Shown: one piece after another, positions 1 through 64,000 of the stretch | Layout: every line of letters starts with the position of its first letter | How positions within the stretch are numbered: position 1 is the first letter of the stretch | Origin: Fusobacterium perfoetens | Lineage (GTDB): Bacteria > Fusobacteriota > Fusobacteriia > Fusobacteriales > Fusobacteriaceae | NCBI RefSeq assembly: GCF_021531595.1 | Contig: NZ_JADYUD010000001.1 | Location: 1 to 64,000, forward strand | Direction of reading: 5' to 3' | DNA: 64,000 bases | Position numbers and translations under genes: made by a program | Notes under the pieces: generated by a model | Told to the model about the DNA's origin: nothing | Database searches by the model: none | The model's input: the letters and a program-made list of their open reading frames with translations, nothing else

Positions 1-69
1 GGTTTTATTAGTAATAAAGAAATAAATGATTATCTTTTATTAAATAATATTTTAAATTTAAAAAAATAG
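1..69 (+). CDS. 3' end of an upstream reading frame, probably the N-terminal part of the Wzz-like gene
   Basis: Reading frame 1 is open from the window edge to a TAG at 67-69 and encodes 22 residues ending NILNLKK. No start is visible because the gene begins outside the window. The next frame (78-653) continues with no ribosome site of its own, and the text reads naturally across the junction if the ribosome slips back one base on the A7 run at 60-66. I therefore think this is the same gene as the next entry, split by a frameshift. It could instead be an unrelated short tail. Confidence 0.4.
   Translation, partial: GFISNKEINDYLLLNNILNLKK
60..69 (+). other. A-AAA-AAA slippery heptamer followed directly by TAG
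   Basis: Bases 60-66 are seven A's in the phase A AAA AAA relative to the upstream frame, and the zero-frame stop TAG is the very next codon. A -1 slip here moves reading into the frame of the 78-653 coding region. Heptamers of this kind support programmed -1 frameshifting in bacteria, and A-runs also mutate readily, so this may be recoding, phase variation, a fixed inactivating mutation or a sequencing error. Confidence 0.4.
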
Positions 70-77
70 ATAAAAAT

Positions 78-653
78 ATGATACAAAATAAAAATATGAT
101 ACAGATAAAAGAAAATCAAAATAAATTTTATTGCTTTGAAGAGAAAACAAAAGAAAAAAATTTAGTTGAAAAAGAAAAAGAAATAAGAGGAAAAATAGAT
201 TTATTAAATGAAAATATTGATAAAATTTTAAGTGAAAATATCAATAAAAGAATTAATAAAATTCAAAAAGAACTTTCTTTATTAAATAAAGAAGCAGAAA
301 ATATAAATGAACAGTTAAAAAATATAATAAAAACATATAATTTAAATTTATCTTCAAATGATGTATCAGAAAATATATCTTTAATAAACCCAGTTTTATA
401 TATAAAATTTGAAGAAAATAAAAATAAATTAATAGTATTATATTCAGATTTAAAAAGTATGAAAAGTTTATCTGAAAATTGTAATAACATTTTTAATTTA
501 GAATTGAAAGAAATTAAGTTTAAGGATTCAGGATTGAAAAGTGGTTTAATTATAGCAATAGGAATAATTTTTGGATTATTTGCTGGAATGTTCTTAGCTG
601 TTATTAAAAAACCTGTAATAGATATTTTAAGAGAAATTAAAGAGGAGAAGTAA
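78..653 (+). CDS. Wzz-like polysaccharide chain-length determinant, C-terminal part
   Basis: The 191-residue frame has a highly charged, helix-forming middle (about residues 30-85, likely coiled coil) and one transmembrane helix near the C-terminus (about 156-176) followed by a short basic cytoplasmic tail. This is the layout of the second half of Wzz/chain-length-determinant proteins of the inner membrane, which set O-antigen or capsule length. The usual N-terminal membrane helix and first periplasmic part are absent here and would lie upstream, partly outside the window. Neither ATG 78 nor ATG 96 has a Shine-Dalgarno sequence, which argues that this is not an independent start. The final GAGGAG codons serve as ribosome site for the next gene. 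The family call is by architecture only. Confidence 0.5.
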   Translation: MIQNKNMIQIKENQNKFYCFEEKTKEKNLVEKEKEIRGKIDLLNENIDKILSENINKRINKIQKELSLLNKEAENINEQLKNIIKTYNLNLSSNDVSENISLINPVLYIKFEENKNKLIVLYSDLKSMKSLSENCNNIFNLELKEIKFKDSGLKSGLIIAIGIIFGLFAGMFLAVIKKPVIDILREIKEEK

Positions 654-655
654 CT

Positions 656-850
656 TTGGAAAAATATATTATAACTTCACAGGAAAAAAATGAATATAAA
701 GAAAAATTTCCTGTTTTAGAATGTGAACATGCTATAGGAATAGATTATGATGGTTATGTATCTATAAAATGTAAAAAACTTACAGGAACTTGTACATATA
801 GAGTAAGCAGTAAAAATGAATATAAAAATTGTCGTATTTTAGATAAATAA
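656..850 (+). CDS. small four-cysteine hypothetical protein
   Basis: A 64-residue protein starting with TTG, 2 nt after the Wzz-like stop, with AGGAG at 643-647 at good spacing. Cysteines fall at 23, 39, 46 and 59, with His25 next to the first, which could form a zinc site or disulfides. There is no signal peptide or membrane helix, so a cytoplasmic location is likely. It is probably cotranscribed with the Wzz-like gene. I do not recognise the family and assign no function. Confidence 0.6.
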   Translation: MEKYIITSQEKNEYKEKFPVLECEHAIGIDYDGYVSIKCKKLTGTCTYRVSSKNEYKNCRILDK

Positions 851-865
851 AATAAAAATAAGTGG

Positions 866-900
866 CTGGTACATAAAATAACATGTGCCAGTTTTCTTTT
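866..900 (+). terminator. intrinsic terminator after the four-cysteine gene
   Basis: A 9-bp stem (866-874 with 883-891, one G-U pair) with an 8-nt loop is followed by a T-rich tract (892-902). It ends the Wzz-like transcript before the hydrolase gene. Confidence 0.75.
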
Positions 901-1071
901 TATAAAGATATATAAAACGATTATTAATGAAAAATAAAATTTATATTAAACAAATAAAAATAAAATAAAAAAAGTTGTATTTTAAAAATATAAACATGAA
1001 TAATTATAGATTTTGGTATATAATGTAGATGTAAGGTTATTTTTGGGCTTAAAAATAGGAGGTACAAAAAT

Positions 1072-1944
1072 ATGAAATTGTTACATAGATATACGAAAGA
1101 CGGATTAAATCTTTTAGGTTGTTATTGGGAAGGAAATGGGAAAGATACATGTGTTGTTTTTACTCATGGCATGTTTGATAACCTTTTGGAAAATACATTC
1201 GCACATGTACTTGGAGAAAAGCTTTCAAATAATGGTTACGGTTTTATTTTTGGTCATAACAGAGGATATGGTGTTATTAATAACATAATAAAAAGAGATC
1301 CAAGAACAAAAAAAACAAGTGAAAAAATAATAGGATCAACTTTTGAGAATTTTGGAGAAGCTATTTATGATGTTGAACTTTGGCTTGATGAGGCAAGAAA
1401 ATTAGGATATTCAAAAATAATTTTAGCTGGTCATAGTTTTGGATGTCTTAAAAATCTTTATTATGTATCTAAAAAAGGATTTGCAGGAATACATGGTTTT
1501 ATATTTGTTTCTGCCCCAGACAGTGCAGGGCTTATAGCTCGTTCAGGTCAGTATGAAAAAATGTTTTTGGAAGCAGACAAAAATATAGGAAGTGGAAGAG
1601 CTAAAAGAATCCTTATAAAGAAGATACTTGGAGTTTTTCCAATAAGTTCAAGAACAATGATTAATTTAAGAAAGGGAAGTATTGCAGATGTTTTTCCTTT
1701 GGTGGAAAATCCAGAGGATTTTGGAGTATTTCAAAAGATAAATAAACCTATCTTAATGGTTGTAGGAGAAAAAGATAGTGTTATTGTAAATTCTATTGAA
1801 GAAGATTTTAAAATTTTAAAAGAAAGAGCATTGAAATGTCCTGATTTTACAGGAAAAGTTATTCCAGACGGAACACATAGATACATAAAAACAGAAAAAG
1901 AGCTTAGTGAAACAATAACAGAATGGGTAAAAGAAAGATTTTAA
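1072..1944 (+). CDS. alpha/beta hydrolase
   Basis: A 290-residue cytoplasmic protein of the alpha/beta-hydrolase fold. The nucleophile elbow GHSFG is at 120-124 (Ser122), a THG oxyanion-type motif is at 31-33, the likely catalytic Asp lies in GEKDS near residue 236, and His269 in DGTHRY completes the triad. It resembles small serine hydrolases acting on esters or acyl groups, but the substrate cannot be read from sequence. AGGAGG lies a few bases upstream of the ATG, and a TATAAT hexamer at 1019-1024 is a plausible -10. The glycosylase gene starts 37 nt downstream, so the two are probably cotranscribed. Confidence 0.8.
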   Translation: MKLLHRYTKDGLNLLGCYWEGNGKDTCVVFTHGMFDNLLENTFAHVLGEKLSNNGYGFIFGHNRGYGVINNIIKRDPRTKKTSEKIIGSTFENFGEAIYDVELWLDEARKLGYSKIILAGHSFGCLKNLYYVSKKGFAGIHGFIFVSAPDSAGLIARSGQYEKMFLEADKNIGSGRAKRILIKKILGVFPISSRTMINLRKGSIADVFPLVENPEDFGVFQKINKPILMVVGEKDSVIVNSIEEDFKILKERALKCPDFTGKVIPDGTHRYIKTEKELSETITEWVKERF

Positions 1945-1981
1945 AAAAGTGATTTTTAAATTGGAAAGGGAAAATTTTATA

Positions 1982-2635
1982 ATGAAAAATGAATATTTTT
2001 ATGAAATAGAAAAGAAATATAAAGAAATAAAAAATGATATTGATAAAAGGCTTGAAGAATACAGAGAGATATGGAAAAATGGTTCAAATGAAGATATTCA
2101 TGCTGAGCTTTCATTTTGTATTTTAACTCCTCAATCTAAAGCAAGAAATGCATGGAAAGCAATAACAACTATGAGAAATGATGGAGTGCTTTTTACAGGA
2201 AGTGCAGAAGAACTTTCTGAATATTTAAATATAGTAAGATTTAAAAATAATAAGGCAAAATATCTTGTAGAACTTAGAAATCAAATGACAGATGAAAATG
2301 GAAAAATTATAACAAAAGATTTCTTTTTAAAAATGAAGACAGTAAATGAAAAAAGAGAATGGATTGTAGAAAATATAAAAGGAATGGCTTGGAAAGAAGC
2401 TGGACATTTTTTAAGGAATGTAGGTTTTGGAGATGAAATAGCAATACTTGACAGACATATTTTAAAAAATCTGGTAAGACTTCAGGTGATTGATGAGATT
2501 CCTAAAACATTGACAAAAAAAATCTATTTGGAAATAGAAAATAAAATGAAAGAATACTGTAAGGATACAGGTATTCCAATGGCTTCTTTTGATCTTTTAC
2601 TTTGGTATCTTGAAGCAGGAGAGATTTTTAAATAG
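1982..2635 (+). CDS. Ogg2-type 8-oxoguanine DNA glycosylase/AP lyase
   Basis: This 217-residue enzyme matches the Ogg2 branch of the HhH-GPD superfamily (archaeal and some bacterial N-glycosylase/DNA lyases, usually about 210 aa). The helix-hairpin-helix signature at 134-160 carries the Schiff-base lysine Lys138 (GMAWKEAG) and the conserved Asp157 (AILDRHIL). It should remove 8-oxoguanine opposite C and nick the abasic strand. I chose ATG 1982, preceded by GGAAAGGG, over the GTG at 1949, which lacks a ribosome site and would add 11 non-conserved residues. It is distinct from Nth and MutY because it has no C-terminal iron-sulfur cysteines. Confidence 0.85.
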   Translation: MKNEYFYEIEKKYKEIKNDIDKRLEEYREIWKNGSNEDIHAELSFCILTPQSKARNAWKAITTMRNDGVLFTGSAEELSEYLNIVRFKNNKAKYLVELRNQMTDENGKIITKDFFLKMKTVNEKREWIVENIKGMAWKEAGHFLRNVGFGDEIAILDRHILKNLVRLQVIDEIPKTLTKKIYLEIENKMKEYCKDTGIPMASFDLLLWYLEAGEIFK

Positions 2636-2643
2636 ATTTTTAT

Positions 2644-2673
2644 TTGATAAATACCCTGCTGCCGTGATATAAT
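2644..2673 (+). promoter_or_regulatory. predicted sigma-70 promoter for miaB
   Basis: TTGATA (2644-2649), an 18-nt spacer and TATAAT (2668-2673), with TG one base upstream of the -10 (extended -10). It lies 47 nt before the miaB start and likely drives miaB-rho and possibly the LysM peptidase gene. Confidence 0.6.
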
Positions 2674-2719
2674 TTTAAGGTTAAAAATGTAAAAAGCAGC
2701 AAAGATTTTAGGAGGAACA

Positions 2720-4036
2720 ATGACAAAAAAAGCTACTGTAATTACTTATGGTTGCCAAATGAATGTTAATGAAAGTGCAAAAATAAAAAAAATTCTTGAA
2801 AATTTAGGATATGAACTTACTGATAATATAGAGGAAACAGATATAGCTTTTCTTAATACATGTACTGTAAGAGAAGGGGCTGCCACTCAGATTTATGGAA
2901 AATTGGGAGAGATTAAAAGAGTAAGGGAACAGCGTGGAACAAAAATAGTTGTAACAGGATGTTTTGCTCAAGAACAAGGACAGGAACTAATAAAGAAATT
3001 TAATTATATTGATATTGTAATGGGAAATCAAAATATAGGAAGAATTCCTGAGGCTATAGAAGATATAGAGAACAGAAGTGCAAAGCATGTTGTTCTTACA
3101 GATTATGAAGATGAACTTCCTCCAAGAATAGATGCAGATTTTGAATCAAAGAAAACAGCATCTATTGCAATAACATATGGATGTAATAATTTCTGTACAT
3201 ATTGTATAGTCCCTTATGTAAGAGGAAGAGAGCGTTCTGTTCCTATGGCAGAACTTGTGGAAGAAGCAAGAGAACTTGTAAAAAAAGGTTATAAAGAAAT
3301 AATTCTTTTAGGTCAAAATGTAAACTCATATGGTAAAGGATTATCAGAAGAGGAAACTTTTGCAAATCTTCTTCAAAATATTTGTGATATAGAAGGAGAT
3401 TTTATAATAAGATTTGTATCTCCACATCCGAGAGATTTTACAGATGATGTAATAGATGTAATTGCAAGAAATCCAAAAATTGCAAGATCTCTTCATTTAC
3501 CTCTTCAATCTGGATCTACAAGAGTTTTAAAATTAATGAACAGAGGATATTCAAAAGAGCAATATATTGCACTTGCAGAAAAAATAAAAGAAAGAATTCC
3601 TGGAGTATCTCTTACAGCAGATATAATAGTAGGATTTCCTCAGGAAACGGAAGAAGATTTTATTGATACTTTAGATGTTGTTGAAAAAGTAGGATTTGAA
3701 ACATCATTTATGTTTATGTACTCAATAAGAAAAGGAACAAAAGCTGCTGTTATGGAAGGACAAATTGATGACGAAGTTAAAAAAGATAGACTTCACAGAT
3801 TGATGTCTTTACAGAACAGTATTTCTAAAAAGTTAAGTATGGACTATGAAGGGAAAATTGAAAGAGTGCTTGTAGAGGGACCAAGCAAAAAAAATAAAGA
3901 TATGCTTTCAAGCAGAACTTCAACAAATAAAATAGTTCTTTTCAAAGGAGACAAATCTCTTGAAGGACAATTTGTAAATGTTAAAATAAACGAGTGTAAA
4001 ACATGGACACTTTATGGTGAGTTGATGGCAGATTAG
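2720..4036 (+). CDS. miaB: tRNA-2-methylthio-N6-dimethylallyladenosine synthase MiaB
   Basis: The 438-residue radical-SAM methylthiotransferase converts i6A37 to ms2i6A37 in tRNAs reading UNN codons. The N-terminal UPF0004 domain has three cluster cysteines (Cys12, Cys48, Cys81), the radical-SAM CxxxCxxC is at Cys155/159/162, and the C-terminal 65 residues form the TRAM RNA-binding domain. Length and all six cysteines are as expected for MiaB; MtaB and RimO are less likely given the N-terminal YGCQMN motif. AGGAGG precedes the ATG. rho starts 16 nt after the stop, so the two form an operon. Confidence 0.95.
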
Positions 4037-4052
4037 GCTGTTTGGAGGGCCA

Positions 4053-5297
4053 ATGATAGAATTAGAAAAATTTTTACTTAAAGAATTAACAGAAATAGCA
4101 AAACAGCTTGAGATTGATTTGGGAAATACAAAAAAGAAATCTGAAATAATAAAAATAATAGAAGAACATATGGAGAAGACAGAAGGTTTTATTCTTGCAG
4201 ATGGAGTTCTTGATATTATGGCTGATGGATATGGTTTTTTAAGAGAAACTTCTGTAGAAAAAGATATTTATCTTTCAGCATCTCAGATAAGAAAATTTAA
4301 ACTTAGATCTCAAGACAGAGTATTTGGGGAAGTAAGGGAGCCTGTAGGTACAGAAAAAAATTATGCTATGAGAAAAGTTCTTCTTGTAAATGGAGGAAGT
4401 ATTGAAAAAGCAGAGGAGAGAATACCTTTTGATGAACTTATACCAGCTTATCCTGATGAAATATTAGAACTGGAAACAGGTCCTAAAGATATTTCAGGAA
4501 GAATAATAGATTTAATAGCTCCTATAGGAAAAGGACAGAGAGCTCTTATAGTTGCACCGCCGAAAGCTGGAAAAACTGTTCTTATAAGCAGTATAGCAAA
4601 TTCAATAATAGCTAAACATAAAGATGTAGAGGTATGGATTCTTCTTATAGATGAAAGACCAGAAGAAGTTACAGATATAAAAGAGAATGTTACAGGAGCT
4701 GAAGTATATTCATCTACTTTTGATGAAGATCCTAAAAATCATATAAAAGTAACAGAAGATATTCTTGATAAAGCTAAAAGAAAACTTGAAGATGGAGAAA
4801 ATGTTGTTATCCTTATGGATTCTCTTACAAGGCTTGCAAGAGCTTATAATATAGTAGTTCCTTCAAGTGGAAAACTTATATCAGGAGGAATTGATCCTAC
4901 TGCACTTTACTATCCTAAGAAATTTTTTGGTTCAGCAAGAAATATAAGAGGTGGAGGAAGTCTTACTATAATAGCTACAGCTCTTATAGATACAGGAAGT
5001 AAAATGGATGATATTATCTATGAAGAATTTAAGGGAACAGGAAACATGGAAATTCATCTTGACAGGGGACTTGCTCAGCTTAGAATATATCCTGCAATAG
5101 ATATTCAAAAATCAGGAACAAGAAAAGAAGAATTGCTTATAAGTCAGAAAAAATTAAAACTTGTATGGGAGATAAGAAGATATCTTTCTCAGCTTGATAA
5201 AGCCACAGCAGCTAAACAGTTGATTGATAAAATTGCTTCAACAAAAAGCAATGATGCATTGGTTAAAAGCTTCGGTTTAATGGAGGCGAAGGATTAA
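4053..5297 (+). CDS. rho: transcription termination factor Rho
   Basis: A 414-residue protein, close to E. coli Rho (419). It has the N-terminal helical domain, the RNA-binding cold-shock-like domain (about 45-120), the P-loop APPKAGKT at 168-175 and the Walker B strand [16 protein letters not shown] in the ATPase domain. It is a hexameric RNA-dependent ATPase helicase that releases untranslated transcripts. GGAGGG lies 8 nt before the ATG. It is coupled to miaB upstream and to the LysM-M23 gene 4 nt downstream. There is no long disordered insert like those of some clostridial Rho proteins. Confidence 0.96.
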
Positions 5298-5301
5298 AAG
5301 C

Positions 5302-6381
5302 ATGAGAAAGTGTATTGATATATTTGTTTTTATTGCAGAAAAGTTTATAGATATATTAATTTTCTTTGCCAGAATAATAACAGGAATTTTGGGAATAATA
5401 AAAGCCAAACATCTTGGATTTGTAATTCTTTTAGCATTTTTAGGAATTACAGGTTTTGGTATTATAAATGTTACTTTAAGACCTTTCAGTGATGAAATAA
5501 CAAATACAGAAAAATTTATTGATTATTATGAAGAAACTGCTGAAGAAAATGGAGGATACTCTATTCTTAGCAGTAACTATTATACAGCCAGTAAAATCTA
5601 TGATCTTGAAAATAAAAAAATTTTAGGAAGCATAGAAGATAGTGGAATAATTCTTAAAAAACCTGAAAGAATACCTTATAAAGTAGTTTCAGGAGACACT
5701 CTTTCAGGAATTTCAAGTAAATTTAACCAAAAGATAGCAATAATAAAAATGAATAACCCTGAACTTACAGCAAATATAAGAATAGGGCAGATAATAGATA
5801 TTGCTTCAATAAATGGAATTTTTTATAAAGTAAAAAATGGAGACACACTTTATAAAATCGCTTATAAATATAAAGTTAATGTTGAAGATATAAGAAGCTA
5901 TAATCAACTTGAAAGTGATGAGCTTACAATAGGTCAGGAAATATTTTTAAAAGATCCTGATATAGAAATTGTAACAGAACTTGCTCCTCTTGGAAGTGGA
6001 TTTAAAATGCCAATAACTTATACAGGAGTTTCAAGTCCTTATGGAAACAGATTCCATCCTGTACTTAAAAGATATATCTCTCATGCTGGTGTTGATTTAA
6101 GAGCAAAATATATTCCTGTTTATGCCTCAAGAGGAGGAACAGTAACTTTTGCTGGAACACAAAGTGGATATGGAAAAATTATAAAAATTACTCACGCAAA
6201 TGGTTATGAAACAAGATATGCTCATCTTAATAAAATATATGTTAAGAGAGGGCAAAAAGTAAAACAGGGAGATAATATAGCCCAAAGTGGAATGACAGGA
6301 AGAGTAACAGGGCCACATCTTCATTTTGAAATAAGAAAAAATGGAAAGACATTAAATCCAATGAAAATATTGGACAGATAA
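5302..6381 (+). CDS. LysM-LysM-M23 cell-wall metallopeptidase
   Basis: The 359-residue protein has an N-terminal membrane segment (about 36-56) that anchors it or acts as an uncleaved signal. Two LysM domains follow (about 124-167 and 173-216), then an M23 (LytM/lysostaphin-like) domain (about 235-359). Zinc ligands are visible: His261, Asp265 and His341 (HxxxD and HLH), with catalytic His308. It should cut peptidoglycan cross-bridges in the periplasm or, if those residues serve only as a scaffold, activate amidases like NlpD/EnvC; all ligands are intact, so a peptidase is favoured. It lies 4 nt after rho, making an unusual rho-peptidase pair, and ends at a strong terminator. Confidence 0.9.
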   Translation: MRKCIDIFVFIAEKFIDILIFFARIITGILGIIKAKHLGFVILLAFLGITGFGIINVTLRPFSDEITNTEKFIDYYEETAEENGGYSILSSNYYTASKIYDLENKKILGSIEDSGIILKKPERIPYKVVSGDTLSGISSKFNQKIAIIKMNNPELTANIRIGQIIDIASINGIFYKVKNGDTLYKIAYKYKVNVEDIRSYNQLESDELTIGQEIFLKDPDIEIVTELAPLGSGFKMPITYTGVSSPYGNRFHPVLKRYISHAGVDLRAKYIPVYASRGGTVTFAGTQSGYGKIIKITHANGYETRYAHLNKIYVKRGQKVKQGDNIAQSGMTGRVTGPHLHFEIRKNGKTLNPMKILDR

Positions 6382-6401
6382 TAAAATAAAGAATGGATAG
6401 A

Positions 6402-6450
6402 AGTAAGATATAAAATTTTTTATTAGAATTTTATATCTTACTATTTCTTT
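6402..6450 (+). terminator. strong intrinsic terminator after the M23 gene
   Basis: A perfect 16-bp stem (6402-6417 with 6427-6442), 9-nt loop, then ATTTCTTT. It closes the miaB-rho-peptidase operon. Confidence 0.8.
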
Positions 6451-6483
6451 AATTATTGCTTTTTAAAAAATTGGGAGAGAGAA

Positions 6484-7512
6484 ATGAGAATAAAAGAATT
6501 TTTAAGAAAAAAAGATGTAGTCATAAGTACAGAAAGATATCTTATAGGAGCTTTAAGCAATATGGCAATGGGGCTTTTTGCTTCTCTTCTTGTAGGTACT
6601 ATTTTAAAAAGTGTTGGAGGAAAGTTTCACATAGCTTATCTTACAGATACAGTTGCTCCTATGGCAATGAGTATGACAGGATCTGCAATAGGAGTTGCTA
6701 TAGCAATGGCACTTAAAGCTCCTCCTCTTGTTTTATTTGCAGCTACAATAACAGGAGCGGCAGGAAATGCTGCAGGAGGGCCTGTAGGAGCTTTAATAGC
6801 TACAGTTGCAGGAGTTGAAACAGGAAAAATTATATCAAAAGAAACAAAGATAGACATAATTCTTACTCCAAGTGTAACTATAATTGTGGGAATGCTTGCA
6901 GGAGGACTTGTAGGACCTACTGTTGCAAAAGTTATGTGGGCTTTTGGAGAACTTGTAATGCATGCTACAGAAATGCAGCCATTTTATATGGGAATAATAG
7001 TCTCTGTTATAGTGGGTGTTGTTCTTACTCTTCCAATAAGCAGTGCAGCTTTATGTATGATGCTGGGATTAAGTGGTTTGGCAGCTGGAGCTGCAACAGT
7101 TGGATGCTGTTGTCAAATGGTAGGTTTTGCTGTGATGAGTTTTAAAGAAAATGGCTGGGGAGGACTTTTTGCACAAGGAATAGGAACTTCAATGCTGCAA
7201 ATGGGAAATATTGTTAAAAATCCTAAGATATGGATTCCACCTACACTTGCTTCAGCAATTATAGGGCCTCTTGCAACAGTTGTTTTTAAAATGGAAAATA
7301 GTCCTATTGGTGCAGGTATGGGAACTTGTGGATTTGTAGGGCAGATTGCTACAGTATCTGTTATGGGAGATGGAGGCAGAGAGGGAATTTCAGTATATGT
7401 TCTTATAATTCTTCTTCATTTTATACTTCCAGCAATAGTTACTTTAGTTATTGCTAAAATAATGAGAAAAAAAGGTTATATAAAAGATGGAGATTTGAAA
7501 TTAAATCTTTAA
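6484..7512 (+). CDS. PTS_EIIC_2-family membrane protein
   Basis: A 342-residue, strongly hydrophobic protein with about eight to ten membrane helices and many Gly/Ala-rich stretches. The sequence fits the PTS_EIIC_2 family, described as phosphotransferase IIC subunits. No IIA or IIB gene is adjacent, and the canonical IIC histidine/GITE loop is not evident to me, so transport of a sugar by the PTS is unproven. GGGAGAG precedes the ATG. It sits alone between a terminator and ispG, from which it is 74 nt away, and could be cotranscribed with ispG. Confidence 0.7.
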   Translation: MRIKEFLRKKDVVISTERYLIGALSNMAMGLFASLLVGTILKSVGGKFHIAYLTDTVAPMAMSMTGSAIGVAIAMALKAPPLVLFAATITGAAGNAAGGPVGALIATVAGVETGKIISKETKIDIILTPSVTIIVGMLAGGLVGPTVAKVMWAFGELVMHATEMQPFYMGIIVSVIVGVVLTLPISSAALCMMLGLSGLAAGAATVGCCCQMVGFAVMSFKENGWGGLFAQGIGTSMLQMGNIVKNPKIWIPPTLASAIIGPLATVVFKMENSPIGAGMGTCGFVGQIATVSVMGDGGREGISVYVLIILLHFILPAIVTLVIAKIMRKKGYIKDGDLKLNL

Positions 7513-7586
7513 AATAGTAAAAAGGAAATTTTTATAAGACAGCGAAAAAATAAAAAACATAAAAATTATTTGTGGAGAAAGTAATT

Positions 7587-8633
7587 ATGGAAAAAAGAAA
7601 AAGCAGAGAAATAAAAATAGGGAATATATGTATGGGAGGAGATAATCCTGTAATTATTCAGTCAATGACAAATACTTTTACAAAAGATGTTAAGGCTACA
7701 GTAAAACAAATATTAGATCTTGAAGCAGAGGGATGTGAACTTGTAAGAGTTACTGTTAATAATGAGGAGGCAGCTGAAGCTATAAAAGAGATAAAGAAAG
7801 GAATTCATATACCTCTTGTAGCAGATATTCATTTTGACTATAAACTTGCTCTTAAAGCTATAGAAAATGGAATTGATAAATTAAGAATAAATCCAGGAAA
7901 TATAGGTGATGAAGAAAAAGTAAGAGCTGTTGTAGAAAAAGCTAAAGAATATAATGTACCTATAAGAATTGGGGTGAATTCAGGTTCTATAGAAAAGAAA
8001 ATTCTTGATAAATATGGAAAACCTACTGCAGAAGGAATGGTTGAAAGTGCTATGTATCATGTAGGTCTTCTTGAAAAATTTGATTTTCATAATATAATTA
8101 TTTCACTTAAAGCAAGTAATGTACAAATGATGGTTGAGGCTTATAGAAAAATAGCAGATCTTATTGATTATCCTCTTCATCTTGGTGTAACTGAAGCAGG
8201 AACAGCTTTTCAAGGAACAGTAAAATCAGCTATTGGAATAGGAAGCCTTTTAGTTGATGGAATAGGAGATACAATAAGAGTATCACTTACAGAAAATCCA
8301 GTTGAAGAAATAAAAGTTGCAAAAGAAATATTAAAAGTTCTTGGAATGAGAAAGGGAGTGGAAATTATTTCATGTCCAACATGTGGAAGAACAGAAATAG
8401 ATCTTATAAGTTTAGCAAAAAAAGTAGAAAAAGAATTTAGTAGTATGGAAAAAAATATAAAAATTGCTGTTATGGGATGTGTAGTAAATGGACCTGGAGA
8501 AGCAAAGGAAGCTGATTATGGTGTTGCAGGAGGAAAAGGAGAAGGACTTCTTTTCAAAAAAGGAAAAATAATAAAAAAAGTGAAAGAGGAAGATATAATA
8601 ACTGAATTGAGAGCTATGATAGAGGAGGATTGA
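7587..8633 (+). CDS. ispG: 4-hydroxy-3-methylbut-2-enyl diphosphate synthase IspG
   Basis: This 348-residue enzyme of the MEP isoprenoid pathway reduces MEcPP to HMBPP with a [4Fe-4S] cluster. The TIM-barrel part is followed by the ferredoxin-like C-terminal domain with cluster ligands Cys263, Cys266 (SCPTCGR) and Cys298 ([11 protein letters not shown]), and Glu305 as fourth ligand. Length matches the short bacterial form without insert. I use ATG 7587, which has GGAG at 7574-7577; the GTG at 7572 has no ribosome site. A lipoprotein gene follows 2 nt after the stop. Confidence 0.95.
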
Positions 8634-8635
8634 TT

Positions 8636-9082
8636 ATGATAAAAATAAATAAAATCAAATATCTTTTTTGTATTTTAATTTCAGTATTTTTTATTGGTTG
8701 TTCAGCTTTAGATGCTCTTTTGCCTCAAAAATCAACAGAAGAAATAAGCCTTGTAAATACAGGTGAAGGAAGATATATGTTTATGGTAAATTATGAAAAG
8801 CAATATACAAAGAATGTGTATCTTGACAATGTACAAATAGAACCAGGAGTTCCATATTTTGTAAAGGAAGGAAAATATTGGTTTAGATATGATAATATTG
8901 AAAAATATAGAATATCAGTAATGATGTCAGGTTCAAGAGGAAGTGATGAAGATGAATTTGATCCTCCTGAAGATAGAAGCTATCAGTTTGTAAAAAGAAT
9001 TATAATGAATGAAGATAAAGTTATTAACATAGAAGGAAGAAAATGTAAACTTAATTTTCAAGTTGGAAGAGGATTTAAATAA
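8636..9082 (+). CDS. putative lipoprotein of unknown function
   Basis: A 148-residue protein with a lipoprotein signal: basic N-terminus, hydrophobic core and FIGC with the acylated Cys22. The mature part is mostly beta-prone and charged, and I do not recognise a domain. It is probably anchored in the inner or outer membrane. The ATG at 8636 has GAGGAGG 7 nt upstream inside the end of ispG, so translation is likely coupled. The TTG at 8630 in the same frame would overlap ispG and is less likely. Confidence 0.75.
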   Translation: MIKINKIKYLFCILISVFFIGCSALDALLPQKSTEEISLVNTGEGRYMFMVNYEKQYTKNVYLDNVQIEPGVPYFVKEGKYWFRYDNIEKYRISVMMSGSRGSDEDEFDPPEDRSYQFVKRIIMNEDKVINIEGRKCKLNFQVGRGFK

Positions 9083-9183
9083 AATATAAAATTTATTTGT
9101 TCATAAAAAATTATCTGAAAAATAAAAGTTTTATGTGAAAATGTTAAAAAATCTTAATATTTTTTAAAAAATTTTAACTTTTT

Positions 9184-9213
9184 TTGAAAATTTTAGGTCA
9201 AATAGAGTATAAA
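9184..9213 (+). promoter_or_regulatory. predicted promoter of the ECF sigma operon
   Basis: TTGAAA (9184-9189), an 18-nt spacer and TATAAA (9208-9213), about 45 nt before the sigma gene. It looks like a housekeeping promoter; an additional self-recognised ECF promoter may overlap but I cannot define it. Confidence 0.45.
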
Positions 9214-9224
9214 AAATAAATATT

Positions 9225-9244
9225 ACAGTTTTACAGGAAACTGT
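9225..9244 (+). promoter_or_regulatory. 7-bp dyad in the sigma-gene leader
   Basis: ACAGTTT (9225-9231) and AAACTGT (9238-9244) form a perfect inverted repeat with a 6-nt loop, ending a few bases before the GGGGAG ribosome site of the sigma gene. It could be an operator or a small RNA hairpin limiting translation. Confidence 0.4.
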
Positions 9245-9258
9245 ATAAAGGGGAGATT

Positions 9259-9708
9259 ATGGATTTTGATGAGATCTACGACGAGTATTTCGACAGAGTA
9301 TATTACAAAATCCTCAGTTCAGTAAAGAATCCGGAAGATGCAGAAGATATTGCTCAGGAAGTATTTATAAGTGTTTATAAAAATCTTCATAAATTTCGGG
9401 CTGATAGTAAAATATATACATGGATATATAGGATAGCTATCAATAAAACTTATGACTTCTTCAGAAAGAAGAAAATAGACTTGGAATTGAATGAGGAGAT
9501 TTTAAATATAGCTGACAATGAAGACCTTAACGGAAGTATGATAGTTGAGGAAAATCTAAAAAAACTCAGCAAAGAAGAAAGAGAAATAGTAGTATTAAAA
9601 GATGTTTATGGTTACAAATTAAGAGAGATTTCTAAATTAAAAGACAGGAATATATCTACGATAAAGTCAATATACTATAAAGCACTAAAGAATTTGGAGG
9701 AGGATTAG
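9259..9708 (+). CDS. ECF-type RNA polymerase sigma factor
   Basis: The 149-residue protein has region 2 (about 1-75, with the DAEDIAQEVFISVYKNLHKF stretch and a TWIYRIAIN motif) and region 4 (about 95-149, helix-turn-helix) of the extracytoplasmic-function sigma family. Region 2 and region 4 are joined by a short acidic linker, and there are no regions 1 or 3. GGGGAG lies 9 nt before the ATG. It is followed 4 nt later by a one-helix membrane protein and then an exported helical protein, the order expected for sigma, anti-sigma and envelope effector. An ECF sigma factor (sigma-E) in Fusobacterium nucleatum is known to govern an envelope and oxygen stress response; this may be its counterpart. 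The first codons are noticeably more GC-rich than neighbouring genes. Confidence 0.9.
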   Translation: MDFDEIYDEYFDRVYYKILSSVKNPEDAEDIAQEVFISVYKNLHKFRADSKIYTWIYRIAINKTYDFFRKKKIDLELNEEILNIADNEDLNGSMIVEENLKKLSKEEREIVVLKDVYGYKLREISKLKDRNISTIKSIYYKALKNLEED

Positions 9709-9712
9709 GCAT

Positions 9713-10030
9713 ATGTCACCGAAGGAAAGAGTCAGAGTGAATGTATATAAAGCATTACTGGAAGAGGAAAAAAGAAAAAATAAAAGAAAATCTTATCTTT
9801 CTGTATCAGTTTTTGTAATAGGAATATTTGCAGGTTCAATATATAATTTTGTTCCAGCTGGAAATGTACAGGATTTTGAACAAGTAAGAAGCATTGCTGC
9901 AGAAGCAAATGAAAAAGGATTTAAAAGCAGTATGGAAGCTATAGATAATTTCTTCAGTAAGAACTCTATTGAACAGGAGAAAGAAGAGTTAAAAACAGAT
10001 GAATACTTTGTAATGAACATGCAGGTATAA
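9713..10030 (+). CDS. putative membrane-bound anti-sigma factor
   Basis: A 105-residue protein with a basic cytoplasmic N-terminus (about 1-27), one transmembrane helix (about 28-48) and a 55-residue periplasmic tail. This is the topology of small anti-sigma factors, and the gene sits 4 nt after the ECF sigma gene with GGAGGAGG upstream. I see no zinc-binding HxxxCxxC motif, so it is not a ZAS-type anti-sigma. Function is inferred from position and topology only. Confidence 0.6.
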   Translation: MSPKERVRVNVYKALLEEEKRKNKRKSYLSVSVFVIGIFAGSIYNFVPAGNVQDFEQVRSIAAEANEKGFKSSMEAIDNFFSKNSIEQEKEELKTDEYFVMNMQV

Positions 10031-10043
10031 TGGAGGAAGAAAC

Positions 10044-10493
10044 ATGAGAAAGATATATACTATAATTTGTGGACTGCTTTTAGGAAGTGCTGTTATGGCA
10101 GGTGAGACAGAAAGTCTTGGAGTTATAACAGATAAAGATTTTGCTCAGGTTGGAGTTCCAAAAGAAAATGTTATAAAAGCGAAAGAAATCATAAAAAATT
10201 CTAAAAATAGATATGACTATCTTATCTTAGACAGAAGAAGCAAGGAACTTGAGATTAATAAATGCATTCTTGAGGGAGTTGAAAAAAACTGGAGCAAGAT
10301 AGAAGAACTTACAGATGAAATAGGAAGAATAGAAGCTGATATTCTTAAAGAAAGAATAAAATCTCAATATGAGGCACAGAAATATATTAATCAAGAGCAA
10401 TATTTAAAAGCAAGAGATATAGCTATAAAAAGAATAGAAGCAGCGAGAGAAAATAAAAGTGGAAGCATAAGAACTAATCCTGCTGGGAAATAA
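10044..10493 (+). CDS. exported helical protein of the sigma operon (CpxP/Spy-like)
   Basis: The 149-residue protein has a cleavable signal peptide (about 1-19, ending VMAG) and an almost entirely helical, charged mature part with a long hairpin-like region about 50-145. This resembles periplasmic CpxP/Spy-type stress chaperones, although the LTxxQ motif is not clear. It is the third gene of the ECF operon, 13 nt after the anti-sigma candidate with GGAGGAAG upstream. It may sense or buffer misfolded envelope protein. A simple hypothetical exported protein cannot be excluded. Confidence 0.6.
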   Translation: MRKIYTIICGLLLGSAVMAGETESLGVITDKDFAQVGVPKENVIKAKEIIKNSKNRYDYLILDRRSKELEINKCILEGVEKNWSKIEELTDEIGRIEADILKERIKSQYEAQKYINQEQYLKARDIAIKRIEAARENKSGSIRTNPAGK

Positions 10494-10502
10494 TTTAGAA
10501 AT

Positions 10503-10536
10503 AAAAACAGCCGAAAGTAGATACGGCTGTTTTTTT
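10503..10536 (+). terminator. terminator of the sigma operon
   Basis: ACAGCCG (10507-10513) pairs with CGGCTGT (10524-10530), extended by A-T pairs, followed by six T's. A textbook intrinsic terminator. Confidence 0.9.
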
Positions 10537-10571
10537 GTAAAGTATAAATTTAGACAAAAATAGAGTAAATA

Positions 10572-10600
10572 TTGTAATTGCTTTGAGAGTATGATATAAT
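10572..10600 (+). promoter_or_regulatory. promoter for prfA operon
   Basis: TTGTAA (10572-10577), a 17-nt spacer and consensus TATAAT (10595-10600) preceded by TGA, an extended -10. It lies 38 nt before the prfA start. Confidence 0.7.
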
Positions 10601-10637
10601 TTATAAGTTAAATTATAGGTATAAGGAGTTGAAATAA

Positions 10638-11714
10638 TTGTTCGGAAAATTAGATGAAGTTGTAAAAAGACATGAAGAGCTTACACATCTTTTAGGAACT
10701 ATTGAAGTGGCAAGCGACACAAAAAAAATGATTGAATACAATAAAGCATTAAATGAAATTACACCGCTTGTTGAGAAATATAACGAGTATAAAGCTCTTG
10801 TGGATGATTTAGAATTTATAAAAGAAAATATAAAATCAGAAAAAGATTCTGAAATGAAAGAAATGATGCAGGAAGAAATGAAAGAGATAGAAGAAAAACT
10901 TCCAGGGCTTGAAGATGAACTTAGAATTCTTCTTCTTCCAAAAGATCCTAACGATGATAGAAATGTTATCATTGAAATAAGAGGAGGAGCAGGAGGAGAC
11001 GAAGCTGCTCTTTTTGCAGGAGATCTTTACAGAATGTATGTAAGATATGCTGAAAGACACAGATGGAAAGTTGAAGTAATAGAGCTTCAAGAAATAGGTA
11101 TTGGAGGAATCAAAGAAGTTGTATTCTCTATTGGAGGACAGGGAGCATATTCAAAACTTAAATATGAATCTGGAGTTCATAGAGTACAAAGAGTTCCTGC
11201 TACAGAAGCAGCAGGAAGAATTCATACTTCTACAGCAACAGTAGCAGTTCTTCCAGAAGTTGATGAAGTTGAACAAATTAACTCAATCAATCCATCAGAA
11301 CTTAAAATAGATACATACAGATCTGGAGGAGCAGGAGGACAGCATGTTAACATGACTGACTCTGCAGTAAGAATTACACACCTTCCTACAGGTATTGTTG
11401 TACAATGTCAAGATGAAAGATCACAGCTTAAAAATAGAGAAAAAGCAATGAAACACTTACTTTCAAAATTATATGAAATAGAATGTGAAAAACAAAGATC
11501 ACAAGTTGAAAGTGAAAGAAAACTTCAAGTAGGAAGTGGAGCAAGATCTGAAAAAATAAGAACATATAATTTCCCGCAAGGAAGAATTACAGATCATAGA
11601 ATAAAATATACTGTATATCAACTTGAAGCTTTCCTTGATGGAGATCTTGAAGAGATGATAGATGCTCTTACAACATTTGATCAGGCTGAAAAATTAAAAA
11701 GCATAGCGGAGTAA
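10638..11714 (+). CDS. prfA: peptide chain release factor 1
   Basis: RF1 reads UAA and UAG stop codons. The 358-residue protein has the PAT tripeptide (187-189) that defines RF1 codon specificity rather than the SPF of RF2, and the GGQ motif (233-235) that triggers peptidyl-tRNA hydrolysis. Start is TTG at 10638 with AGGAG 10 nt upstream; no in-frame ATG gives full length. It is followed 4 nt later by prmC, whose product methylates the GGQ glutamine, the classic prfA-prmC pair. Confidence 0.96.
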
Positions 11715-11718
11715 TCTA

Positions 11719-12861
11719 ATGAGGCTTTTAGAAATAATAGAATTTTCAAAGGAGTATTTGGAAAAATACTCCTTTTCAAAACCCAGACTAGAAAGTGAAA
11801 AAGTAATAAGTTATATTTTAGGAATAGAAAGAATAGAGTTATATTCAAATTTTGAAATGGAACTAGAAAGTTGGGAAAAGGATAAAATAAAAAGTTTTTT
11901 AAGAGAAATGGCAAGAAAAAGAAAAGGTTTTGATGAGATTATTAAAGAAAAAGAAAGTTCTTTAAAATTAAATCAAGAGGAAAAAATTCTTGTTAAAAAA
12001 AGTTTTAAAGAAGAAAATATAGGACTTCTTTCAAAAAGCATTCAATATCTGAAAAAATATAATGTAGAGAATGCAAGACTTGATGCTGAATATATTTTCG
12101 CTTATGTACTTGGAGTAAAAAGAGTTTCTCTTATGTTAAATTTTAATGATGAAATAGATGAAGAGAAAAAAAATCTTATCAGACAGTATATAATGAGAAG
12201 AGGGAAATACAGAGAACCATTACAGTATATTGTTAAAGAATGGGAATTTTATGGTTATCCAATAAAGGTTAATGGAGGAGTTCTTATTCCAAGACAGGAT
12301 ACTGAAATACTTGTAGAGCAATGTATTCATTTGATGAAAGAAAAAGAAAATCCTAAAATTTTAGATATAGGTACTGGAAGTGGAGCTATAAGTATTGCTC
12401 TGGCTAAAGAAATTCATGGAAGTGAAGTTTTAGGACTTGACATAAGTGATGATGCTCTTAAAGTAGCTGTGGAAAACAGGGAACTTAATAATGTAGAAAA
12501 TTTGAAATTTTTAAAATCAGATGTATTTCAGCATGTAAAAGAGAAAAATTATGATTTAATAGTTTCAAATCCTCCTTATATTCCTATGGAAGAATATGAA
12601 GAACTTATGCCTGAAGTTAAAGAATATGAGCCGAAAATGGCTCTTACAGATGGAGGGGATGGATATTATTTTTATAGAAAAATATCTGAAGAAAGTATTG
12701 ATTATTTAAAAAATGGAGGATATTTAGCTTTTGAAGTTGGCTACAATCAAGGTGAAACTGTAGCAAGGCTTATGGAAAAAAATGGATTTCAAATTGTAGG
12801 AAGAGTAGCTGACTACGGAGGAATTGAAAGAGTAATTATTGGAAGAAAAGAGGAAATATAA
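11719..12861 (+). CDS. prmC: release-factor glutamine methyltransferase PrmC with a duplicated N-terminal domain
   Basis: PrmC uses SAM to N5-methylate the GGQ glutamine of RF1/RF2. The C-terminal domain has the SAM motif DIGTGSGAI (216-224) and the catalytic NPPY (284-287). The protein is 380 residues, about 100 longer than the usual 280. The excess is at the N-terminus: residues about 7-75 and 103-172 are two copies of the helical substrate-recognition domain, sharing the pattern YLxKY, ARLxxExxxxYxLGxxR, a NF element and a basic helix before a hydrophobic end. The second copy keeps the usual linkage to the catalytic domain. It overlaps no gene and sits 4 nt after prfA. Confidence 0.93.
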   Translation: MRLLEIIEFSKEYLEKYSFSKPRLESEKVISYILGIERIELYSNFEMELESWEKDKIKSFLREMARKRKGFDEIIKEKESSLKLNQEEKILVKKSFKEENIGLLSKSIQYLKKYNVENARLDAEYIFAYVLGVKRVSLMLNFNDEIDEEKKNLIRQYIMRRGKYREPLQYIVKEWEFYGYPIKVNGGVLIPRQDTEILVEQCIHLMKEKENPKILDIGTGSGAISIALAKEIHGSEVLGLDISDDALKVAVENRELNNVENLKFLKSDVFQHVKEKNYDLIVSNPPYIPMEEYEELMPEVKEYEPKMALTDGGDGYYFYRKISEESIDYLKNGGYLAFEVGYNQGETVARLMEKNGFQIVGRVADYGGIERVIIGRKEEI

Positions 12862-12863
12862 AA

Positions 12864-13895
12864 ATGTCTACAAAACTTATAGATTATGACTATAATCTTC
12901 CTGAAGAACTTATAGGACAACATCCAGCAGAACCAAGAGATCACTCAAGACTTATGGCTGTAAATAAGACTTCAGAAACTACAGAAGATAAATATTTTTA
13001 TGATATTATAGATTATCTTAAAGAGGGAGATGTTCTTGTAAGAAATTCAACTAAAGTAATTCCTGCCAGACTTTTTGGAAGGAAGGAAACAGGGGCAGTG
13101 TTGGAAGTGCTTCTTCTTAAAAGAATAAATCTTAATACCTGGGAATGTCTTGTAGGGCATGCTAAAAAATTAAAAATAGGTCAGAAAGTATATATAGGAA
13201 ATAACGATGAGCTTATAGGAGAGCTTATAGAAATTAAAGAAGATGGAAACAGAATTATAAAATTTTCATTTGATGGAATTTTTGAAGAAGTTTTGGATCA
13301 TCTTGGAAAAATGCCTCTCCCTCCATATATAGTGGAAGCTCTTGAAGATCAAAGCAGATACCAGACTGTATATGCAATAAGAGGAGAATCTGTAGCAGCA
13401 CCTACAGCAGGACTTCATTTTACAAAAGAACTTCTAAAGAAAATAGAGGACAAAGGAATAACTATTGTAGATATTTTTCTTGAAGTAGGGCTTGGAACAT
13501 TCAGACCTGTTCAGACAGAAGATGTTCTTAATCATAAAATGCATGAAGAAAGATTTGAAATTCCTAAAGAGGCTTGTGAAATTATAAACAGAGCCAAAAA
13601 AGAGGGGAGAAGAATAGTTGCTGTAGGAACTACAACTGTAAGAGCTTTGGAATCTGCGGCAAAAGATGATGGAACACTTTTAGAAGAAAATTCTTCAACA
13701 GATATATTTATATATCCTGGATACAAATTTAAAATAATAGATGCACTTATAACAAACTTTCATCTTCCAAAATCTACACTTCTTATGCTTGTGTCAGCAT
13801 TTTCAAACAGAGAATTTATGCTGAAAGTATATAAAGAAGCTGTTGAGAAGAAATATCATTTCTTTAGTTTTGGAGATGCAATGTTTATTTATTAG
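12864..13895 (+). CDS. queA: S-adenosylmethionine:tRNA ribosyltransferase-isomerase QueA
   Basis: QueA transfers and isomerises the ribosyl of SAM to preQ1 in tRNA, giving epoxyqueuosine. The 343-residue length, the N-terminal YDYNLPEELIGQHP and the core PTAGLHFT motif near residues 175-182 are typical. GAGG at the end of prmC serves as ribosome site; the ATG is 2 nt after the prmC stop, so the genes are coupled. No other queuosine genes occur in the window. Confidence 0.95.
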   Translation: MSTKLIDYDYNLPEELIGQHPAEPRDHSRLMAVNKTSETTEDKYFYDIIDYLKEGDVLVRNSTKVIPARLFGRKETGAVLEVLLLKRINLNTWECLVGHAKKLKIGQKVYIGNNDELIGELIEIKEDGNRIIKFSFDGIFEEVLDHLGKMPLPPYIVEALEDQSRYQTVYAIRGESVAAPTAGLHFTKELLKKIEDKGITIVDIFLEVGLGTFRPVQTEDVLNHKMHEERFEIPKEACEIINRAKKEGRRIVAVGTTTVRALESAAKDDGTLLEENSSTDIFIYPGYKFKIIDALITNFHLPKSTLLMLVSAFSNREFMLKVYKEAVEKKYHFFSFGDAMFIY

Positions 13896-13903
13896 GAGGC
13901 AGA

Positions 13904-14455
13904 ATGAAAATAATAGCTGGAGAAGCAAAAAGCAGAAAATTAAAAAGCAGAAAAGGTATGGATACAAGACCTACTCTTGCCAATATAAAAGAATCTCTTT
14001 TTTCTATTATATCTCCTTATATTGAGGACTGTAATTTTTTAGACCTTTTCAGTGGAACAGGAAATATTGCTCTTGAAGCTTTGAGCAGAGGAGCAAGAAG
14101 AGCTGTTATGATAGAAAAAGATCCTGAAGCACTTAGAATTATTATAGAAAATATAAATACTCTTGGATTTGAAAATAGATGCAGAGCATATAAAAATGAT
14201 GCAGTAAGAGCTGTTCAAATTCTTGGAAGAAAAAATGAAAAATTTGATATAATTTTCATGGATCCACCTTATAAAGAAGAACTTTGCAGAGGAGTAATGA
14301 AAGCTATAAGAGAAGCTGATATACTTGCTAACGGAGGGCTTATAATATGTGAGCATCATGTATTTGAGGATTTGATAGAAGATGTAGAAGGATTTAAGTT
14401 TTCAGATAGAAGACTTTATGGAAAAAAGGCTATATCATTTTTCACAAAAGAATAA
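13904..14455 (+). CDS. rsmD: 16S rRNA (guanine966-N2)-methyltransferase RsmD
   Basis: The 183-residue SAM-dependent methyltransferase has the RsmD start MKIIAGEAKSRKL, the SAM motif LDLFSGTGNI (46-55) and the DPPY catalytic motif (120-123). It methylates G966 of 16S rRNA during 30S assembly. AGGAGG lies upstream and the gap to queA is 8 nt; it is the last gene of the prfA operon and ends in a convergent terminator shared with the flippase gene. Confidence 0.94.
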   Translation: MKIIAGEAKSRKLKSRKGMDTRPTLANIKESLFSIISPYIEDCNFLDLFSGTGNIALEALSRGARRAVMIEKDPEALRIIIENINTLGFENRCRAYKNDAVRAVQILGRKNEKFDIIFMDPPYKEELCRGVMKAIREADILANGGLIICEHHVFEDLIEDVEGFKFSDRRLYGKKAISFFTKE

Positions 14456-14468
14456 TTTAAAGTAATAT

Positions 14469-14580
14469 AAAAAATAGGACTGTTGCAAATCTATAAAAAT
14501 AAAATTTTATTTTATGAAAATATTTCAATATTCTAAAATTTTATTTTTATAAATTAGAAAATGTAACAGTCCTATTTTTT
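14469..14580. terminator. long palindrome acting as convergent terminator
   Basis: Outer arms AAAAAATAGGACTGTT (14469-14484) and its perfect complement at 14565-14580, plus inner 18-bp arms 14492-14509 and 14534-14551. The A-run and T-run make it work in both directions, between rsmD (plus) and the flippase gene (minus), whose stop lies inside the right arm. Its inner part resembles an element at about 57411-57477. Confidence 0.8.
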
Positions 14581-15975
14581 ATTTTTTATTATTTTGAAAA
14601 GTCCTGCCAAAAAGATAACTCCTAAACTAAAAATAATAATATATCTTATCCAGATGATATCAACTATTTTTATATATAAAAAACAAGAAACTGTTATAAT
14701 TCCTATTCTGTATAAATATTCAATAGGTGAAAATAGTTTATAATTTAATTTTTTTCTTGTTATGATTTCATGGAAAATAAACAAGAAAAAATATGAAGCA
14801 AGAGTTGTAAGAGCAGCTCCAAAACTGCTGTATTTTGGAATAAAAATATAATTAAGCACAAGATTTATTACAGCAGAAAAAGATGTTCCAAGAGCAATAT
14901 AGTTTGTTTTTTTTACATAAAACTCATAATTTACAGGAAAACTATATAGGAATATAAAATAACAACCAAAAATTATCCATGGAAGAAAATATTTTCCTGC
15001 CCAGTAATCAGGAGAACCCATAAACCTTACTATTTCAGGAGAAATAAAAATAAATCCCATTGTGACAAGAGTGAAAAAGTTAAGATAATTTTTACTATAG
15101 ATTTTTATTTCTTCATGGCTTTCAGATTTTAGTTTTTGAAAGTACCAGGGAACCCATGCACTTCCAAATGCTCCTGCAGCAGTACTTAAGATAGTACCTA
15201 TTGTATAAGTGAAACCATAAATTCCTGTTTCTTCAAGACCAATAAATCTTTCTATCATCATTCTGTCAGAACTTGTAAGAACAATATGTGAAAGATTATG
15301 AAGTATAAGAGGAAGCCCAAGAGTAAGACAAAAGATAAAATGATCTTTTTTAAATGTAGGTCTTCTTTTCATAATTATTTCAAGATAAAAATATCCTCCA
15401 AGAATAACAGAAGGAACAACAGCACCAAGAATTTTTCCAGTAGCTTTTTCAATTGAAGGAACTGAAGTTATAAAAAAAAGAGAAAGACCTACATTAAGTA
15501 CAGTATAAAACATAGAAATAAAAAGTTGTTTTTCAGCTTTTCCGTCAAACCTTAAAATTGTATTTTTAAAAGTTACACCTAAGGTAAAGAAAGAGTGTAA
15601 TAGCATGAGAAAAATAAGATTAACAGAAAGTCCTGAAAAATGTGAAAGCTGTTTTGAAAAAATCATAATAACAACAGCAAATACAGCAAAACTTACAAAA
15701 GAGAGAACTACAATATTAGAGTTATATTCTCTGTATTCTTCATCTTCATAAGTTACTTTTGCATTTTGTATTGTACTGAATGTCTGAAGACATAAAAAAA
15801 TTACAACAACAGCCTGCCATGCAGTATAAAGAGATGTTATTCCGAAATCTCTTGTTGTAAGAATTCTTGTATAAAGAGGGAGTGTAAGAAAATTTATACC
15901 TTGAAGTATAAAAGTTCCTAATGTATAGTAAGCTCCATTTTTAATAAGATTGTTTGAAAAAATTTTCTTTAACAT
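14572..15975 (-). CDS. polysaccharide flippase (Wzx/MATE-like)
   Basis: A 467-residue polytopic membrane protein with about 12-14 helices and the N-terminal pattern GAYYTLGTFILQGINFLTLPLYTRILTT typical, in its order of features, of polysaccharide-transporter (PST/Wzx) flippases of the MOP superfamily. It should move lipid-linked repeat units across the inner membrane. It is the last gene of the leftward polysaccharide operon, 15 nt after the GT52-like gene. Substrate cannot be read from sequence. No symbol is given because Wzx proteins diverge strongly. Confidence 0.88.
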   Translation of the reverse strand: MLKKIFSNNLIKNGAYYTLGTFILQGINFLTLPLYTRILTTRDFGITSLYTAWQAVVVIFLCLQTFSTIQNAKVTYEDEEYREYNSNIVVLSFVSFAVFAVVIMIFSKQLSHFSGLSVNLIFLMLLHSFFTLGVTFKNTILRFDGKAEKQLFISMFYTVLNVGLSLFFITSVPSIEKATGKILGAVVPSVILGGYFYLEIIMKRRPTFKKDHFIFCLTLGLPLILHNLSHIVLTSSDRMMIERFIGLEETGIYGFTYTIGTILSTAAGAFGSAWVPWYFQKLKSESHEEIKIYSKNYLNFFTLVTMGFIFISPEIVRFMGSPDYWAGKYFLPWIIFGCYFIFLYSFPVNYEFYVKKTNYIALGTSFSAVINLVLNYIFIPKYSSFGAALTTLASYFFLFIFHEIITRKKLNYKLFSPIEYLYRIGIITVSCFLYIKIVDIIWIRYIIIFSLGVIFLAGLFKIIKNKK

Positions 15976-15990
15976 TTTAAAATCTCCAAA

Positions 15991-16986
15991 TTATTTAAAA
16001 TTTTCAAGTTTTATATCTCCAAATTTTTTAAATATTTTTTCATTTATTTTTGAACCATAAAAATCAATATTTACATTGTCTCCAAGATTCATAACACTTG
16101 TAGAAAAAACAGTTATAGCGTTTTTAAAGTTAGTATCCATAAGAGAAAATAACTCAAAAGGAAAAGGCTTGTCAAGGATTACAGCTTTTGGAAAAATATC
16201 TCTGTAAGAAGTTTTTTCTCTAGGATGAGTTTTTATAACAGTTTTTTCTTCATTATAATTTTTCATAATATTTTTATAAATTTCAATTTTTTCTTCTTCA
16301 GTAACAACTTGATCTTCTGAAAAAGGCTGAGTAAGAAGAATATTTTCTTTTTCTGATAGTTCTTTTAAAAGAGATTTTTGAAGTCCAAAAACATGAAGAA
16401 TTTCAGCTTTTTTATCTTCAGAAGAAGAGTCCCATAAATTTTTAAGAGAAACTACCTGAATTTTATTTTTAAGCTTTTCAGGAATATTTTCACTGTGTTT
16501 TGTAAGATATATTTTTGTTACATTTTTACTAAAGCCAAAAGGATAATAAAGATAAGTACCATATTTAAATATTTTTAAAAGAAAACTTTCTCTTTTTATC
16601 TGTTTATCAACTTCTGGCATAGAATAATAATTTATAATTCCATCTTCAATAACATGAAATTTATGATTTTTAATAAAATATCCTGCTCCTGTAAGATGGT
16701 CTCCTCCATAAACAGTAAGTCCTTGAAGATTTTTTTCATTTACAAGTTTTTTTATAAAAGAATACATCTTAATTCTTTTTTTCATGCTGTCAAATTTTGA
16801 AGAAGCATTTTCTTTGTTAAGGACAATGGAGTTATCTTTAAAAATTTCTTTATTTATATTTATTGAATTTCCAAAAACAAAAAATGTTTCTGAAATGGAA
16901 TTCTTATTTATAAGCATAAAAATAAGAAGAGAGTAAAGACTATCAGTAATACAAATATTTTTAAATTTCAGGTTGCTTTTGTTCAT
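15991..16986 (-). CDS. GT52-like glycosyltransferase (bacterial sialyltransferase superfamily)
   Basis: The 331-residue protein carries two motifs of bacterial sialyltransferase families: a D/E-D/E-G motif at 114-116 (IEDG) and an HP motif at 254-255 (KTHPRE), plus a later Ser/Thr pair (FSTS, about 295-297). This fits the GT52 family, which includes lipooligosaccharide sialyltransferases, so a CMP-sugar donor is likely but not shown. It overlaps the preceding GT2 gene by 26 nt. No CMP-sialic acid synthetase or sialic-acid biosynthesis gene occurs in the window, so the donor must come from elsewhere or the enzyme may use another sugar. Confidence 0.65.
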   Translation of the reverse strand: MNKSNLKFKNICITDSLYSLLIFMLINKNSISETFFVFGNSININKEIFKDNSIVLNKENASSKFDSMKKRIKMYSFIKKLVNEKNLQGLTVYGGDHLTGAGYFIKNHKFHVIEDGIINYYSMPEVDKQIKRESFLLKIFKYGTYLYYPFGFSKNVTKIYLTKHSENIPEKLKNKIQVVSLKNLWDSSSEDKKAEILHVFGLQKSLLKELSEKENILLTQPFSEDQVVTEEEKIEIYKNIMKNYNEEKTVIKTHPREKTSYRDIFPKAVILDKPFPFELFSLMDTNFKNAITVFSTSVMNLGDNVNIDFYGSKINEKIFKKFGDIKLENFK

Positions 16987-17947
16987 TTGTTATTTCTCCT
17001 TTTAGTATCTTTCTTACAGAATTTGCAAGACCTGCTGAAAAATAAAGAAGTGTTTCTTCAGGAAGCTTATTTTTAAATCCTGAAAGATTTTTAAAAAACC
17101 ATCTGTATGTTTTTTGTTTTTGAGCAGTATTTTCTTTTTTATGATATGCTCTGTAAAGAATTACTTTGTAATAACTTATGATAAGTTTTGAAAGGACAGT
17201 TTTTCCTTTTTGAGAATTACAGTTTTTATATTCTTCGTAAAGTGAATAACAAATCTTTTCAAGAGAAGTATTACTTTTTTCTGTAACCTTACTCATAATA
17301 CTTCCAGATCGCTGTCTATAAAAATAAAATGGGCAATCAAAGTATTGTATTTTTTCTGCTTTTAAATATACTTTAGGAGTAAATTCACTATCTTCGTGAA
17401 GAATTCCTTCTGTAAAATAAAGATTATTTTTTATAAGAAATTCTTTTTTATAAAAACTTGCCACAACTTCTTCTCTGAAACATTTAGGTTTTTCAAAAGT
17501 ATTAGAGAAAAATTCAATTCCGCTTACAGCTCCACAATTTTTAATAAGTTCTGAACGGAAAAGAGGTTCTCCTCTTTTTCCATCTTTATAGTACATAAGG
17601 TTTCCAACAATAACATCTAAATCCTTTTCTGCTCCTTTGTAAAGAAGAGTTTCAAAGACTTTTTCATCAATGAAATCATCACTGTCTATGAAAGCAATGT
17701 ATTTTTGAGAAGCTTTTTTTATTCCAAGATTTCTTACAGAAGAAAGCCCTCCATTTTCCTTTTTGATAAGAAGAGTTTTTTCAGGATATTTTTTGGCATA
17801 CTCTTCGGCAATGGAATAACTTTTATCTGTAGAGCCGTCATCAATAAGGATTATTTCCATATGAGGAATATTAAGTTTATAAAGAGAATCAAGACATTCT
17901 TTAAGATATGTTTCAACATTATATATAGGAACAATAATACTTATCAT
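16961..17947 (-). CDS. GT2-family glycosyltransferase
   Basis: A family-2 (GT-A fold) glycosyltransferase of 328 residues. The N-terminus MISIIVPIYNVE, IDDGSTDKS and the metal-binding DSDD (in AFIDSDDFID) are all present. It would add one sugar to the lipid-linked repeat unit at the cytoplasmic face. I use ATG 17947, with AGGTGG 8 nt upstream on this strand; an in-frame GTG at 17959 overlaps the ribosome site. The start overlaps the previous gene's stop, so translation is coupled. Confidence 0.88.
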   Translation of the reverse strand: MISIIVPIYNVETYLKECLDSLYKLNIPHMEIILIDDGSTDKSYSIAEEYAKKYPEKTLLIKKENGGLSSVRNLGIKKASQKYIAFIDSDDFIDEKVFETLLYKGAEKDLDVIVGNLMYYKDGKRGEPLFRSELIKNCGAVSGIEFFSNTFEKPKCFREEVVASFYKKEFLIKNNLYFTEGILHEDSEFTPKVYLKAEKIQYFDCPFYFYRQRSGSIMSKVTEKSNTSLEKICYSLYEEYKNCNSQKGKTVLSKLIISYYKVILYRAYHKKENTAQKQKTYRWFFKNLSGFKNKLPEETLLYFSAGLANSVRKILKGEITNEQKQPEI

Positions 17948-19047
17948 AAATTGCACCACCTATTTTTATAAATATCAATTATTATTTTTTCATCAAAATT
18001 ATTAATTATATGTTTTCTTCCAGCTTTTCCAAAAGAAATTCTTTCTTCATTTGAAAGTATAAGAAATTTTTTTATTTTTTCAGTTAAATCTTGAGAATTT
18101 TTAGGTTCTGCAAGGAATCCTGAAACCCCATCAACTATTATTTCTTTACATCCAGTAACATTTGAAGCAATAAGAGGTTTTTCCATTGCAGCTCCTTCAA
18201 GAAGAGTTCTTGAAATACCTTCACGATATGAAGGAAGAACAATACAGTCTGCATTTTTTATAACTTCTCTTACATCGTTTACTGTTCCTAAATAATTTAA
18301 AATACCTTTATCAACAAAAGATTTCATTTGATTTTCATCTATTCCAGAAACACTGTTTCCCCCAAGAGCACCAAGAAACTGAAATTCTGTGTCAGGATAT
18401 AATTTTTTTATATTTTCAGCAGCTTCCGTATATTCTTTCACTCCTTTGTCAAAGAATGCTCTTGCAATCATAAGAAATATAGTTTTTTCTGAATTTCTGC
18501 TTTTTTCCATAGGGCAAAATCTTTCTGTATTTATTCCTTCTCCAGGAAGAATAAAAACTTTTTCAGGTTTTATTATTTTTTCAGATACAAGAAGATTTTT
18601 ATCATCTTCATTTAAGACGCATACTTCCTGTGCAAAAGGAAGAGATAATTTATAAAGAAATTTTGCAATTTTAGAAACAAAGGAATTGGTTACAAAAGCA
18701 TAACCAAGCCCTGTAAGAACAGCAACAGATTTTATTTTTGCAAAATGTGCAGCAAGTGTTCCATAAATATTTGCTTTTATTGTATAATGAAAAATAATAT
18801 CAGGCTTTTCTTTCTTATATATTTTATAAAGTTCTGCAAGAAGTTTTAAATCCTCAACAGGATTCATTCCTCTCTTATTTAGTTTTATATTTATAACTTT
18901 TACTCCAAGTTCCTTTGCAATATCAATTCTTGTTTCGTAAGGGGCTATCACAGTAACATCGTGTCCTTCTTCAACGAGAGCTTTTATAACTCCTCCTCTG
19001 AAAATATATATGTCCCATAAAACATTTGCTGTAAAAAATATTTTCAT
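17944..19047 (-). CDS. GT4-family glycosyltransferase
   Basis: A 367-residue GT-B glycosyltransferase. The N-terminal acceptor half contains the HYTIKANIYG region; the C-terminal half has the family-4 nucleotide-sugar site with PSYREGISRTLLEGAAMEKP, where the two glutamates of the EX7E motif lie. Members often transfer GalNAc or related sugars to lipid-linked intermediates; donor is not predictable. It is fourth from the end of the operon and is separated from the EpsG-like gene by 13 nt. Confidence 0.87.
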   Translation of the reverse strand: MKIFFTANVLWDIYIFRGGVIKALVEEGHDVTVIAPYETRIDIAKELGVKVINIKLNKRGMNPVEDLKLLAELYKIYKKEKPDIIFHYTIKANIYGTLAAHFAKIKSVAVLTGLGYAFVTNSFVSKIAKFLYKLSLPFAQEVCVLNEDDKNLLVSEKIIKPEKVFILPGEGINTERFCPMEKSRNSEKTIFLMIARAFFDKGVKEYTEAAENIKKLYPDTEFQFLGALGGNSVSGIDENQMKSFVDKGILNYLGTVNDVREVIKNADCIVLPSYREGISRTLLEGAAMEKPLIASNVTGCKEIIVDGVSGFLAEPKNSQDLTEKIKKFLILSNEERISFGKAGRKHIINNFDEKIIIDIYKNRWCNL

Positions 19048-19060
19048 GATTCTCCTTTTT

Positions 19061-20239
19061 TTAATATAAAATTAAAAGTTCTTTTCCATCAGCCTTATTT
19101 CTGAATTTGCCAGCTCTTCCTAAATCAATGAGTTTTTCTTCATAAGATTTATGATTTGAAATTATATTTTCATAACGATATAGAATTTTATTTCCCTCAA
19201 AGCTGAAATGATTGTAAATTCTGTTTCCTGCAATAAGAGATGCTATAAGAAGAACAGCTAGCTTTAATTTTTTATTTTCAATATCTGCAATTATATATGT
19301 CCATAAGAACCAATTTGCATATATAAATAGAATTCCTATTCTTGTTGAGGCTATAAAAAATTCAGATGTAAAAAGAAAAATAATATAAAAAATATAAAAA
19401 CTATTTTCCATTATAAGTTCATAAGAATTTTTTTCTATATGTTTTTGATTGTTTTCTTTGTACAGAAAAATAAAAACAAATATAAAAGTGATAAGTCTTT
19501 CAAAATATAATGTTCCTATAGGAAGTTTATAACTTTCAGGAATTATAGAAAGATAACTAATTATTCTTGAACCTATGGCAACAGGAACTATTGAAGCTGT
19601 ATATTCAAGAATTTTTATAAAAATTTTTGTATCAGCAAGATAATATATATTTCCAAGAATAATAAGAGGAAGTATAAATTTCTTACTATAGTTTCTATTT
19701 AATATAAAATACATAGGAAGATAAATCAATGAACTTATGTGAAAAGATGCTCCTATGATATTAAGTATAAAGAAAGGTAAAGGCTGTTTCTTATTTATGA
19801 ACTGAATTGAAATCAGAAAAAGAAGAACAGATTTAGCATTTCTTAAAAGATCAACTTCAAAAGAAAGCCCCTGTATAGCAAGGAACAGGAACAATGAAAG
19901 AAGTGGATATTTTGAATATTTTTTTAAAATATATGCAATAATTCCCATATCAATAATAGTATTCAGAAATGTAAAATGATGATATGAAAGTCCTATTTTA
20001 TAAATGAAAGAACTCCAAAGTTCATATCCTAGTTCGTATTTAAATCCACCTGGAAGATTGTTATATGAAGGATAATAAGCCCACCAGTCCCATCCTATAA
20101 AAGCTCTCAGTCCAAGAAACCCCATCAGTAAAATAATTGAAAATGTAAAAAGCATATGCTTTTTTCTTTCATTTTTTCCAAAAACATCAACTAATGCTCC
20201 AAAAAAAAGAAATCCAAAAACCTCAATATATGGTATCAT
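19061..20239 (-). CDS. EpsG-type polysaccharide polymerase
   Basis: A 392-residue membrane protein with about ten helices. The early motif GLRAFIGWDWWAYYP (with a conserved RxxxGxDxxxY type pattern) marks the EpsG family, the Wzy-like polymerases of Gram-positive and fusobacterial polysaccharides. It should join repeat units at the periplasmic face in a Wzx/Wzy-dependent pathway, consistent with a flippase, initiating transferase and, at the other end of the window, a Wzz-like protein. It is 2 nt from the upstream GT4 gene. Confidence 0.85.
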   Translation of the reverse strand: MIPYIEVFGFLFFGALVDVFGKNERKKHMLFTFSIILLMGFLGLRAFIGWDWWAYYPSYNNLPGGFKYELGYELWSSFIYKIGLSYHHFTFLNTIIDMGIIAYILKKYSKYPLLSLFLFLAIQGLSFEVDLLRNAKSVLLFLISIQFINKKQPLPFFILNIIGASFHISSLIYLPMYFILNRNYSKKFILPLIILGNIYYLADTKIFIKILEYTASIVPVAIGSRIISYLSIIPESYKLPIGTLYFERLITFIFVFIFLYKENNQKHIEKNSYELIMENSFYIFYIIFLFTSEFFIASTRIGILFIYANWFLWTYIIADIENKKLKLAVLLIASLIAGNRIYNHFSFEGNKILYRYENIISNHKSYEEKLIDLGRAGKFRNKADGKELLILY

Positions 20240-20241
20240 TT

Positions 20242-21336
20242 TTATTTGCCTCCAGAAATTAAGCTGCTGTAAAGATTAATATATTTTTCAGCAGTAATTT
20301 TTATATCATACATTTTACTTTTTTCAATGCATGAATTTTTTATTTTATTATACATATCGTTTCTCTCTAAAGAGAAAATAATTTTTGCAAGTTTTTTATA
20401 ATCTCCAACAGGAAATAAGATTCCTCCTCCTTTTACTATAGCTGAAAGTCCTGGAACATCAGTTGCTATAGTTGGTATTCCTGCACTCATTGATTCAAGA
20501 GCTGTTATTCCAAAGCCTTCAAAAATAGATGATTGAACAGCAACATATGATGTTTTTAAAAGATCAGGAATATCTTTTCTTATTCCAAGAAAGAAAACTC
20601 TTGAGGAAAGATTTTTTTCAGAGGTAAACTTTTCAAGTTCCTCTCTTCTTTCTCCATCTCCAACAAGTACTAATTTATAAATTTTTGGAAGAAATTCAAG
20701 AGATTTTATAACAGTATCTTGATCTTTTGCTTTATGAAATCTTGAAATCATAATTATAATTTTATCATCAGTATCAAGACCATATTCAGATAAATCAATT
20801 TTATTTCCTTGTGAAAATCTGCTTAAGTCAACACCATTTTCAATAATTTCAAATCTTTTTTTATTTCCTCCTATCCATTTTATAAGTTCTTCTTGTGTAG
20901 CAGGAGAAATTGAAATAATTTTTTTATAAGGCTTATATATAAATCTGTCAATTAATTTAAATATAAATTTTTGCCTTCTGTTATTTGATGTACTGTGTTC
21001 TGTTGTAATATATATTCTTTTTCCAAAATCTATACGAGATGCAAGGCTTGTCCAGTACTGAGCATGAGTCAGATGAGAATGAACAACATCAAATTTTCCT
21101 TTTTTAGCATATTTTTTTATCTGAAACATATTTTTCCATGTTTTTATTGAATTATATTTAGAAACATGAACAGGGATATTTTTTAATTTAAAATTATCCA
21201 TAAATACAGCATTTTTATCACAAAGAATAAGAAGTTCAGCTTCATGTCCCATAGCAATTTGTGCAGGAATAAGTTCTGTTAAAAGTTTTTCTGCACCTCC
21301 AAGCTCAAGAGATGTAATAGTATGAAGTATTTTCAT
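20242..21336 (-). CDS. GT4-family glycosyltransferase
   Basis: A 364-residue GT-B enzyme: N-terminal SLELGGAEKLLTEL, typical of the acceptor-binding half, HSHLTHAQ in the middle, and EGFGITALESMSAGIP containing the EX7E signature in the C-terminal half. It acts on lipid-linked oligosaccharide at the inner membrane. It is followed at 2 nt by the EpsG-like gene and preceded by a GT2 gene. Confidence 0.88.
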   Translation of the reverse strand: MKILHTITSLELGGAEKLLTELIPAQIAMGHEAELLILCDKNAVFMDNFKLKNIPVHVSKYNSIKTWKNMFQIKKYAKKGKFDVVHSHLTHAQYWTSLASRIDFGKRIYITTEHSTSNNRRQKFIFKLIDRFIYKPYKKIISISPATQEELIKWIGGNKKRFEIIENGVDLSRFSQGNKIDLSEYGLDTDDKIIIMISRFHKAKDQDTVIKSLEFLPKIYKLVLVGDGERREELEKFTSEKNLSSRVFFLGIRKDIPDLLKTSYVAVQSSIFEGFGITALESMSAGIPTIATDVPGLSAIVKGGGILFPVGDYKKLAKIIFSLERNDMYNKIKNSCIEKSKMYDIKITAEKYINLYSSLISGGK

Positions 21337-21356
21337 AAATCCCTCCCTTTTTTAGT

Positions 21357-22127
21357 TTAATTAAAAATACAATATATTTTTGTCTGAATATATCTTAAAA
21401 GAAATTTAAGTTTTGCACTTATAGGAATATTATATGAAAGCATATCTTTATAATACAGGCAAAAACCTTGTGGATTTCTTTTTAAGTCCCTTTTGAAATT
21501 TTTAGTGTATCCATCTTCAAGATATTCAAAATAATATATTCCAAAGTCAATATATCTAAGATTGTAATATTTTCCTATTTTATTCCAAATATAACCTTCA
21601 GGTACAAATTTTTCACCAGAGATTTCAGGAAAAGGAAATTTTCTTAAAATATCTGTTTTAAAAATTTCTCCTTTATCACCAAGAATATTATATTTAAAAA
21701 CTATGTCAATAGGATTTGAATCAATGTATTTTTCAGTGAAAGTTATTTTTCCTTCTTGAGAAATAGGTATTTTTCTGAAAACCATTCCTCCAAAATGTTC
21801 AGGAAGAGAGGCAGAATATTTTTTTATCATTGAGACAGCATCATCTGAAAGATAATCGTCACTGTCTACAATAAAAAAGTAATCACCTTCAGCCTTTTTA
21901 ACTCCATTGTTTACAGCTCTTTGCTTTCCGCCATTTTCTTGATAGAAATATCTTATATTTAAGATATTTTCCTTTTTATAATCTTCTATAAGTTTATCTG
22001 TTCCATCTTTTGAACCATCATCAACTATAAGCCATTCAAAATCTTTATCCCTTTGCCTTTTTAAACTTTCATATAATCTTGGCAGAGTATTTTTTCTGTT
22101 ATATGCAGGAGTAAAAATTGTAATCAT
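21357..22127 (-). CDS. GT2-family glycosyltransferase
   Basis: A compact 256-residue GT-A glycosyltransferase with MITIFTPAYNR, IVDDGSKDGT and DSDDYL motifs. It lacks the C-terminal extension of the other GT2 enzyme of this operon. It is separated by only 2 nt from the initiating transferase gene, so it may add the second sugar of the repeat unit, which is an inference from order only. Confidence 0.87.
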   Translation of the reverse strand: MITIFTPAYNRKNTLPRLYESLKRQRDKDFEWLIVDDGSKDGTDKLIEDYKKENILNIRYFYQENGGKQRAVNNGVKKAEGDYFFIVDSDDYLSDDAVSMIKKYSASLPEHFGGMVFRKIPISQEGKITFTEKYIDSNPIDIVFKYNILGDKGEIFKTDILRKFPFPEISGEKFVPEGYIWNKIGKYYNLRYIDFGIYYFEYLEDGYTKNFKRDLKRNPQGFCLYYKDMLSYNIPISAKLKFLLRYIQTKIYCIFN

Positions 22128-22129
22128 AA

Positions 22130-23380
22130 TTATCTTCCTTTTCCAAATACAACAGTTTTAAGCGTCATAAACATAATAGCAATGTCAAGACTTATACTGT
22201 GATGTTTAATATAATATAAATCATATTCTAATTTTCTTTCTGCATCTTCAACGCTTGCTCCATAAGGATACATAACCTGTGCCCATCCAGTAAGACCAGG
22301 TTTTACAAGATGTCTTAAATTATAATAAGGGATAACTTTTTCTAAATCTTTTATAAAAACCATTCTTTCAGGTCTTGGTCCAATGAAACTCATCTCTCCT
22401 TTAAGAACATTTAAAAGTTGAGGAAGTTCATCTATTCTTGTTTTTCTCATAAAGTTTCCAAATTTTGTAACTCTTGGATCGTTTTTAACTGCCCATTTTG
22501 CTCCATCTTTTTCTGCATCGTTTCTCATACTTCTAAATTTATGAACATTAAATTCTACATTATGTTCTCCAACTCTTGCCTGACTGTATATAACAGGACC
22601 TGGACTTTCAAGTTTTACAATAAGAGCAGCAATAAGCATAATAGGAGAAGTAAGAATTCCTATTACAACTGCCATTGAAATATCAAAAATTCTTTTGATT
22701 CTGTTGTGAATAGGACTGTGAAGAATTTTGAAACCATATCCATATAAAAGCCATTCGTTATTTATAAGTTCCACATCAATTTTATATGTTTCTTCCTGCA
22801 TATAATCAAAATAACTTTTTACTTCAACACCATTCATTCTGATTTTTAAAATTGTATTAATTTCTTCTTCAGTTAAATGAAGTTTTGCAAGAATAACATA
22901 AGAAATTTTATTTTCTTTTACAAATGTTTCAATTTTATGAAGATCATCTATGTTAACAAATTCATATTCTTTTTTTCTTATAAGAGAAGAAAGAACTCTT
23001 CTTTTCATTTCTCCTGAACCATAAACTGTTGTTTTAATTTTTTTAAATGTTATACTGATAAGATATATACTTATTATAATCTGTACAGCTGTAAACATAA
23101 AGAACATAGGAATAACCCAGAAATCCCATGTAAGTATAAACCATATCATAAAGAAAAATAAGTTTATAAATACTGTGACAAAAAATTTATCCATTTTATA
23201 ATGAGGAATATCAAATTTCATATTGTCTGAAAGATAAAGCCCCAGACATATAAACATAAAAACTCCTATTGAATAAATTTGCATTCCTGTACTTATAGGA
23301 ACTATATAGTTAAGTATCAAATAGGCAGCTCCAAGAAGGAATATATATAAAATTTTTAAACTGCTGTTCTTATTATTCAT
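22130..23380 (-). CDS. polyprenyl-phosphate sugar-1-phosphate transferase (initiating enzyme)
   Basis: A 416-residue polyisoprenyl-phosphate hexose-1-phosphate transferase. Four N-terminal membrane helices (about 10-105) are followed by a Rossmann-like CoA_binding_3 region, then the catalytic bacterial sugar transferase domain (about 215-416) starting RIFDISMAVVIG with KFRSMR, RIDELPQLLNVLKGEMS and GPRPE motifs. It starts repeat-unit synthesis on undecaprenyl phosphate. The large form resembles WbaP/WcaJ. Operon position next to the ASST-N gene at the start of the cluster is typical. Confidence 0.92.
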   Translation of the reverse strand: MNNKNSSLKILYIFLLGAAYLILNYIVPISTGMQIYSIGVFMFICLGLYLSDNMKFDIPHYKMDKFFVTVFINLFFFMIWFILTWDFWVIPMFFMFTAVQIIISIYLISITFKKIKTTVYGSGEMKRRVLSSLIRKKEYEFVNIDDLHKIETFVKENKISYVILAKLHLTEEEINTILKIRMNGVEVKSYFDYMQEETYKIDVELINNEWLLYGYGFKILHSPIHNRIKRIFDISMAVVIGILTSPIMLIAALIVKLESPGPVIYSQARVGEHNVEFNVHKFRSMRNDAEKDGAKWAVKNDPRVTKFGNFMRKTRIDELPQLLNVLKGEMSFIGPRPERMVFIKDLEKVIPYYNLRHLVKPGLTGWAQVMYPYGASVEDAERKLEYDLYYIKHHSISLDIAIMFMTLKTVVFGKGR

Positions 23381-23394
23381 GCTTTATCATCACC

Positions 23395-25122
23395 TTATAT
23401 ATTTTTAGGAGAAATTTTTGTTCTTTCTCCAAAGATAATATTATTTTCTTCTATTCCACTTTTCTTAAAATAGATTCTTGCTTTAAAATATTCTTCTCTT
23501 GTTTCTCTATCAACTTCAGAAAATACAGCACTTGAATATGTTGTGCTGCTGAATCCATAAACAATAAGAAGATTATTTTTTTTAGGAAGATATTGAATAT
23601 GATTTACAGTATATCCTTTTGTAAGGTCATCATCTACTTTTAATTCCTTATATTCTTTTACTTCAATTTTATCTCCGCTTACTTTTCCAAGTGAATCAGT
23701 TTTTATAACAGTTTTTCCATTATCAAGAATCCAGCTGTCATTCTTATCCTTTTTTAGTATAACTCTTCCCATATTTTCATCACAATTAAAAACATATCTT
23801 ATTTTTCCATAATTATCAAAAATGAAAGGAAGAGATTTTTCTTCTGTTATGAATGATGCTGTGTTCATTCCAGGCTCAAGAGTTCCTGGGAATAAATCTT
23901 CGTAATCTTTTTCTATTACAACTATAGGAAGTCTTTCATCAAGAATTTCAGTTTTTATAGAAAGAATTTTCTCTTTAATAACAGAATTTTTATTTTTAGA
24001 AAGTATTTTTATATTTACTTTATTGTTTGTATTTGGATAAAGTCCTACAACAGGAATTCCTTGTTCTGAAACTTTATTTAGAACATAACTGAAATCAGGA
24101 TTTCCATCAATTCCTTTTATAGTAACTTTTATAGGATTATCTTTATATTCTGTATTGAAATTTACAAGAGCTCCAAGAGGAGTTCTGTTGTAAGGATTAA
24201 GTTTAATATAAGGATTTTCAAAAGTATAATTATAAGAAGTGTATTCTTTGTTAATTTCTATTTCATTTTTTCTGTCAGATAAGTAAAGTCCACCATAGTT
24301 TGCTATTTTATTATAGTCAAAGTCAGAAAGATTTATTCTGAAAAAATCTTTTAAAGAAGAATCTAAGTTTCCAAGTGCAGCAATATCTCTGCTTACTGCA
24401 TAAATATCCTGCATATTTTCAAAATCAAGTTCCTGTGCAAAATATTTTTCATCAAGGCTTTTAAGATTAAATCTATCTTTTTCTTCTGAATTAAAAGGTT
24501 TTTCAAGAATTTTTACAAGAGATGGATTTTTTTCTACAAGAGAACTAAATTTATTAATATTATCATAAGAAAGGTTTTTTATGATATTTTTTAGATTTTC
24601 ATTTAAAGTTAGCTTAACAAGTTTATCTTTTTGAATGATACTATTTGGAATTTCTTTTATAATATTCATATTGAAATTTTCTTTATTATATCCGAATTCA
24701 TTTTTTATGTATGATGAAAATTCTGGAGAAATAGTTTCAAGAGCATTAAATCCGTTTAAAATTTTATATGTGCTCTGTGCTTTATCATAGCTTTGATTTT
24801 CAGATGTAAGATTTTTTAAGAAGTCTTTTTTATCGTTGCTATTTAAGGCAGAAACAAGGGCAGTTTCTTTTAAAATATCATTTGTGACTTCAAGTTTTTC
24901 AAAAGAAAGGTCGTTTATAATTTTACGGAAGTCTTTGTCACTTATTTTTCTATAAATTTCATTTTTAATTTTTTTATGATTATTCTTTTTATAAATTGTA
25001 TTTAAAATATGACTTGAAGATACATTATCAGCCAGCTTATTTTTATTTACGCAAGTTATTCCCCCAAGAACAATAACTGCAAATGATAAAATGAGAATTG
25101 ATTTTTCTTTTTTATTAAGCAT
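23395..25122 (-). CDS. ASST-N-domain exported protein heading the polysaccharide operon
   Basis: A 575-residue protein with one N-terminal membrane segment (about 8-25), a roughly 270-residue helical region I do not recognise, a domain at about 300-390 resembling the N-terminal domain of arylsulfate sulfotransferase (TPLGALVNF, GIPVVGLYPNTNNKV), and a shortened beta-rich C-terminal part (about 395-575) resembling only a fraction of the ASST propeller. The stretch NHIQYLPKKNNLL aligns by eye with the active-site HxNSxxYLP region, but the catalytic His position reads Thr. A structural or sugar-binding role outside the membrane is therefore as likely as sulfate transfer. GAGGGG precedes the ATG. 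Confidence 0.6.
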   Translation of the reverse strand: MLNKKEKSILILSFAVIVLGGITCVNKNKLADNVSSSHILNTIYKKNNHKKIKNEIYRKISDKDFRKIINDLSFEKLEVTNDILKETALVSALNSNDKKDFLKNLTSENQSYDKAQSTYKILNGFNALETISPEFSSYIKNEFGYNKENFNMNIIKEIPNSIIQKDKLVKLTLNENLKNIIKNLSYDNINKFSSLVEKNPSLVKILEKPFNSEEKDRFNLKSLDEKYFAQELDFENMQDIYAVSRDIAALGNLDSSLKDFFRINLSDFDYNKIANYGGLYLSDRKNEIEINKEYTSYNYTFENPYIKLNPYNRTPLGALVNFNTEYKDNPIKVTIKGIDGNPDFSYVLNKVSEQGIPVVGLYPNTNNKVNIKILSKNKNSVIKEKILSIKTEILDERLPIVVIEKDYEDLFPGTLEPGMNTASFITEEKSLPFIFDNYGKIRYVFNCDENMGRVILKKDKNDSWILDNGKTVIKTDSLGKVSGDKIEVKEYKELKVDDDLTKGYTVNHIQYLPKKNNLLIVYGFSSTTYSSAVFSEVDRETREEYFKARIYFKKSGIEENNIIFGERTKISPKNI

Positions 25123-25156
25123 ATTTACCCCTCAATTAAAATAATTAACACAAATT

Positions 25157-25185
25157 ATTATACAATTTTTTTCATTTAAAAAATA
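25157..25185 (-). promoter_or_regulatory. promoter for the polysaccharide operon
   Basis: On the minus strand, TATAAT lies at 25162-25157 with a weak TATTTT -35 17 nt upstream (25185-25180). It is about 35 nt from the start of the ASST-N gene and is the only good promoter seen for the 10.5 kb leftward operon. Confidence 0.5.
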
Positions 25186-25295
25186 GAAATAAATTAATAA
25201 TTTTTTAAATTTTGCAAATTATTGTAGCAAAGTTATGTGGCAAGTTTGTGGTTAAAATAAAATATAAATGACTATTAAAATAAAGTATATTTTTA

Positions 25296-25309
25296 AAAAA
25301 TCGTTTTCA
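25296..25309 (+). promoter_or_regulatory. upstream LacI-type half-conserved operator
   Basis: AAAAATCGTTTTCA matches 12 of 14 bases of the operator at 25446-25459, whose centre lies exactly 150 bp away. It has the CG-centred form of LacI-family sites. Confidence 0.5.
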
Positions 25310-25401
25310 AAAATTTAAAAAATCATTTTTGTATCTTTAGTAAAAATTGTACTATTTAAGATTTTGATGTAAATAAAAAGAAAAAAATGTACAATATTAT
25401 A

Positions 25402-25430
25402 TTGACAAAAATAAAAATAAAGGGTATATA
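25402..25430 (+). promoter_or_regulatory. promoter of the lacI-type/ABC transporter operon
   Basis: Consensus TTGACA (25402-25407), 17-nt spacer and TATATA (25425-25430). The predicted start site falls about 10 nt before the operator at 25446-25459, so bound repressor would block initiation or early elongation. Confidence 0.75.
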
Positions 25431-25445
25431 GATATTAAATAAATA

Positions 25446-25459
25446 TGAAATCGTTTTCA
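25446..25459 (+). promoter_or_regulatory. LacI-family operator
   Basis: TGAAATCGTTTTCA is a near-palindrome centred on CG, the form recognised by LacI/GalR repressors. It lies between the -10 and the start codon of the adjacent LacI-family gene, so autoregulation is likely. CcpA-type cre sites look similar (TGAAAACGTTTTCA-like), so a global regulator could share it. Confidence 0.65.
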
Positions 25460-25480
25460 AAAAAATAAAAGGTGATCCTT

Positions 25481-26494
25481 ATGAAGATAAATGATGTTGC
25501 AGAATATGCAGGTGTATCTCCTGCAACAGTTTCAAGAGTCTTAAACAGAAAAAAAGTAAAGGAAGAAACAAGAAAAAAAGTAGAAGAAGCTATAAAAAAA
25601 TTAAATTATACACCTAATTTTATGGCTAGCAATTTACAAAGAACAAAAAGTGGAATGCTCTTGATTTTAGTTCCTGAAATTTCAAATCCATATTATTCTC
25701 CTATTCTTGAAGGAGTTGAACTTACAGCAAGAAGTAGAGGTTATAATATAATACTAGGAAGTAGTTACTCATCAGAAGAACAACTTCTGGATTATTTGAA
25801 TCTTCTTAATAAAAAACTTGTTGATGGTGTTATTCTTATGGAAAAAGTTTCAAAAGAAAAAATAATAAAAAAGATAAACGATGAAAGATTATATAATAGA
25901 ATAGTTCAATGTAGTGAATATATAGATGAAAATAATTTATCCTGTATAACAATAGATCATAAAAAAGCAGCTTATGAAGCAGCAAGTCATCTAATTTCAA
26001 TAGGAAAAAGAGAATTTTATCTTTTTAGAATGAAAAAAGATTTTACATATTCAGTTCTAAGAAGAGAAGGGTTTATAGAAGCTTTAAAAGATAATGGAAT
26101 AGAATTAAAAAGGGAAAATGAAATTATTTTAGATGAACTCTCTATTAAAGAAAGCTTTAAACAAATGAATATACTTTTAAATAATAGAAAAATAGAAAAT
26201 GCAGGGATATTTGCAGTTTCAGATGTGCTTGGAATAGGAATAATAAAAGCTTTGAATTTAAAGAATATAAAAATTCCTCAGGATGCAGCAGTTGTAGGAT
26301 TTGATAATATTGATTTTTCTGCTGTTACAGAACCTTCTCTTACAACTATATCACAACCTGGTTACGAACTTGGAAAAGAATCTGTAAAACAGCTTTTAAA
26401 AATAATAGAAAATGGAAGTGTCACTCCTGAAAAGATTATACTTGAACATGAACTTATAGTAAGGGAAAGTACAAATAGAAAGTCTTTAAAATAG
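25481..26494 (+). CDS. LacI-family transcriptional regulator
   Basis: A 337-residue repressor with an N-terminal helix-turn-helix (MKINDVAEYAGVSPATVSRVLN, about 1-22), hinge helix, and a periplasmic-binding-protein-like sensor domain (about 60-330) that binds a sugar. I use ATG 25481, with AAGGTG upstream; the GTG at 25472 overlaps that ribosome site. It is the first gene of a transporter and sugar-modification operon and likely controls it through the operators at 25296 and 25446. The effector is unknown, presumably the imported sugar or its phosphate. Confidence 0.9.
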   Translation: MKINDVAEYAGVSPATVSRVLNRKKVKEETRKKVEEAIKKLNYTPNFMASNLQRTKSGMLLILVPEISNPYYSPILEGVELTARSRGYNIILGSSYSSEEQLLDYLNLLNKKLVDGVILMEKVSKEKIIKKINDERLYNRIVQCSEYIDENNLSCITIDHKKAAYEAASHLISIGKREFYLFRMKKDFTYSVLRREGFIEALKDNGIELKRENEIILDELSIKESFKQMNILLNNRKIENAGIFAVSDVLGIGIIKALNLKNIKIPQDAAVVGFDNIDFSAVTEPSLTTISQPGYELGKESVKQLLKIIENGSVTPEKIILEHELIVRESTNRKSLK

Positions 26495-26534
26495 GGAGAA
26501 ATTTCTCCTATAAAAATATAAGGAGGTATTGTTG

Positions 26535-27521
26535 ATGAAGAGTTTTTTCAAAGTATTAGTAGGAGTAGTATTACTTAGTGTAGTATCTTTTGCAAAAATG
26601 CTTGGTATAGTAATGCCTAATGCAACTCATGGATTTACAGGTGAAAGTATAAAACATGCTAAAGCTGCAGCAGAAGAATATGCAAAAAAAGGAGGATTTG
26701 AATATAAATTCCTTACTTCAGCAGAAGCATCTGAACAAAATAACCAGCTTGATACATTAATTAATGAAAAAGTTGATTGTATAGTTCTTTGGCCTCATAA
26801 TGGAAATGAACTTAGATCAGGAGCTATGAAAGTTGTTGAAGCAGGAATACCTCTTATTATTTATGATCGTCTGATAGAAGGATTTAAACCTACAGCTGAG
26901 GTTATGGGAGATAACTTTACGGTGGGTGAAGAAACAGGAAGATATTTAAATAAATATTTTGAAGAAGATTTGAAAAAAGGAACTGTAAACATTATAGAGT
27001 TTAAGGGAGATAACTCTACTGTTCCTCAACAGCGTTCAGAAGGTTTTGCAAGAACAGCTGATAAAAATATAAAAATAGTTCAGCAGTTCAGTACAGACTG
27101 GCAGAGAGCAAAAGCTCAAGAGCAAATGGAAACTTTCTTAAACAGTGTAAGCAAAGAAGAAGCTGAAAGCATAAAAGCTGTATTTACTCATGACGATGAA
27201 CCTATGCTTGGTGTTATAGATGCAATAATGAACTATCAAGGACCAGCTAAACTTAATATTAAACTAATAACTGGTGTTGGTGGAAGAAGAGAAAATATAG
27301 AAACATTTGATATTTATAAACAAGAATTAGGACTTGATCAAGTTACATTCTTATTCTCTCCTGTAATGGTAAGAGATGCTGTTAAAATGGGGGCAGAAGT
27401 ACTTGAAGGTAAAAAATTTGACGGATTATATTTGATACCTACTGAAATGATAGATAATAATAACTACAAAGAATACATGAAGGGTGAACAGTGGAAAATC
27501 AGATATGAAAGTGGTATTTAA
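26535..27521 (+). CDS. sugar ABC transporter substrate-binding protein (RbsB/XylF-like)
   Basis: A 328-residue exported protein with a signal peptide (about 1-20, ending SFAK; no lipobox) and the type-I periplasmic-binding fold of pentose/hexose binding proteins (peripla_BP_4), e.g. IVMPNATHGF, VDCIVLWPHNG, EGFARTADKN and a THDDEPMLGVIDA segment. It delivers a monosaccharide or polyol to the ABC permease. AGGAGG sits 8 nt before ATG 26535; the upstream TTGs are too close to it. A strong hairpin separates it from the ATPase gene, probably to give excess binding protein. Confidence 0.88.
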   Translation: MKSFFKVLVGVVLLSVVSFAKMLGIVMPNATHGFTGESIKHAKAAAEEYAKKGGFEYKFLTSAEASEQNNQLDTLINEKVDCIVLWPHNGNELRSGAMKVVEAGIPLIIYDRLIEGFKPTAEVMGDNFTVGEETGRYLNKYFEEDLKKGTVNIIEFKGDNSTVPQQRSEGFARTADKNIKIVQQFSTDWQRAKAQEQMETFLNSVSKEEAESIKAVFTHDDEPMLGVIDAIMNYQGPAKLNIKLITGVGGRRENIETFDIYKQELGLDQVTFLFSPVMVRDAVKMGAEVLEGKKFDGLYLIPTEMIDNNNYKEYMKGEQWKIRYESGI

Positions 27522-27560
27522 GGTTTTAATAGGGATGAAATAATAATATAAAATAATTTT

Positions 27561-27600
27561 TAAAGAGGCTGACTAAAACAACAGTCAGCCTCTTTATTAA
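27561..27600 (+). terminator. intercistronic hairpin/partial terminator
   Basis: A perfect 14-bp stem (27561-27574 with 27583-27596), 8-nt loop, followed by only a weak T tract (TTTATTAAAA). Located between binding-protein and ATPase genes, it likely attenuates transcription or protects the upstream mRNA 3' end. Confidence 0.75.
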
Positions 27601-27622
27601 AATATTTCAGGAGGAAAACACT

Positions 27623-29119
27623 ATGCTTTTAGAGATGAAAAATATATCTAAGTATTTTGGTCCAGTTGAAGCTCTAAAAGGAGTTTCCTTAAATGTAGAA
27701 AGAGGAGAGATTCACGGTTTATTAGGGGAAAACGGTGCAGGAAAATCTACTCTTATGAATATTCTTGCTGGAACATATTCAGCAACAAAAGGGGAAATAT
27801 ATTTTGACGGGGAAAAATATGATAATTTAACTACTAAAAAAACTCAAAATATGGGAATAAGATTTATACATCAAGAATTAAATCTTGTAAATGATTTGAC
27901 TGTTTATGAAAATCTTTTTCTTGGGGAAGAAATAACAAATAAATTTGGAATTATAAATAGAAAAGAGATGATAAAAAAATCTGAAGAAGTTTTTAAAAGA
28001 ATGAATCTTGATATAGATCCAATGATAGAAGTTGGTAATTTGGAGACATCAAGAAAACAGCTTGTAGAAATAGCTAAGGCTCTTCTTTTTCATGCTAAGC
28101 TTATAATAATGGATGAACCTACAACAGCTCTTACAAATAAAGAAATAGAAATGTTATTTGTTCTTATGAGAAAATTGAAGTCAGAGGGAGTGAGCATGAT
28201 ATATATTTCTCATAAAATGCCAGAGCTTTTCAGTATATGTGATAGGTACACAGTTTTAAGAGATGGTAATTTTATAGAAAGTGGAAATTTTAAAGATATA
28301 GATGAAAAAAGAGCGACAGAACTCCTTGTAGGAAGAAAAATAGCTGATGAACAAATAGAAAAAGAAAAAATTTCTGATGAAATACTTATGGAAGTAAAAG
28401 ATATTTCTTTAAAAGGAAAATTCAGTAATATAAGTTTCAATCTTAAAAAAGGAGAAGTCATTGCTGTTACAGGACTTCATGGAGATGGAAGAGATTATCT
28501 TGCAGAGGCTCTTTATGGGGTGCACAAAATAGATACGGGAGAGGTAAGAGTAAAAGGAGAAAAGTTATCTTATAAGAACATAAAAGATACAGTAAATCAT
28601 GGAATAAGTATGGTGCAAAGAAACAGAAAAGAGCGTTCTATTATAAAAGATATGAGTATATTGAATAATTTTTCAGTAGGAAGTTTTGTTTCAAAACATA
28701 AAAATTTCTTTATAAAAGACAGTGAAGAAATTGAAAAATTTAACATAAGAAAGCAAGAAATGTCTACAAAAATAGGACATTATAATGATTATATAACATC
28801 TTTATCTGGAGGAAATCAACAGAAAGTAATGATTGGAAGATGTCTTGAGCTGGATACAGATGTAATTATTCTTGATAATCCTACACAGGGAATAGATGTA
28901 GGGGCAAAATTTGAAATTTATAAAATAATAAATGAACTGGCACAAAAAGGAAAGGGTATTATTATTTTTAGTTCAGAGTATCCAGAGATACATAAAGTAG
29001 CAGACAGATGTTTTGTTATGTATAAAGGACATATAAATAAAGAACTTTCAAGAAATGAGTTCAGCGAAATAAATATAATGCACTATGCAACAGGAGCAAA
29101 TTTGGAGGAAAAAATATGA
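27623..29119 (+). CDS. sugar ABC transporter ATPase (RbsA/MglA-like)
   Basis: A 498-residue protein with two fused ABC domains. The N-terminal one has the Walker A GENGAGKST and the Walker B LIIMDEPTTALT; its signature is diverged (ETSRKQL). The C-terminal one has a degenerate P-loop (GLHGDGRDYL) and the signature LSGGNQQK. This arrangement is the norm for carbohydrate-importing CUT2 ATPases. AGGAGG precedes ATG; the permease gene overlaps its 3' end by 4 nt (ATGA). Confidence 0.93.
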   Translation: MLLEMKNISKYFGPVEALKGVSLNVERGEIHGLLGENGAGKSTLMNILAGTYSATKGEIYFDGEKYDNLTTKKTQNMGIRFIHQELNLVNDLTVYENLFLGEEITNKFGIINRKEMIKKSEEVFKRMNLDIDPMIEVGNLETSRKQLVEIAKALLFHAKLIIMDEPTTALTNKEIEMLFVLMRKLKSEGVSMIYISHKMPELFSICDRYTVLRDGNFIESGNFKDIDEKRATELLVGRKIADEQIEKEKISDEILMEVKDISLKGKFSNISFNLKKGEVIAVTGLHGDGRDYLAEALYGVHKIDTGEVRVKGEKLSYKNIKDTVNHGISMVQRNRKERSIIKDMSILNNFSVGSFVSKHKNFFIKDSEEIEKFNIRKQEMSTKIGHYNDYITSLSGGNQQKVMIGRCLELDTDVIILDNPTQGIDVGAKFEIYKIINELAQKGKGIIIFSSEYPEIHKVADRCFVMYKGHINKELSRNEFSEINIMHYATGANLEEKI

Positions 29120-30078
29120 GTCAGCTGAAAAATAATTTAACTTTTAAAAATATATATTCTAATTATACATTTATTTTTTCTTTTTTAGTGCTTGTAATAA
29201 TAGCTACCGTAATAAATCATTCTTTTTTATCTTGGACAAGTCTTTCAACTCTTATGCTTCAGTCCTCTATAAAAGGAATAATAGCTTTAGGAATGACTTT
29301 GATTATAATTTCAGGACAGATAGACTTATCAGTTGGATCTCAGGCAGCTCTTATAGCAGGGCTTGGAGTTGTCGTTTTAAACAAAACTGAAAGTGCTTTT
29401 ATAATGCTTCTATTCTGCATGGCATTTGGAATAGTTTTAGGAACAATAAATGGAGTGATAACAACTAAAGGAAAAATGGCTCCTTTTATAGTTACTCTTG
29501 CTACCATGAGTGCTTATAGATCAATAATTGTTCAGCTTGGTCAGGGAGGCCCTTTTAATGTAAATATGAAGATTCTTATGAGTTTCAGAAAAATAGCTGC
29601 AGGAAAAACCATTGGAATACCTAACCTTGCAATTATCTTTATAATTATAACAATTCTTATGGCTCTTATGGTAAAGTATACAAAGTTTGGAAGATATGTT
29701 TATGCTGTGGGATCAAATGAAAATGCAGCTTTTCTTACGGGGATAAATGTGGATAGGATAAAAACTTTATGTTTTACATTAACAGGACTTTTAACTGGAG
29801 TTTCTTCGTTTCTTCTTGCATCAAGACTTACTTCTATAACAGCAGCTAATGTTGGTAATGCTTTTGAGTTGGATGCTATTGCAGCTGTTGCAATAGGCGG
29901 AACAGCAATGAATGGTGGAAGAGGGAAAATATTTGGAACATTTCTTGGAGCAGTAATGCTTCAGATGATAGAAGGAATTTTGATTGCTGCTCGTATTCCG
30001 CCATTTTTATCAGGATTAGTAAAAGGTATTATAATAGTATTGGCTGTAGTATTCCAAAGTAAAAAAAATAATGATTAA
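29116..30078 (+). CDS. sugar ABC transporter permease (RbsC-like)
   Basis: A 320-residue CUT2 permease with about eight to ten membrane helices. The IALGMTLIIISGQIDLSVGS region and the cytoplasmic coupling segment YAVGSNENAAFLTGINVDRIK are hallmarks of RbsC/XylH/YtfT proteins, which work as homodimers with one fused ATPase. It overlaps the ATPase gene by 4 nt. Only one permease gene is present, as expected for homodimeric CUT2 systems. Confidence 0.93.
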   Translation: MSQLKNNLTFKNIYSNYTFIFSFLVLVIIATVINHSFLSWTSLSTLMLQSSIKGIIALGMTLIIISGQIDLSVGSQAALIAGLGVVVLNKTESAFIMLLFCMAFGIVLGTINGVITTKGKMAPFIVTLATMSAYRSIIVQLGQGGPFNVNMKILMSFRKIAAGKTIGIPNLAIIFIIITILMALMVKYTKFGRYVYAVGSNENAAFLTGINVDRIKTLCFTLTGLLTGVSSFLLASRLTSITAANVGNAFELDAIAAVAIGGTAMNGGRGKIFGTFLGAVMLQMIEGILIAARIPPFLSGLVKGIIIVLAVVFQSKKNND

Positions 30079-30124
30079 ATTTAATATTAAAACTTATAAT
30101 TTCAAAATGATGGAGGTTAAAATT

Positions 30125-31054
30125 ATGAAGCTTGGATTTTTGACAGGGATTATGGGTGATGTTTCTATTTATGAAAAAATAGAATGGGCAAGCAAAATAG
30201 GATTTAAAACATTGGAAGTTTCATGCTGGCCAAGAGTGAATACAAGAGATTATTCAGGAAGTGACATTGATGTGGTGAATTTTACAAAAGAGGAGGCTGA
30301 TAGATTAAATGCTTTTCTAAAAGAAAAAGACATGACAATAGCTACTCTTGCTTATTATGATAATAACCTTGATCATAATTTGGAAAGAAGAAAAGGATAT
30401 AATAATCATTTGATAAAAGTTATAGAAGCAGCTGCACTTTTAGGAGTAAAAAATGTTGGAACTTTTATAGGAAGGGATATGACACTTCCTATTGAAGATA
30501 ATTTTGATGAAATGGAAAAAGTTTTTAAACCAATTTTAGAATATGCAAAAGAAAAAAATGTAAGAATTATAATTGAAAACTGTTCAATGCCAGGTTGGCA
30601 TGAAAGTGGATGGGCAGGAACAATCTCTTATTCTCCTGAACTTTGGGATGAAATGTTTAAAAGACTTCCGTATGATAATTTTGGTCTTAACTATGATCCA
30701 TCTCATCTTGTATGGCTTGGAATAGATTATTTAGAGGGACTTAAGAATTATAAGAATAGAATTTTTCAAGTCCATGCAAAAGATACAGAAGTATTCCATG
30801 ATAAATTAAAAAATTGCTACAGTATTTTTGGAAAACAACTTAATAGAAAAGATAATTGGGATATGGGATATTGGAGACATAGAATGCCAGGTAAAGGAGA
30901 TATTGATTGGGACAAGTTTATGGCTGTTCTAAAAGAAATAGGATATGACGATGAGGTTATAATTGAACATGAAGATTTAGAATATCAAGATACTTTAGAA
31001 AAAGTTAAAGAGGGGCTTACTTTAGGTTATAAATTTTTAAGTGAAAAATTATAA
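30125..31054 (+). CDS. sugar phosphate isomerase/epimerase (AP endonuclease-2-like TIM barrel)
   Basis: A 309-residue TIM-barrel protein of the xylose-isomerase-like family. Likely metal ligands are visible in IIENCSMPGWHE (Glu), NYDPSHLVW (Asp/His), FQVHAKD (His/Asp) and IIEHED (Glu). Relatives include IolE/IolI and sugar isomerases and epimerases. I use ATG 30125 with GGAGG upstream; starting at 30071 would overlap the permease and add 18 odd residues. Paired with the following dehydrogenase it suggests catabolism of an oxidised or inositol-like sugar, but the substrate is not known. Confidence 0.85.
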   Translation: MKLGFLTGIMGDVSIYEKIEWASKIGFKTLEVSCWPRVNTRDYSGSDIDVVNFTKEEADRLNAFLKEKDMTIATLAYYDNNLDHNLERRKGYNNHLIKVIEAAALLGVKNVGTFIGRDMTLPIEDNFDEMEKVFKPILEYAKEKNVRIIIENCSMPGWHESGWAGTISYSPELWDEMFKRLPYDNFGLNYDPSHLVWLGIDYLEGLKNYKNRIFQVHAKDTEVFHDKLKNCYSIFGKQLNRKDNWDMGYWRHRMPGKGDIDWDKFMAVLKEIGYDDEVIIEHEDLEYQDTLEKVKEGLTLGYKFLSEKL

Positions 31055-31080
31055 ATTATTTCTGGAGGTTATTAAGTAAA

Positions 31081-32118
31081 ATGAAAAAAATAAAAATAGG
31101 AATAATTGGATGTGGTTCAATAACAGAAAAAAGGCATGCACCTGAATATAGAGATAATCCTAATGTTGAAATAATAGCCTTTTATGATATTAATAAAAAA
31201 AGAGCTGAGCTTATGGCAGAAATGTTTGGAGGAAAAGCTGTTGATGATTATATGGAAATTTTAAGTAATCCTGAAATAACAGCTGTAAGTGATTGTACTC
31301 CTAATGATATGCACTGCCTTATTTCTACAACTGCAATGAAATGTGGAAAACATGTACTTTGTGAAAAACCTATGGCAAAGACTTTAGAGCAGGCAGAAGA
31401 AATAGTGAGAGTACAAAAAGAAACAGGAAAAATTTTTATGATGGACCATAATCAAAGATTTACCGAAGCACATAAAAGAGTAAAAGAAATAATAGAAAGC
31501 GGAAAAATGGGAAAAGTTATAACTTTCAGAACAACTTTTGGCCATGGAGGACCTGAATCTTGGACAGAGAGCAAGTCAAAAAATACATGGTTTTTCAAGA
31601 AAGAAAGAAGTCAGTATGGAGTTATAGGAGATTTAGGAGTTCATAAACTTGATCTTATAAGATTCTTAACTGGAGATGAATTCACAGCAGTTTCAGGAAT
31701 GGGAGGAGCTCTAGATAAAACTTTTGAGAATGGAGAACCTATAGAAGTTTATGATAATACAGTGTGTATTTTAAAAATGAAAAGTGGAATATTAGGAACT
31801 GGAATTTTCAGCTGGACATATTATGGCCAGGAAGATAATTCTACAATATTATATCTTGAAAAAGGAATCATAAGAATATATGATGATCCTAAATATCAGA
31901 TAAAAATTATTTATGAAGATGGAAGTGTAACAGAACTTGAAGTTGAAGCAATTCAAACAAATGATAATCAGACAAAGACAGGGGTAATAGATGCTTTTGT
32001 TGAAACTATTTTAGAGAATAAAAAATCTCCTGTTCCAGCAGAAGAGGGATTTGCTTCAATAAAAGTAGTAGATGCACTTATGAGAGCAGTTGAAGAAAAA
32101 AGAGAAATAGAAATTTAA
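31081..32118 (+). CDS. Gfo/Idh/MocA-family oxidoreductase
   Basis: A 345-residue NAD(P)-dependent sugar dehydrogenase. The N-terminal Rossmann fold starts IKIGIIGCGSI (5-15), the EKPMAK motif (about 95-100) carries the conserved lysine, and the C-terminal half has GDLGVHKLDLIRFL with the catalytic His. It probably oxidises or epimerises the sugar brought in by the upstream transporter. It closes the operon; no clear terminator follows in the next 100 nt, but a new promoter and riboswitch begin at about 32274. Confidence 0.88.
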   Translation: MKKIKIGIIGCGSITEKRHAPEYRDNPNVEIIAFYDINKKRAELMAEMFGGKAVDDYMEILSNPEITAVSDCTPNDMHCLISTTAMKCGKHVLCEKPMAKTLEQAEEIVRVQKETGKIFMMDHNQRFTEAHKRVKEIIESGKMGKVITFRTTFGHGGPESWTESKSKNTWFFKKERSQYGVIGDLGVHKLDLIRFLTGDEFTAVSGMGGALDKTFENGEPIEVYDNTVCILKMKSGILGTGIFSWTYYGQEDNSTILYLEKGIIRIYDDPKYQIKIIYEDGSVTELEVEAIQTNDNQTKTGVIDAFVETILENKKSPVPAEEGFASIKVVDALMRAVEEKREIEI

Positions 32119-32273
32119 AAAAGATAAAAACATATGTTAAGAAAAAAATTAAAAATATAATTTTCTTTTTAATTTTTGTAACATGAATGTGATTTATATT
32201 AAAACAAAATTCTATGAAAATAAGACAAAAAATGAAAATGTTATAAAACTTTACATTTTTAAGTATTAAAAAG

Positions 32274-32302
32274 TTGAAATATTTTCTCAAATGTGTTATT
32301 CT
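32274..32302 (+). promoter_or_regulatory. promoter of the purine operon
   Basis: TTGAAA (32274-32279), 17-nt spacer and TATTCT (32297-32302), with TG one base upstream of the -10. Predicted transcription start about 32309, 20 nt before the riboswitch. Confidence 0.65.
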
Positions 32303-32328
32303 AAGATTATAAAGACAAATAAATAATC

Positions 32329-32397
32329 GCTTATATAATAGTCGTGATATGGACGACAAGTTTCTACCTGCAAACCTTAAATTAGCAGACTATAAGC
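32329..32397 (+). promoter_or_regulatory. guanine-class purine riboswitch aptamer
   Basis: The aptamer matches the Bacillus xpt guanine riboswitch closely. P1 is GCTTATA/TATAAGC (32329-32335 with 32391-32397). P2 is GTCGT/ACGAC with loop GATATGG (32346-32352). The junction J2/3 reads AAGTTTCTACC, P3 has loop CCTTAAA, and J3/1 reads ACTAT. The specificity base equivalent to position 74 is C (32390), predicting guanine or hypoxanthine rather than adenine. It controls purEKLFMNHD-guaB, which makes IMP and GMP precursors, so guanine should switch transcription off. Confidence 0.93.
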
Positions 32398-32632
32398 ATC
32401 AAAGATATAACTTAGAACTATAATTTGGGAATAATGAATATTATAACTTCGTTGTAGCTGTGTTGCTTCAAGAAAAATTGGGTTAATTTTTCGTTCTTTA
32501 TAATTATGTATAATGAGGAGACAGAGAGACAATGTGTTTTATTTTTAAAAGGAATAAAAGGACATTAAGCAGCAAGTTTAACGAGACAAATTTAATTGGG
32601 TTAATTAATATAGAAAAGAAAAATGAAATTAT
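32398..32632 (+). other. long leader between guanine aptamer and terminator
   Basis: About 235 nt with no good coding frame. It holds two hairpins with the same GGGTT loop: GAAAAATT/AATTTTTC (32472-32492) and TTAATT/AATTAA (32592-32608). Typical guanine riboswitches have their terminator within about 50-100 nt of the aptamer. Extra aptamer, protein site or antiterminator function is possible; I could not match any known riboswitch here. Confidence 0.5.
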
Positions 32633-32694
32633 GCACGCTATGAGTGTGCAGACGGTTTAGTAACGGTCTGCACTTTCGTAGCGTGCTTTTTTTT
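32633..32694 (+). terminator. leader terminator of the purine operon
   Basis: GCACGCTA (32633-32640) pairs with TAGCGTGC (32679-32686), and GTGCAGAC pairs with GTCTGCAC inside it, followed by eight T's. A very strong intrinsic terminator 150 nt before purE; it must be bypassed for operon expression and is the likely output of the guanine riboswitch. Confidence 0.9.
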
Positions 32695-32784
32695 CACATT
32701 TATGGGAGTCAAATAACTAGAAGGAAATTCCAACGACTAATAAATGTGATGAACTGAAATTTTTATTTATTAAAATTTTAGTTC
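32694..32784 (+). other. folded element between leader terminator and purE
   Basis: A perfect 10-bp stem TCACATTTAT/ATAAATGTGA (32694-32703 with 32740-32749) encloses AGTC/GACT (32707-32710 with 32735-32738) and an A-rich internal loop with a small GAA/TTC hairpin. A second hairpin follows (32751-32764 with 32772-32784). Neither has a terminator T-run. The fold recalls a small aptamer, but I cannot assign a class. Confidence 0.5.
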
Positions 32785-32846
32785 GCTTCAAATAAATTAT
32801 ATAAAATTTTTAAAATTAATGAATAAAGTTTTGGAGGGGAAAATAA

Positions 32847-33332
32847 ATGGCAAGAGTTGGAGTTATTATGGGAAGCAGATCAGATCTTCCTACAATGGAA
32901 AATGCTATTGAAATGCTGAAGAGATTTGGAGTTGATTATGAAGTAAAAATTGTATCAGCTCACAGAACACCTGAACTTATGTTTGAGTATGCAAAATCAG
33001 CAAAAGAAAGAGGAATTAAAGTAATAATAGCAGGAGCAGGGGGAGCAGCACATCTTCCAGGAATGGTATCAAGTCTTACACCACTTCCTGTAATAGGAGT
33101 TCCTGTTCAGTCAAAAGCTTTAAGTGGATGGGATTCACTTCTTTCAATAGTTCAAATGCCAGGAGGAATTCCTGTTGGAACTGTAGCAATAGGAAATTCT
33201 GGAGCAAAAAATGCAGGAATACTTGCAAGTGAAATAATAGCTCTTATGGATGAAGAAGTAGCAGCTAAGCTTGAAAAATTTAGAACTGAACAGAGAGATG
33301 AAGTTTTAAGAACAAGTGAGGTTGAGGCATAA
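32847..33332 (+). CDS. purE: N5-carboxyaminoimidazole ribonucleotide mutase PurE
   Basis: A 161-residue class I PurE that moves the carboxyl of N5-CAIR to give CAIR. The N-terminal GSRSDLPTM and the SAHRTP motif (active-site His) and the GGAAHLPGM segment are all present. Paired with PurK downstream this is the two-step bacterial route. GGAGGGG lies upstream. The stop codon overlaps the purK start by one base. Confidence 0.96.
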
Positions 33333-34441
33333 TGCTTATAGAAAAAGGAAAATGGATAGCAGTTCTTGGAGGAGGACAGCTTGGAAAGATGTTATGTGAA
33401 AGTGCTAAGAGACAGGGATATAAGACAATGGTTCTTGAACCTTCAAAAGCAGCTTGTGCAGCTCTTGAGGCAGATTTACATCTTGCTAAACCTTATGATG
33501 ATAAAGAAAGTCTTGTATATATTGCAAAAAATTCAAGTGTAGTAACTTATGAATTTGAAAATGTACCTTCAGAATCTATAGATATATTAGAAGAAAATGG
33601 AGGATATATTCCTCAAGGAAGAAGACCTTTATATATAAGTCAACATAGATTTAGAGAAAAAAGCAGTATAAATAATCTTGGAATAAAAACAGCTGAGTTC
33701 AGAGCAGTTACAGATAAAGAAAGTTTAAAAAAAGCAGTAGAAGAAATTGGTTATCCGTCAATTTTAAAAACTTCTATGGGAGGATATGACGGAAAAGGAC
33801 AATGGGTTCTAAGAAATAAAGAAGATTTTGAAAAAGCTGTTGCTGAACTTTCTGACAGAGAATATATTTTGGAACAAATGGTTGATTTTCAATGTGAACT
33901 TTCATGTATAGCAGTAAAAAGTACAGATGGTTCAGTAGGAGTTTTTCCAGTTGTAGAGAATATTCATAAAAATGGAATACTTCATATAACAATAGCTCCT
34001 GCAAGAATATCTGAAGAAGTTCAGGAAAAAGTAAAAGAGATAACAAAAAAAATTATAGAGGGACTTAATTTTGTAGGACCTCTTGCAATAGAATATTTTT
34101 ATGGAAAAGATGGAGAAATATATGTAAATGAAATGGCTCCAAGACCTCATAACAGTGCTCACTATACAATGGATGGTTGTGATAAATCACAGTTTGACTT
34201 ACAAATAGAGGGTATATGTGGAAAACATCTTGAAGATCCTAAACTTATTAAAAAAAGTGTAATGCTTAATATTTTAGGTCAAGATGTTGAGAGAATAGAA
34301 AAAGCAGAACTTAGGGCTAATGAAAAACTTTATATGTATGGCAAGGGAGAAGCTAAAACTGACAGAAAAATGGGACACCTTAATATAACAGGTGAAAATC
34401 TAGAAGAGCTTATAAAGAGAGCAGAAGAACTTGCTAAATAA
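33332..34441 (+). CDS. purK: N5-carboxyaminoimidazole ribonucleotide synthase PurK
   Basis: A 369-residue ATP-grasp enzyme that carboxylates AIR with bicarbonate and ATP. The N-terminal AVLGGGQLGKML, the ATP-binding LKTSMGGYDGKGQW and the EMAPRPHNSAH motif are diagnostic. Its start overlaps purE's stop by one base (TAATG), so translation is coupled. purL follows 51 nt later. Confidence 0.95.
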   Translation: MLIEKGKWIAVLGGGQLGKMLCESAKRQGYKTMVLEPSKAACAALEADLHLAKPYDDKESLVYIAKNSSVVTYEFENVPSESIDILEENGGYIPQGRRPLYISQHRFREKSSINNLGIKTAEFRAVTDKESLKKAVEEIGYPSILKTSMGGYDGKGQWVLRNKEDFEKAVAELSDREYILEQMVDFQCELSCIAVKSTDGSVGVFPVVENIHKNGILHITIAPARISEEVQEKVKEITKKIIEGLNFVGPLAIEYFYGKDGEIYVNEMAPRPHNSAHYTMDGCDKSQFDLQIEGICGKHLEDPKLIKKSVMLNILGQDVERIEKAELRANEKLYMYGKGEAKTDRKMGHLNITGENLEELIKRAEELAK

Positions 34442-34492
34442 ATTTTGGGACAGGAAATAATAATATTAAAACATTTATAATATGGAGGAAAG

Positions 34493-37400
34493 ATGAATAA
34501 GAGAATTTTTGTTTCTAAAAAACAAGGATTTCAGGTTGAAGGAAATTCAATATTAAATGAAATCAGAGAAAACTTATATGAGACTGGACTTACAAGAGCA
34601 GAATTATATAATGTTTATGATGTTTTTAACTGTGATGAAGAGGATGTAAAACTTTTGAAAACTAAAGTTTTATCAGAACCTGTAACAGATAATGTCTATG
34701 ATGAAATTGACTTAAATGGAAAAACTTATGTAGCAATAGAAAATCTTCCAGGACAATATGATCAAAGAGCTGACTCAGCAGAACAATGTCTTGCACTTCT
34801 AAATAGTAAAGATAGCGTTACAATAAAAAGTGGAAGAGTAATTATATTTTATGGAGAAGTAAAAGATCTTGATAAAATAAAAAAATACTTAATAAACCCT
34901 GTTGAAACAAGAGAAAAAGATTTAAGCATACTTGAAAATAATGAAGATGTAACAGTTGAACCAGTTCCTGTTCTTGAAGGATTTAGAAAACTTTCAAGAG
35001 AAGAGCTTGAAAAATTTGTAAGTGATAATGGACTTGCAATGACAGCTGATGATTTAGAGCATATTCAAAAATACTTTATAGAAGAAGACAGAGATCCTAC
35101 AGAAACAGAAATAAAAGTTCTTGATACTTATTGGTCAGATCACTGCAGACATACAACTTTTGAAACATTCTTAAAAAGTGTAACAATAGAAAAAGGTGAG
35201 ATGACAGAAGCAATTCAAAGAGCATATGAAAAATATCTTGAACTTAGAAAAGAAGTTCATGGAAATAAAAAACCTATGACTCTTATGGATATGGGAACAC
35301 TTGGTGGAAAATATATGAGAAAAATCGGTAAGCTTGATGATATGGAGATTACTGATGAAATAAATGCTTGTAGCATAGAAGTAGATATTGATGTTGATGG
35401 AAAAACTGAAAGATGGCTTTTAATGTTTAAAAATGAAACTCATAACCATCCAACAGAAATAGAACCTTTCGGAGGAGCAAGTACTTGTATTGGAGGAGCA
35501 ATAAGAGATCCTCTTTCAGGAAGAGCATATGTGTATCAAGCAATGAGAATAACAGGAGCAGGAGATATATGTGAAAAACTTGAGGATACACTTCCTAATA
35601 AACTTCCTCAAGTAAGAATTTCAAAAGGAGCAGCTCATGGATATTCTTCTTATGGAAACCAAATAGGGCTTGCAACAACATTTGTAAGAGAAATATATCA
35701 TAATGGATATAAAGCAAAAAGAATGGAAGTTGGAGCAGTAGTTGGAGCAGTTAAAAAAGAGTATGTTTTAAGAGAAGAACCAAAACCAGGAGATCTTGTA
35801 ATAGTTCTTGGTGGTAAAACAGGAAGAGATGGTGTAGGAGGAGCTACAGGATCATCTAAAGAGCACAATGACTCATCTCTTACTAAATGTTCTTCAGAAG
35901 TTCAAAAAGGTAATGCTCCAATAGAAAGAAAAATTCAAAGAGCTTTCAGAAATCCTGAAGTAACAAAGCTTATTAAAAAATCAAATGACTTTGGTGCTGG
36001 AGGAGTTTCAGTAGCAATTGGAGAACTTGCAAGAGGAATAGAAGTAAACTTAGATATGGTATCAGTAAAATATCTTGGACTTAGTGGAACAGAACTTGCA
36101 ATAAGTGAATCTCAAGAAAGAATGGCAGTTGTTATAGCTCCTGAAAACAGAGAAAAATTTGAAGCATTAATGAAAGAAGAAAATCTTGAAACAAGATTAG
36201 TTGCAAAAGTAACAGAAAAAGAAAATCTAGTAATTAAATTCAGAGGGGAAACAATAGTTGACATAGCAAGAAGTTTCCTTGATACAAATGGAGTAAGACA
36301 AGAACAAGATGTAAAAGTTATTGCTCCAGTTAAAGAAGAAATATTTAAATCAGATAAAACAGGAACTGTTGAAGAAAAACTTACTGCAACATTAAAGGAT
36401 ATGAATGTAGCTTCTCAAAGAGGAATGGTAGAGATGTTTGACTCAACAGTAGGTCGTTCAACAGTGCTTATGCCTTATGGAGGAAAATACCAACTTACAG
36501 AAAGTGAAGGAAGCGTTCAGAAGTTCCCAACACTAGGATTTACAAATACAGCTTCAGTTATGACTTATGGATTTAATCCTTACATTTCTGAAAAATCTCC
36601 ATATCTTGGAGCAATTTATGCAGTAATAGAATCTCTTGCAAGACTTACTGCTGTAGGAGCAGATTATAAAAAAGCAAGACTTACTTTCCAAGAATATTTT
36701 GAAAGACTTGGAAAAGAACCTTCAAGATGGGGAAAACCATTTATGGCACTTCTTGGAGCACTTGAAGCTCAGGTTGAGTTTGAAACTCCTGCTATTGGAG
36801 GAAAAGACAGTATGAGTGGAACATTTAAAAATATAGATGTCCCTCCTACATTGATATCTTTTGCAGTAACAACAGAAAAAACTCAGAATATAGTTTCTTC
36901 TGAATTTAAAGCAGCAGGAAATTATATTTATTTAGTAAAACCTGAATATAATGAAGATTTCACTCCAAAATATGATACAGTGAAAGCAGTATTTGACAAT
37001 GTAAGAAAAGAAATGCTTGCAGGAAATGTAGTATCAGCTTCAGTTGTAAAATTTGGAGGAGTAGCAGAAGCATTAATGAAGATGACATTTGGTAATAAAC
37101 TTGGAATAAATGTTGATACAGATGCAGAATTATTTGATCTTATGCCTGGAGCAATAGTTGTTGAAACTAAGAAAAAATTATCATTTGGAATTCTTTTAGG
37201 AACAGTGGAAGATACAAAAGAAATAAGAATAAACGGAGCAGTAATAAATATAGATAAAGCATTATCTGATTGGGAAGAAAGATATGCAAAAATTTATCCT
37301 TATAATACAAATGCAGAAGATAAAAAAGTATTTACTCCTGTAGAGAAAAAAGGAAATATGAAACAGAAAGCTTCAGTATTATATGATACACCAAAAGTTT

Positions 37401-38185
37401 TAGTTCTTGCATTCCCAGGAACAAACTCAGAATATGATACAGCAAAAGCATTTGAAAGAGCTGGAGGAGCAGCAGAGATATTTGTAATTAATAATCTTAC
37501 AGTTAAAGATATGGAAGCTTCAATAGAGGAGCTTAGCAGAAAAATAAAAGAAGTTCAGATAGTTGCACTTCCTGGAGGATTCAGTGCAGGAGATGAGCCA
37601 GATGGTTCTGGTAAATTTATAACAAATATATTACAAAATCCAAAAGTTAAAGCTGCTATAAAAGAATTTTTAGCAAAAGAAGGATTGATGTTAGGTATTT
37701 GTAATGGATTCCAAGCTTTAATAAAATCAGGACTTTTACCATATGGAGATATGGATAAATTAAATGAAAACTCTCCTACATTATTTAGAAATGACATTAA
37801 CCGTCATATTTCAAGAATTGCTACAACAAGAATAGCTTCTAATTCATCTCCTTGGCTTTCATCTTTTGAAATAGGAGATATGCATTCAATGACACTTTCT
37901 CATGGAGAAGGAAAGTTTGTAGTAAGTGAAGAGTTTGCAAAAGAATTATTTGAAAATGGACAGGTTGCAACTCAATACTGTAACCTTGAAGGAGAACCTA
38001 CAATGGATGGAAAATATAACCTTAATGGTTCATATTATGCTATTGAAGGAATTACATCTAAGGACGGACAAATCCTTGGAAAAATGGGACACTCAGAGCG
38101 TTATGAAGATGGAACATTTAAAAATATTTACGGAGAAAAGATGCAGGATATCTTCCAGAATGGAGTAAACTTCTTTAAAAAATAA
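34493..38185 (+). CDS. purL: phosphoribosylformylglycinamidine synthase, single-chain PurL
   Basis: A 1230-residue FGAM synthase that makes FGAM from FGAR, glutamine and ATP. It holds a PurS-like N-terminal part, two AIR-synthase-like ATP-binding halves (for example HNHPTEIEPFGGASTCIGG) and a C-terminal class I glutaminase (from about residue 965) with nucleophile Cys in GICNGFQ and AFPGTNSEYD. Most Firmicutes use separate PurS, PurQ and small PurL; this fused form avoids the need for purQ and purS, which are absent. GGAGG precedes the ATG. Confidence 0.95.
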   Translation: MNKRIFVSKKQGFQVEGNSILNEIRENLYETGLTRAELYNVYDVFNCDEEDVKLLKTKVLSEPVTDNVYDEIDLNGKTYVAIENLPGQYDQRADSAEQCLALLNSKDSVTIKSGRVIIFYGEVKDLDKIKKYLINPVETREKDLSILENNEDVTVEPVPVLEGFRKLSREELEKFVSDNGLAMTADDLEHIQKYFIEEDRDPTETEIKVLDTYWSDHCRHTTFETFLKSVTIEKGEMTEAIQRAYEKYLELRKEVHGNKKPMTLMDMGTLGGKYMRKIGKLDDMEITDEINACSIEVDIDVDGKTERWLLMFKNETHNHPTEIEPFGGASTCIGGAIRDPLSGRAYVYQAMRITGAGDICEKLEDTLPNKLPQVRISKGAAHGYSSYGNQIGLATTFVREIYHNGYKAKRMEVGAVVGAVKKEYVLREEPKPGDLVIVLGGKTGRDGVGGATGSSKEHNDSSLTKCSSEVQKGNAPIERKIQRAFRNPEVTKLIKKSNDFGAGGVSVAIGELARGIEVNLDMVSVKYLGLSGTELAISESQERMAVVIAPENREKFEALMKEENLETRLVAKVTEKENLVIKFRGETIVDIARSFLDTNGVRQEQDVKVIAPVKEEIFKSDKTGTVEEKLTATLKDMNVASQRGMVEMFDSTVGRSTVLMPYGGKYQLTESEGSVQKFPTLGFTNTASVMTYGFNPYISEKSPYLGAIYAVIESLARLTAVGADYKKARLTFQEYFERLGKEPSRWGKPFMALLGALEAQVEFETPAIGGKDSMSGTFKNIDVPPTLISFAVTTEKTQNIVSSEFKAAGNYIYLVKPEYNEDFTPKYDTVKAVFDNVRKEMLAGNVVSASVVKFGGVAEALMKMTFGNKLGINVDTDAELFDLMPGAIVVETKKKLSFGILLGTVEDTKEIRINGAVINIDKALSDWEERYAKIYPYNTNAEDKKVFTPVEKKGNMKQKASVLYDTPKVLVLAFPGTNSEYDTAKAFERAGGAAEIFVINNLTVKDMEASIEELSRKIKEVQIVALPGGFSAGDEPDGSGKFITNILQNPKVKAAIKEFLAKEGLMLGICNGFQALIKSGLLPYGDMDKLNENSPTLFRNDINRHISRIATTRIASNSSPWLSSFEIGDMHSMTLSHGEGKFVVSEEFAKELFENGQVATQYCNLEGEPTMDGKYNLNGSYYAIEGITSKDGQILGKMGHSERYEDGTFKNIYGEKMQDIFQNGVNFFKK

Positions 38186-38284
38186 TAAAGAAAACTTCAG
38201 ATGAGAAGGCATTGTATTTTGGTATATTTTGTTAAATTTTAATATCATACAGGTCGTATAAAATAAGGAAGAGGAAAAATAAAA

Positions 38285-39694
38285 ATGAGAGAATTTGATT
38301 ATATATTAGATGAAATACATGAAGAATGTGGAGTGTTTGGAATTTACAATGTGGAAAATGCAGCTCAGCTTACATATTATGGACTACACTCACTTCAACA
38401 CAGAGGACAACAAGGAGCAGGAATAGCAACTTCTGACAATGGTCATATTTTAAGACATAGAGGAAATGGTCTTGTAATAGAAGTTTTCAATAGTGAAAAT
38501 ATTTCTGAACTAAAAGGAAATATGGCAATAGGACATGTAAGAATGGGAGATGTAAAATCTCCTGGGATAGAAAATATTCAGCCACTTCTAGTTCGTTCAC
38601 ATCTTGGAGATTTTTCTGTTGCTCACAACGGAAGAATAGTAAATGGAGACCAGCTTAGAATGCAACTTGAATTTGAAGGAAGTATATTCCAATCATCTTC
38701 AGACAGTGAAATTTTATGTCATCTTATCCAAAAAGAGTCAGGAACTTTTACTGAAAAACTTACAAAAGCAGTTTCAAAACTTGAAGGAGCTTTCTCTTTT
38801 GTAGTTATGACAGGAAGCACAATATATGCAGTAAGAGATAAAAATGGACTTCATCCACTTTCAATTGCAGAACTTGGTGAAGGTTATGTAATAAGTTCAG
38901 AAACAGTTGCTTTTGAAACTCTTGGAGCAAAATTCATGAGAAGTGTAAAACCAGGAGAAATTATAAAAATAAATAAAGAAGGTTTAAAATCAATATTCTA
39001 TACAAACTGTACACAAGATAAAATGTGTTCAATGGAATTTATTTATTTCTCAAGACCAGACAGTACAATCAATGGTCTTAATGTTCATACATCAAGAAGA
39101 ATATGTGGAAGAATTTTAGCAGAAGAAAGCCCTTGTCCAGAGGCAGATATGGTAATAGGTGTTCCAGATTCATCACTTTCAGCAGCAGTTGGATATGCTG
39201 ATGGATCAGGACTTCCATATGAAACAGGACTTATTAAAAACCGTTACATAGGAAGAACATTTATTCAGCCAACACAGCAAGAAAGAGAAAGAGGAGTAAA
39301 AATGAAACTTTCTCCTATGTCATCTGTAATAGCAGGAAAGAAAATAGTTCTTGTAGATGATTCAATAGTAAGAGGAACAACAAGTAAATATATAATTAAA
39401 TTATTAAAAGAAGCAGGAGCAAAAGAGGTTCATGTAAGAATAGCTTCTCCTGCAATGATAGCTCCATGTTTCTACGGAGTTGATACATCAAGTCTTAAAG
39501 ATTTAATAAGTGCAAGAATGAATTTAGAAGAATTAAGAGAATATATAGCTGCAGATTCATTAGCATTTTTATCAGTAGAAGGACTTAGAAAAGGTCTTGG
39601 AAATAATATCTGTGCAGCGTGCTTTGATAAAAACTATCCAACATATCTGTTTGGTTTAGAAAAAAAATTTAAAGAAGAAAAGGAAGGTAAATAA
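38285..39694 (+). CDS. purF: amidophosphoribosyltransferase PurF
   Basis: PurF makes phosphoribosylamine from PRPP and glutamine, the first committed step. In 469 residues it has a 14-residue propeptide before the nucleophile Cys15 (EECGVFG), the glutaminase domain, and the PRPP site VLVDDSIVRGTT. Cysteines in TNCTQDKMC, APCFYG and NNICAAC match the [4Fe-4S] cluster ligands of the Bacillus-type, oxygen-sensitive enzyme. It starts 99 nt after purL, the largest gap within the operon apart from the leader. Confidence 0.95.
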   Translation: MREFDYILDEIHEECGVFGIYNVENAAQLTYYGLHSLQHRGQQGAGIATSDNGHILRHRGNGLVIEVFNSENISELKGNMAIGHVRMGDVKSPGIENIQPLLVRSHLGDFSVAHNGRIVNGDQLRMQLEFEGSIFQSSSDSEILCHLIQKESGTFTEKLTKAVSKLEGAFSFVVMTGSTIYAVRDKNGLHPLSIAELGEGYVISSETVAFETLGAKFMRSVKPGEIIKINKEGLKSIFYTNCTQDKMCSMEFIYFSRPDSTINGLNVHTSRRICGRILAEESPCPEADMVIGVPDSSLSAAVGYADGSGLPYETGLIKNRYIGRTFIQPTQQERERGVKMKLSPMSSVIAGKKIVLVDDSIVRGTTSKYIIKLLKEAGAKEVHVRIASPAMIAPCFYGVDTSSLKDLISARMNLEELREYIAADSLAFLSVEGLRKGLGNNICAACFDKNYPTYLFGLEKKFKEEKEGK

Positions 39695-39696
39695 AG

Positions 39697-40728
39697 ATGA
39701 GTAAAAAATATATGGAATCAGGTGTAAACTTAGAAGCTGGATATGAATCAGTGAGAAGAATAAAATCTCATGTTGAAAGAACAAAAGTAAAAGGTATGAT
39801 TGACAGTTTAGGTGCATTTGGAGGAATGTTTGATTTATCATCTTTAGGATATAAAGAACCTGTTCTTATAAGTGGAACAGACGGAGTTGGAACAAAACTT
39901 ATGCTTGCTTTTGAAATGGATAAGCACGACACAATAGGACAAGATGTTGTGGCTATGTGTGTTAATGATGTTCTTGTACAAGGGGCTATGCCTATATTTT
40001 TCTTAGACTATGTTGCAGTAGGTAAGAACTTCCCAGAACAGATAGAACAAATAGTAAAAGGTGTTGCTGATGGATGTGTTCTTTCAGAATGTGGGCTTAT
40101 AGGAGGAGAAACAGCAGAAATGCCTGATATGTATGAAGTAGGAGATTACGATCTTGCAGGATTCTGTGTTGGTGTTGTAGAAAAAAGTAAATTAATAACA
40201 GGGGCAAAAGTTAAAAAAGGAAATAAAATCATCGGACTTACTTCTTCAGGAGTTCATTCAAATGGATTCTCTCTTGTAAGAAAAATAGTTATGAAAGATA
40301 AAAAGTTAGATTTAAATGGATATAAAGATGTATTTGGAGGAAAATCTTTAGGAGAAACTCTTCTTGCTCCAACAAGAATTTATGTTAAAACAATAAAAGC
40401 TCTTCTTGAAAAAGTAGAAGTGAATGGAATGTGTCACATTACAGGAGGAGGTTTCTATGAAAATGTACCTAGAATTCTTCCAGAAGGACTTCAAGCAAGA
40501 ATAGATACAAAAGTAATTGATACTCCTGAAATTTTCAAATTCCTTGCAAAAGAGGGAGATGTACCTAAAGAAGATATGTACAATGTATTCAACATGGGTA
40601 TTGGATTCATGATAGTTGTTGATGAAGATAAAGTTTCTGAAACAATGGAAGTTTTAAAAGCTAATGGAGAAAAACCTGTGGTTCTTGGAGAAATAGTTGA
40701 AGGTGAAGGAGTAGACCTTATATGGTAA
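39697..40728 (+). CDS. purM: phosphoribosylformylglycinamidine cyclo-ligase (AIR synthase) PurM
   Basis: A 343-residue enzyme that closes the imidazole ring of FGAM. Motifs YMESGVNLEAGYE, LISGTDGVGTKL, GGETAEMPDMY and HITGGGFYENVPRIL are typical. It begins 2 nt after the purF stop and its end overlaps purN by 7 nt. Confidence 0.96.
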   Translation: MSKKYMESGVNLEAGYESVRRIKSHVERTKVKGMIDSLGAFGGMFDLSSLGYKEPVLISGTDGVGTKLMLAFEMDKHDTIGQDVVAMCVNDVLVQGAMPIFFLDYVAVGKNFPEQIEQIVKGVADGCVLSECGLIGGETAEMPDMYEVGDYDLAGFCVGVVEKSKLITGAKVKKGNKIIGLTSSGVHSNGFSLVRKIVMKDKKLDLNGYKDVFGGKSLGETLLAPTRIYVKTIKALLEKVEVNGMCHITGGGFYENVPRILPEGLQARIDTKVIDTPEIFKFLAKEGDVPKEDMYNVFNMGIGFMIVVDEDKVSETMEVLKANGEKPVVLGEIVEGEGVDLIW

Positions 40729-41309
40729 GAGTAGCTGTATTTGCTTCAGGAAATGGAGGGAATTTTGAAAGCATAGTAAAAACGAGCAGAGAGTGGAAAC
40801 ACTCTCCATGCTCTATAGAACTTCTTATTGTAGATAAGAAAAATGCTTTTGCAATAAAAAGAGCAGAAAATTTAGGGATTCCATGTTATGTAGTTTCTTT
40901 AAAAGAATGTGCTGATAAAAAAGAGTATGAAGAAAAAATAATAAAAATTTTAAGAGATAATAGTATAGAACTTATTGCTCTTGCAGGATATATGAAAATA
41001 ATTTCGGAAGTTTTATTAAATGCTTACAGAAATAAAATTATAAATATTCATCCTGCATATCTTCCAAACTTCCCAGGAAAAGATGGAATAGGAGATGCTT
41101 TCAGAGCTGGTGCTGAAGAAACTGGTGTTACAATTCATTATGTAGATGAAGGAGTAGATTCAGGAGAAATAATTTATCAGGAAAAATTAAAAATTGAAAA
41201 ATCATGGGATTTAGAAAAGTTAGAAGAGGAAATTCATAAAATAGAACATAGAATTTACCCTATGATTTTAAAAGAGCTTTGTGAAAAGATTGAGGAGGAA
41301 AGAAAATAA
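40722..41309 (+). CDS. purN: phosphoribosylglycinamide formyltransferase PurN
   Basis: A 195-residue 10-formyl-THF-dependent GAR transformylase. The N-terminal AVFASGNGGNFE, the catalytic NIHPAYLPNFPG with His, and HYVDEGVDSGEII with the catalytic Asp are intact. It overlaps purM by 7 nt and abuts purH directly, so the three are tightly coupled. The formate-dependent PurT is not seen. Confidence 0.95.
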   Translation: MVRVAVFASGNGGNFESIVKTSREWKHSPCSIELLIVDKKNAFAIKRAENLGIPCYVVSLKECADKKEYEEKIIKILRDNSIELIALAGYMKIISEVLLNAYRNKIINIHPAYLPNFPGKDGIGDAFRAGAEETGVTIHYVDEGVDSGEIIYQEKLKIEKSWDLEKLEEEIHKIEHRIYPMILKELCEKIEEERK

Positions 41310-42842
41310 ATGAAAAGAGCATTGATAAGTGTTTCAGATAAAACAGGAATAGTAGAGTTTGCAAAAGAATTAAGTACATTAGGATATGAAATAATATCAA
41401 CAGGAGGAACTAAAAAAGCTCTTGATGATGCAGGACTTAAAACTCTTTCTATTTCTGATATAACTCATTTTCCAGAAATGATGGATGGAAGAGTAAAAAC
41501 TCTTCACCCAAATGTACATGGAGGACTTCTTTGTGTAAGAGACAATGAAGAACATATGAAAGACTTAGTTGAAAATAAAATAGAACTTATAGATTTAGTA
41601 GTTGTAAATCTTTATCCTTTTAAAGAAACTCTAAAAAAAGGAGGAACACACGAAGAGCTTATTGAAAATATAGATATTGGTGGGCCAAGTATGTTAAGAA
41701 GTGCTGCTAAAAATCATAAATTTGTAACTGTTTGTGTAGATCCTGCAGATTATGAAAGAGTTTTAGCAGAAATCAAAGAACATGGAGATACAACTTTAGA
41801 GTTCAGACAATTTCTTGCAGCAAAAGTATTCAGAACAACAGCTGCTTATGATGCTCTTATAGCTGGTTACTTAACAAAAAAATTAGGAATAGAATACCCA
41901 GAAAAAATGACTCTTACTTATGAAAAAGTTCAGGATTTAAGATATGGGGAAAACCCTCATCAATCAGCAGCATTCTATGCTTGTCCAATGACAGGATATT
42001 CAATAGCTGGTGCAAAACAACTTCATGGTAAAGAATTATCTTATAACAATATCCAAGATGCTAATGGAGCTATTGAAATATTAAGAGAATTTAAAGATGG
42101 TAAGAAAGCTGTAGTTGCAGTAAAACATACAAATCCTTGTGGAGTAGGACTTGGAAACACATTAAGAGAAGCATGGGATAAAGCTTATGCAGCAGATCCT
42201 GTTTCTATATTTGGAGGAATAGTTGCAGTAAATGATACTATAGATGAAGATGTTGCAACAGAACTTCATAAACTTTTCCTAGAAATAGTAATAGCTCCTG
42301 CATTTACAGAAAAAGCTCTTGAAATTTTAATGACTAAGAAAAATATAAGACTTATGACTCTTGATATTAATCAAGAAATAATTAATAAACAAAGAGTAAT
42401 GGGAGTAAATGATGGACTTCTTGTTCAAGATATAGATTATGGAACAATAACAGCAGAAGACTTAGTATGTGTTACAGAAACAAAACCTACAGCAGAAGAT
42501 ATTGAAGAAATGCTATTTGGATGGAAAGTTGTTAAAAATGTTAAATCAAATGCAATAGTAATAAGTAAAGGAAATCAAACTCTAGGAATTGGGGCAGGAC
42601 AAATGAACAGAGTAGGAGCTGCGAAAATAGCTCTTGAACAAGCTGGAGAAAAATCAAAAGGTTCATATATGTCATCTGATGCTTTCTTCCCAATGCCTGA
42701 TACAGTTGAACTTGCAGTTAAACACGGAGTAAAAGCTATAATTCAGCCTGGTGGTTCTATAAAAGATCAACTTTCAATAGATGTATGTAATGCTAATGGA
42801 ATAGCAATGGTATTTACTAAGATGAGACACTTCAAACACTAA
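41310..42842 (+). CDS. purH: bifunctional AICAR formyltransferase/IMP cyclohydrolase PurH
   Basis: A 510-residue enzyme catalysing the last two steps to IMP. The N-terminal MGS-like cyclohydrolase domain (about 1-190; [14 protein letters not shown]) is followed by the AICAR transformylase domain with [10 protein letters not shown] and the C-terminal [12 protein letters not shown]. The ATG follows the purN stop with no gap, and GAGGA in purN supplies the ribosome site. Confidence 0.96.
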
Positions 42843-42869
42843 TCATAAATATTATAAGGAGTATTTTAA

Positions 42870-44105
42870 ATGAAAATATTAGTTATAGGAAAAGGTGGAA
42901 GAGAACATGCTCTTGCATGGAAATTAAATCAAAGTCCTCTTGTTGAAAAAGTATATATAGCTCCAGGAAATCCAGGAACAGCTACTTTTGGAATAAATGT
43001 AGATATTAAAGATAGTGATATAGAAGCTCTTGCAGATTTTGCAGAGAAAGAAAAAATAGATTTAACAGTTGTAGGGCCAGAAACAACACTTGCTTTAGGT
43101 GCAGCAGATGCTTTTGAAGCAAAAGGTCTTAAAATATTTGGACCAAGAAAAGATGTTGCAAGACTTGAAAGCAGTAAAGATTTTGCAAAACATATTATGA
43201 ATAAATATAATGTTCCTACAGGAGCATATGAAACATTTACAGATTTTGAAAAAGCAAAAGCTTATGTTTTAAAACATGGAGCTCCTATTGTTATAAAAGA
43301 AGATGGGCTTAAAGCAGGAAAAGGTGTAACTGTTGCAATGAAAATAGAAGAAGCTATGGAAGCTCTTGAAATAGCTTTTGCAATTCCTGATAATAAAGTT
43401 GTAATTGAAGAGTATCTTGATGGATTTGAGTTTTCACTTATAGCTCTTGCTCATGAAGATAAAGTTATTCCTCTTGAAGTAGGACAAGATCACAAAAGAG
43501 TTTTTGATGGAGATAAAGGACCTAATACAGGAGGAATGGGAGTGTATTCCCCTGTAAGAAGAGTTACAAAAGAGATAATAGATGCAAGTGTAAATGAAAT
43601 CATAAGACCTACTCTTGAAGGACTTAAAAAAGAAGGACTTCCTTTTACAGGATTTATTTTTGCAGGAATAATGGATACTAAAGATGGTGTTAAAACTATA
43701 GAGTTTAATGCAAGATTTGGAGATCCTGAAGCAGAAGCAATTCTTCCAAGAATGGAAAGCGACCTTGTAAAGTTAATTCTTGATATAATGGATGGAAAAG
43801 AAACTGAAGTAAAATGGAGCGAAAAAACAACAGTTGGTGTTGTTTTAGCTTCTGAAGGATATCCAGCTTCTTCAACTTCAAATGCTCAAATAGAAATTGA
43901 AGATGGAATGGGATCTATTCTTTTCCACATGGGAACTAAAGAAGAAAATGGAAAACTTTATACTAATGGAGGAAGAGTTTTAATTGTTGTAGCAGAGGGA
44001 GATACTCTTGCTGAAGCGAAAGAAAAAGCATATCGTGATGTTGAAAAAATAAAATGTAAAAAATTATTTTTTAGACATGACATAGGTGCGAAAGATGTGG
44101 TATAA
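42870..44105 (+). CDS. purD: phosphoribosylamine-glycine ligase PurD
   Basis: A 411-residue ATP-grasp GAR synthetase. It has the N-terminal GKGGREHALAWKL, the ATP site IKEDGLKAGKGV and the NARFGDPEAE metal motif. It catalyses the second pathway step although encoded near the operon end, as is common. AAGGAG lies upstream; guaB starts 71 nt later. Confidence 0.96.
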   Translation: MKILVIGKGGREHALAWKLNQSPLVEKVYIAPGNPGTATFGINVDIKDSDIEALADFAEKEKIDLTVVGPETTLALGAADAFEAKGLKIFGPRKDVARLESSKDFAKHIMNKYNVPTGAYETFTDFEKAKAYVLKHGAPIVIKEDGLKAGKGVTVAMKIEEAMEALEIAFAIPDNKVVIEEYLDGFEFSLIALAHEDKVIPLEVGQDHKRVFDGDKGPNTGGMGVYSPVRRVTKEIIDASVNEIIRPTLEGLKKEGLPFTGFIFAGIMDTKDGVKTIEFNARFGDPEAEAILPRMESDLVKLILDIMDGKETEVKWSEKTTVGVVLASEGYPASSTSNAQIEIEDGMGSILFHMGTKEENGKLYTNGGRVLIVVAEGDTLAEAKEKAYRDVEKIKCKKLFFRHDIGAKDVV

Positions 44106-44146
44106 TAATTCTTATATCTAGTAAAAATTTAAAAAAATAAATTTAA

Positions 44147-45640
<1,494 letters not shown>

Positions 45641-45665
45641 TACAAGATAATAGAATAAAAAATAG

Positions 45666-45704
45666 AAAATAACCTTGGTATATTTATGCTGAGGTTATTT
45701 TTTA
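45666..45704 (+). terminator. terminator of the purine operon
   Basis: AAAATAACCT (45666-45675) pairs with AGGTTATTTT (45692-45701), followed by more T's. It closes the 13 kb operon. Confidence 0.8.
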
Positions 45705-46136
45705 TATTGAAAAATAAAGATTAAATTAATGTAGTGCTAAAAAAATAGTATAAAAATAAAAACTGTCTTTTTATATAACTGAAAATATATAAAATTTAAT
45801 TGATAAAATTATAATTATAAAAAATTTCTTTATAATTTTTACATATATTTATAAATTTTTGATAAAATATACTAAAAAATAAGTATTGATTTTTTAAAAA
45901 GTGAAGCTTGTTTTTAAAATTTATAAAATGTAATTAATAGTATTATAAAATCTGAATTTCTTTAAAAATATAGAAATTATAAAAAATGGAGATATTATAT
46001 AAAGAGTAATCATGAAAAAATTTTAAAAATATATGTTTTAAAAAAGAATTAAAAGAATTTAAAAAATACATAAAAATACAAAAAATAAAAAAGTTTTAAA
46101 AAAAGGTAAAAAATAGTTTTAATTTTTAGGAATATA
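45705..46136. other. very AT-rich gap, no gene seen
   Basis: This stretch between guaB and the symporter gene is almost purely A/T, with stops in every frame and no ribosome site ahead of a usable start. I see no stable GC stem, repeat or tRNA. It may hold AT-rich UP-elements or an unrecognised small RNA. Confidence 0.5.
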
Positions 46137-46145
46137 TGGTATCAT
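46137..46145 (+). promoter_or_regulatory. possible extended -10 promoter for the AgcS gene
   Basis: TGG followed by TATCAT (46140-46145), with only a weak TTTTAA at the -35 position (46117-46122). About 105 nt before the symporter start. Confidence 0.4.
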
Positions 46146-46250
46146 AACCTATACTTTTTAATCTTTTAAATGGAAAAATACAAAGATAAAATAATTAAAA
46201 AGCAGAAAATTTTCTGTTCAAATTTATAAAATTTTAAGGAAGTGATGAGT

Positions 46251-47663
46251 ATGGAAGAACTAAATCAGATAGTTCAAAATGTGAGCGGATTTGTATGGAA
46301 TTCACTGTTAATATTTTTATTAATAGGAACAGGAATTTTCTATACGATTAAACTGAAATTTATTCAGGTCAGGAAATTTGGAGAAGGTTATACAAAAGTA
46401 GTAAAAGGTGTAAACTTAAATGGTGAAGCTGCAGGAGCAGAAGGAATGAGTTCATTTCAGTCTTTGGCAACAGCAGTAGCAGCACAAGTAGGAACAGGAA
46501 ATCTTGCAGGAGCAGCAACAGCTATTGCAGCAGGAGGTCCTGGAGCAATTTTCTGGATGTGGATGAGTGCTTTTTTTGGAATGGCAACAGTTTATGCAGA
46601 AGCAGTTTTAGGTCAAGTATATAAAAAGAAAATTGGTGGAGAAGTTATAGGAGGACCTGCTTTTTATATTAGTGAAGGACTTGGGGAAAACTGGTTTAGT
46701 AAAGGTCTTGCAGCTTTTTTTGGATTCTCATGTATTTTAGCTCTTTCATTTATGGGAAATGCAGTTCAGTCAAATTCAATAGCAGCAGCATTTAGTAATG
46801 AATTTCCAATCCCTCCTGTGTATGTAGGAATAGGAGTTGCTGTAGTATCAGGATTTATATTCTGGGGAGGAACTCAAAGAATAGCATCATTCACAGAAAA
46901 AATTGTTCCTGTTATGGCAGGTCTATATGTAGGTGCTTCTTTAATAATAGTGTGTATGAATGTAACTCATATATTTCCAGCAATAAAAATGATATTTGTA
47001 GGTGCTTTTAATCCAACTGCAGTTATGGGAGGAGCATTTGGTATAACAATAAAACAAGCAATAAGATTTGGAGTTGCAAGAGGATTATTCTCCAATGAAG
47101 CAGGAATGGGTTCAACTCCTCATGCTCATGCAGTTGCAAAAGTTGATCATCCTTGTGAGCAAGGAGCAGTAGCAATAATAACTGTATTTATAGATACATT
47201 TGTAGTTCTTACATGTACAGCTCTTGTTATAATAATGAAAGTTGATTTAACAGACAAAGCATTAATAGATAGTATTCCAGGGATAGCTCTTACTCAGACC
47301 GCATTCAAATTAGCTCTTGGTAATTTAGGAGGAGTATTTATAGCAGTTTGTCTTTTCTTCTTTGCACTTTCAACTATAATAGGATGGTATTATTTTGGAA
47401 TTGCAAATGTAAAATATTTATTTGGAAATAAAGCTATGAATATTTATAAGGTGATAGTTATATGCTTTATACTTTTAGGTTCTATGGCAAAAGTTGATTT
47501 AGTTTGGAATCTTTCAGATTTATTCAATGGACTTATGGCTCTTCCAAATTTAATTGCACTTCTTGTGCTTTATAAATTAGTTGTAAAAGCAACAGATGAA
47601 TATATGGAATTTCATCCAAGAAAGAAATGCGAAAAAATAAAAGAAGAAACAGCTATAAATTAA
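46251..47663 (+). CDS. alanine/glycine:cation symporter, AgcS family
   Basis: A 470-residue sodium-coupled amino-acid importer of the AgcS family with about 10-11 membrane helices. The family signatures SSFQSLATAVAAQVGTGNLAGAATAI and SNEAGMGSTPHAHA are present, the former unwinding around the Na+ and substrate sites. I prefer ATG 46251 with AAGGA 10 nt upstream over ATG 46245 or GTG 46242. It is monocistronic, between an AT-rich gap and a terminator. Substrate is probably alanine or glycine by family. Confidence 0.92.
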   Translation: MEELNQIVQNVSGFVWNSLLIFLLIGTGIFYTIKLKFIQVRKFGEGYTKVVKGVNLNGEAAGAEGMSSFQSLATAVAAQVGTGNLAGAATAIAAGGPGAIFWMWMSAFFGMATVYAEAVLGQVYKKKIGGEVIGGPAFYISEGLGENWFSKGLAAFFGFSCILALSFMGNAVQSNSIAAAFSNEFPIPPVYVGIGVAVVSGFIFWGGTQRIASFTEKIVPVMAGLYVGASLIIVCMNVTHIFPAIKMIFVGAFNPTAVMGGAFGITIKQAIRFGVARGLFSNEAGMGSTPHAHAVAKVDHPCEQGAVAIITVFIDTFVVLTCTALVIIMKVDLTDKALIDSIPGIALTQTAFKLALGNLGGVFIAVCLFFFALSTIIGWYYFGIANVKYLFGNKAMNIYKVIVICFILLGSMAKVDLVWNLSDLFNGLMALPNLIALLVLYKLVVKATDEYMEFHPRKKCEKIKEETAIN

Positions 47664-47669
47664 AATTAT

Positions 47670-47705
47670 AAAAAGGATATTGCTTTATGCAGTATCCTTT
47701 TGTTA
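47670..47705 (+). terminator. terminator after the AgcS gene
   Basis: AAAAGGATA (47671-47679) pairs with TATCCTTTT (47693-47701), with an inner TGC/GCA and following T-rich DNA. Confidence 0.8.
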
Positions 47706-47740
47706 TATTTATACATTTAAATCTGTAATATATATTTTTA

Positions 47741-47769
47741 TTGACAGCATATAAATAAAAATATAAAAT
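47741..47769 (+). promoter_or_regulatory. promoter of glpP
   Basis: TTGACA (47741-47746), 17-nt spacer and TAAAAT (47764-47769), 36 nt before the glpP start. Confidence 0.65.
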
Positions 47770-47805
47770 GAAAATAGCGTACAAAGAAATATGGGGGACA
47801 TAGCT

Positions 47806-48366
47806 ATGAATATAAAAGAAATTTTAGAAAGGAATCCTATAATACCAGCAATAAAAAATGAAAATGGTTTAAAGGAAGCAGCAGAATGTGGAAGTGAAAT
47901 AGTTTTTGTTATTATGTCAAATTTAATAAATATTCAAGTAATTGTTGAAAAACTAAAAGAGGCAGATAAAATAGTTTTTGTTCATGTGGATATGATAGAA
48001 GGACTTTCCAGTTCAAATTATGGTGTAGATTATCTTATGGCTCATACAAAAGCTGATGGAATAATAACAACAAAGCATAATATAGTTGCATTTGCCAGAA
48101 AAAATAATATTTGTGTGATACAGAGATTTTTTATTCTTGATTCATTTTCATTTAGAAATACAATAACACATATAAGAGAAAATAAACCTGATGCAGTAGA
48201 AATACTACCTGGGGTTATGCCTAAAATAATAAAAAGAATCTGCAATCTTGTAAATATTCCCGTTATTACAGGAGGACTTATAGATGAAAAAGAGGATATA
48301 ATAAACGCTCTAAACTCAGGTGCAGAGGGAATATCAACAACTGATATGACATTGTGGGATTTTTAA
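47806..48366 (+). CDS. glpP: glycerol uptake operon antiterminator GlpP
   Basis: A 186-residue TIM-barrel-like RNA-binding antiterminator of the GlpP family (Bacillus GlpP is about 190 aa). The ERNPIIPAIKN start and the conserved DYLMAHTKADGIITTKH and VEILPGVMPKII stretches fit. With glycerol-3-phosphate it is known to bind leader mRNAs of glp genes and let polymerase pass their terminators. I use ATG 47806 with GGGGG 8 nt upstream; the ATG at 47791 lacks a ribosome site. Three downstream transcription units have terminator leaders it may control. Confidence 0.9.
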   Translation: MNIKEILERNPIIPAIKNENGLKEAAECGSEIVFVIMSNLINIQVIVEKLKEADKIVFVHVDMIEGLSSSNYGVDYLMAHTKADGIITTKHNIVAFARKNNICVIQRFFILDSFSFRNTITHIRENKPDAVEILPGVMPKIIKRICNLVNIPVITGGLIDEKEDIINALNSGAEGISTTDMTLWDF

Positions 48367-48422
48367 TATTTACATAAAAGTTTTTTGTGTAAATATTAAA
48401 GCTGCAACAAGATTAAAAAATA

Positions 48423-48451
48423 TTGACATAAGAAAAGAAAAATTGTATGCT
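48423..48451 (+). promoter_or_regulatory. promoter of the GDPD gene
   Basis: TTGACA (48423-48428), 17-nt spacer, TATGCT (48446-48451). It opens a leader of roughly 105 nt containing a terminator before the coding region. Confidence 0.65.
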
Positions 48452-48482
48452 GTGTTATACAATAAGTTTTAAAAAATGAATG

Positions 48483-48537
48483 GGAAAAACAGATATTTTT
48501 CGGGATAGTTCCGAAAATTTTTGTTTTTCCTTTTTTT
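48483..48537 (+). terminator. leader terminator, likely GlpP-controlled
   Basis: GGAAAAAC/GTTTTTCC (48483-48490 with 48523-48530) encloses TTTTCGG/CCGAAAA, followed by seven T's, all between promoter and start codon of the GDPD gene. Confidence 0.8.
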
Positions 48538-48564
48538 ATCTTAAAAAATTAAGGAGGAAAAAAT

Positions 48565-49302
48565 ATGATAAAAAATTTTGCTCATAGAGGGTTTAGTGGA
48601 AAATATCCTGAAAACACACTTCTTGCTTTTGAAAAAGCTGTTGAAGCAGGTGCAGATGGAATAGAACTTGATGTTCAGCTTACAAAAGATGGAGAAGTGG
48701 TAATTATTCATGATGAAACAATAGATCGTACAACAGATGGAAAAGGATTTGTTGCAGATTATACTTATGATGAATTAAAAAAAATAGATGCCTCATATAT
48801 TTATAAAAATCACTATGGATTTAATAAGATACCCACATTGAAAGAATATTTTACTCTTATAAAAGATACTAAAATTATTACTAATATTGAACTTAAAACA
48901 GGAATAAATGAATATTTAGGAATAGAAAAAAAAGTTTTTGAAATAATACAGGAATTTCATATGGAAGATAGAGTAATAGTTTCAAGTTTTAATCATTACA
49001 GTATTCTTAGAATGAAAGCTCTTGCCCCTAAAATTAAGTGTGGTTTTTTAAGTGAAACTTGGATAATAGATGCAGGAAAATATACTAAATTTTTTGGAAT
49101 AGAATGTTATCATCCTCATTTTGCAATGTTAACAAAAGAAATAGCAAGGGAAATTAAGGCACAGGGAATAGAGATAAATACATGGACAGTAAATACAGAA
49201 GAAGATATGAGAGATTTGATTTCTAAGGGAGTGGATATTCTTATAGGAAATTATCCAGATATTACAAAAAAAATAATATCAGAAGCAGAAGGACAAAAAT
49301 AA
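48565..49302 (+). CDS. glycerophosphodiester phosphodiesterase
   Basis: A 245-residue cytoplasmic GDPD of the UgpQ type that releases glycerol-3-phosphate from glycerophosphodiesters. His7-Arg8, Glu34-Asp36 (IELDVQ) and His49-Asp50 (HDE) form the metal and catalytic sites of the TIM barrel. There is no signal peptide, unlike periplasmic GlpQ. AAGGAGG precedes the ATG. It lies between glpP and glpF behind its own terminator leader, so it is probably glycerol-3-phosphate-inducible. Confidence 0.92.
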   Translation: MIKNFAHRGFSGKYPENTLLAFEKAVEAGADGIELDVQLTKDGEVVIIHDETIDRTTDGKGFVADYTYDELKKIDASYIYKNHYGFNKIPTLKEYFTLIKDTKIITNIELKTGINEYLGIEKKVFEIIQEFHMEDRVIVSSFNHYSILRMKALAPKIKCGFLSETWIIDAGKYTKFFGIECYHPHFAMLTKEIAREIKAQGIEINTWTVNTEEDMRDLISKGVDILIGNYPDITKKIISEAEGQK

Positions 49303-49381
49303 AAATTAAATTTATAATTAGGAAAATAAATATATTAATTATAAAAATAAAGTTCAGAAATAAAACTTAATGAAAAAATAT

Positions 49382-49410
49382 TTGACAAAAAAATAAAAAA
49401 GTAGTATATT
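49382..49410 (+). promoter_or_regulatory. promoter of glpFK
   Basis: TTGACA (49382-49387), 17-nt spacer and TATATT (49405-49410). Confidence 0.75.
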
Positions 49411-49445
49411 TTCTTTAAGAGAATATAGCTGAGAGATGGGAGAAG

Positions 49446-49500
49446 CTTAAAATATTTATCTTGTGTGAAAACATTAAGATAATTATTTTAAGTTTTTTTT
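49446..49500 (+). terminator. leader terminator of glpFK, likely GlpP-controlled
   Basis: A 17-bp stem with one mismatch (49446-49462 with 49476-49492) followed by eight T's, located about 36 nt after the predicted -10 and before the glpF ribosome site. Confidence 0.85.
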
Positions 49501-49556
49501 ATTTCGGTTTTATTCCAAAATAAAAAATTTTTTAAAGGTTACAAGGAGGGAGTTTT

Positions 49557-50294
49557 ATGACATCAACTGCAATGTATTTAGCGGAATTTGTTGGAACAGC
49601 TTTACTGCTGCTTTTAGGAAATGGAATTAATATGACACTGAGTCTTAGGAAAAGCTTCGGTAAAGGTGGAGGCTGGTCAGTAACATGTATTGGATGGGGT
49701 ATGGCTGTAACCATGTCTGCATATCTTACAGGCTGGGTAAGTGGAGCACATTTGAATCCAGCTCTTTCAATAGCAATGGTACTTTCAGGAAGAATGGATG
49801 CAGCTCTTTTACCTGGATATATTGTAGCTCAGATTCTTGGAGGAATATTTGGAGCAGTTTTAGCATATCTTGCTTATAAGGATTTAATGGATGATGAACC
49901 TGATGCAGGAACAAAACTGGGAGTTTTCTCTACAGGACCAGCAATAGATCATAAACCTTGGAATGTGGTAACAGAAACAATAGGAACAGCAGTTCTTGTT
50001 ATAGGAATTCTTGCTATAGGATATGGAAGCAATGGGGTTTCAGGAGGAATAGGACCATTTCTTGTAGGTATGCTTATTTGTGTAATTGGTATGGCTCTTG
50101 GAGGAGCAACAGGATTTGCTATTAATCCAGCAAGAGACCTTGGACCTAGAATAGCACATGCAATTCTTCCTATAAAAGGAAAAGGGGGATCAAACTGGCA
50201 GTATGCATGGGTGCCAATTGTTGGTCCTATAATAGGAGCAGTTTTAGGAGTAGTAATATTTGATCTTTTTGTAAAAACATGTGTTGGTATATAA
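49557..50294 (+). CDS. glpF: glycerol uptake facilitator GlpF
   Basis: A 245-residue aquaglyceroporin of the MIP family with six helices and two half-helices. Both NPA boxes are intact (67-69 and 190-192); the second reads NPARD, whose Asp marks glycerol-conducting members. It lets glycerol cross the inner membrane by diffusion, trapped by GlpK encoded 56 nt downstream. AAGGAGGG precedes the ATG. Confidence 0.95.
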   Translation: MTSTAMYLAEFVGTALLLLLGNGINMTLSLRKSFGKGGGWSVTCIGWGMAVTMSAYLTGWVSGAHLNPALSIAMVLSGRMDAALLPGYIVAQILGGIFGAVLAYLAYKDLMDDEPDAGTKLGVFSTGPAIDHKPWNVVTETIGTAVLVIGILAIGYGSNGVSGGIGPFLVGMLICVIGMALGGATGFAINPARDLGPRIAHAILPIKGKGGSNWQYAWVPIVGPIIGAVLGVVIFDLFVKTCVGI

Positions 50295-50323
50295 AAACAG
50301 AAAAAAATCATAAAATATGTTAA

Positions 50324-51856
<1,533 letters not shown>

Positions 51857-51897
51857 TTACTTTGTATTAAATATAAAAAGAAATTCTTAATATACCC

Positions 51898-51926
51898 TTG
51901 ACAAAAAGAAATAAAAAAGGGATAAT
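51898..51926 (+). promoter_or_regulatory. promoter of the glpA-like operon
   Basis: TTGACA (51898-51903), 17-nt spacer and GATAAT (51921-51926), starting a leader with a terminator. No terminator is seen between glpK and this promoter. Confidence 0.7.
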
Positions 51927-51968
51927 TATATTGAAAAGATAAAATTTAATAGTGACTAGAGATAAAGT

Positions 51969-52022
51969 GAGTCAGATTAAGAGAAGGAAGAATATCCTTC
52001 TACTTTTTCTGACTCTTTTTTT
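51969..52022 (+). terminator. leader terminator of the glpA-like operon, likely GlpP-controlled
   Basis: GAGTCAGA (51969-51976) pairs with TCTGACTC (52008-52015), with an inner GAAGGA/TCCTTC hairpin, followed by seven T's. It lies upstream of the ribosome site GGGAGG of the first gene. Confidence 0.85.
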
Positions 52023-52041
52023 ATTAATAAGGGAGGAAAAA

Positions 52042-53478
52042 ATGGTAGATGTTGTTGTAATTGGAGCAGGAATAATGGGAGCAGCAGTTTCTCGTGAATT
52101 GTCTAAATATGATTTAGATGTAGTTGTACTGGATAAAGAGCACGATGTATCCAATGGAACTACAAAAGCTAATTCTTCAATAATTCATGCAGGATATGAT
52201 GCTAAAGAAGGAACACTTATGGCTAAATATAATGTTCTGGGAAGTGAAATGTTTGAAGAAATATGCAAGGAAATAGATGCTCCTTATAAAAGAACTGGTT
52301 CTTATGTGCTTGCATTTTCTGAAGAAGATAGAAAGCATATAGAAGCACTTTATAAAAGAGGGATTGCAAATGGTGTAAAGAAACTTGAAATTTTAGAAAA
52401 AGATGAAGTTTTAAAGAGAGAACCTAATATAAGTCCCAAAGTAGTAGCTGCTTTATATGCAGGAACAGCTGCCGTAATAGGACCTTATGAAGTATGTATA
52501 AAAATGTTAGAAAATGCAGCAGAAAATGGTGTAAAAATAGAGCTTGATGCAGAAGTTATAAAAATTGAGAAAACAGAAAAAGGATATAAAACATTTTTAA
52601 AAGATGGAAGAATATTTGAATCAAAAATTGTTATAAATGCAGCTGGAGTTTATGCTGATATTATAAATAATATGGTAAGCAATAAAAAATTTAAAATTCA
52701 TCCAAGAAGAGGGGAATATTTTCTTCTAGATAAAGTTCAAGGAAATTTAACAAATTCTGTAATATTTCAATGTCCTAATGAAATGGGAAAAGGAATTCTT
52801 GTAGCACAGACAGTGCATGGAAATTTAATAGTAGGACCTACAGCAGAAGATATAGAAAGTAGAGATGATGTAGGAAATACACTTTCTGCTCTTGATAAAA
52901 TAAAAAAAGATGCAGTAAAAAGTATAGAAAATATTAATTTCAGAGACAATATAAGAAACTTTGCAGGTCTTCGTGCAGAAGCAGATACAGGAGACTTTAT
53001 CATTGGAGAAGCAGAAGATGCAGAGGGATTCTTTAATATAGCAGGAACAAAATCTCCAGGACTTTCTTCAGCACCTGCAATTGGTCTTGATGTTGCAGGT
53101 ATGATTGCTAAGAAATTAGGAGCAGTTAAAAAAGAGCATTTCAAAAAGAACAGACCTCAGATTCATTTTATGAATCTTTCTCCTGAAGAAAAAGCAGAAA
53201 TGATAAAAAAAGATCCTAGATATGGAAGAGTAATATGCAGATGTGAGAGTATAACAGAAGGAGAAATTGTTGATGTAATTCATAGAATGGTAGGAGCAAA
53301 AACAGTTGATGGAGTTAAAAAAAGATGCAGACCTGGAACTGGAAGATGTCAAGGAGGATTCTGTGGTCCGAGAGTTCAGGAAATTATAGCAAGAGAGCTT
53401 AATGAAAAGCTTAATGAAGTAGTACTTGATAAAGTTGGATCTTATATATTAACTGAAGAAACTAAAGAAGCTAAATAA
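52042..53478 (+). CDS. FAD-dependent glycerol-3-phosphate dehydrogenase subunit (GlpA-like)
   Basis: A 478-residue DAO-family flavoprotein. The FAD-binding VVVIGAGIMGAAVSREL is at the N-terminus, and the C-terminal extension has a BFD-like [2Fe-2S] cysteine set: Cys399 and Cys401 (CRC), Cys429, Cys436 and Cys441. It should oxidise glycerol-3-phosphate to DHAP, passing electrons to the next flavoprotein. I use ATG 52042 with GGGAGG upstream; the longer frame from 51952 would translate through the terminator hairpin. Followed by a GlpB-like and a DUF1667 gene, an arrangement common in anaerobes. Confidence 0.88.
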   Translation: MVDVVVIGAGIMGAAVSRELSKYDLDVVVLDKEHDVSNGTTKANSSIIHAGYDAKEGTLMAKYNVLGSEMFEEICKEIDAPYKRTGSYVLAFSEEDRKHIEALYKRGIANGVKKLEILEKDEVLKREPNISPKVVAALYAGTAAVIGPYEVCIKMLENAAENGVKIELDAEVIKIEKTEKGYKTFLKDGRIFESKIVINAAGVYADIINNMVSNKKFKIHPRRGEYFLLDKVQGNLTNSVIFQCPNEMGKGILVAQTVHGNLIVGPTAEDIESRDDVGNTLSALDKIKKDAVKSIENINFRDNIRNFAGLRAEADTGDFIIGEAEDAEGFFNIAGTKSPGLSSAPAIGLDVAGMIAKKLGAVKKEHFKKNRPQIHFMNLSPEEKAEMIKKDPRYGRVICRCESITEGEIVDVIHRMVGAKTVDGVKKRCRPGTGRCQGGFCGPRVQEIIARELNEKLNEVVLDKVGSYILTEETKEAK

Positions 53479-53493
53479 TAGGGGGAATTTGAA

Positions 53494-54753
53494 ATGAAAT
53501 ATGATTTAGTTGTAATAGGTGGAGGACCAGGAGGTCTTGCAGCAGCAATAGAAGCAAGAAATAATGGAGTTGAAAATATATTAGTTATAGAAAGAGACAA
53601 GGAACTTGGAGGAATTCTTCAGCAATGTATTCATAATGGATTTGGTCTTCATGAATTTAAAGAAGAGCTTACAGGTCCTGAATATGCTGAAAGATTTATT
53701 AAAAAGCTTTATGAGCTTAATATTGAATATAAACTTGATACAATGGTTTTAGAAGTGAGCCCTGAAAAAGTTATTCATGCAATAAACACAAAAGATGGAT
53801 ATATGATGATAGAAGCAAAAGCTATTGTTCTTGCAATGGGATGTAGAGAAAGAACAAGAGGGGCAATAGCAATTCCTGGAGAAAGACCTTCAGGAATATT
53901 TACAGCAGGAACAGCTCAAAGATTTATCAATATGGAAGGATATATGGTTGGTAAAAAAGTTCTTATACTTGGTTCAGGAGACATTGGACTTATAATGGCA
54001 AGAAGAATGACTCTTGAAGGAGCAGAAGTTAAAGCTGTTGTTGAACTTATGCCTTTTTCAGGAGGTCTTGCAAGAAATATTGCACAATGTCTTAACGATT
54101 ATGATATCCCTTTATATTTAAGTCACACAGTTGTTGATATAAAAGGAAAAGAAAGACTTGAAAAAGTTGTAATAGCAAAGGTTGATGAAAATAGGAAACC
54201 AATTCCTGGAACAGAAATAGAGTATGAGTGTGATACACTTCTTCTTTCAGTAGGACTTATTCCAGAAAATGATATTTCAAGAAAAACAGGAATTGAAATG
54301 GATAGAAGAACAAATGGTCCAGTTGTAAATGAAATGATGGAAACAAGCATTCCTGGAATTTTTGCATGTGGAAATGTTGTTCATGTGCATGATCTTGTGG
54401 ATTTTGTAAGTGCAGAATCAAGAAGAGCAGGAAAAGCTGCTGCTAAATATGTAAAAGATGAAGTTAAAAAAGGAGAGTATAAAAATATAAAAAATGGTTT
54501 TGGTATTACTTATACTGTTCCTCAAAAGTTTAGAACAGAAAATGTTGAAAATAATTTAGAAGTATTTATGAGGGTAAATAATATATATAAAAATATGAGA
54601 CTTCAAGTTAAAGACGGAGATAAAGTAATTGTAAATTTAAAGAAACCTCATCTTGCTCCAGGAGAAATGGAAAAAATAATAATTCCTAATAAAATTTTAC
54701 AAAGCATAACAGGAAATGAAATAGTTGTAGAATTAACAGGAGGGGACGAATAA
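53494..54753 (+). CDS. NAD(P)/FAD-dependent oxidoreductase, GlpB-like partner
   Basis: A 419-residue pyridine-nucleotide-disulfide-type flavoprotein. FAD motif VVIGGGPGGLAAAIEAR is N-terminal, and the NAD-binding VLILGSGDIGLIMARRM lies near residues 153-170. GIFACGNVVHVHDLVD is the second FAD contact. The redox-active CxxC of disulfide reductases is not obvious. Located 15 nt after the GlpA-like gene and overlapping the DUF1667 gene by one base, it likely passes electrons from the GlpA-like subunit to or from NAD or another acceptor. Confidence 0.85.
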   Translation: MKYDLVVIGGGPGGLAAAIEARNNGVENILVIERDKELGGILQQCIHNGFGLHEFKEELTGPEYAERFIKKLYELNIEYKLDTMVLEVSPEKVIHAINTKDGYMMIEAKAIVLAMGCRERTRGAIAIPGERPSGIFTAGTAQRFINMEGYMVGKKVLILGSGDIGLIMARRMTLEGAEVKAVVELMPFSGGLARNIAQCLNDYDIPLYLSHTVVDIKGKERLEKVVIAKVDENRKPIPGTEIEYECDTLLLSVGLIPENDISRKTGIEMDRRTNGPVVNEMMETSIPGIFACGNVVHVHDLVDFVSAESRRAGKAAAKYVKDEVKKGEYKNIKNGFGITYTVPQKFRTENVENNLEVFMRVNNIYKNMRLQVKDGDKVIVNLKKPHLAPGEMEKIIIPNKILQSITGNEIVVELTGGDE

Positions 54754-55097
54754 TGAAAAAAGAAATGATATGTATTGTATGTCCTATGGGATGTCATCTT
54801 TCAGTTGATACAGAAACTTTGGAAGTGAAAGGAAATACTTGCCCAAGAGGTGAAAAATATGGGAAAGAAGAATTAACTTGTCCTAAGAGAGTAATAACTT
54901 CAACTGTAAAAATAACAGGAGGAATTCATAAAAGAGTCCCTGTCAAAACTAATGATTCTATACCTAAAGAGCTTAATTTTAAATGTATGGAACTTTTAAA
55001 TCACATTGAACTTAAATCTCCTGTAAAAAGAGGGGATATTGTTATAAAAAATGTTCTTGGAACAGGTGCAGATGTTGTAGTGTGCAGAGATATGTAA
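54753..55097 (+). CDS. DUF1667-family protein of the glycerol-3-phosphate dehydrogenase
   Basis: A 114-residue protein with an N-terminal cysteine cluster (CIVCPMGCH and later NTCPRG, TCPKR), suited to bind an iron-sulfur cluster or zinc. DUF1667 proteins regularly follow GlpA-like and GlpB-like flavoproteins in anaerobes, suggesting the small third subunit of the complex in place of GlpC. It starts within the stop of the preceding gene (TAATG), so it is translationally coupled. Confidence 0.85.
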   Translation: MKKEMICIVCPMGCHLSVDTETLEVKGNTCPRGEKYGKEELTCPKRVITSTVKITGGIHKRVPVKTNDSIPKELNFKCMELLNHIELKSPVKRGDIVIKNVLGTGADVVVCRDM

Positions 55098-55140
55098 TTT
55101 GTATAAAAACCATGTTTTTTCTCCCAAAAATAATATACCA

Positions 55141-55176
55141 AAAAAAGAGACAGCTTTTTTAGGCTGTTTCTTTTTC
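55141..55176 (+). terminator. terminator of the glpA-like operon
   Basis: GAGACAGC (55147-55154) pairs with GCTGTTTC (55163-55170, one G-U), flanked by an A-run and followed by TTTTTC. Confidence 0.8.
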
Positions 55177-55208
55177 TATATGCTTTTAATAAAAAAAATA
55201 AAAAAATC

Positions 55209-55237
55209 TTGACAAGAAAGTTGAAAGTGTATACAAT
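55209..55237 (+). promoter_or_regulatory. promoter of the M20 amidohydrolase unit
   Basis: TTGACA (55209-55214), 17-nt spacer and TACAAT (55232-55237). Predicted start about 55244, leaving a leader of about 220 nt. Confidence 0.7.
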
Positions 55238-55276
55238 ATGTAAAAATAAGACAGAGATTTATTAAGGAGAAATATT

Positions 55277-55351
55277 ATGAAATTATCAGTAAGGAGACAA
55301 TTGAATATTAAAATCAATATTTATTTTTGTCTTTCGGAAAATCTGAGGTAA
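55277..55351 (+). CDS. possible 24-residue leader peptide
   Basis: An ATG preceded by AAGGAG at good spacing opens a 24-codon frame (begins MKLSVRRQLN) in the leader of the amidohydrolase gene. Its middle (AAAATCAAT, about 55310-55318) can pair either within the local hairpin or with ATTGATTTT just before the leader terminator. This is the layout of a translation-coupled attenuator, although the peptide has no striking run of one amino acid. It may also be chance. Confidence 0.35.
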   Translation: MKLSVRRQLNIKINIYFCLSENLR

Positions 55352-55392
55352 TCATAAATTTCTTTTTTGTATACAAAAAAATTGATTTTTAA

Positions 55393-55428
55393 ACCAGTTT
55401 CAGTTCGGAAGGACGAGACTGGTTTTTT
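55393..55428 (+). terminator. leader terminator upstream of the amidohydrolase
   Basis: ACCAGTTTC (55393-55401) pairs with GAGACTGGT (55415-55423, one G-U), with an inner GTTC/GGAC and GGAA loop, followed by six T's, 35 nt before the start codon. Confidence 0.85.
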
Positions 55429-55462
55429 GTTTACCCAAAAATAATAAAATATGGAGGAAAAT

Positions 55463-56641
55463 ATGAAACAGCTTGTTGAATTAAGTAAAAAATATGATGA
55501 GATTTTTAAAGATTTGAAAGAATTAAATGAATACATATATGCTAATCCAGAACTTGGAAGAAAAGAATTTAAAGCATGTGCAGCTCATAAAAATATTTTA
55601 AAAGAATATGGTTTTAAAGTAACAGATAATTATATTGGAATTGAAACTGCTTATCTTGCAGAATATTCTTCAGGAAAAGAAGGACCTAAAATAGCTTATC
55701 TTGCAGAATATGATGCTCTTCCTGAAATAGGTCATGGATGTGGGCATAATGCTCTTGGAACTGCAAGTATAGGAGCAGGAATACTTTTAAAAGAATTTAT
55801 AGATAAATTTGGAGGGACAGTTTTTGTATATGGAACTCCAGCAGAAGAAACATTTGGAGCAAAAGTTGATATGGCAGAGGCAGGGTGCTTTGATAATATA
55901 GATGCAGCTATGCTTTCACATCCTACTGGGAAATCTCACGAAAGAAGCGGAACATCACAGGCAATGGAAGCTCTTCAGTTTACTTTTAAAGGAAAAACAG
56001 CTCATGCAGCAGGAGATCCATATAATGGGATAAATGCTCTTGATGGAGTTATACAGCTTTTTAATAGTGTTAATGCATTGAGACAGCAGACAAAAGACAG
56101 TGCAAGAATTCATGGAATAATTTCTAATGGAGGAGAAGCAGCAAATATTATTCCAGATCTAGCTGTTGCTAATTTTTATGTTAGAGAAGCAACAACAAAA
56201 GAGATGATAAAGCTAAGTGAAAGAGTAAAAAACTGTGCTAAAGGAGCTGCTCTTGCAACAGGTACAACAGTAGAAATAGAAAATTATGAATATACTTTTA
56301 AACATTTAGTAACAAATGAAACTTTGTCGGAAGCTTATGTAAAAAATTTAAATCTTCAGGGCATAGAAAATATTCCTATGTCTGAACCTTCAGGTTCAAG
56401 TGACTGTGGAGATGTAAGCCATCATTGTCCAGTAATTCATACTTATTTTCCTATCTCAGAATGTGAACTTACAGGTCATAGTTTAGAATTTGCAAAAGCT
56501 AGCATTTCTAAAGAAGCATATAAAGGAATGAAAGAAGCTGTCCTTGCTCTTGTTATGACAGGAAAAGATATTTTATCTGACAAAGAACTTTTAAATAAAA
56601 TTAAGTTAGAATTTGAAAAAACTAAAAAAGAATTAATATAA
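55463..56641 (+). CDS. M20D-family amidohydrolase
   Basis: A 392-residue zinc amidohydrolase/aminoacylase-like peptidase. The metal-binding GHGCGHNALG and PAEETFGAK (catalytic Glu pair), and the dimerisation-domain HAAGDPYNGINALD segment match the M20D/AbgB-like group. It should hydrolyse N-acyl or N-aminobenzoyl amino acids or small peptides in the cytoplasm. ATG 55463 has GGAGG just upstream; the ATG at 55451 overlaps that site. The next gene encodes an amino-acid binding protein, suggesting joint salvage of an amino-acid derivative. Confidence 0.85.
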   Translation: MKQLVELSKKYDEIFKDLKELNEYIYANPELGRKEFKACAAHKNILKEYGFKVTDNYIGIETAYLAEYSSGKEGPKIAYLAEYDALPEIGHGCGHNALGTASIGAGILLKEFIDKFGGTVFVYGTPAEETFGAKVDMAEAGCFDNIDAAMLSHPTGKSHERSGTSQAMEALQFTFKGKTAHAAGDPYNGINALDGVIQLFNSVNALRQQTKDSARIHGIISNGGEAANIIPDLAVANFYVREATTKEMIKLSERVKNCAKGAALATGTTVEIENYEYTFKHLVTNETLSEAYVKNLNLQGIENIPMSEPSGSSDCGDVSHHCPVIHTYFPISECELTGHSLEFAKASISKEAYKGMKEAVLALVMTGKDILSDKELLNKIKLEFEKTKKELI

Positions 56642-56661
56642 ATTTTTAAGGAGGAAAGATT

Positions 56662-57405
56662 ATGAGAAAAATTTTAGTAACACTTTTATCACTTGTTTTA
56701 TTTGTTTTCAGTTTTGGAGAGAAAAAACTTTATGTGGGGACAAATGCAGAATTTAAACCTTATGAATATCTTGAAGGAGATAAGATTGTAGGATTTGATA
56801 TTGAACTTATGGAAGCTATGGCAAAAGAAGCAGGGTATACTGTTAAATGGAATAATATGACTTTTGATGGACTTCTTCCAGCTCTTCAAATGGGAAAGAT
56901 TGATGCTGTTATAGCAGGAATGTCTCCTACAGCTGAAAGACAAAAAGCTGTTGACTTTGGAAAACCATATTTAAACTTCCAAACAGGACATGCTGTTATA
57001 GTAAAAGAAAATGAAAAAGAGATTGTAAAAAATGAAGATTTAAATGGAAAAGTTGTAGGTGTTCAACTTGGAACAAAACAAGAAGATTTAGCTAAAGGTT
57101 TTGGGGCAGAAATAGTTAGATATGATTCATTTACAGGGGCACTTCTTGCTTTAAAACAAAATAAAGTACAAGCTGTAGTTTTAGATGAACAATCAGCTGG
57201 AAAATATTTAAAAACTATGGAAGGGGTAAAGATTACTGATATTATTTATGATTCTGATCCAGGAGAATCTATAGCTGTTAAAAAAGGAAATACAAAACTT
57301 GTAGAAGAACTTAATGCTGCATTTGATAAGGTTGTAGAAAGTGGAAAATATTATGAAATACTTCAAAAATATTTTCCTGAAAAAGCGGCTGAAATGAAAT
57401 TATAG
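56662..57405 (+). CDS. amino-acid ABC transporter substrate-binding protein (family 3)
   Basis: A 247-residue exported protein with a signal peptide (about 1-19, no lipobox) and the SBP_bac_3 fold: VGTNAEFKPYEY, GFDIELMEAMAKE, GLLPALQMGKIDAVIAGMS and the C-terminal KYFPEK. It captures a polar or charged amino acid in the periplasm. No permease or ATPase is adjacent, so it must use a transporter encoded elsewhere. It is 20 nt after the amidohydrolase gene with AAGGAGG upstream, so they are cotranscribed. Confidence 0.9.
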   Translation: MRKILVTLLSLVLFVFSFGEKKLYVGTNAEFKPYEYLEGDKIVGFDIELMEAMAKEAGYTVKWNNMTFDGLLPALQMGKIDAVIAGMSPTAERQKAVDFGKPYLNFQTGHAVIVKENEKEIVKNEDLNGKVVGVQLGTKQEDLAKGFGAEIVRYDSFTGALLALKQNKVQAVVLDEQSAGKYLKTMEGVKITDIIYDSDPGESIAVKKGNTKLVEELNAAFDKVVESGKYYEILQKYFPEKAAEMKL

Positions 57406-57410
57406 AAATT

Positions 57411-57477
57411 TTGAAAAATAAAATTTTTATATTATCAGAATTTTTTCAATCTTCTAAAATTTTGTTTTTTATAATTA
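57411..57477. repeat. AT-rich palindromic element, copy B
   Basis: An imperfect palindrome of A/T runs whose second half (57441-57477) closely matches the inner part of the palindrome at 14522-14556, including TTTCAAT, TTCTAAAATTTT and TTTTTATAA in order. It lies between a gene end and a separate terminator. Confidence 0.45.
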
Positions 57478-57500
57478 AATGAAGAAAGAGTATTAAAAAA

Positions 57501-57537
57501 GGAGCTGTTGTAAAATTTTTTACAGCAACTCCTTTTA
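57501..57537. terminator. terminator after the amino-acid binding protein gene
   Basis: GGAGCTGTTGTAAAA (57501-57515) pairs with TTTTACAGCAACTCC (57518-57532) with G-U wobbles, followed by TTTT; the reverse strand has an A/T-rich tail too, so it may also serve nrdJ, which converges on it. Confidence 0.8.
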
Positions 57538-57612
57538 TTATATATAAAAGTAAAAAGTTAAAAAATTAATAAATTTTTATGCATTGAAAAATCAATAGGT
57601 AGTTTTTGAAAA

Positions 57613-59883
57613 TTACTCACATTTTGAGTAGCCACAGTTTCTGCAAGTGAAACATCCTCCTGTTACTTCAAGCTCAGCTCCACATTCAGGGCAGATAGGA
57701 TTTTTGAAGTCAGAATGTTTTGCAGTTAAATCTACTTTTTCTTCAGTGATTATTTTTTCAGCAGCTTCTTTATAATTTGTAAGTCCTCTTTCTTTTTCAA
57801 ATTTTTTCAGGATATTAAGAATAGCTGTAGGACATGTTCCACCTTGGCTAAGTTCTTGTCCTTTACTTCTTGCAACAGCGAAAGATGTGCAGCCGCTTAC
57901 ACCAGCAATAGCTTTTTCAAGCATAAACAAGTTTCCTCCAAGTCTTAATATACCAGACATATATATTGCAACTGCCTGAATATTTTTTTCACATCCTCCA
58001 GTTCCACTTCTTATAACATAAATATCTTGAATACATTTTTCACTAGGAGAATATCCAATCATAACTTTTAATTTTCCACATCCTATAAGCATTCTTTCTG
58101 GATAGTAGATAGTATCTTCAGCTATAGGTTTCAATTCTCCTCTTTTTATTTGTGCTACTTTTTCAGCAATACTTTCAACAGTTTTTTCTTCTTTTTTAGG
58201 TTCAACAGTAAGAATTCCTTCTCTTGCACATCCAGCACGGTAGACAGTCATACCCTTAAGTCCTCTTTTCCATGCTTCAATATAAAGATCTCTTACTTCT
58301 TCAACAGAAACTTTATTAATAAGATTTATAGTTGAGGAAATACTTGCATCTATTCTATTTTGCCATATTCCTTGCATTTTGACTCTTGCCATAGGATCAA
58401 GATTTTGTGCAGAGATAAAGTATTCAGGAAGTTCATCTTGAGAAGAAAGTCCATGTTCTTCCATATATTTTTTAGCAATAGGTATAAATACTTCATAATA
58501 TTTATCTTCTCCGTGAAGACTTTCAGTTTTTCTTGTATATGAGAAAGCAAAGTTAGGTTCAATACCAGTACTTATCTCAAGCATTGTTCCAATAGAACCT
58601 GTAGGAGCTATTGTAAGAAGCTGAGAGTTTCTAAGTCCGTATTCTTCAATCATTCTATAAGTATCTTCATCTGCATTTTCAAGAAGGAAAGGAGATTTTA
58701 AGATACATTCTTTTTTATATCCTGGATATGTTCCAAATTCTTTTGCAAGAAGAGCACTTTTTTTAAGAGCGTTATTTACAATTACTCTTGCAACTTTATC
58801 ACAGAACTCAAGAGATTTTTCATCTCCATATTTCATTTCCATTTTTATTAAAAGATCTCCAAGACCTAAAATACCAAGTCCTATTTGACGCCATTTTCTT
58901 ACAGATTCTCTTTGTTCTTCAAGAGGATGAAGTTCAAGTCCCTCATCAAGAACATCGTTAAGAGCTTTTACTGATTTTTGAACAACATCTCCTAGTCTTT
59001 CAAAATCAAAAGTTTTATCTTCTTTAACAAAAGCAGGAAGAATAAGAGAACCTAGAAGACAGCTTCCTCCTGCAGGAAGAGGTTCTTCAGCACAAGGATT
59101 TGTTCCAGCATATGAAAATTCTTTATCTTCACTTAAAAGATTCCAGTTTGAAATTCTATCCCAAAAAAGAATACCTGGTTCAGCATAATTCCAATTTTGT
59201 CTTGCAAGTTCAGTGAAAAGTTTTGCAGCATCTATTTCTTTTTTATATACCTCTCCAGTATCTTCAACAACAAATTCAGTTGTAAATTTTTTATTTTTAA
59301 TAACAGCTTCCATAAAGTTTTTGTCAACCCTTACAGAAATATTAGCTTTTTGTATTTTATTTAAATCTGATTTGATTTTTATAAAATCTTCAACATCAGG
59401 GTGATTTATGTCAATGGAAATCATAAGAGCCCCTCTTCTTCCTTTCTGACCTATAATTTCAGTAGTAAGATTGTAAAGCTCCATAAAAGAAACAGCTCCT
59501 GTAGTATGTTTTGCAGCATTATTTACAGAAGTTCCCTTTGGTCTTAGCTTAGAAATATCAACTCCACATCCTCCTCCATATGAATATGTCCTTGCAAGTT
59601 TTTTTGCAGTTTCAAATATAGATTCAAGATTGTCCTCAGGAGGAGCAACTACATAACAATTTGAATAAGTAACTTTTCTTCCTAATTTACATAGTCCTCT
59701 GTTTGACAAAATTCTTCCAGCAAAAATAAATTCTTTATTTAAAATCATTTTCTCAACATCAGAATCTCCACCAGAAATTCTTGTAAGCCATTGATTAAAA
59801 TTTTCACCATCATATTTGTATTTTTTGCTCCAAATATCATATCCGAGTTTATTTTCTTCTCCAAGCCATTTTATAATATCCAT
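57613..59883 (-). CDS. nrdJ: adenosylcobalamin-dependent (class II) ribonucleotide reductase NrdJ
   Basis: A 756-residue class II ribonucleotide reductase that reduces ribonucleotides with a cobalamin-derived thiyl radical and needs no oxygen and no second subunit. The N-terminal GRILSNRGLCKLGRKVTYSNCY region, YGGGCGVDISKLRPKG, and NPCAEEPLPAGGSCLLGS (catalytic cysteine and glutamate) are present. The C-terminus ends in a CPECGAELEVTGGC/CRNCG zinc-ribbon, and a CxxC-like redox pair for thioredoxin. GGAGGG precedes the ATG. It converges with the upstream amino-acid gene and is divergent from mnmH. Confidence 0.94.
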   Translation of the reverse strand: MDIIKWLGEENKLGYDIWSKKYKYDGENFNQWLTRISGGDSDVEKMILNKEFIFAGRILSNRGLCKLGRKVTYSNCYVVAPPEDNLESIFETAKKLARTYSYGGGCGVDISKLRPKGTSVNNAAKHTTGAVSFMELYNLTTEIIGQKGRRGALMISIDINHPDVEDFIKIKSDLNKIQKANISVRVDKNFMEAVIKNKKFTTEFVVEDTGEVYKKEIDAAKLFTELARQNWNYAEPGILFWDRISNWNLLSEDKEFSYAGTNPCAEEPLPAGGSCLLGSLILPAFVKEDKTFDFERLGDVVQKSVKALNDVLDEGLELHPLEEQRESVRKWRQIGLGILGLGDLLIKMEMKYGDEKSLEFCDKVARVIVNNALKKSALLAKEFGTYPGYKKECILKSPFLLENADEDTYRMIEEYGLRNSQLLTIAPTGSIGTMLEISTGIEPNFAFSYTRKTESLHGEDKYYEVFIPIAKKYMEEHGLSSQDELPEYFISAQNLDPMARVKMQGIWQNRIDASISSTINLINKVSVEEVRDLYIEAWKRGLKGMTVYRAGCAREGILTVEPKKEEKTVESIAEKVAQIKRGELKPIAEDTIYYPERMLIGCGKLKVMIGYSPSEKCIQDIYVIRSGTGGCEKNIQAVAIYMSGILRLGGNLFMLEKAIAGVSGCTSFAVARSKGQELSQGGTCPTAILNILKKFEKERGLTNYKEAAEKIITEEKVDLTAKHSDFKNPICPECGAELEVTGGCFTCRNCGYSKCE

Positions 59884-59921
59884 TCAAAATCCCTCCAGAT
59901 AAAAATGTATTCAGTAAAAAA

Positions 59922-59927
59922 ATTATA
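59922..59927 (-). promoter_or_regulatory. -10 element of the nrdJ promoter
   Basis: On the minus strand TATAAT (59927-59922) is preceded by TGG (extended -10). The -35 region is a T-run with no consensus hexamer. It lies about 40 nt from the nrdJ start. Confidence 0.6.
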
Positions 59928-59928
59928 C

Positions 59929-59942
59929 CACAATATATAGTG
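59929..59942 (-). promoter_or_regulatory. NrdR-like box 1
   Basis: CACAATATATAGTG (6 of 7 base pairs symmetric) matches the ACA-C-ATATAT-GTGT type consensus of NrdR sites. It occupies the spacer of the nrdJ promoter, immediately upstream of the -10, so binding would block RNA polymerase. Confidence 0.6.
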
Positions 59943-59970
59943 TAAAAAAATAGTAAATTTAGTTTTGTTT

Positions 59971-59984
59971 TACTAGATATTGTT
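59971..59984 (-). promoter_or_regulatory. NrdR-like box 2
   Basis: TACTAGATATTGTT is a weaker match to the same consensus, offset exactly 42 bp (four helical turns) from box 1. NrdR sites usually come in pairs on the same DNA face. Confidence 0.45.
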
Positions 59985-60047
59985 TTAGTTAAAGTTTCAT
60001 AAATATATAAAAAATATATTTGAACTTAAAAAATAATAATAATTAAT

Positions 60048-60076
60048 TTTGTTTTTGCTTTAGATGATGATAAAAT
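60048..60076 (+). promoter_or_regulatory. possible promoter of mnmH
   Basis: TTTGTT (60048-60053), 17-nt spacer, TGA plus TAAAAT (60071-60076). Confidence 0.45.
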
Positions 60077-60104
60077 ATTGATGAGAGAATAAATGGAGGG
60101 TATT

Positions 60105-61145
60105 ATGAGAACTATAAAGTATGAAGATTTATATAAATTAAAAAGTTATATTTTAATAGATGCGAGAAGTCCAAAAGAATTTTTAGATTCTCCAATTCCA
60201 GGGGCAGTAAATATTCCTGCTCTTCTTGATGATGAAAGAGTGGAAGTTGGAACAGCATATGTGAGAGAGTCTACAGAAAGAGCAAAAGAAATAGGTATTG
60301 AAAGAATTTCAAAAAGACTTCCTGAAATATTTAGAGAGATAAATGATCTTTCAAAAAAATATGATAAACTTATATTTTATTGTGCAAGAGGAGGAATGAG
60401 AAGTTCTTCTCTAGAAGCAATTTTTTATGCTTTAAAATATAAAACTCTTAAACTTGATGGAGGATATAAGGCATATAGGAATTATATTATGGAACATCTT
60501 CCAGAAAAAAATAAAAATATAAAATATGTTGTTCTTCATGGAAGAACAGGTGTAGGAAAAACTAAAATACTTGAAAAACTTTCTGAAAGAGGTTATTCTG
60601 TTATGGATCTTGAAAAAATAGCAGATCATAAAGGTTCTTTTTTTGGAGGATTATGTGAAAAGAAAAAGCAGAGTCAGAAAAGGCTTGAATCTGAAATTTA
60701 TGAACATCTTTCAAAAAATAATACAGGTTATGTATTAGTTGAAAGTGAAAGCAAAAGAATAGGAGATGTATATCTTCCTGAAGAAATTCATAATTCAATA
60801 CTTACTGGATATCATCTTATAATAGATACTTCTATGGAAAACAGAGTAAAAATTATTATGGAAGATTATGCAGGAGCAGGAAAAGATGAATTAAAAAGCT
60901 GTCTTGATAAGGTTGGAAGATATATAAGCAAAGAAAGATATGAAAATTATAGTAAGCTTCTTGAAGAAGAAAAACTTTCTGAATTGAGTGAGATTCTTAT
61001 GGAAAAATATTATGATCCTCTTTATGATCAAAGTATAAATAAATATACATATGAAGAGGAGATTAAATATAATACAGTTGATGAAGCTGCAGACAGGGTT
61101 GCAGATTTTCTGTTAAAAAATGGTTTTATAAATAAAAAATTATAA
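60105..61145 (+). CDS. mnmH: tRNA 2-selenouridine synthase MnmH
   Basis: A 346-residue enzyme replacing sulfur with selenium at the wobble 2-thiouridine of certain tRNAs, through a geranylated intermediate. The N-terminal rhodanese domain has the catalytic Cys93 in FYCARGGMRS, and the C-terminal half has a P-loop HGRTGVGKT at about 145-153. Its presence implies selenophosphate synthesis elsewhere in the genome. I use ATG 60105 with GGAGGG upstream; the ATG at 60093 lies before that site. It is divergent from nrdJ and convergent with the GGDEF gene. Confidence 0.93.
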   Translation: MRTIKYEDLYKLKSYILIDARSPKEFLDSPIPGAVNIPALLDDERVEVGTAYVRESTERAKEIGIERISKRLPEIFREINDLSKKYDKLIFYCARGGMRSSSLEAIFYALKYKTLKLDGGYKAYRNYIMEHLPEKNKNIKYVVLHGRTGVGKTKILEKLSERGYSVMDLEKIADHKGSFFGGLCEKKKQSQKRLESEIYEHLSKNNTGYVLVESESKRIGDVYLPEEIHNSILTGYHLIIDTSMENRVKIIMEDYAGAGKDELKSCLDKVGRYISKERYENYSKLLEEEKLSELSEILMEKYYDPLYDQSINKYTYEEEIKYNTVDEAADRVADFLLKNGFINKKL

Positions 61146-61162
61146 GGGGTATTAATAAAAAT

Positions 61163-61200
61163 GAGCTGCTGTAATATATACAGCAGCTTAAATTTTTATA
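61163..61200. terminator. bidirectional terminator between mnmH and the GGDEF gene
   Basis: AGCTGCTGTA (61164-61173) pairs perfectly with TACAGCAGCT (61179-61188), 5-nt loop, with T-rich DNA on both sides. Confidence 0.85.
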
Positions 61201-63118
61201 TAATAGTGTATCTGTTTCTTCCATTTCTCTTAGAAAAATAAAGAGCTTCATCGGCAGATTTTATACTTTTTTCTAAATTTAAAGTTTTTTCAAAATGAGC
61301 AAAACATACTCCAACACTTAAAGTAACTTTATCAGAAACAGAAGATTTTTCATGAACAATATTTTCTTTTTCTAAGTTTCTTACAATTCTTTTATATACA
61401 TCTATAAAAATTTCTTTATCTGCATTTTTTAAAACAAGTAAAAATTCTTCTCCCCCATATCTTATTAAGATATCATTTTTTCTTATACTTTTTCGTAAAA
61501 TATCAGCAGTCTTTTTTATAACAATATCTCCTGCAGGATGTCCATAAAAATCATTATAATTTTTAAAATAATCAATATCTATCATAACAACAGCAGCGTT
61601 TATAGGTTCTTTAAGAGGTTTTTCAGCTAGATAATCCATATATTTTCTGTTGCAGATATGTGTAAGGGCATCTGTAAAGTTTTTTCTGTTAAGTTTTTTT
61701 ATTTGAGCAGCTCCCATAAAAATAGAAATAACAGCAAGAAAAGCAAATGCTCCAAGACTTATAATTTTTATTTTTGAAATTTGTTCTTGCTTTTTCATTT
61801 GATCAAGAACATATGAATCCTTTATAAATTGTATGTAATCTTTTTTTAAATTATCATTAAATTTTTTTTCACTGTTATATAAATTTTTTCCTATTTCAAA
61901 ATATTTTTCAATTTGATTTGTTTCTCTGTAAAGTTTAAGTAGCATAAGATAGAGAGAAGTATCAAATCCCCACTCTTCTTCTGAATCTTTTTTTAAAAGA
62001 AAATTTAATTTTTCAATAGCCTCATCATATTTTCCTTGAAGATAAAGCATTTCACAATGTGCTGTTTCTACATACATAGAACTGTTTAAAAAAGCACTTC
62101 CTTTATCATCTTTTAAATATTCAAGGCAGAGATTATAATATTCTTCAGCTTTTTCAAAATTATTTTTTCTACTTTCAAGGAGAAGAAGATTTTTATATCT
62201 AAAAACTTTAACTCCTACAGCTATATTTGTAGGAAGATATGGTATAATTTTTTCAGTTTCAAGAGAACATTCTTTTGCTTTTTCGTAATTTTTAAGCTGA
62301 ATATAGCTTTCAGATCTGTTAATATATGAACCATATTTTGAAAGAGCATTATCTGTAAGATTTTTAAGAGGAATATATACAGCTTTATTATAATATTTTA
62401 CAGCAGATTCATAATCTTCCATAATGAAATACATATTTCCTAGATATTCATAAGATTTAATTTGTATTCTTGCACGGATTTCAGGATCTTTTATTTTTTG
62501 AGTTCCTGAAAGAATATCATAATACATATAAATACTTTCGCCGTATTCCTCATTTGCCATTTTCAGCATAGCTATAAAACCTTTGACATTAAGCTTGCTT
62601 TCAAGAGTCATTCCTTTTGCTTCTTTAAGGTAAGAATCAAGAAGAGATATAATTTTATTTCTAGATTTTATATCTGTCATAACAGATGAAATAAGCTGCC
62701 ATATTAAATGAGTTTCATTTGAAAGTACAGGGTAATCTTTCATAAGATTTAAAGAATTTTCAACAAGAATAAAATCTCCATGTCCTTTAAGTTCTTTGTA
62801 ACATTGGTTTAAATAAAAATTGCTGTAAAATAAAGTGACAGAATCAATTTTATTTGAATTGAGAATTTTTTCAAATAATGATTTAGCATTTTCAAAATTA
62901 TTTTCTTCATATAATTTAAGTCCTTTAATAAATAATTTTTCTTCTTCATTTGAAAGAGGATATTTATCAGAAATATATCCTGTCGTAAAATATTCTTCAA
63001 TAGTTTGATAAACAGGGGAAAATTTAATTTTTTGTTCATTGGAAAAATTTGAAAATTTAAAAACTGCAATGAAAATAAAAGTAGATGCAGCAAGAAAAAA
63101 TATTAATTTTTTTTTCAT
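61196..63118 (-). CDS. membrane TPR-GGDEF diguanylate cyclase
   Basis: A 640-residue sensor cyclase. An N-terminal membrane helix (about 4-22) exports a roughly 420-residue all-helical region with TPR-like repeats (for example SYEYLGNMYFIMEDYESAVKYYNKA). A second membrane helix (about 460-478) precedes a cytoplasmic GGDEF domain. The domain has DIDYFKNYNDFYGHPAGD and an intact active site GGEEF, with an RxxD product-inhibition site (RKND) exactly five residues before it. The Asp in GHPAGD argues for c-di-GMP rather than the hybrid cGAMP of HYPR cyclases. No EAL domain is fused. GGAG precedes the ATG. The ligand of the TPR sensor is unknown. Confidence 0.92.
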   Translation of the reverse strand: MKKKLIFFLAASTFIFIAVFKFSNFSNEQKIKFSPVYQTIEEYFTTGYISDKYPLSNEEEKLFIKGLKLYEENNFENAKSLFEKILNSNKIDSVTLFYSNFYLNQCYKELKGHGDFILVENSLNLMKDYPVLSNETHLIWQLISSVMTDIKSRNKIISLLDSYLKEAKGMTLESKLNVKGFIAMLKMANEEYGESIYMYYDILSGTQKIKDPEIRARIQIKSYEYLGNMYFIMEDYESAVKYYNKAVYIPLKNLTDNALSKYGSYINRSESYIQLKNYEKAKECSLETEKIIPYLPTNIAVGVKVFRYKNLLLLESRKNNFEKAEEYYNLCLEYLKDDKGSAFLNSSMYVETAHCEMLYLQGKYDEAIEKLNFLLKKDSEEEWGFDTSLYLMLLKLYRETNQIEKYFEIGKNLYNSEKKFNDNLKKDYIQFIKDSYVLDQMKKQEQISKIKIISLGAFAFLAVISIFMGAAQIKKLNRKNFTDALTHICNRKYMDYLAEKPLKEPINAAVVMIDIDYFKNYNDFYGHPAGDIVIKKTADILRKSIRKNDILIRYGGEEFLLVLKNADKEIFIDVYKRIVRNLEKENIVHEKSSVSDKVTLSVGVCFAHFEKTLNLEKSIKSADEALYFSKRNGRNRYTII

Positions 63119-63165
63119 AAATTCTCCTTTATAAAATAAAAAAATTTATCTTTCATATAAATAAA

Positions 63166-63194
63166 ATGGTATCTTATTTATATCTGAATGTCAA
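63166..63194 (-). promoter_or_regulatory. promoter of the GGDEF gene
   Basis: On the minus strand TTGACA (63194-63189), 17-nt spacer and TACCAT (63171-63166), about 50 nt from the start codon and back to back with the plus-strand promoter at 63222. Confidence 0.65.
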
Positions 63195-63221
63195 TGAGTA
63201 GAAAAAAATAACAAAAAATTG

Positions 63222-63250
63222 TTGACTTATAAATCAGGATATAGTACTAT
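63222..63250 (+). promoter_or_regulatory. promoter of the riboswitch-lipoprotein operon
   Basis: TTGACT (63222-63227), 17-nt spacer and TACTAT (63245-63250). Predicted start about 63257, only a few bases before the first aptamer. Confidence 0.7.
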
Positions 63251-63264
63251 ACAGTATAAAATGA

Positions 63265-63335
63265 ATATGGGTAAAATAATGGAAACATTATGACACAAAG
63301 CTAAAGGGTCTTTAAAATGACAGCCAGCTGCAGTT
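63265..63335 (+). promoter_or_regulatory. c-di-GMP-I-like (GEMM) riboswitch, copy 1
   Basis: The core order matches GEMM: a GGTAAA entry (63270-63275), the hairpin ATAATG-GAAA-CATTAT with GNRA loop (63276-63291), GACACAAAGC (consensus GACGCAAAGC, one change), AGGGTCT, then TGACAGCCAG and CTGC. The G aligned to Vc2 position 20, which contacts c-di-GMP, is kept. The closing P1 helix is weak: only about three pairs are visible. The 3' end overlaps the left arm of a terminator, the usual design of a transcriptional switch. Confidence 0.75.
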
Positions 63336-63374
63336 TAAAAAAGAGTAAAGTCTTTTTAAATTGCAGCTTTTTTT
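63326..63374 (+). terminator. terminator of riboswitch copy 1
   Basis: AGCTGCAGTTTAAAAA (63326-63341) pairs with TTTTTAAATTGCAGCT (63353-63368; one G-U), followed by T's to 63374. Its left arm uses the last bases of the aptamer, so folding of aptamer and terminator should compete: ligand binding would favour read-through. Confidence 0.8.
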
Positions 63375-63409
63375 ATTTTAAAATTATGATTTTTTATGAA
63401 GGAGATAAA

Positions 63410-63835
63410 ATGAAAAAAAATTTAATGAAAATGATATTTGTCTTATGTGTTGGATTATTTATAATGGGCTGCACTAATACTCAATCAGGAGGAAATAATC
63501 TTGGAAGTCTTAATAGAGCTTATAATAATGCTAATGGAACAACAAACAGATCTATGATAGTTGATACAGTAATTGCAACAACTTTATATAATCACCCTGA
63601 ACTTATTCCAGGAATTGGAGTAAGCAAAACAAAATCTCACACTAAAGGACACAGTAAAACAGTATCAAATACAACTGGAGGCACTCAATCTTTTATTGCA
63701 GACAGAGGATTTGGTACAAGCAGTATGACAAATACTCACAGTATAACTACAACTCAGACACATAGCAAATCAAGAACGAAATCAACATCAGCGGGAATAG
63801 GAATATCTCCCAACCTAGATTTCTTTTTAAAATAA
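63410..63835 (+). CDS. putative lipoprotein under riboswitch control
   Basis: A 141-residue protein with a lipoprotein signal (basic start, hydrophobic core, FIMGC with Cys21). The mature part is rich in Ser, Thr, Lys, His and Asn, with repeated SHTKGHSKT- and THSKSRTKS-like pieces between about residues 85 and 130. I know no domain match. ATG 63410 has AAGGAG upstream; the longer frame from 63317 is only riboswitch sequence read as protein. A c-di-GMP-controlled surface or matrix-linked lipoprotein is a reasonable guess from context. Confidence 0.75.
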   Translation: MKKNLMKMIFVLCVGLFIMGCTNTQSGGNNLGSLNRAYNNANGTTNRSMIVDTVIATTLYNHPELIPGIGVSKTKSHTKGHSKTVSNTTGGTQSFIADRGFGTSSMTNTHSITTTQTHSKSRTKSTSAGIGISPNLDFFLK

Positions 63836-63839
63836 AATA

Positions 63840-63905
63840 GGTAAAATAATGGAAACATTATGACACAAAGCTAAAGGGTCTTTAAAATGACAGCCAGCTG
63901 CAGTT
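63840..63905 (+). promoter_or_regulatory. c-di-GMP-I-like (GEMM) riboswitch, copy 2
   Basis: Bases 63840-63912 are identical to 63270-63342, so the same aptamer core is repeated 570 bp downstream, beginning 5 nt after the lipoprotein stop codon. No separate promoter is visible before it, so it probably acts within a transcript that already passed copy 1. The base before the GG is A here and G in copy 1. Confidence 0.75.
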
Positions 63906-63943
63906 TAAAAAAAAGTAGAATCTTTTTAAATTGCAGCTTTTTT
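63896..63943 (+). terminator. terminator of riboswitch copy 2
   Basis: AGCTGCAGTTTAAAAA (63896-63911) pairs with TTTTTAAATTGCAGCT (63923-63938), followed by T's. The loop differs from copy 1 in a few bases while both arms are the same. Confidence 0.8.
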
Positions 63944-63982
63944 ATTAAAAAAATAAATATTATTAAGGAGTGATAAAAAATT

Positions 63983-64000
63983 ATGAAAAAAATATTATTA
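63983..64000 (+). CDS. start of a further gene, cut by the window edge
   Basis: ATG 63983 with AAGGAG 12 nt upstream opens a frame reading MKKILL up to the window end. The start looks like an exported protein or lipoprotein signal. It is the gene controlled by riboswitch copy 2; its identity cannot be told from six codons. Confidence 0.6.

Follow-up and report, generated by a model that had tools for sequence, protein, structure and literature searches.

A small leader ORF lies between a guanine riboswitch aptamer and the distant terminator of the purEKL operon in Fusobacterium perfoetens

The genes purE, purK and purL (FGAM synthase) of Fusobacterium perfoetens follow one another on the forward strand of the 64,000-nucleotide stretch analysed here (the window), behind a long leader that carries a purine riboswitch aptamer and an intrinsic terminator (Table 1). 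The aptamer has the three-way junction and conserved core of RF00167, its P1 strands are 32329-32335 and 32391-32397, and the guanine-specifying C, read from the sequence, stands just before the P1 3′ strand (GCAGAC, then UAUAAGC). An earlier note on this DNA had called it a near-textbook guanine aptamer, and both the family score and the C at the specificity position bear this out: by sequence it is an ordinary, canonical member of the class. Sequences resembling TTGAAA...TATTCT, the likely promoter, also occur 5′ of the aptamer in relatives.

Table 1. The purE leader and downstream genes in the window
Feature	Position	Strand	Basis or detail
Likely promoter, TTGAAA-17-TATTCT with TG before the -10	32274..32302	+	Consensus scan
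Guanine-class purine riboswitch aptamer	32311..32412	+	RF00167, 81 bits against a gathering score of 37, E 6e-13
P1 3′ strand and flank, predicted ligand-free partner of the switch strand	32394..32411	+	Minimum-energy fold of truncated transcripts, P1 excluded
Switch strand, predicted to pair with 32394-32411 or with the leader-ORF SD and start codon	32450..32470	+	Folding
Local hairpin GAAAAATTG...TAATTTTTC, predicted to bring the switch strand near the SD	32472..32492	+	Folding
Shine-Dalgarno (SD) AGGAG of the leader ORF	32516..32520	+	Sequence; SDs at the same place in relatives
Leader ORF, 42 codons, MCFIFKRNKRTLSSKFNETNLIGLINIEKKNEIMHAMSVQTV	32532..32660	+	ATG 32532, stop TAG 32658-32660
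Intrinsic terminator, hairpin 32633-32686 and T tract 32687-32694 (eight T)	32633..32694	+	About -38 kcal/mol
AGTGTG motif in leader-ORF terminators of several lineages	32643..32648	+	11 of 21 lineages
purE	32847..33332	+	TIGR01162, 229 bits
purK	33332..34441	+	NF004675, 438 bits
purL (FGAM synthase)	34493..38185	+	TIGR01857, 1815 bits

In the guanine riboswitch of the Bacillus subtilis type, P1 and an antiterminator adjacent to the terminator are in direct competition. The leader described here shares the aptamer class and, in the model proposed below, the OFF logic, whereas its terminator is not proximal but lies behind an ORF. The only strong terminator hairpin of the leader begins at 32633, which is 235 nt past the end of P1 at 32397, as the earlier note had measured. 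No partner for the P1 3′ strand was found near the terminator (32633-32694), so that the antiterminator of the classic design is missing. The note had likewise remarked that the normal direct switch is not apparent, and this holds: the competing partner of the P1 3′ strand, at 32451-32468, sits upstream of the ribosome-binding site of the leader ORF and not at the terminator. Direct control of the distal terminator by some long-range fold, in which case the ORF would have arisen by chance from A-rich sequence, therefore appears most improbable. An extended leader structure can be drawn, since the fold of 32309-32846 that the note had proposed reaches -121 kcal/mol (z -4.8), largely from the terminator and local hairpins. 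Besides the absent P1 partner, what argues against such a fold is that many lineages have an ORF with its stop in the hairpin, an arrangement that control leaders almost never show.

The aptamer and the terminator could have been separate units, as would follow from a promoter or terminator in 32398-32632. A consensus scan of this interval found no sigma-70-like promoter on the + strand, a terminator scan found no other terminator before 32633, and aptamer, ORF and terminator occur together in relatives; we thus reject a separation. A guanine-PRPP tandem riboswitch has been reported in Firmicutes (PMC5912903), where a guanine aptamer and a second element precede one terminator of purine synthesis genes, as here. 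Unlike here, that second element is itself an aptamer. In the gap between aptamer and terminator no convincing match to another RNA family was found, even at E values up to 10. This agrees with the note's statement that the boxes of ykkC/PRPP (ykkC 2b) are absent, and it rules out PRPP or another known RNA as the gap element. The suspicion of an intermediate element was nevertheless right in part. There is one, and it is not a second aptamer but a leader ORF that ends inside the terminator.

This 42-codon ORF, which at 42 amino acids is shorter than the 50-aa cut-off of the ORF search and did not figure in the earlier note, occupies the gap, and a small, probably translated ORF filling the linker would explain why the aptamer lies so far from the terminator. 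Its stop codon sits in the loop of the terminator hairpin, giving the arrangement expected of a leader-ORF attenuator: an SD-led ORF overlapping an intrinsic terminator before a gene. The SD-AUG spacing is long, at 11 nt. The frame is open, while the other two frames have 4 and 5 stops before the hairpin. When the linker was permuted with the terminator kept intact, any SD-led ORF that ended in the hairpin arose with a probability of 0.021 for the window and of 0.005-0.033 over 13 representative leaders, twelve of them other than that of the window. Combined by Fisher's method over five deep lineages (L002, L012, L013, L071 and L024), so that related leaders are not counted as independent and with omission of L009, which fails the SD rule, the chance is about 2e-6. 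Among 30 terminators in the 64-kb window (in-house finder, cut-off -12 kcal/mol or lower), only that of purE has an SD-led ORF ending inside it and a gene after it. Taken together, a functional leader ORF is well supported by these comparisons, and it is probably translated. The sequence AATTGGGTTAATT is present twice, in the hairpin before the SD (32476-32488) and inside the leader ORF (32594-32606).

Comparison of purE leaders from relatives, which the earlier note had suggested, shows that the order of aptamer, SD, ORF and terminator recurs. Across the Fusobacteriales, an SD-led ORF ends inside a distal terminator in 35 of 44 guanine-aptamer leaders of purE, purL, fhs or purM and in 2 of 54 leaders of other genes, where gene classes were set by simple sequence patterns and the layout was scored by an automated rule. 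The Fisher p of 8e-16 is calculated before allowing for relatedness and overstates independence, because the leaders are related. The two matches among other genes (L001 and L044) were judged spurious. Within the same genus, the purE leaders L005-L009 show the layout, and L010 has an ORF that continues through the terminator. The layout is shared by purE leaders from g2, g4 and g10 and by the purM leaders of two sister species (L113 and L114, the ORF of L113 running through). It is also seen in fhs leaders of g13 and an f4 genus (L211, L214, L216, L222-L227), purM and fhs being named here from translated sequence and not by family search, and in purL leaders of g8 and several f4 genera (L110, L111, L206, L207, L209, L213, L228). 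It thus spans at least two families and four kinds of operon; one exception, L011, has a proximal terminator only.

We propose a model where this is a guanine riboswitch whose output runs through the leader ORF, guanine being an OFF signal that the ribosome would carry over the 235 nt, and we give it a probability of roughly 0.6. Without guanine, the P1 3′ strand would hold the switch strand (32450-32470) and the leader ORF would be translated. The ribosome would then enter the 5′ arm of the terminator and block its folding, allowing purEKL to be transcribed; when positioned on the stop codon or close to it, a ribosome would sit over both the 5′ arm and the loop of the hairpin. With guanine bound, P1 would keep its own 3′ strand and the switch strand would close the SD and AUG. 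No ribosome would follow RNA polymerase, the terminator would fold and transcription would stop.

That translation of the leader ORF prevents termination is likely. In E. coli, a translating ribosome almost completely represses an intrinsic terminator placed just after the stop codon, and a terminator placed less than 100 bp into an ORF usually remains active, as the ribosome rarely catches RNA polymerase unless there is a pause (PMC4824070). The distance from the leader-ORF start to the hairpin is 101 nt, and a pause is therefore probably needed for the ribosome to catch up. A candidate pause site is AGTGTG, which occurs in leader-ORF terminators of 11 of 21 lineages, where 1.4 would be expected, and is missing from all 53 control leader terminators. 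It is not a genome-wide repeat, as related 7-mers are not over-represented in the 64-kb window. In several f4 purL leaders (L206, L207, L231, L232 and L251), the ORFs share a small mid-ORF hairpin, AGACAA...UUGUCUACUUUGUU (AGACAA...UUGUCU), which encodes a peptide like RQIxxLSTLL and possibly serves as a pause hairpin.

The gating step, in which guanine controls translation of the leader ORF in the window itself, is our best model at somewhat better than even odds. On the P1 3′ side, AAGCA can pair with TGCTT (32464-32468) and TATAAC with GTTGTA (32451-32456). Both CAAAGATATAA, of the P1 3′ flank region, and GTTGCTT, of the switch strand, are conserved in L009 and L010, and the local hairpin before the SD has the counterpart AATGATTGGTGTAATCATT in relatives. 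With P1 excluded, pairing of the switch strand with the P1 3′ side is nearly isoenergetic with the ligand-free aptamer (-24.2 against -23.6 kcal/mol, transcript end 32480). With the aptamer enforced, the switch strand instead pairs with the SD and AUG (CTTCA with TGAGG, TGTT with GACA, CGTTGT with ACAATG). Opening the SD and AUG is 2.2 kcal/mol costlier in the aptamer state, and 12% of shuffles give a difference as large or larger. P1 was forbidden by an energy penalty and these are equilibrium folds, whereas such a switch would act during transcription. Even in the alternative state the SD is predicted to be mostly paired, so that a kinetic, co-transcriptional switch must be assumed. Folding support for gating in the window is moderate.

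Several relatives show larger predicted effects. The difference in opening cost is 4.7 kcal/mol in L113, 5.5 in L114 and 2.9 in L005 and L006, and it is 2.7-7.8 kcal/mol in nine of ten fhs and g8 purL leaders, with 1.1 in L224. The gating pairing is stronger than in the window in L005, L110, L113, L114, L222, L223 and L226; little gating is predicted in L007, L008 and L009, and none in L209. Of the 20 leaders that have no proximal terminator, 19 are predicted to need more energy for opening the SD and AUG when the aptamer is formed than when the alternative helix is (3-8 kcal/mol more in half), and 15 show a difference in the top 12% of shuffled linkers. Predicted gating does not differ between leaders with and without a proximal terminator (Mann-Whitney p 0.21). 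A restriction of gating to leaders that lack one seemed true for f4 and failed once g4 was included; as g4 leaders with a proximal terminator show predicted gating, the two are not mutually exclusive. The design appears to recur with different sequences. In L113 and L114 the P1 3′ flank AAGCAAAAGAAUACAAU resembles the SD-AUG stretch AAAGGAGAUAAAUACAAUG, so that one strand can pair with either, and use of the P1 3′ flank is likewise predicted for the window; in L005-L008 it is the P1 5′ strand that pairs with the anti-SD strand. In the g4 purE leaders L013, L015, L063 and L067, GGUCAAC of the aptamer P2 3′ strand is complementary to the SD-closing strand GUUGACC, and the folded aptamer in g4 may therefore also lock the second module.

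The ORF-terminator unit is, from its distribution, modular: it stands behind an aptamer, behind a riboswitch terminator, or alone. In g2, g4, g10 and some f4 leaders, an ordinary proximal terminator follows the aptamer and the ORF-terminator unit comes second. One f4 genus yielded no RF00167 match across 13 genomes searched. Its aptamer-less purL leaders L238-L240 have a promoter, an SD and an ORF with its stop in the terminator region, in L250 and L251 the ORF runs through the terminator, and other leaders of this genus lack the ORF or (L241) have the stop before the hairpin.

This modularity is what would be expected of two devices in series, in which the ORF and terminator work as an independent attenuator and the aptamer is separate and does not gate the ORF. 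Such an attenuator would respond to translation or, like pyrBI, would read the supply of purine nucleotides from pauses of RNA polymerase. The units that keep SD, ORF and terminator with no aptamer (L238-L240, L250, L251), and the aptamers with their own proximal terminators, speak for two devices in series. So does the want of predicted gating in L206, L207, L213 and L012. Two indirect points fit as well: AGTGTG, enriched in these terminators, holds two U-G steps as found at pauses, and leader ORFs are A-rich, with 50% A against 40% in gene starts. On the other side, a convincing second expression platform through which the aptamer could act is lacking in the window's genus, in g8 and in most fhs leaders, and the majority of these show predicted gating. 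We regard two devices in series as a serious alternative, with perhaps one chance in four of being right.

Two further readings fare far worse. The genome's other two purine aptamers (L001 and L003, on other contigs) lie upstream of purine permease-like genes without an intervening terminator, and so are probably translational switches. By analogy, the purE terminator might be constitutive and unregulated and the aptamer might control purE translation. Between P1 and the start of purE, however, there are 450 nt and a strong terminator, and no pairing of the aptamer with the purE site is predicted, although the purE site was not searched systematically; we hold this very unlikely. Alternatively, the leader ORF might be an amino-acid attenuator or an arrest peptide sensing a pathway substrate, for which leader ORFs ending near or inside terminators are classic. 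Yet the leader peptides are unrelated between genera, Gln, Gly and Asp are not enriched, and the enrichment of Lys and Asn fits A-richness. We rejected amino-acid attenuation for want of a suitable codon enrichment, and set aside the sensing of fMet or 10-formyl-THF, whose sign would be wrong for fhs. A leader ORF that is an amino-acid attenuator or an arrest peptide has, to our mind, the smallest chance of all.

In pyrBI attenuation of enterobacteria, the leader ORF extends into an intrinsic terminator, which cannot act while a ribosome occupies that point; UTP is sensed through pausing, without an aptamer. The present leader shares the ORF running into a terminator and differs by the guanine aptamer upstream, nucleotide sensing being only putative here. 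PMC4824070 refers to pausing within the pyrBI leader. It is tempting to speculate that the ORF-terminator unit is a purine counterpart of pyrBI attenuation across purine and one-carbon genes of the Fusobacteriales. RNA polymerase slowed at U-G steps (AGUGUG) when GTP or ATP is low would let the ribosome reach the terminator, and guanine aptamers would have been added upstream, in the window's genus gating the leader ORF, to give two-input control by nucleobase and nucleotide. We consider this wider scheme rather unlikely as it stands.

The closest precedents appear to be pyrBI-type attenuation and an Mbox riboswitch of Mycobacterium tuberculosis pe20 that controls a uORF, with Rho-dependent termination (PMC12810186). 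There, as proposed here, access to the ribosome-binding site of a short upstream ORF is set by a riboswitch, and the OFF state brings early termination of transcription, but the aptamer senses Mg2+, termination requires Rho and not an intrinsic terminator, and no stop codon lies inside a terminator hairpin. The M. tuberculosis ppe2 leader, a B12 riboswitch with a translated leader (PMC11260477), similarly has riboswitch-controlled uORF translation on which downstream expression depends; it differs in its ligand and in working by translation termination-reinitiation. In the Streptococcus fthC motif (uORFC-39-1), a candidate uORF with an SD and an in-frame stop, often in a hairpin, is followed by an intrinsic terminator and a one-carbon gene (PMC11109978). 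That motif resembles the present layout but has no riboswitch and belongs to other genes and another phylum. In a literature search that covered few subscription papers, and is thus weak evidence, we found no report of an aptamer, for guanine or any other ligand, that gates a leader ORF whose end lies within an intrinsic terminator; nor, within the same scope, did we find such an ORF-terminator unit described on purine operons.

If our model is right, a riboswitch signals to an intrinsic terminator via the ribosome on a dedicated leader ORF, in a design tied to biosynthesis and not to transport, and this would account for some guanine aptamers having no usable terminator nearby. Leader ORFs hidden in seemingly empty riboswitch linkers may then be the real expression platform. 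The natural sets of leaders with aptamer and ORF, with the ORF alone, or with two terminators are suited to tests of transcription-translation coupling in a phylum where such coupling is little studied.

Some further features were seen along the way. About 150 nt separate the terminator from purE, and this stretch (32695-32800) holds two further hairpins, CACATTTAT...ATAAATGTG and GAACTGAAATTTT...AAAATTTTAGTTC, which are not seen in the shorter leaders of relatives; it is single-copy in this genome, which excludes an inserted repeat. Some genomes of the family (G028, G032, G065, G010 and others) carry 13-17 purine aptamers, many before transporters. Near the end of the window, two c-di-GMP-I aptamers (63259-63420 and 63829-63990) lie within a 162-nt direct repeat, 85% identical and spaced 570 nt, and between them is a 172-aa ORF (63317-63835) with a lipoprotein-like signal.
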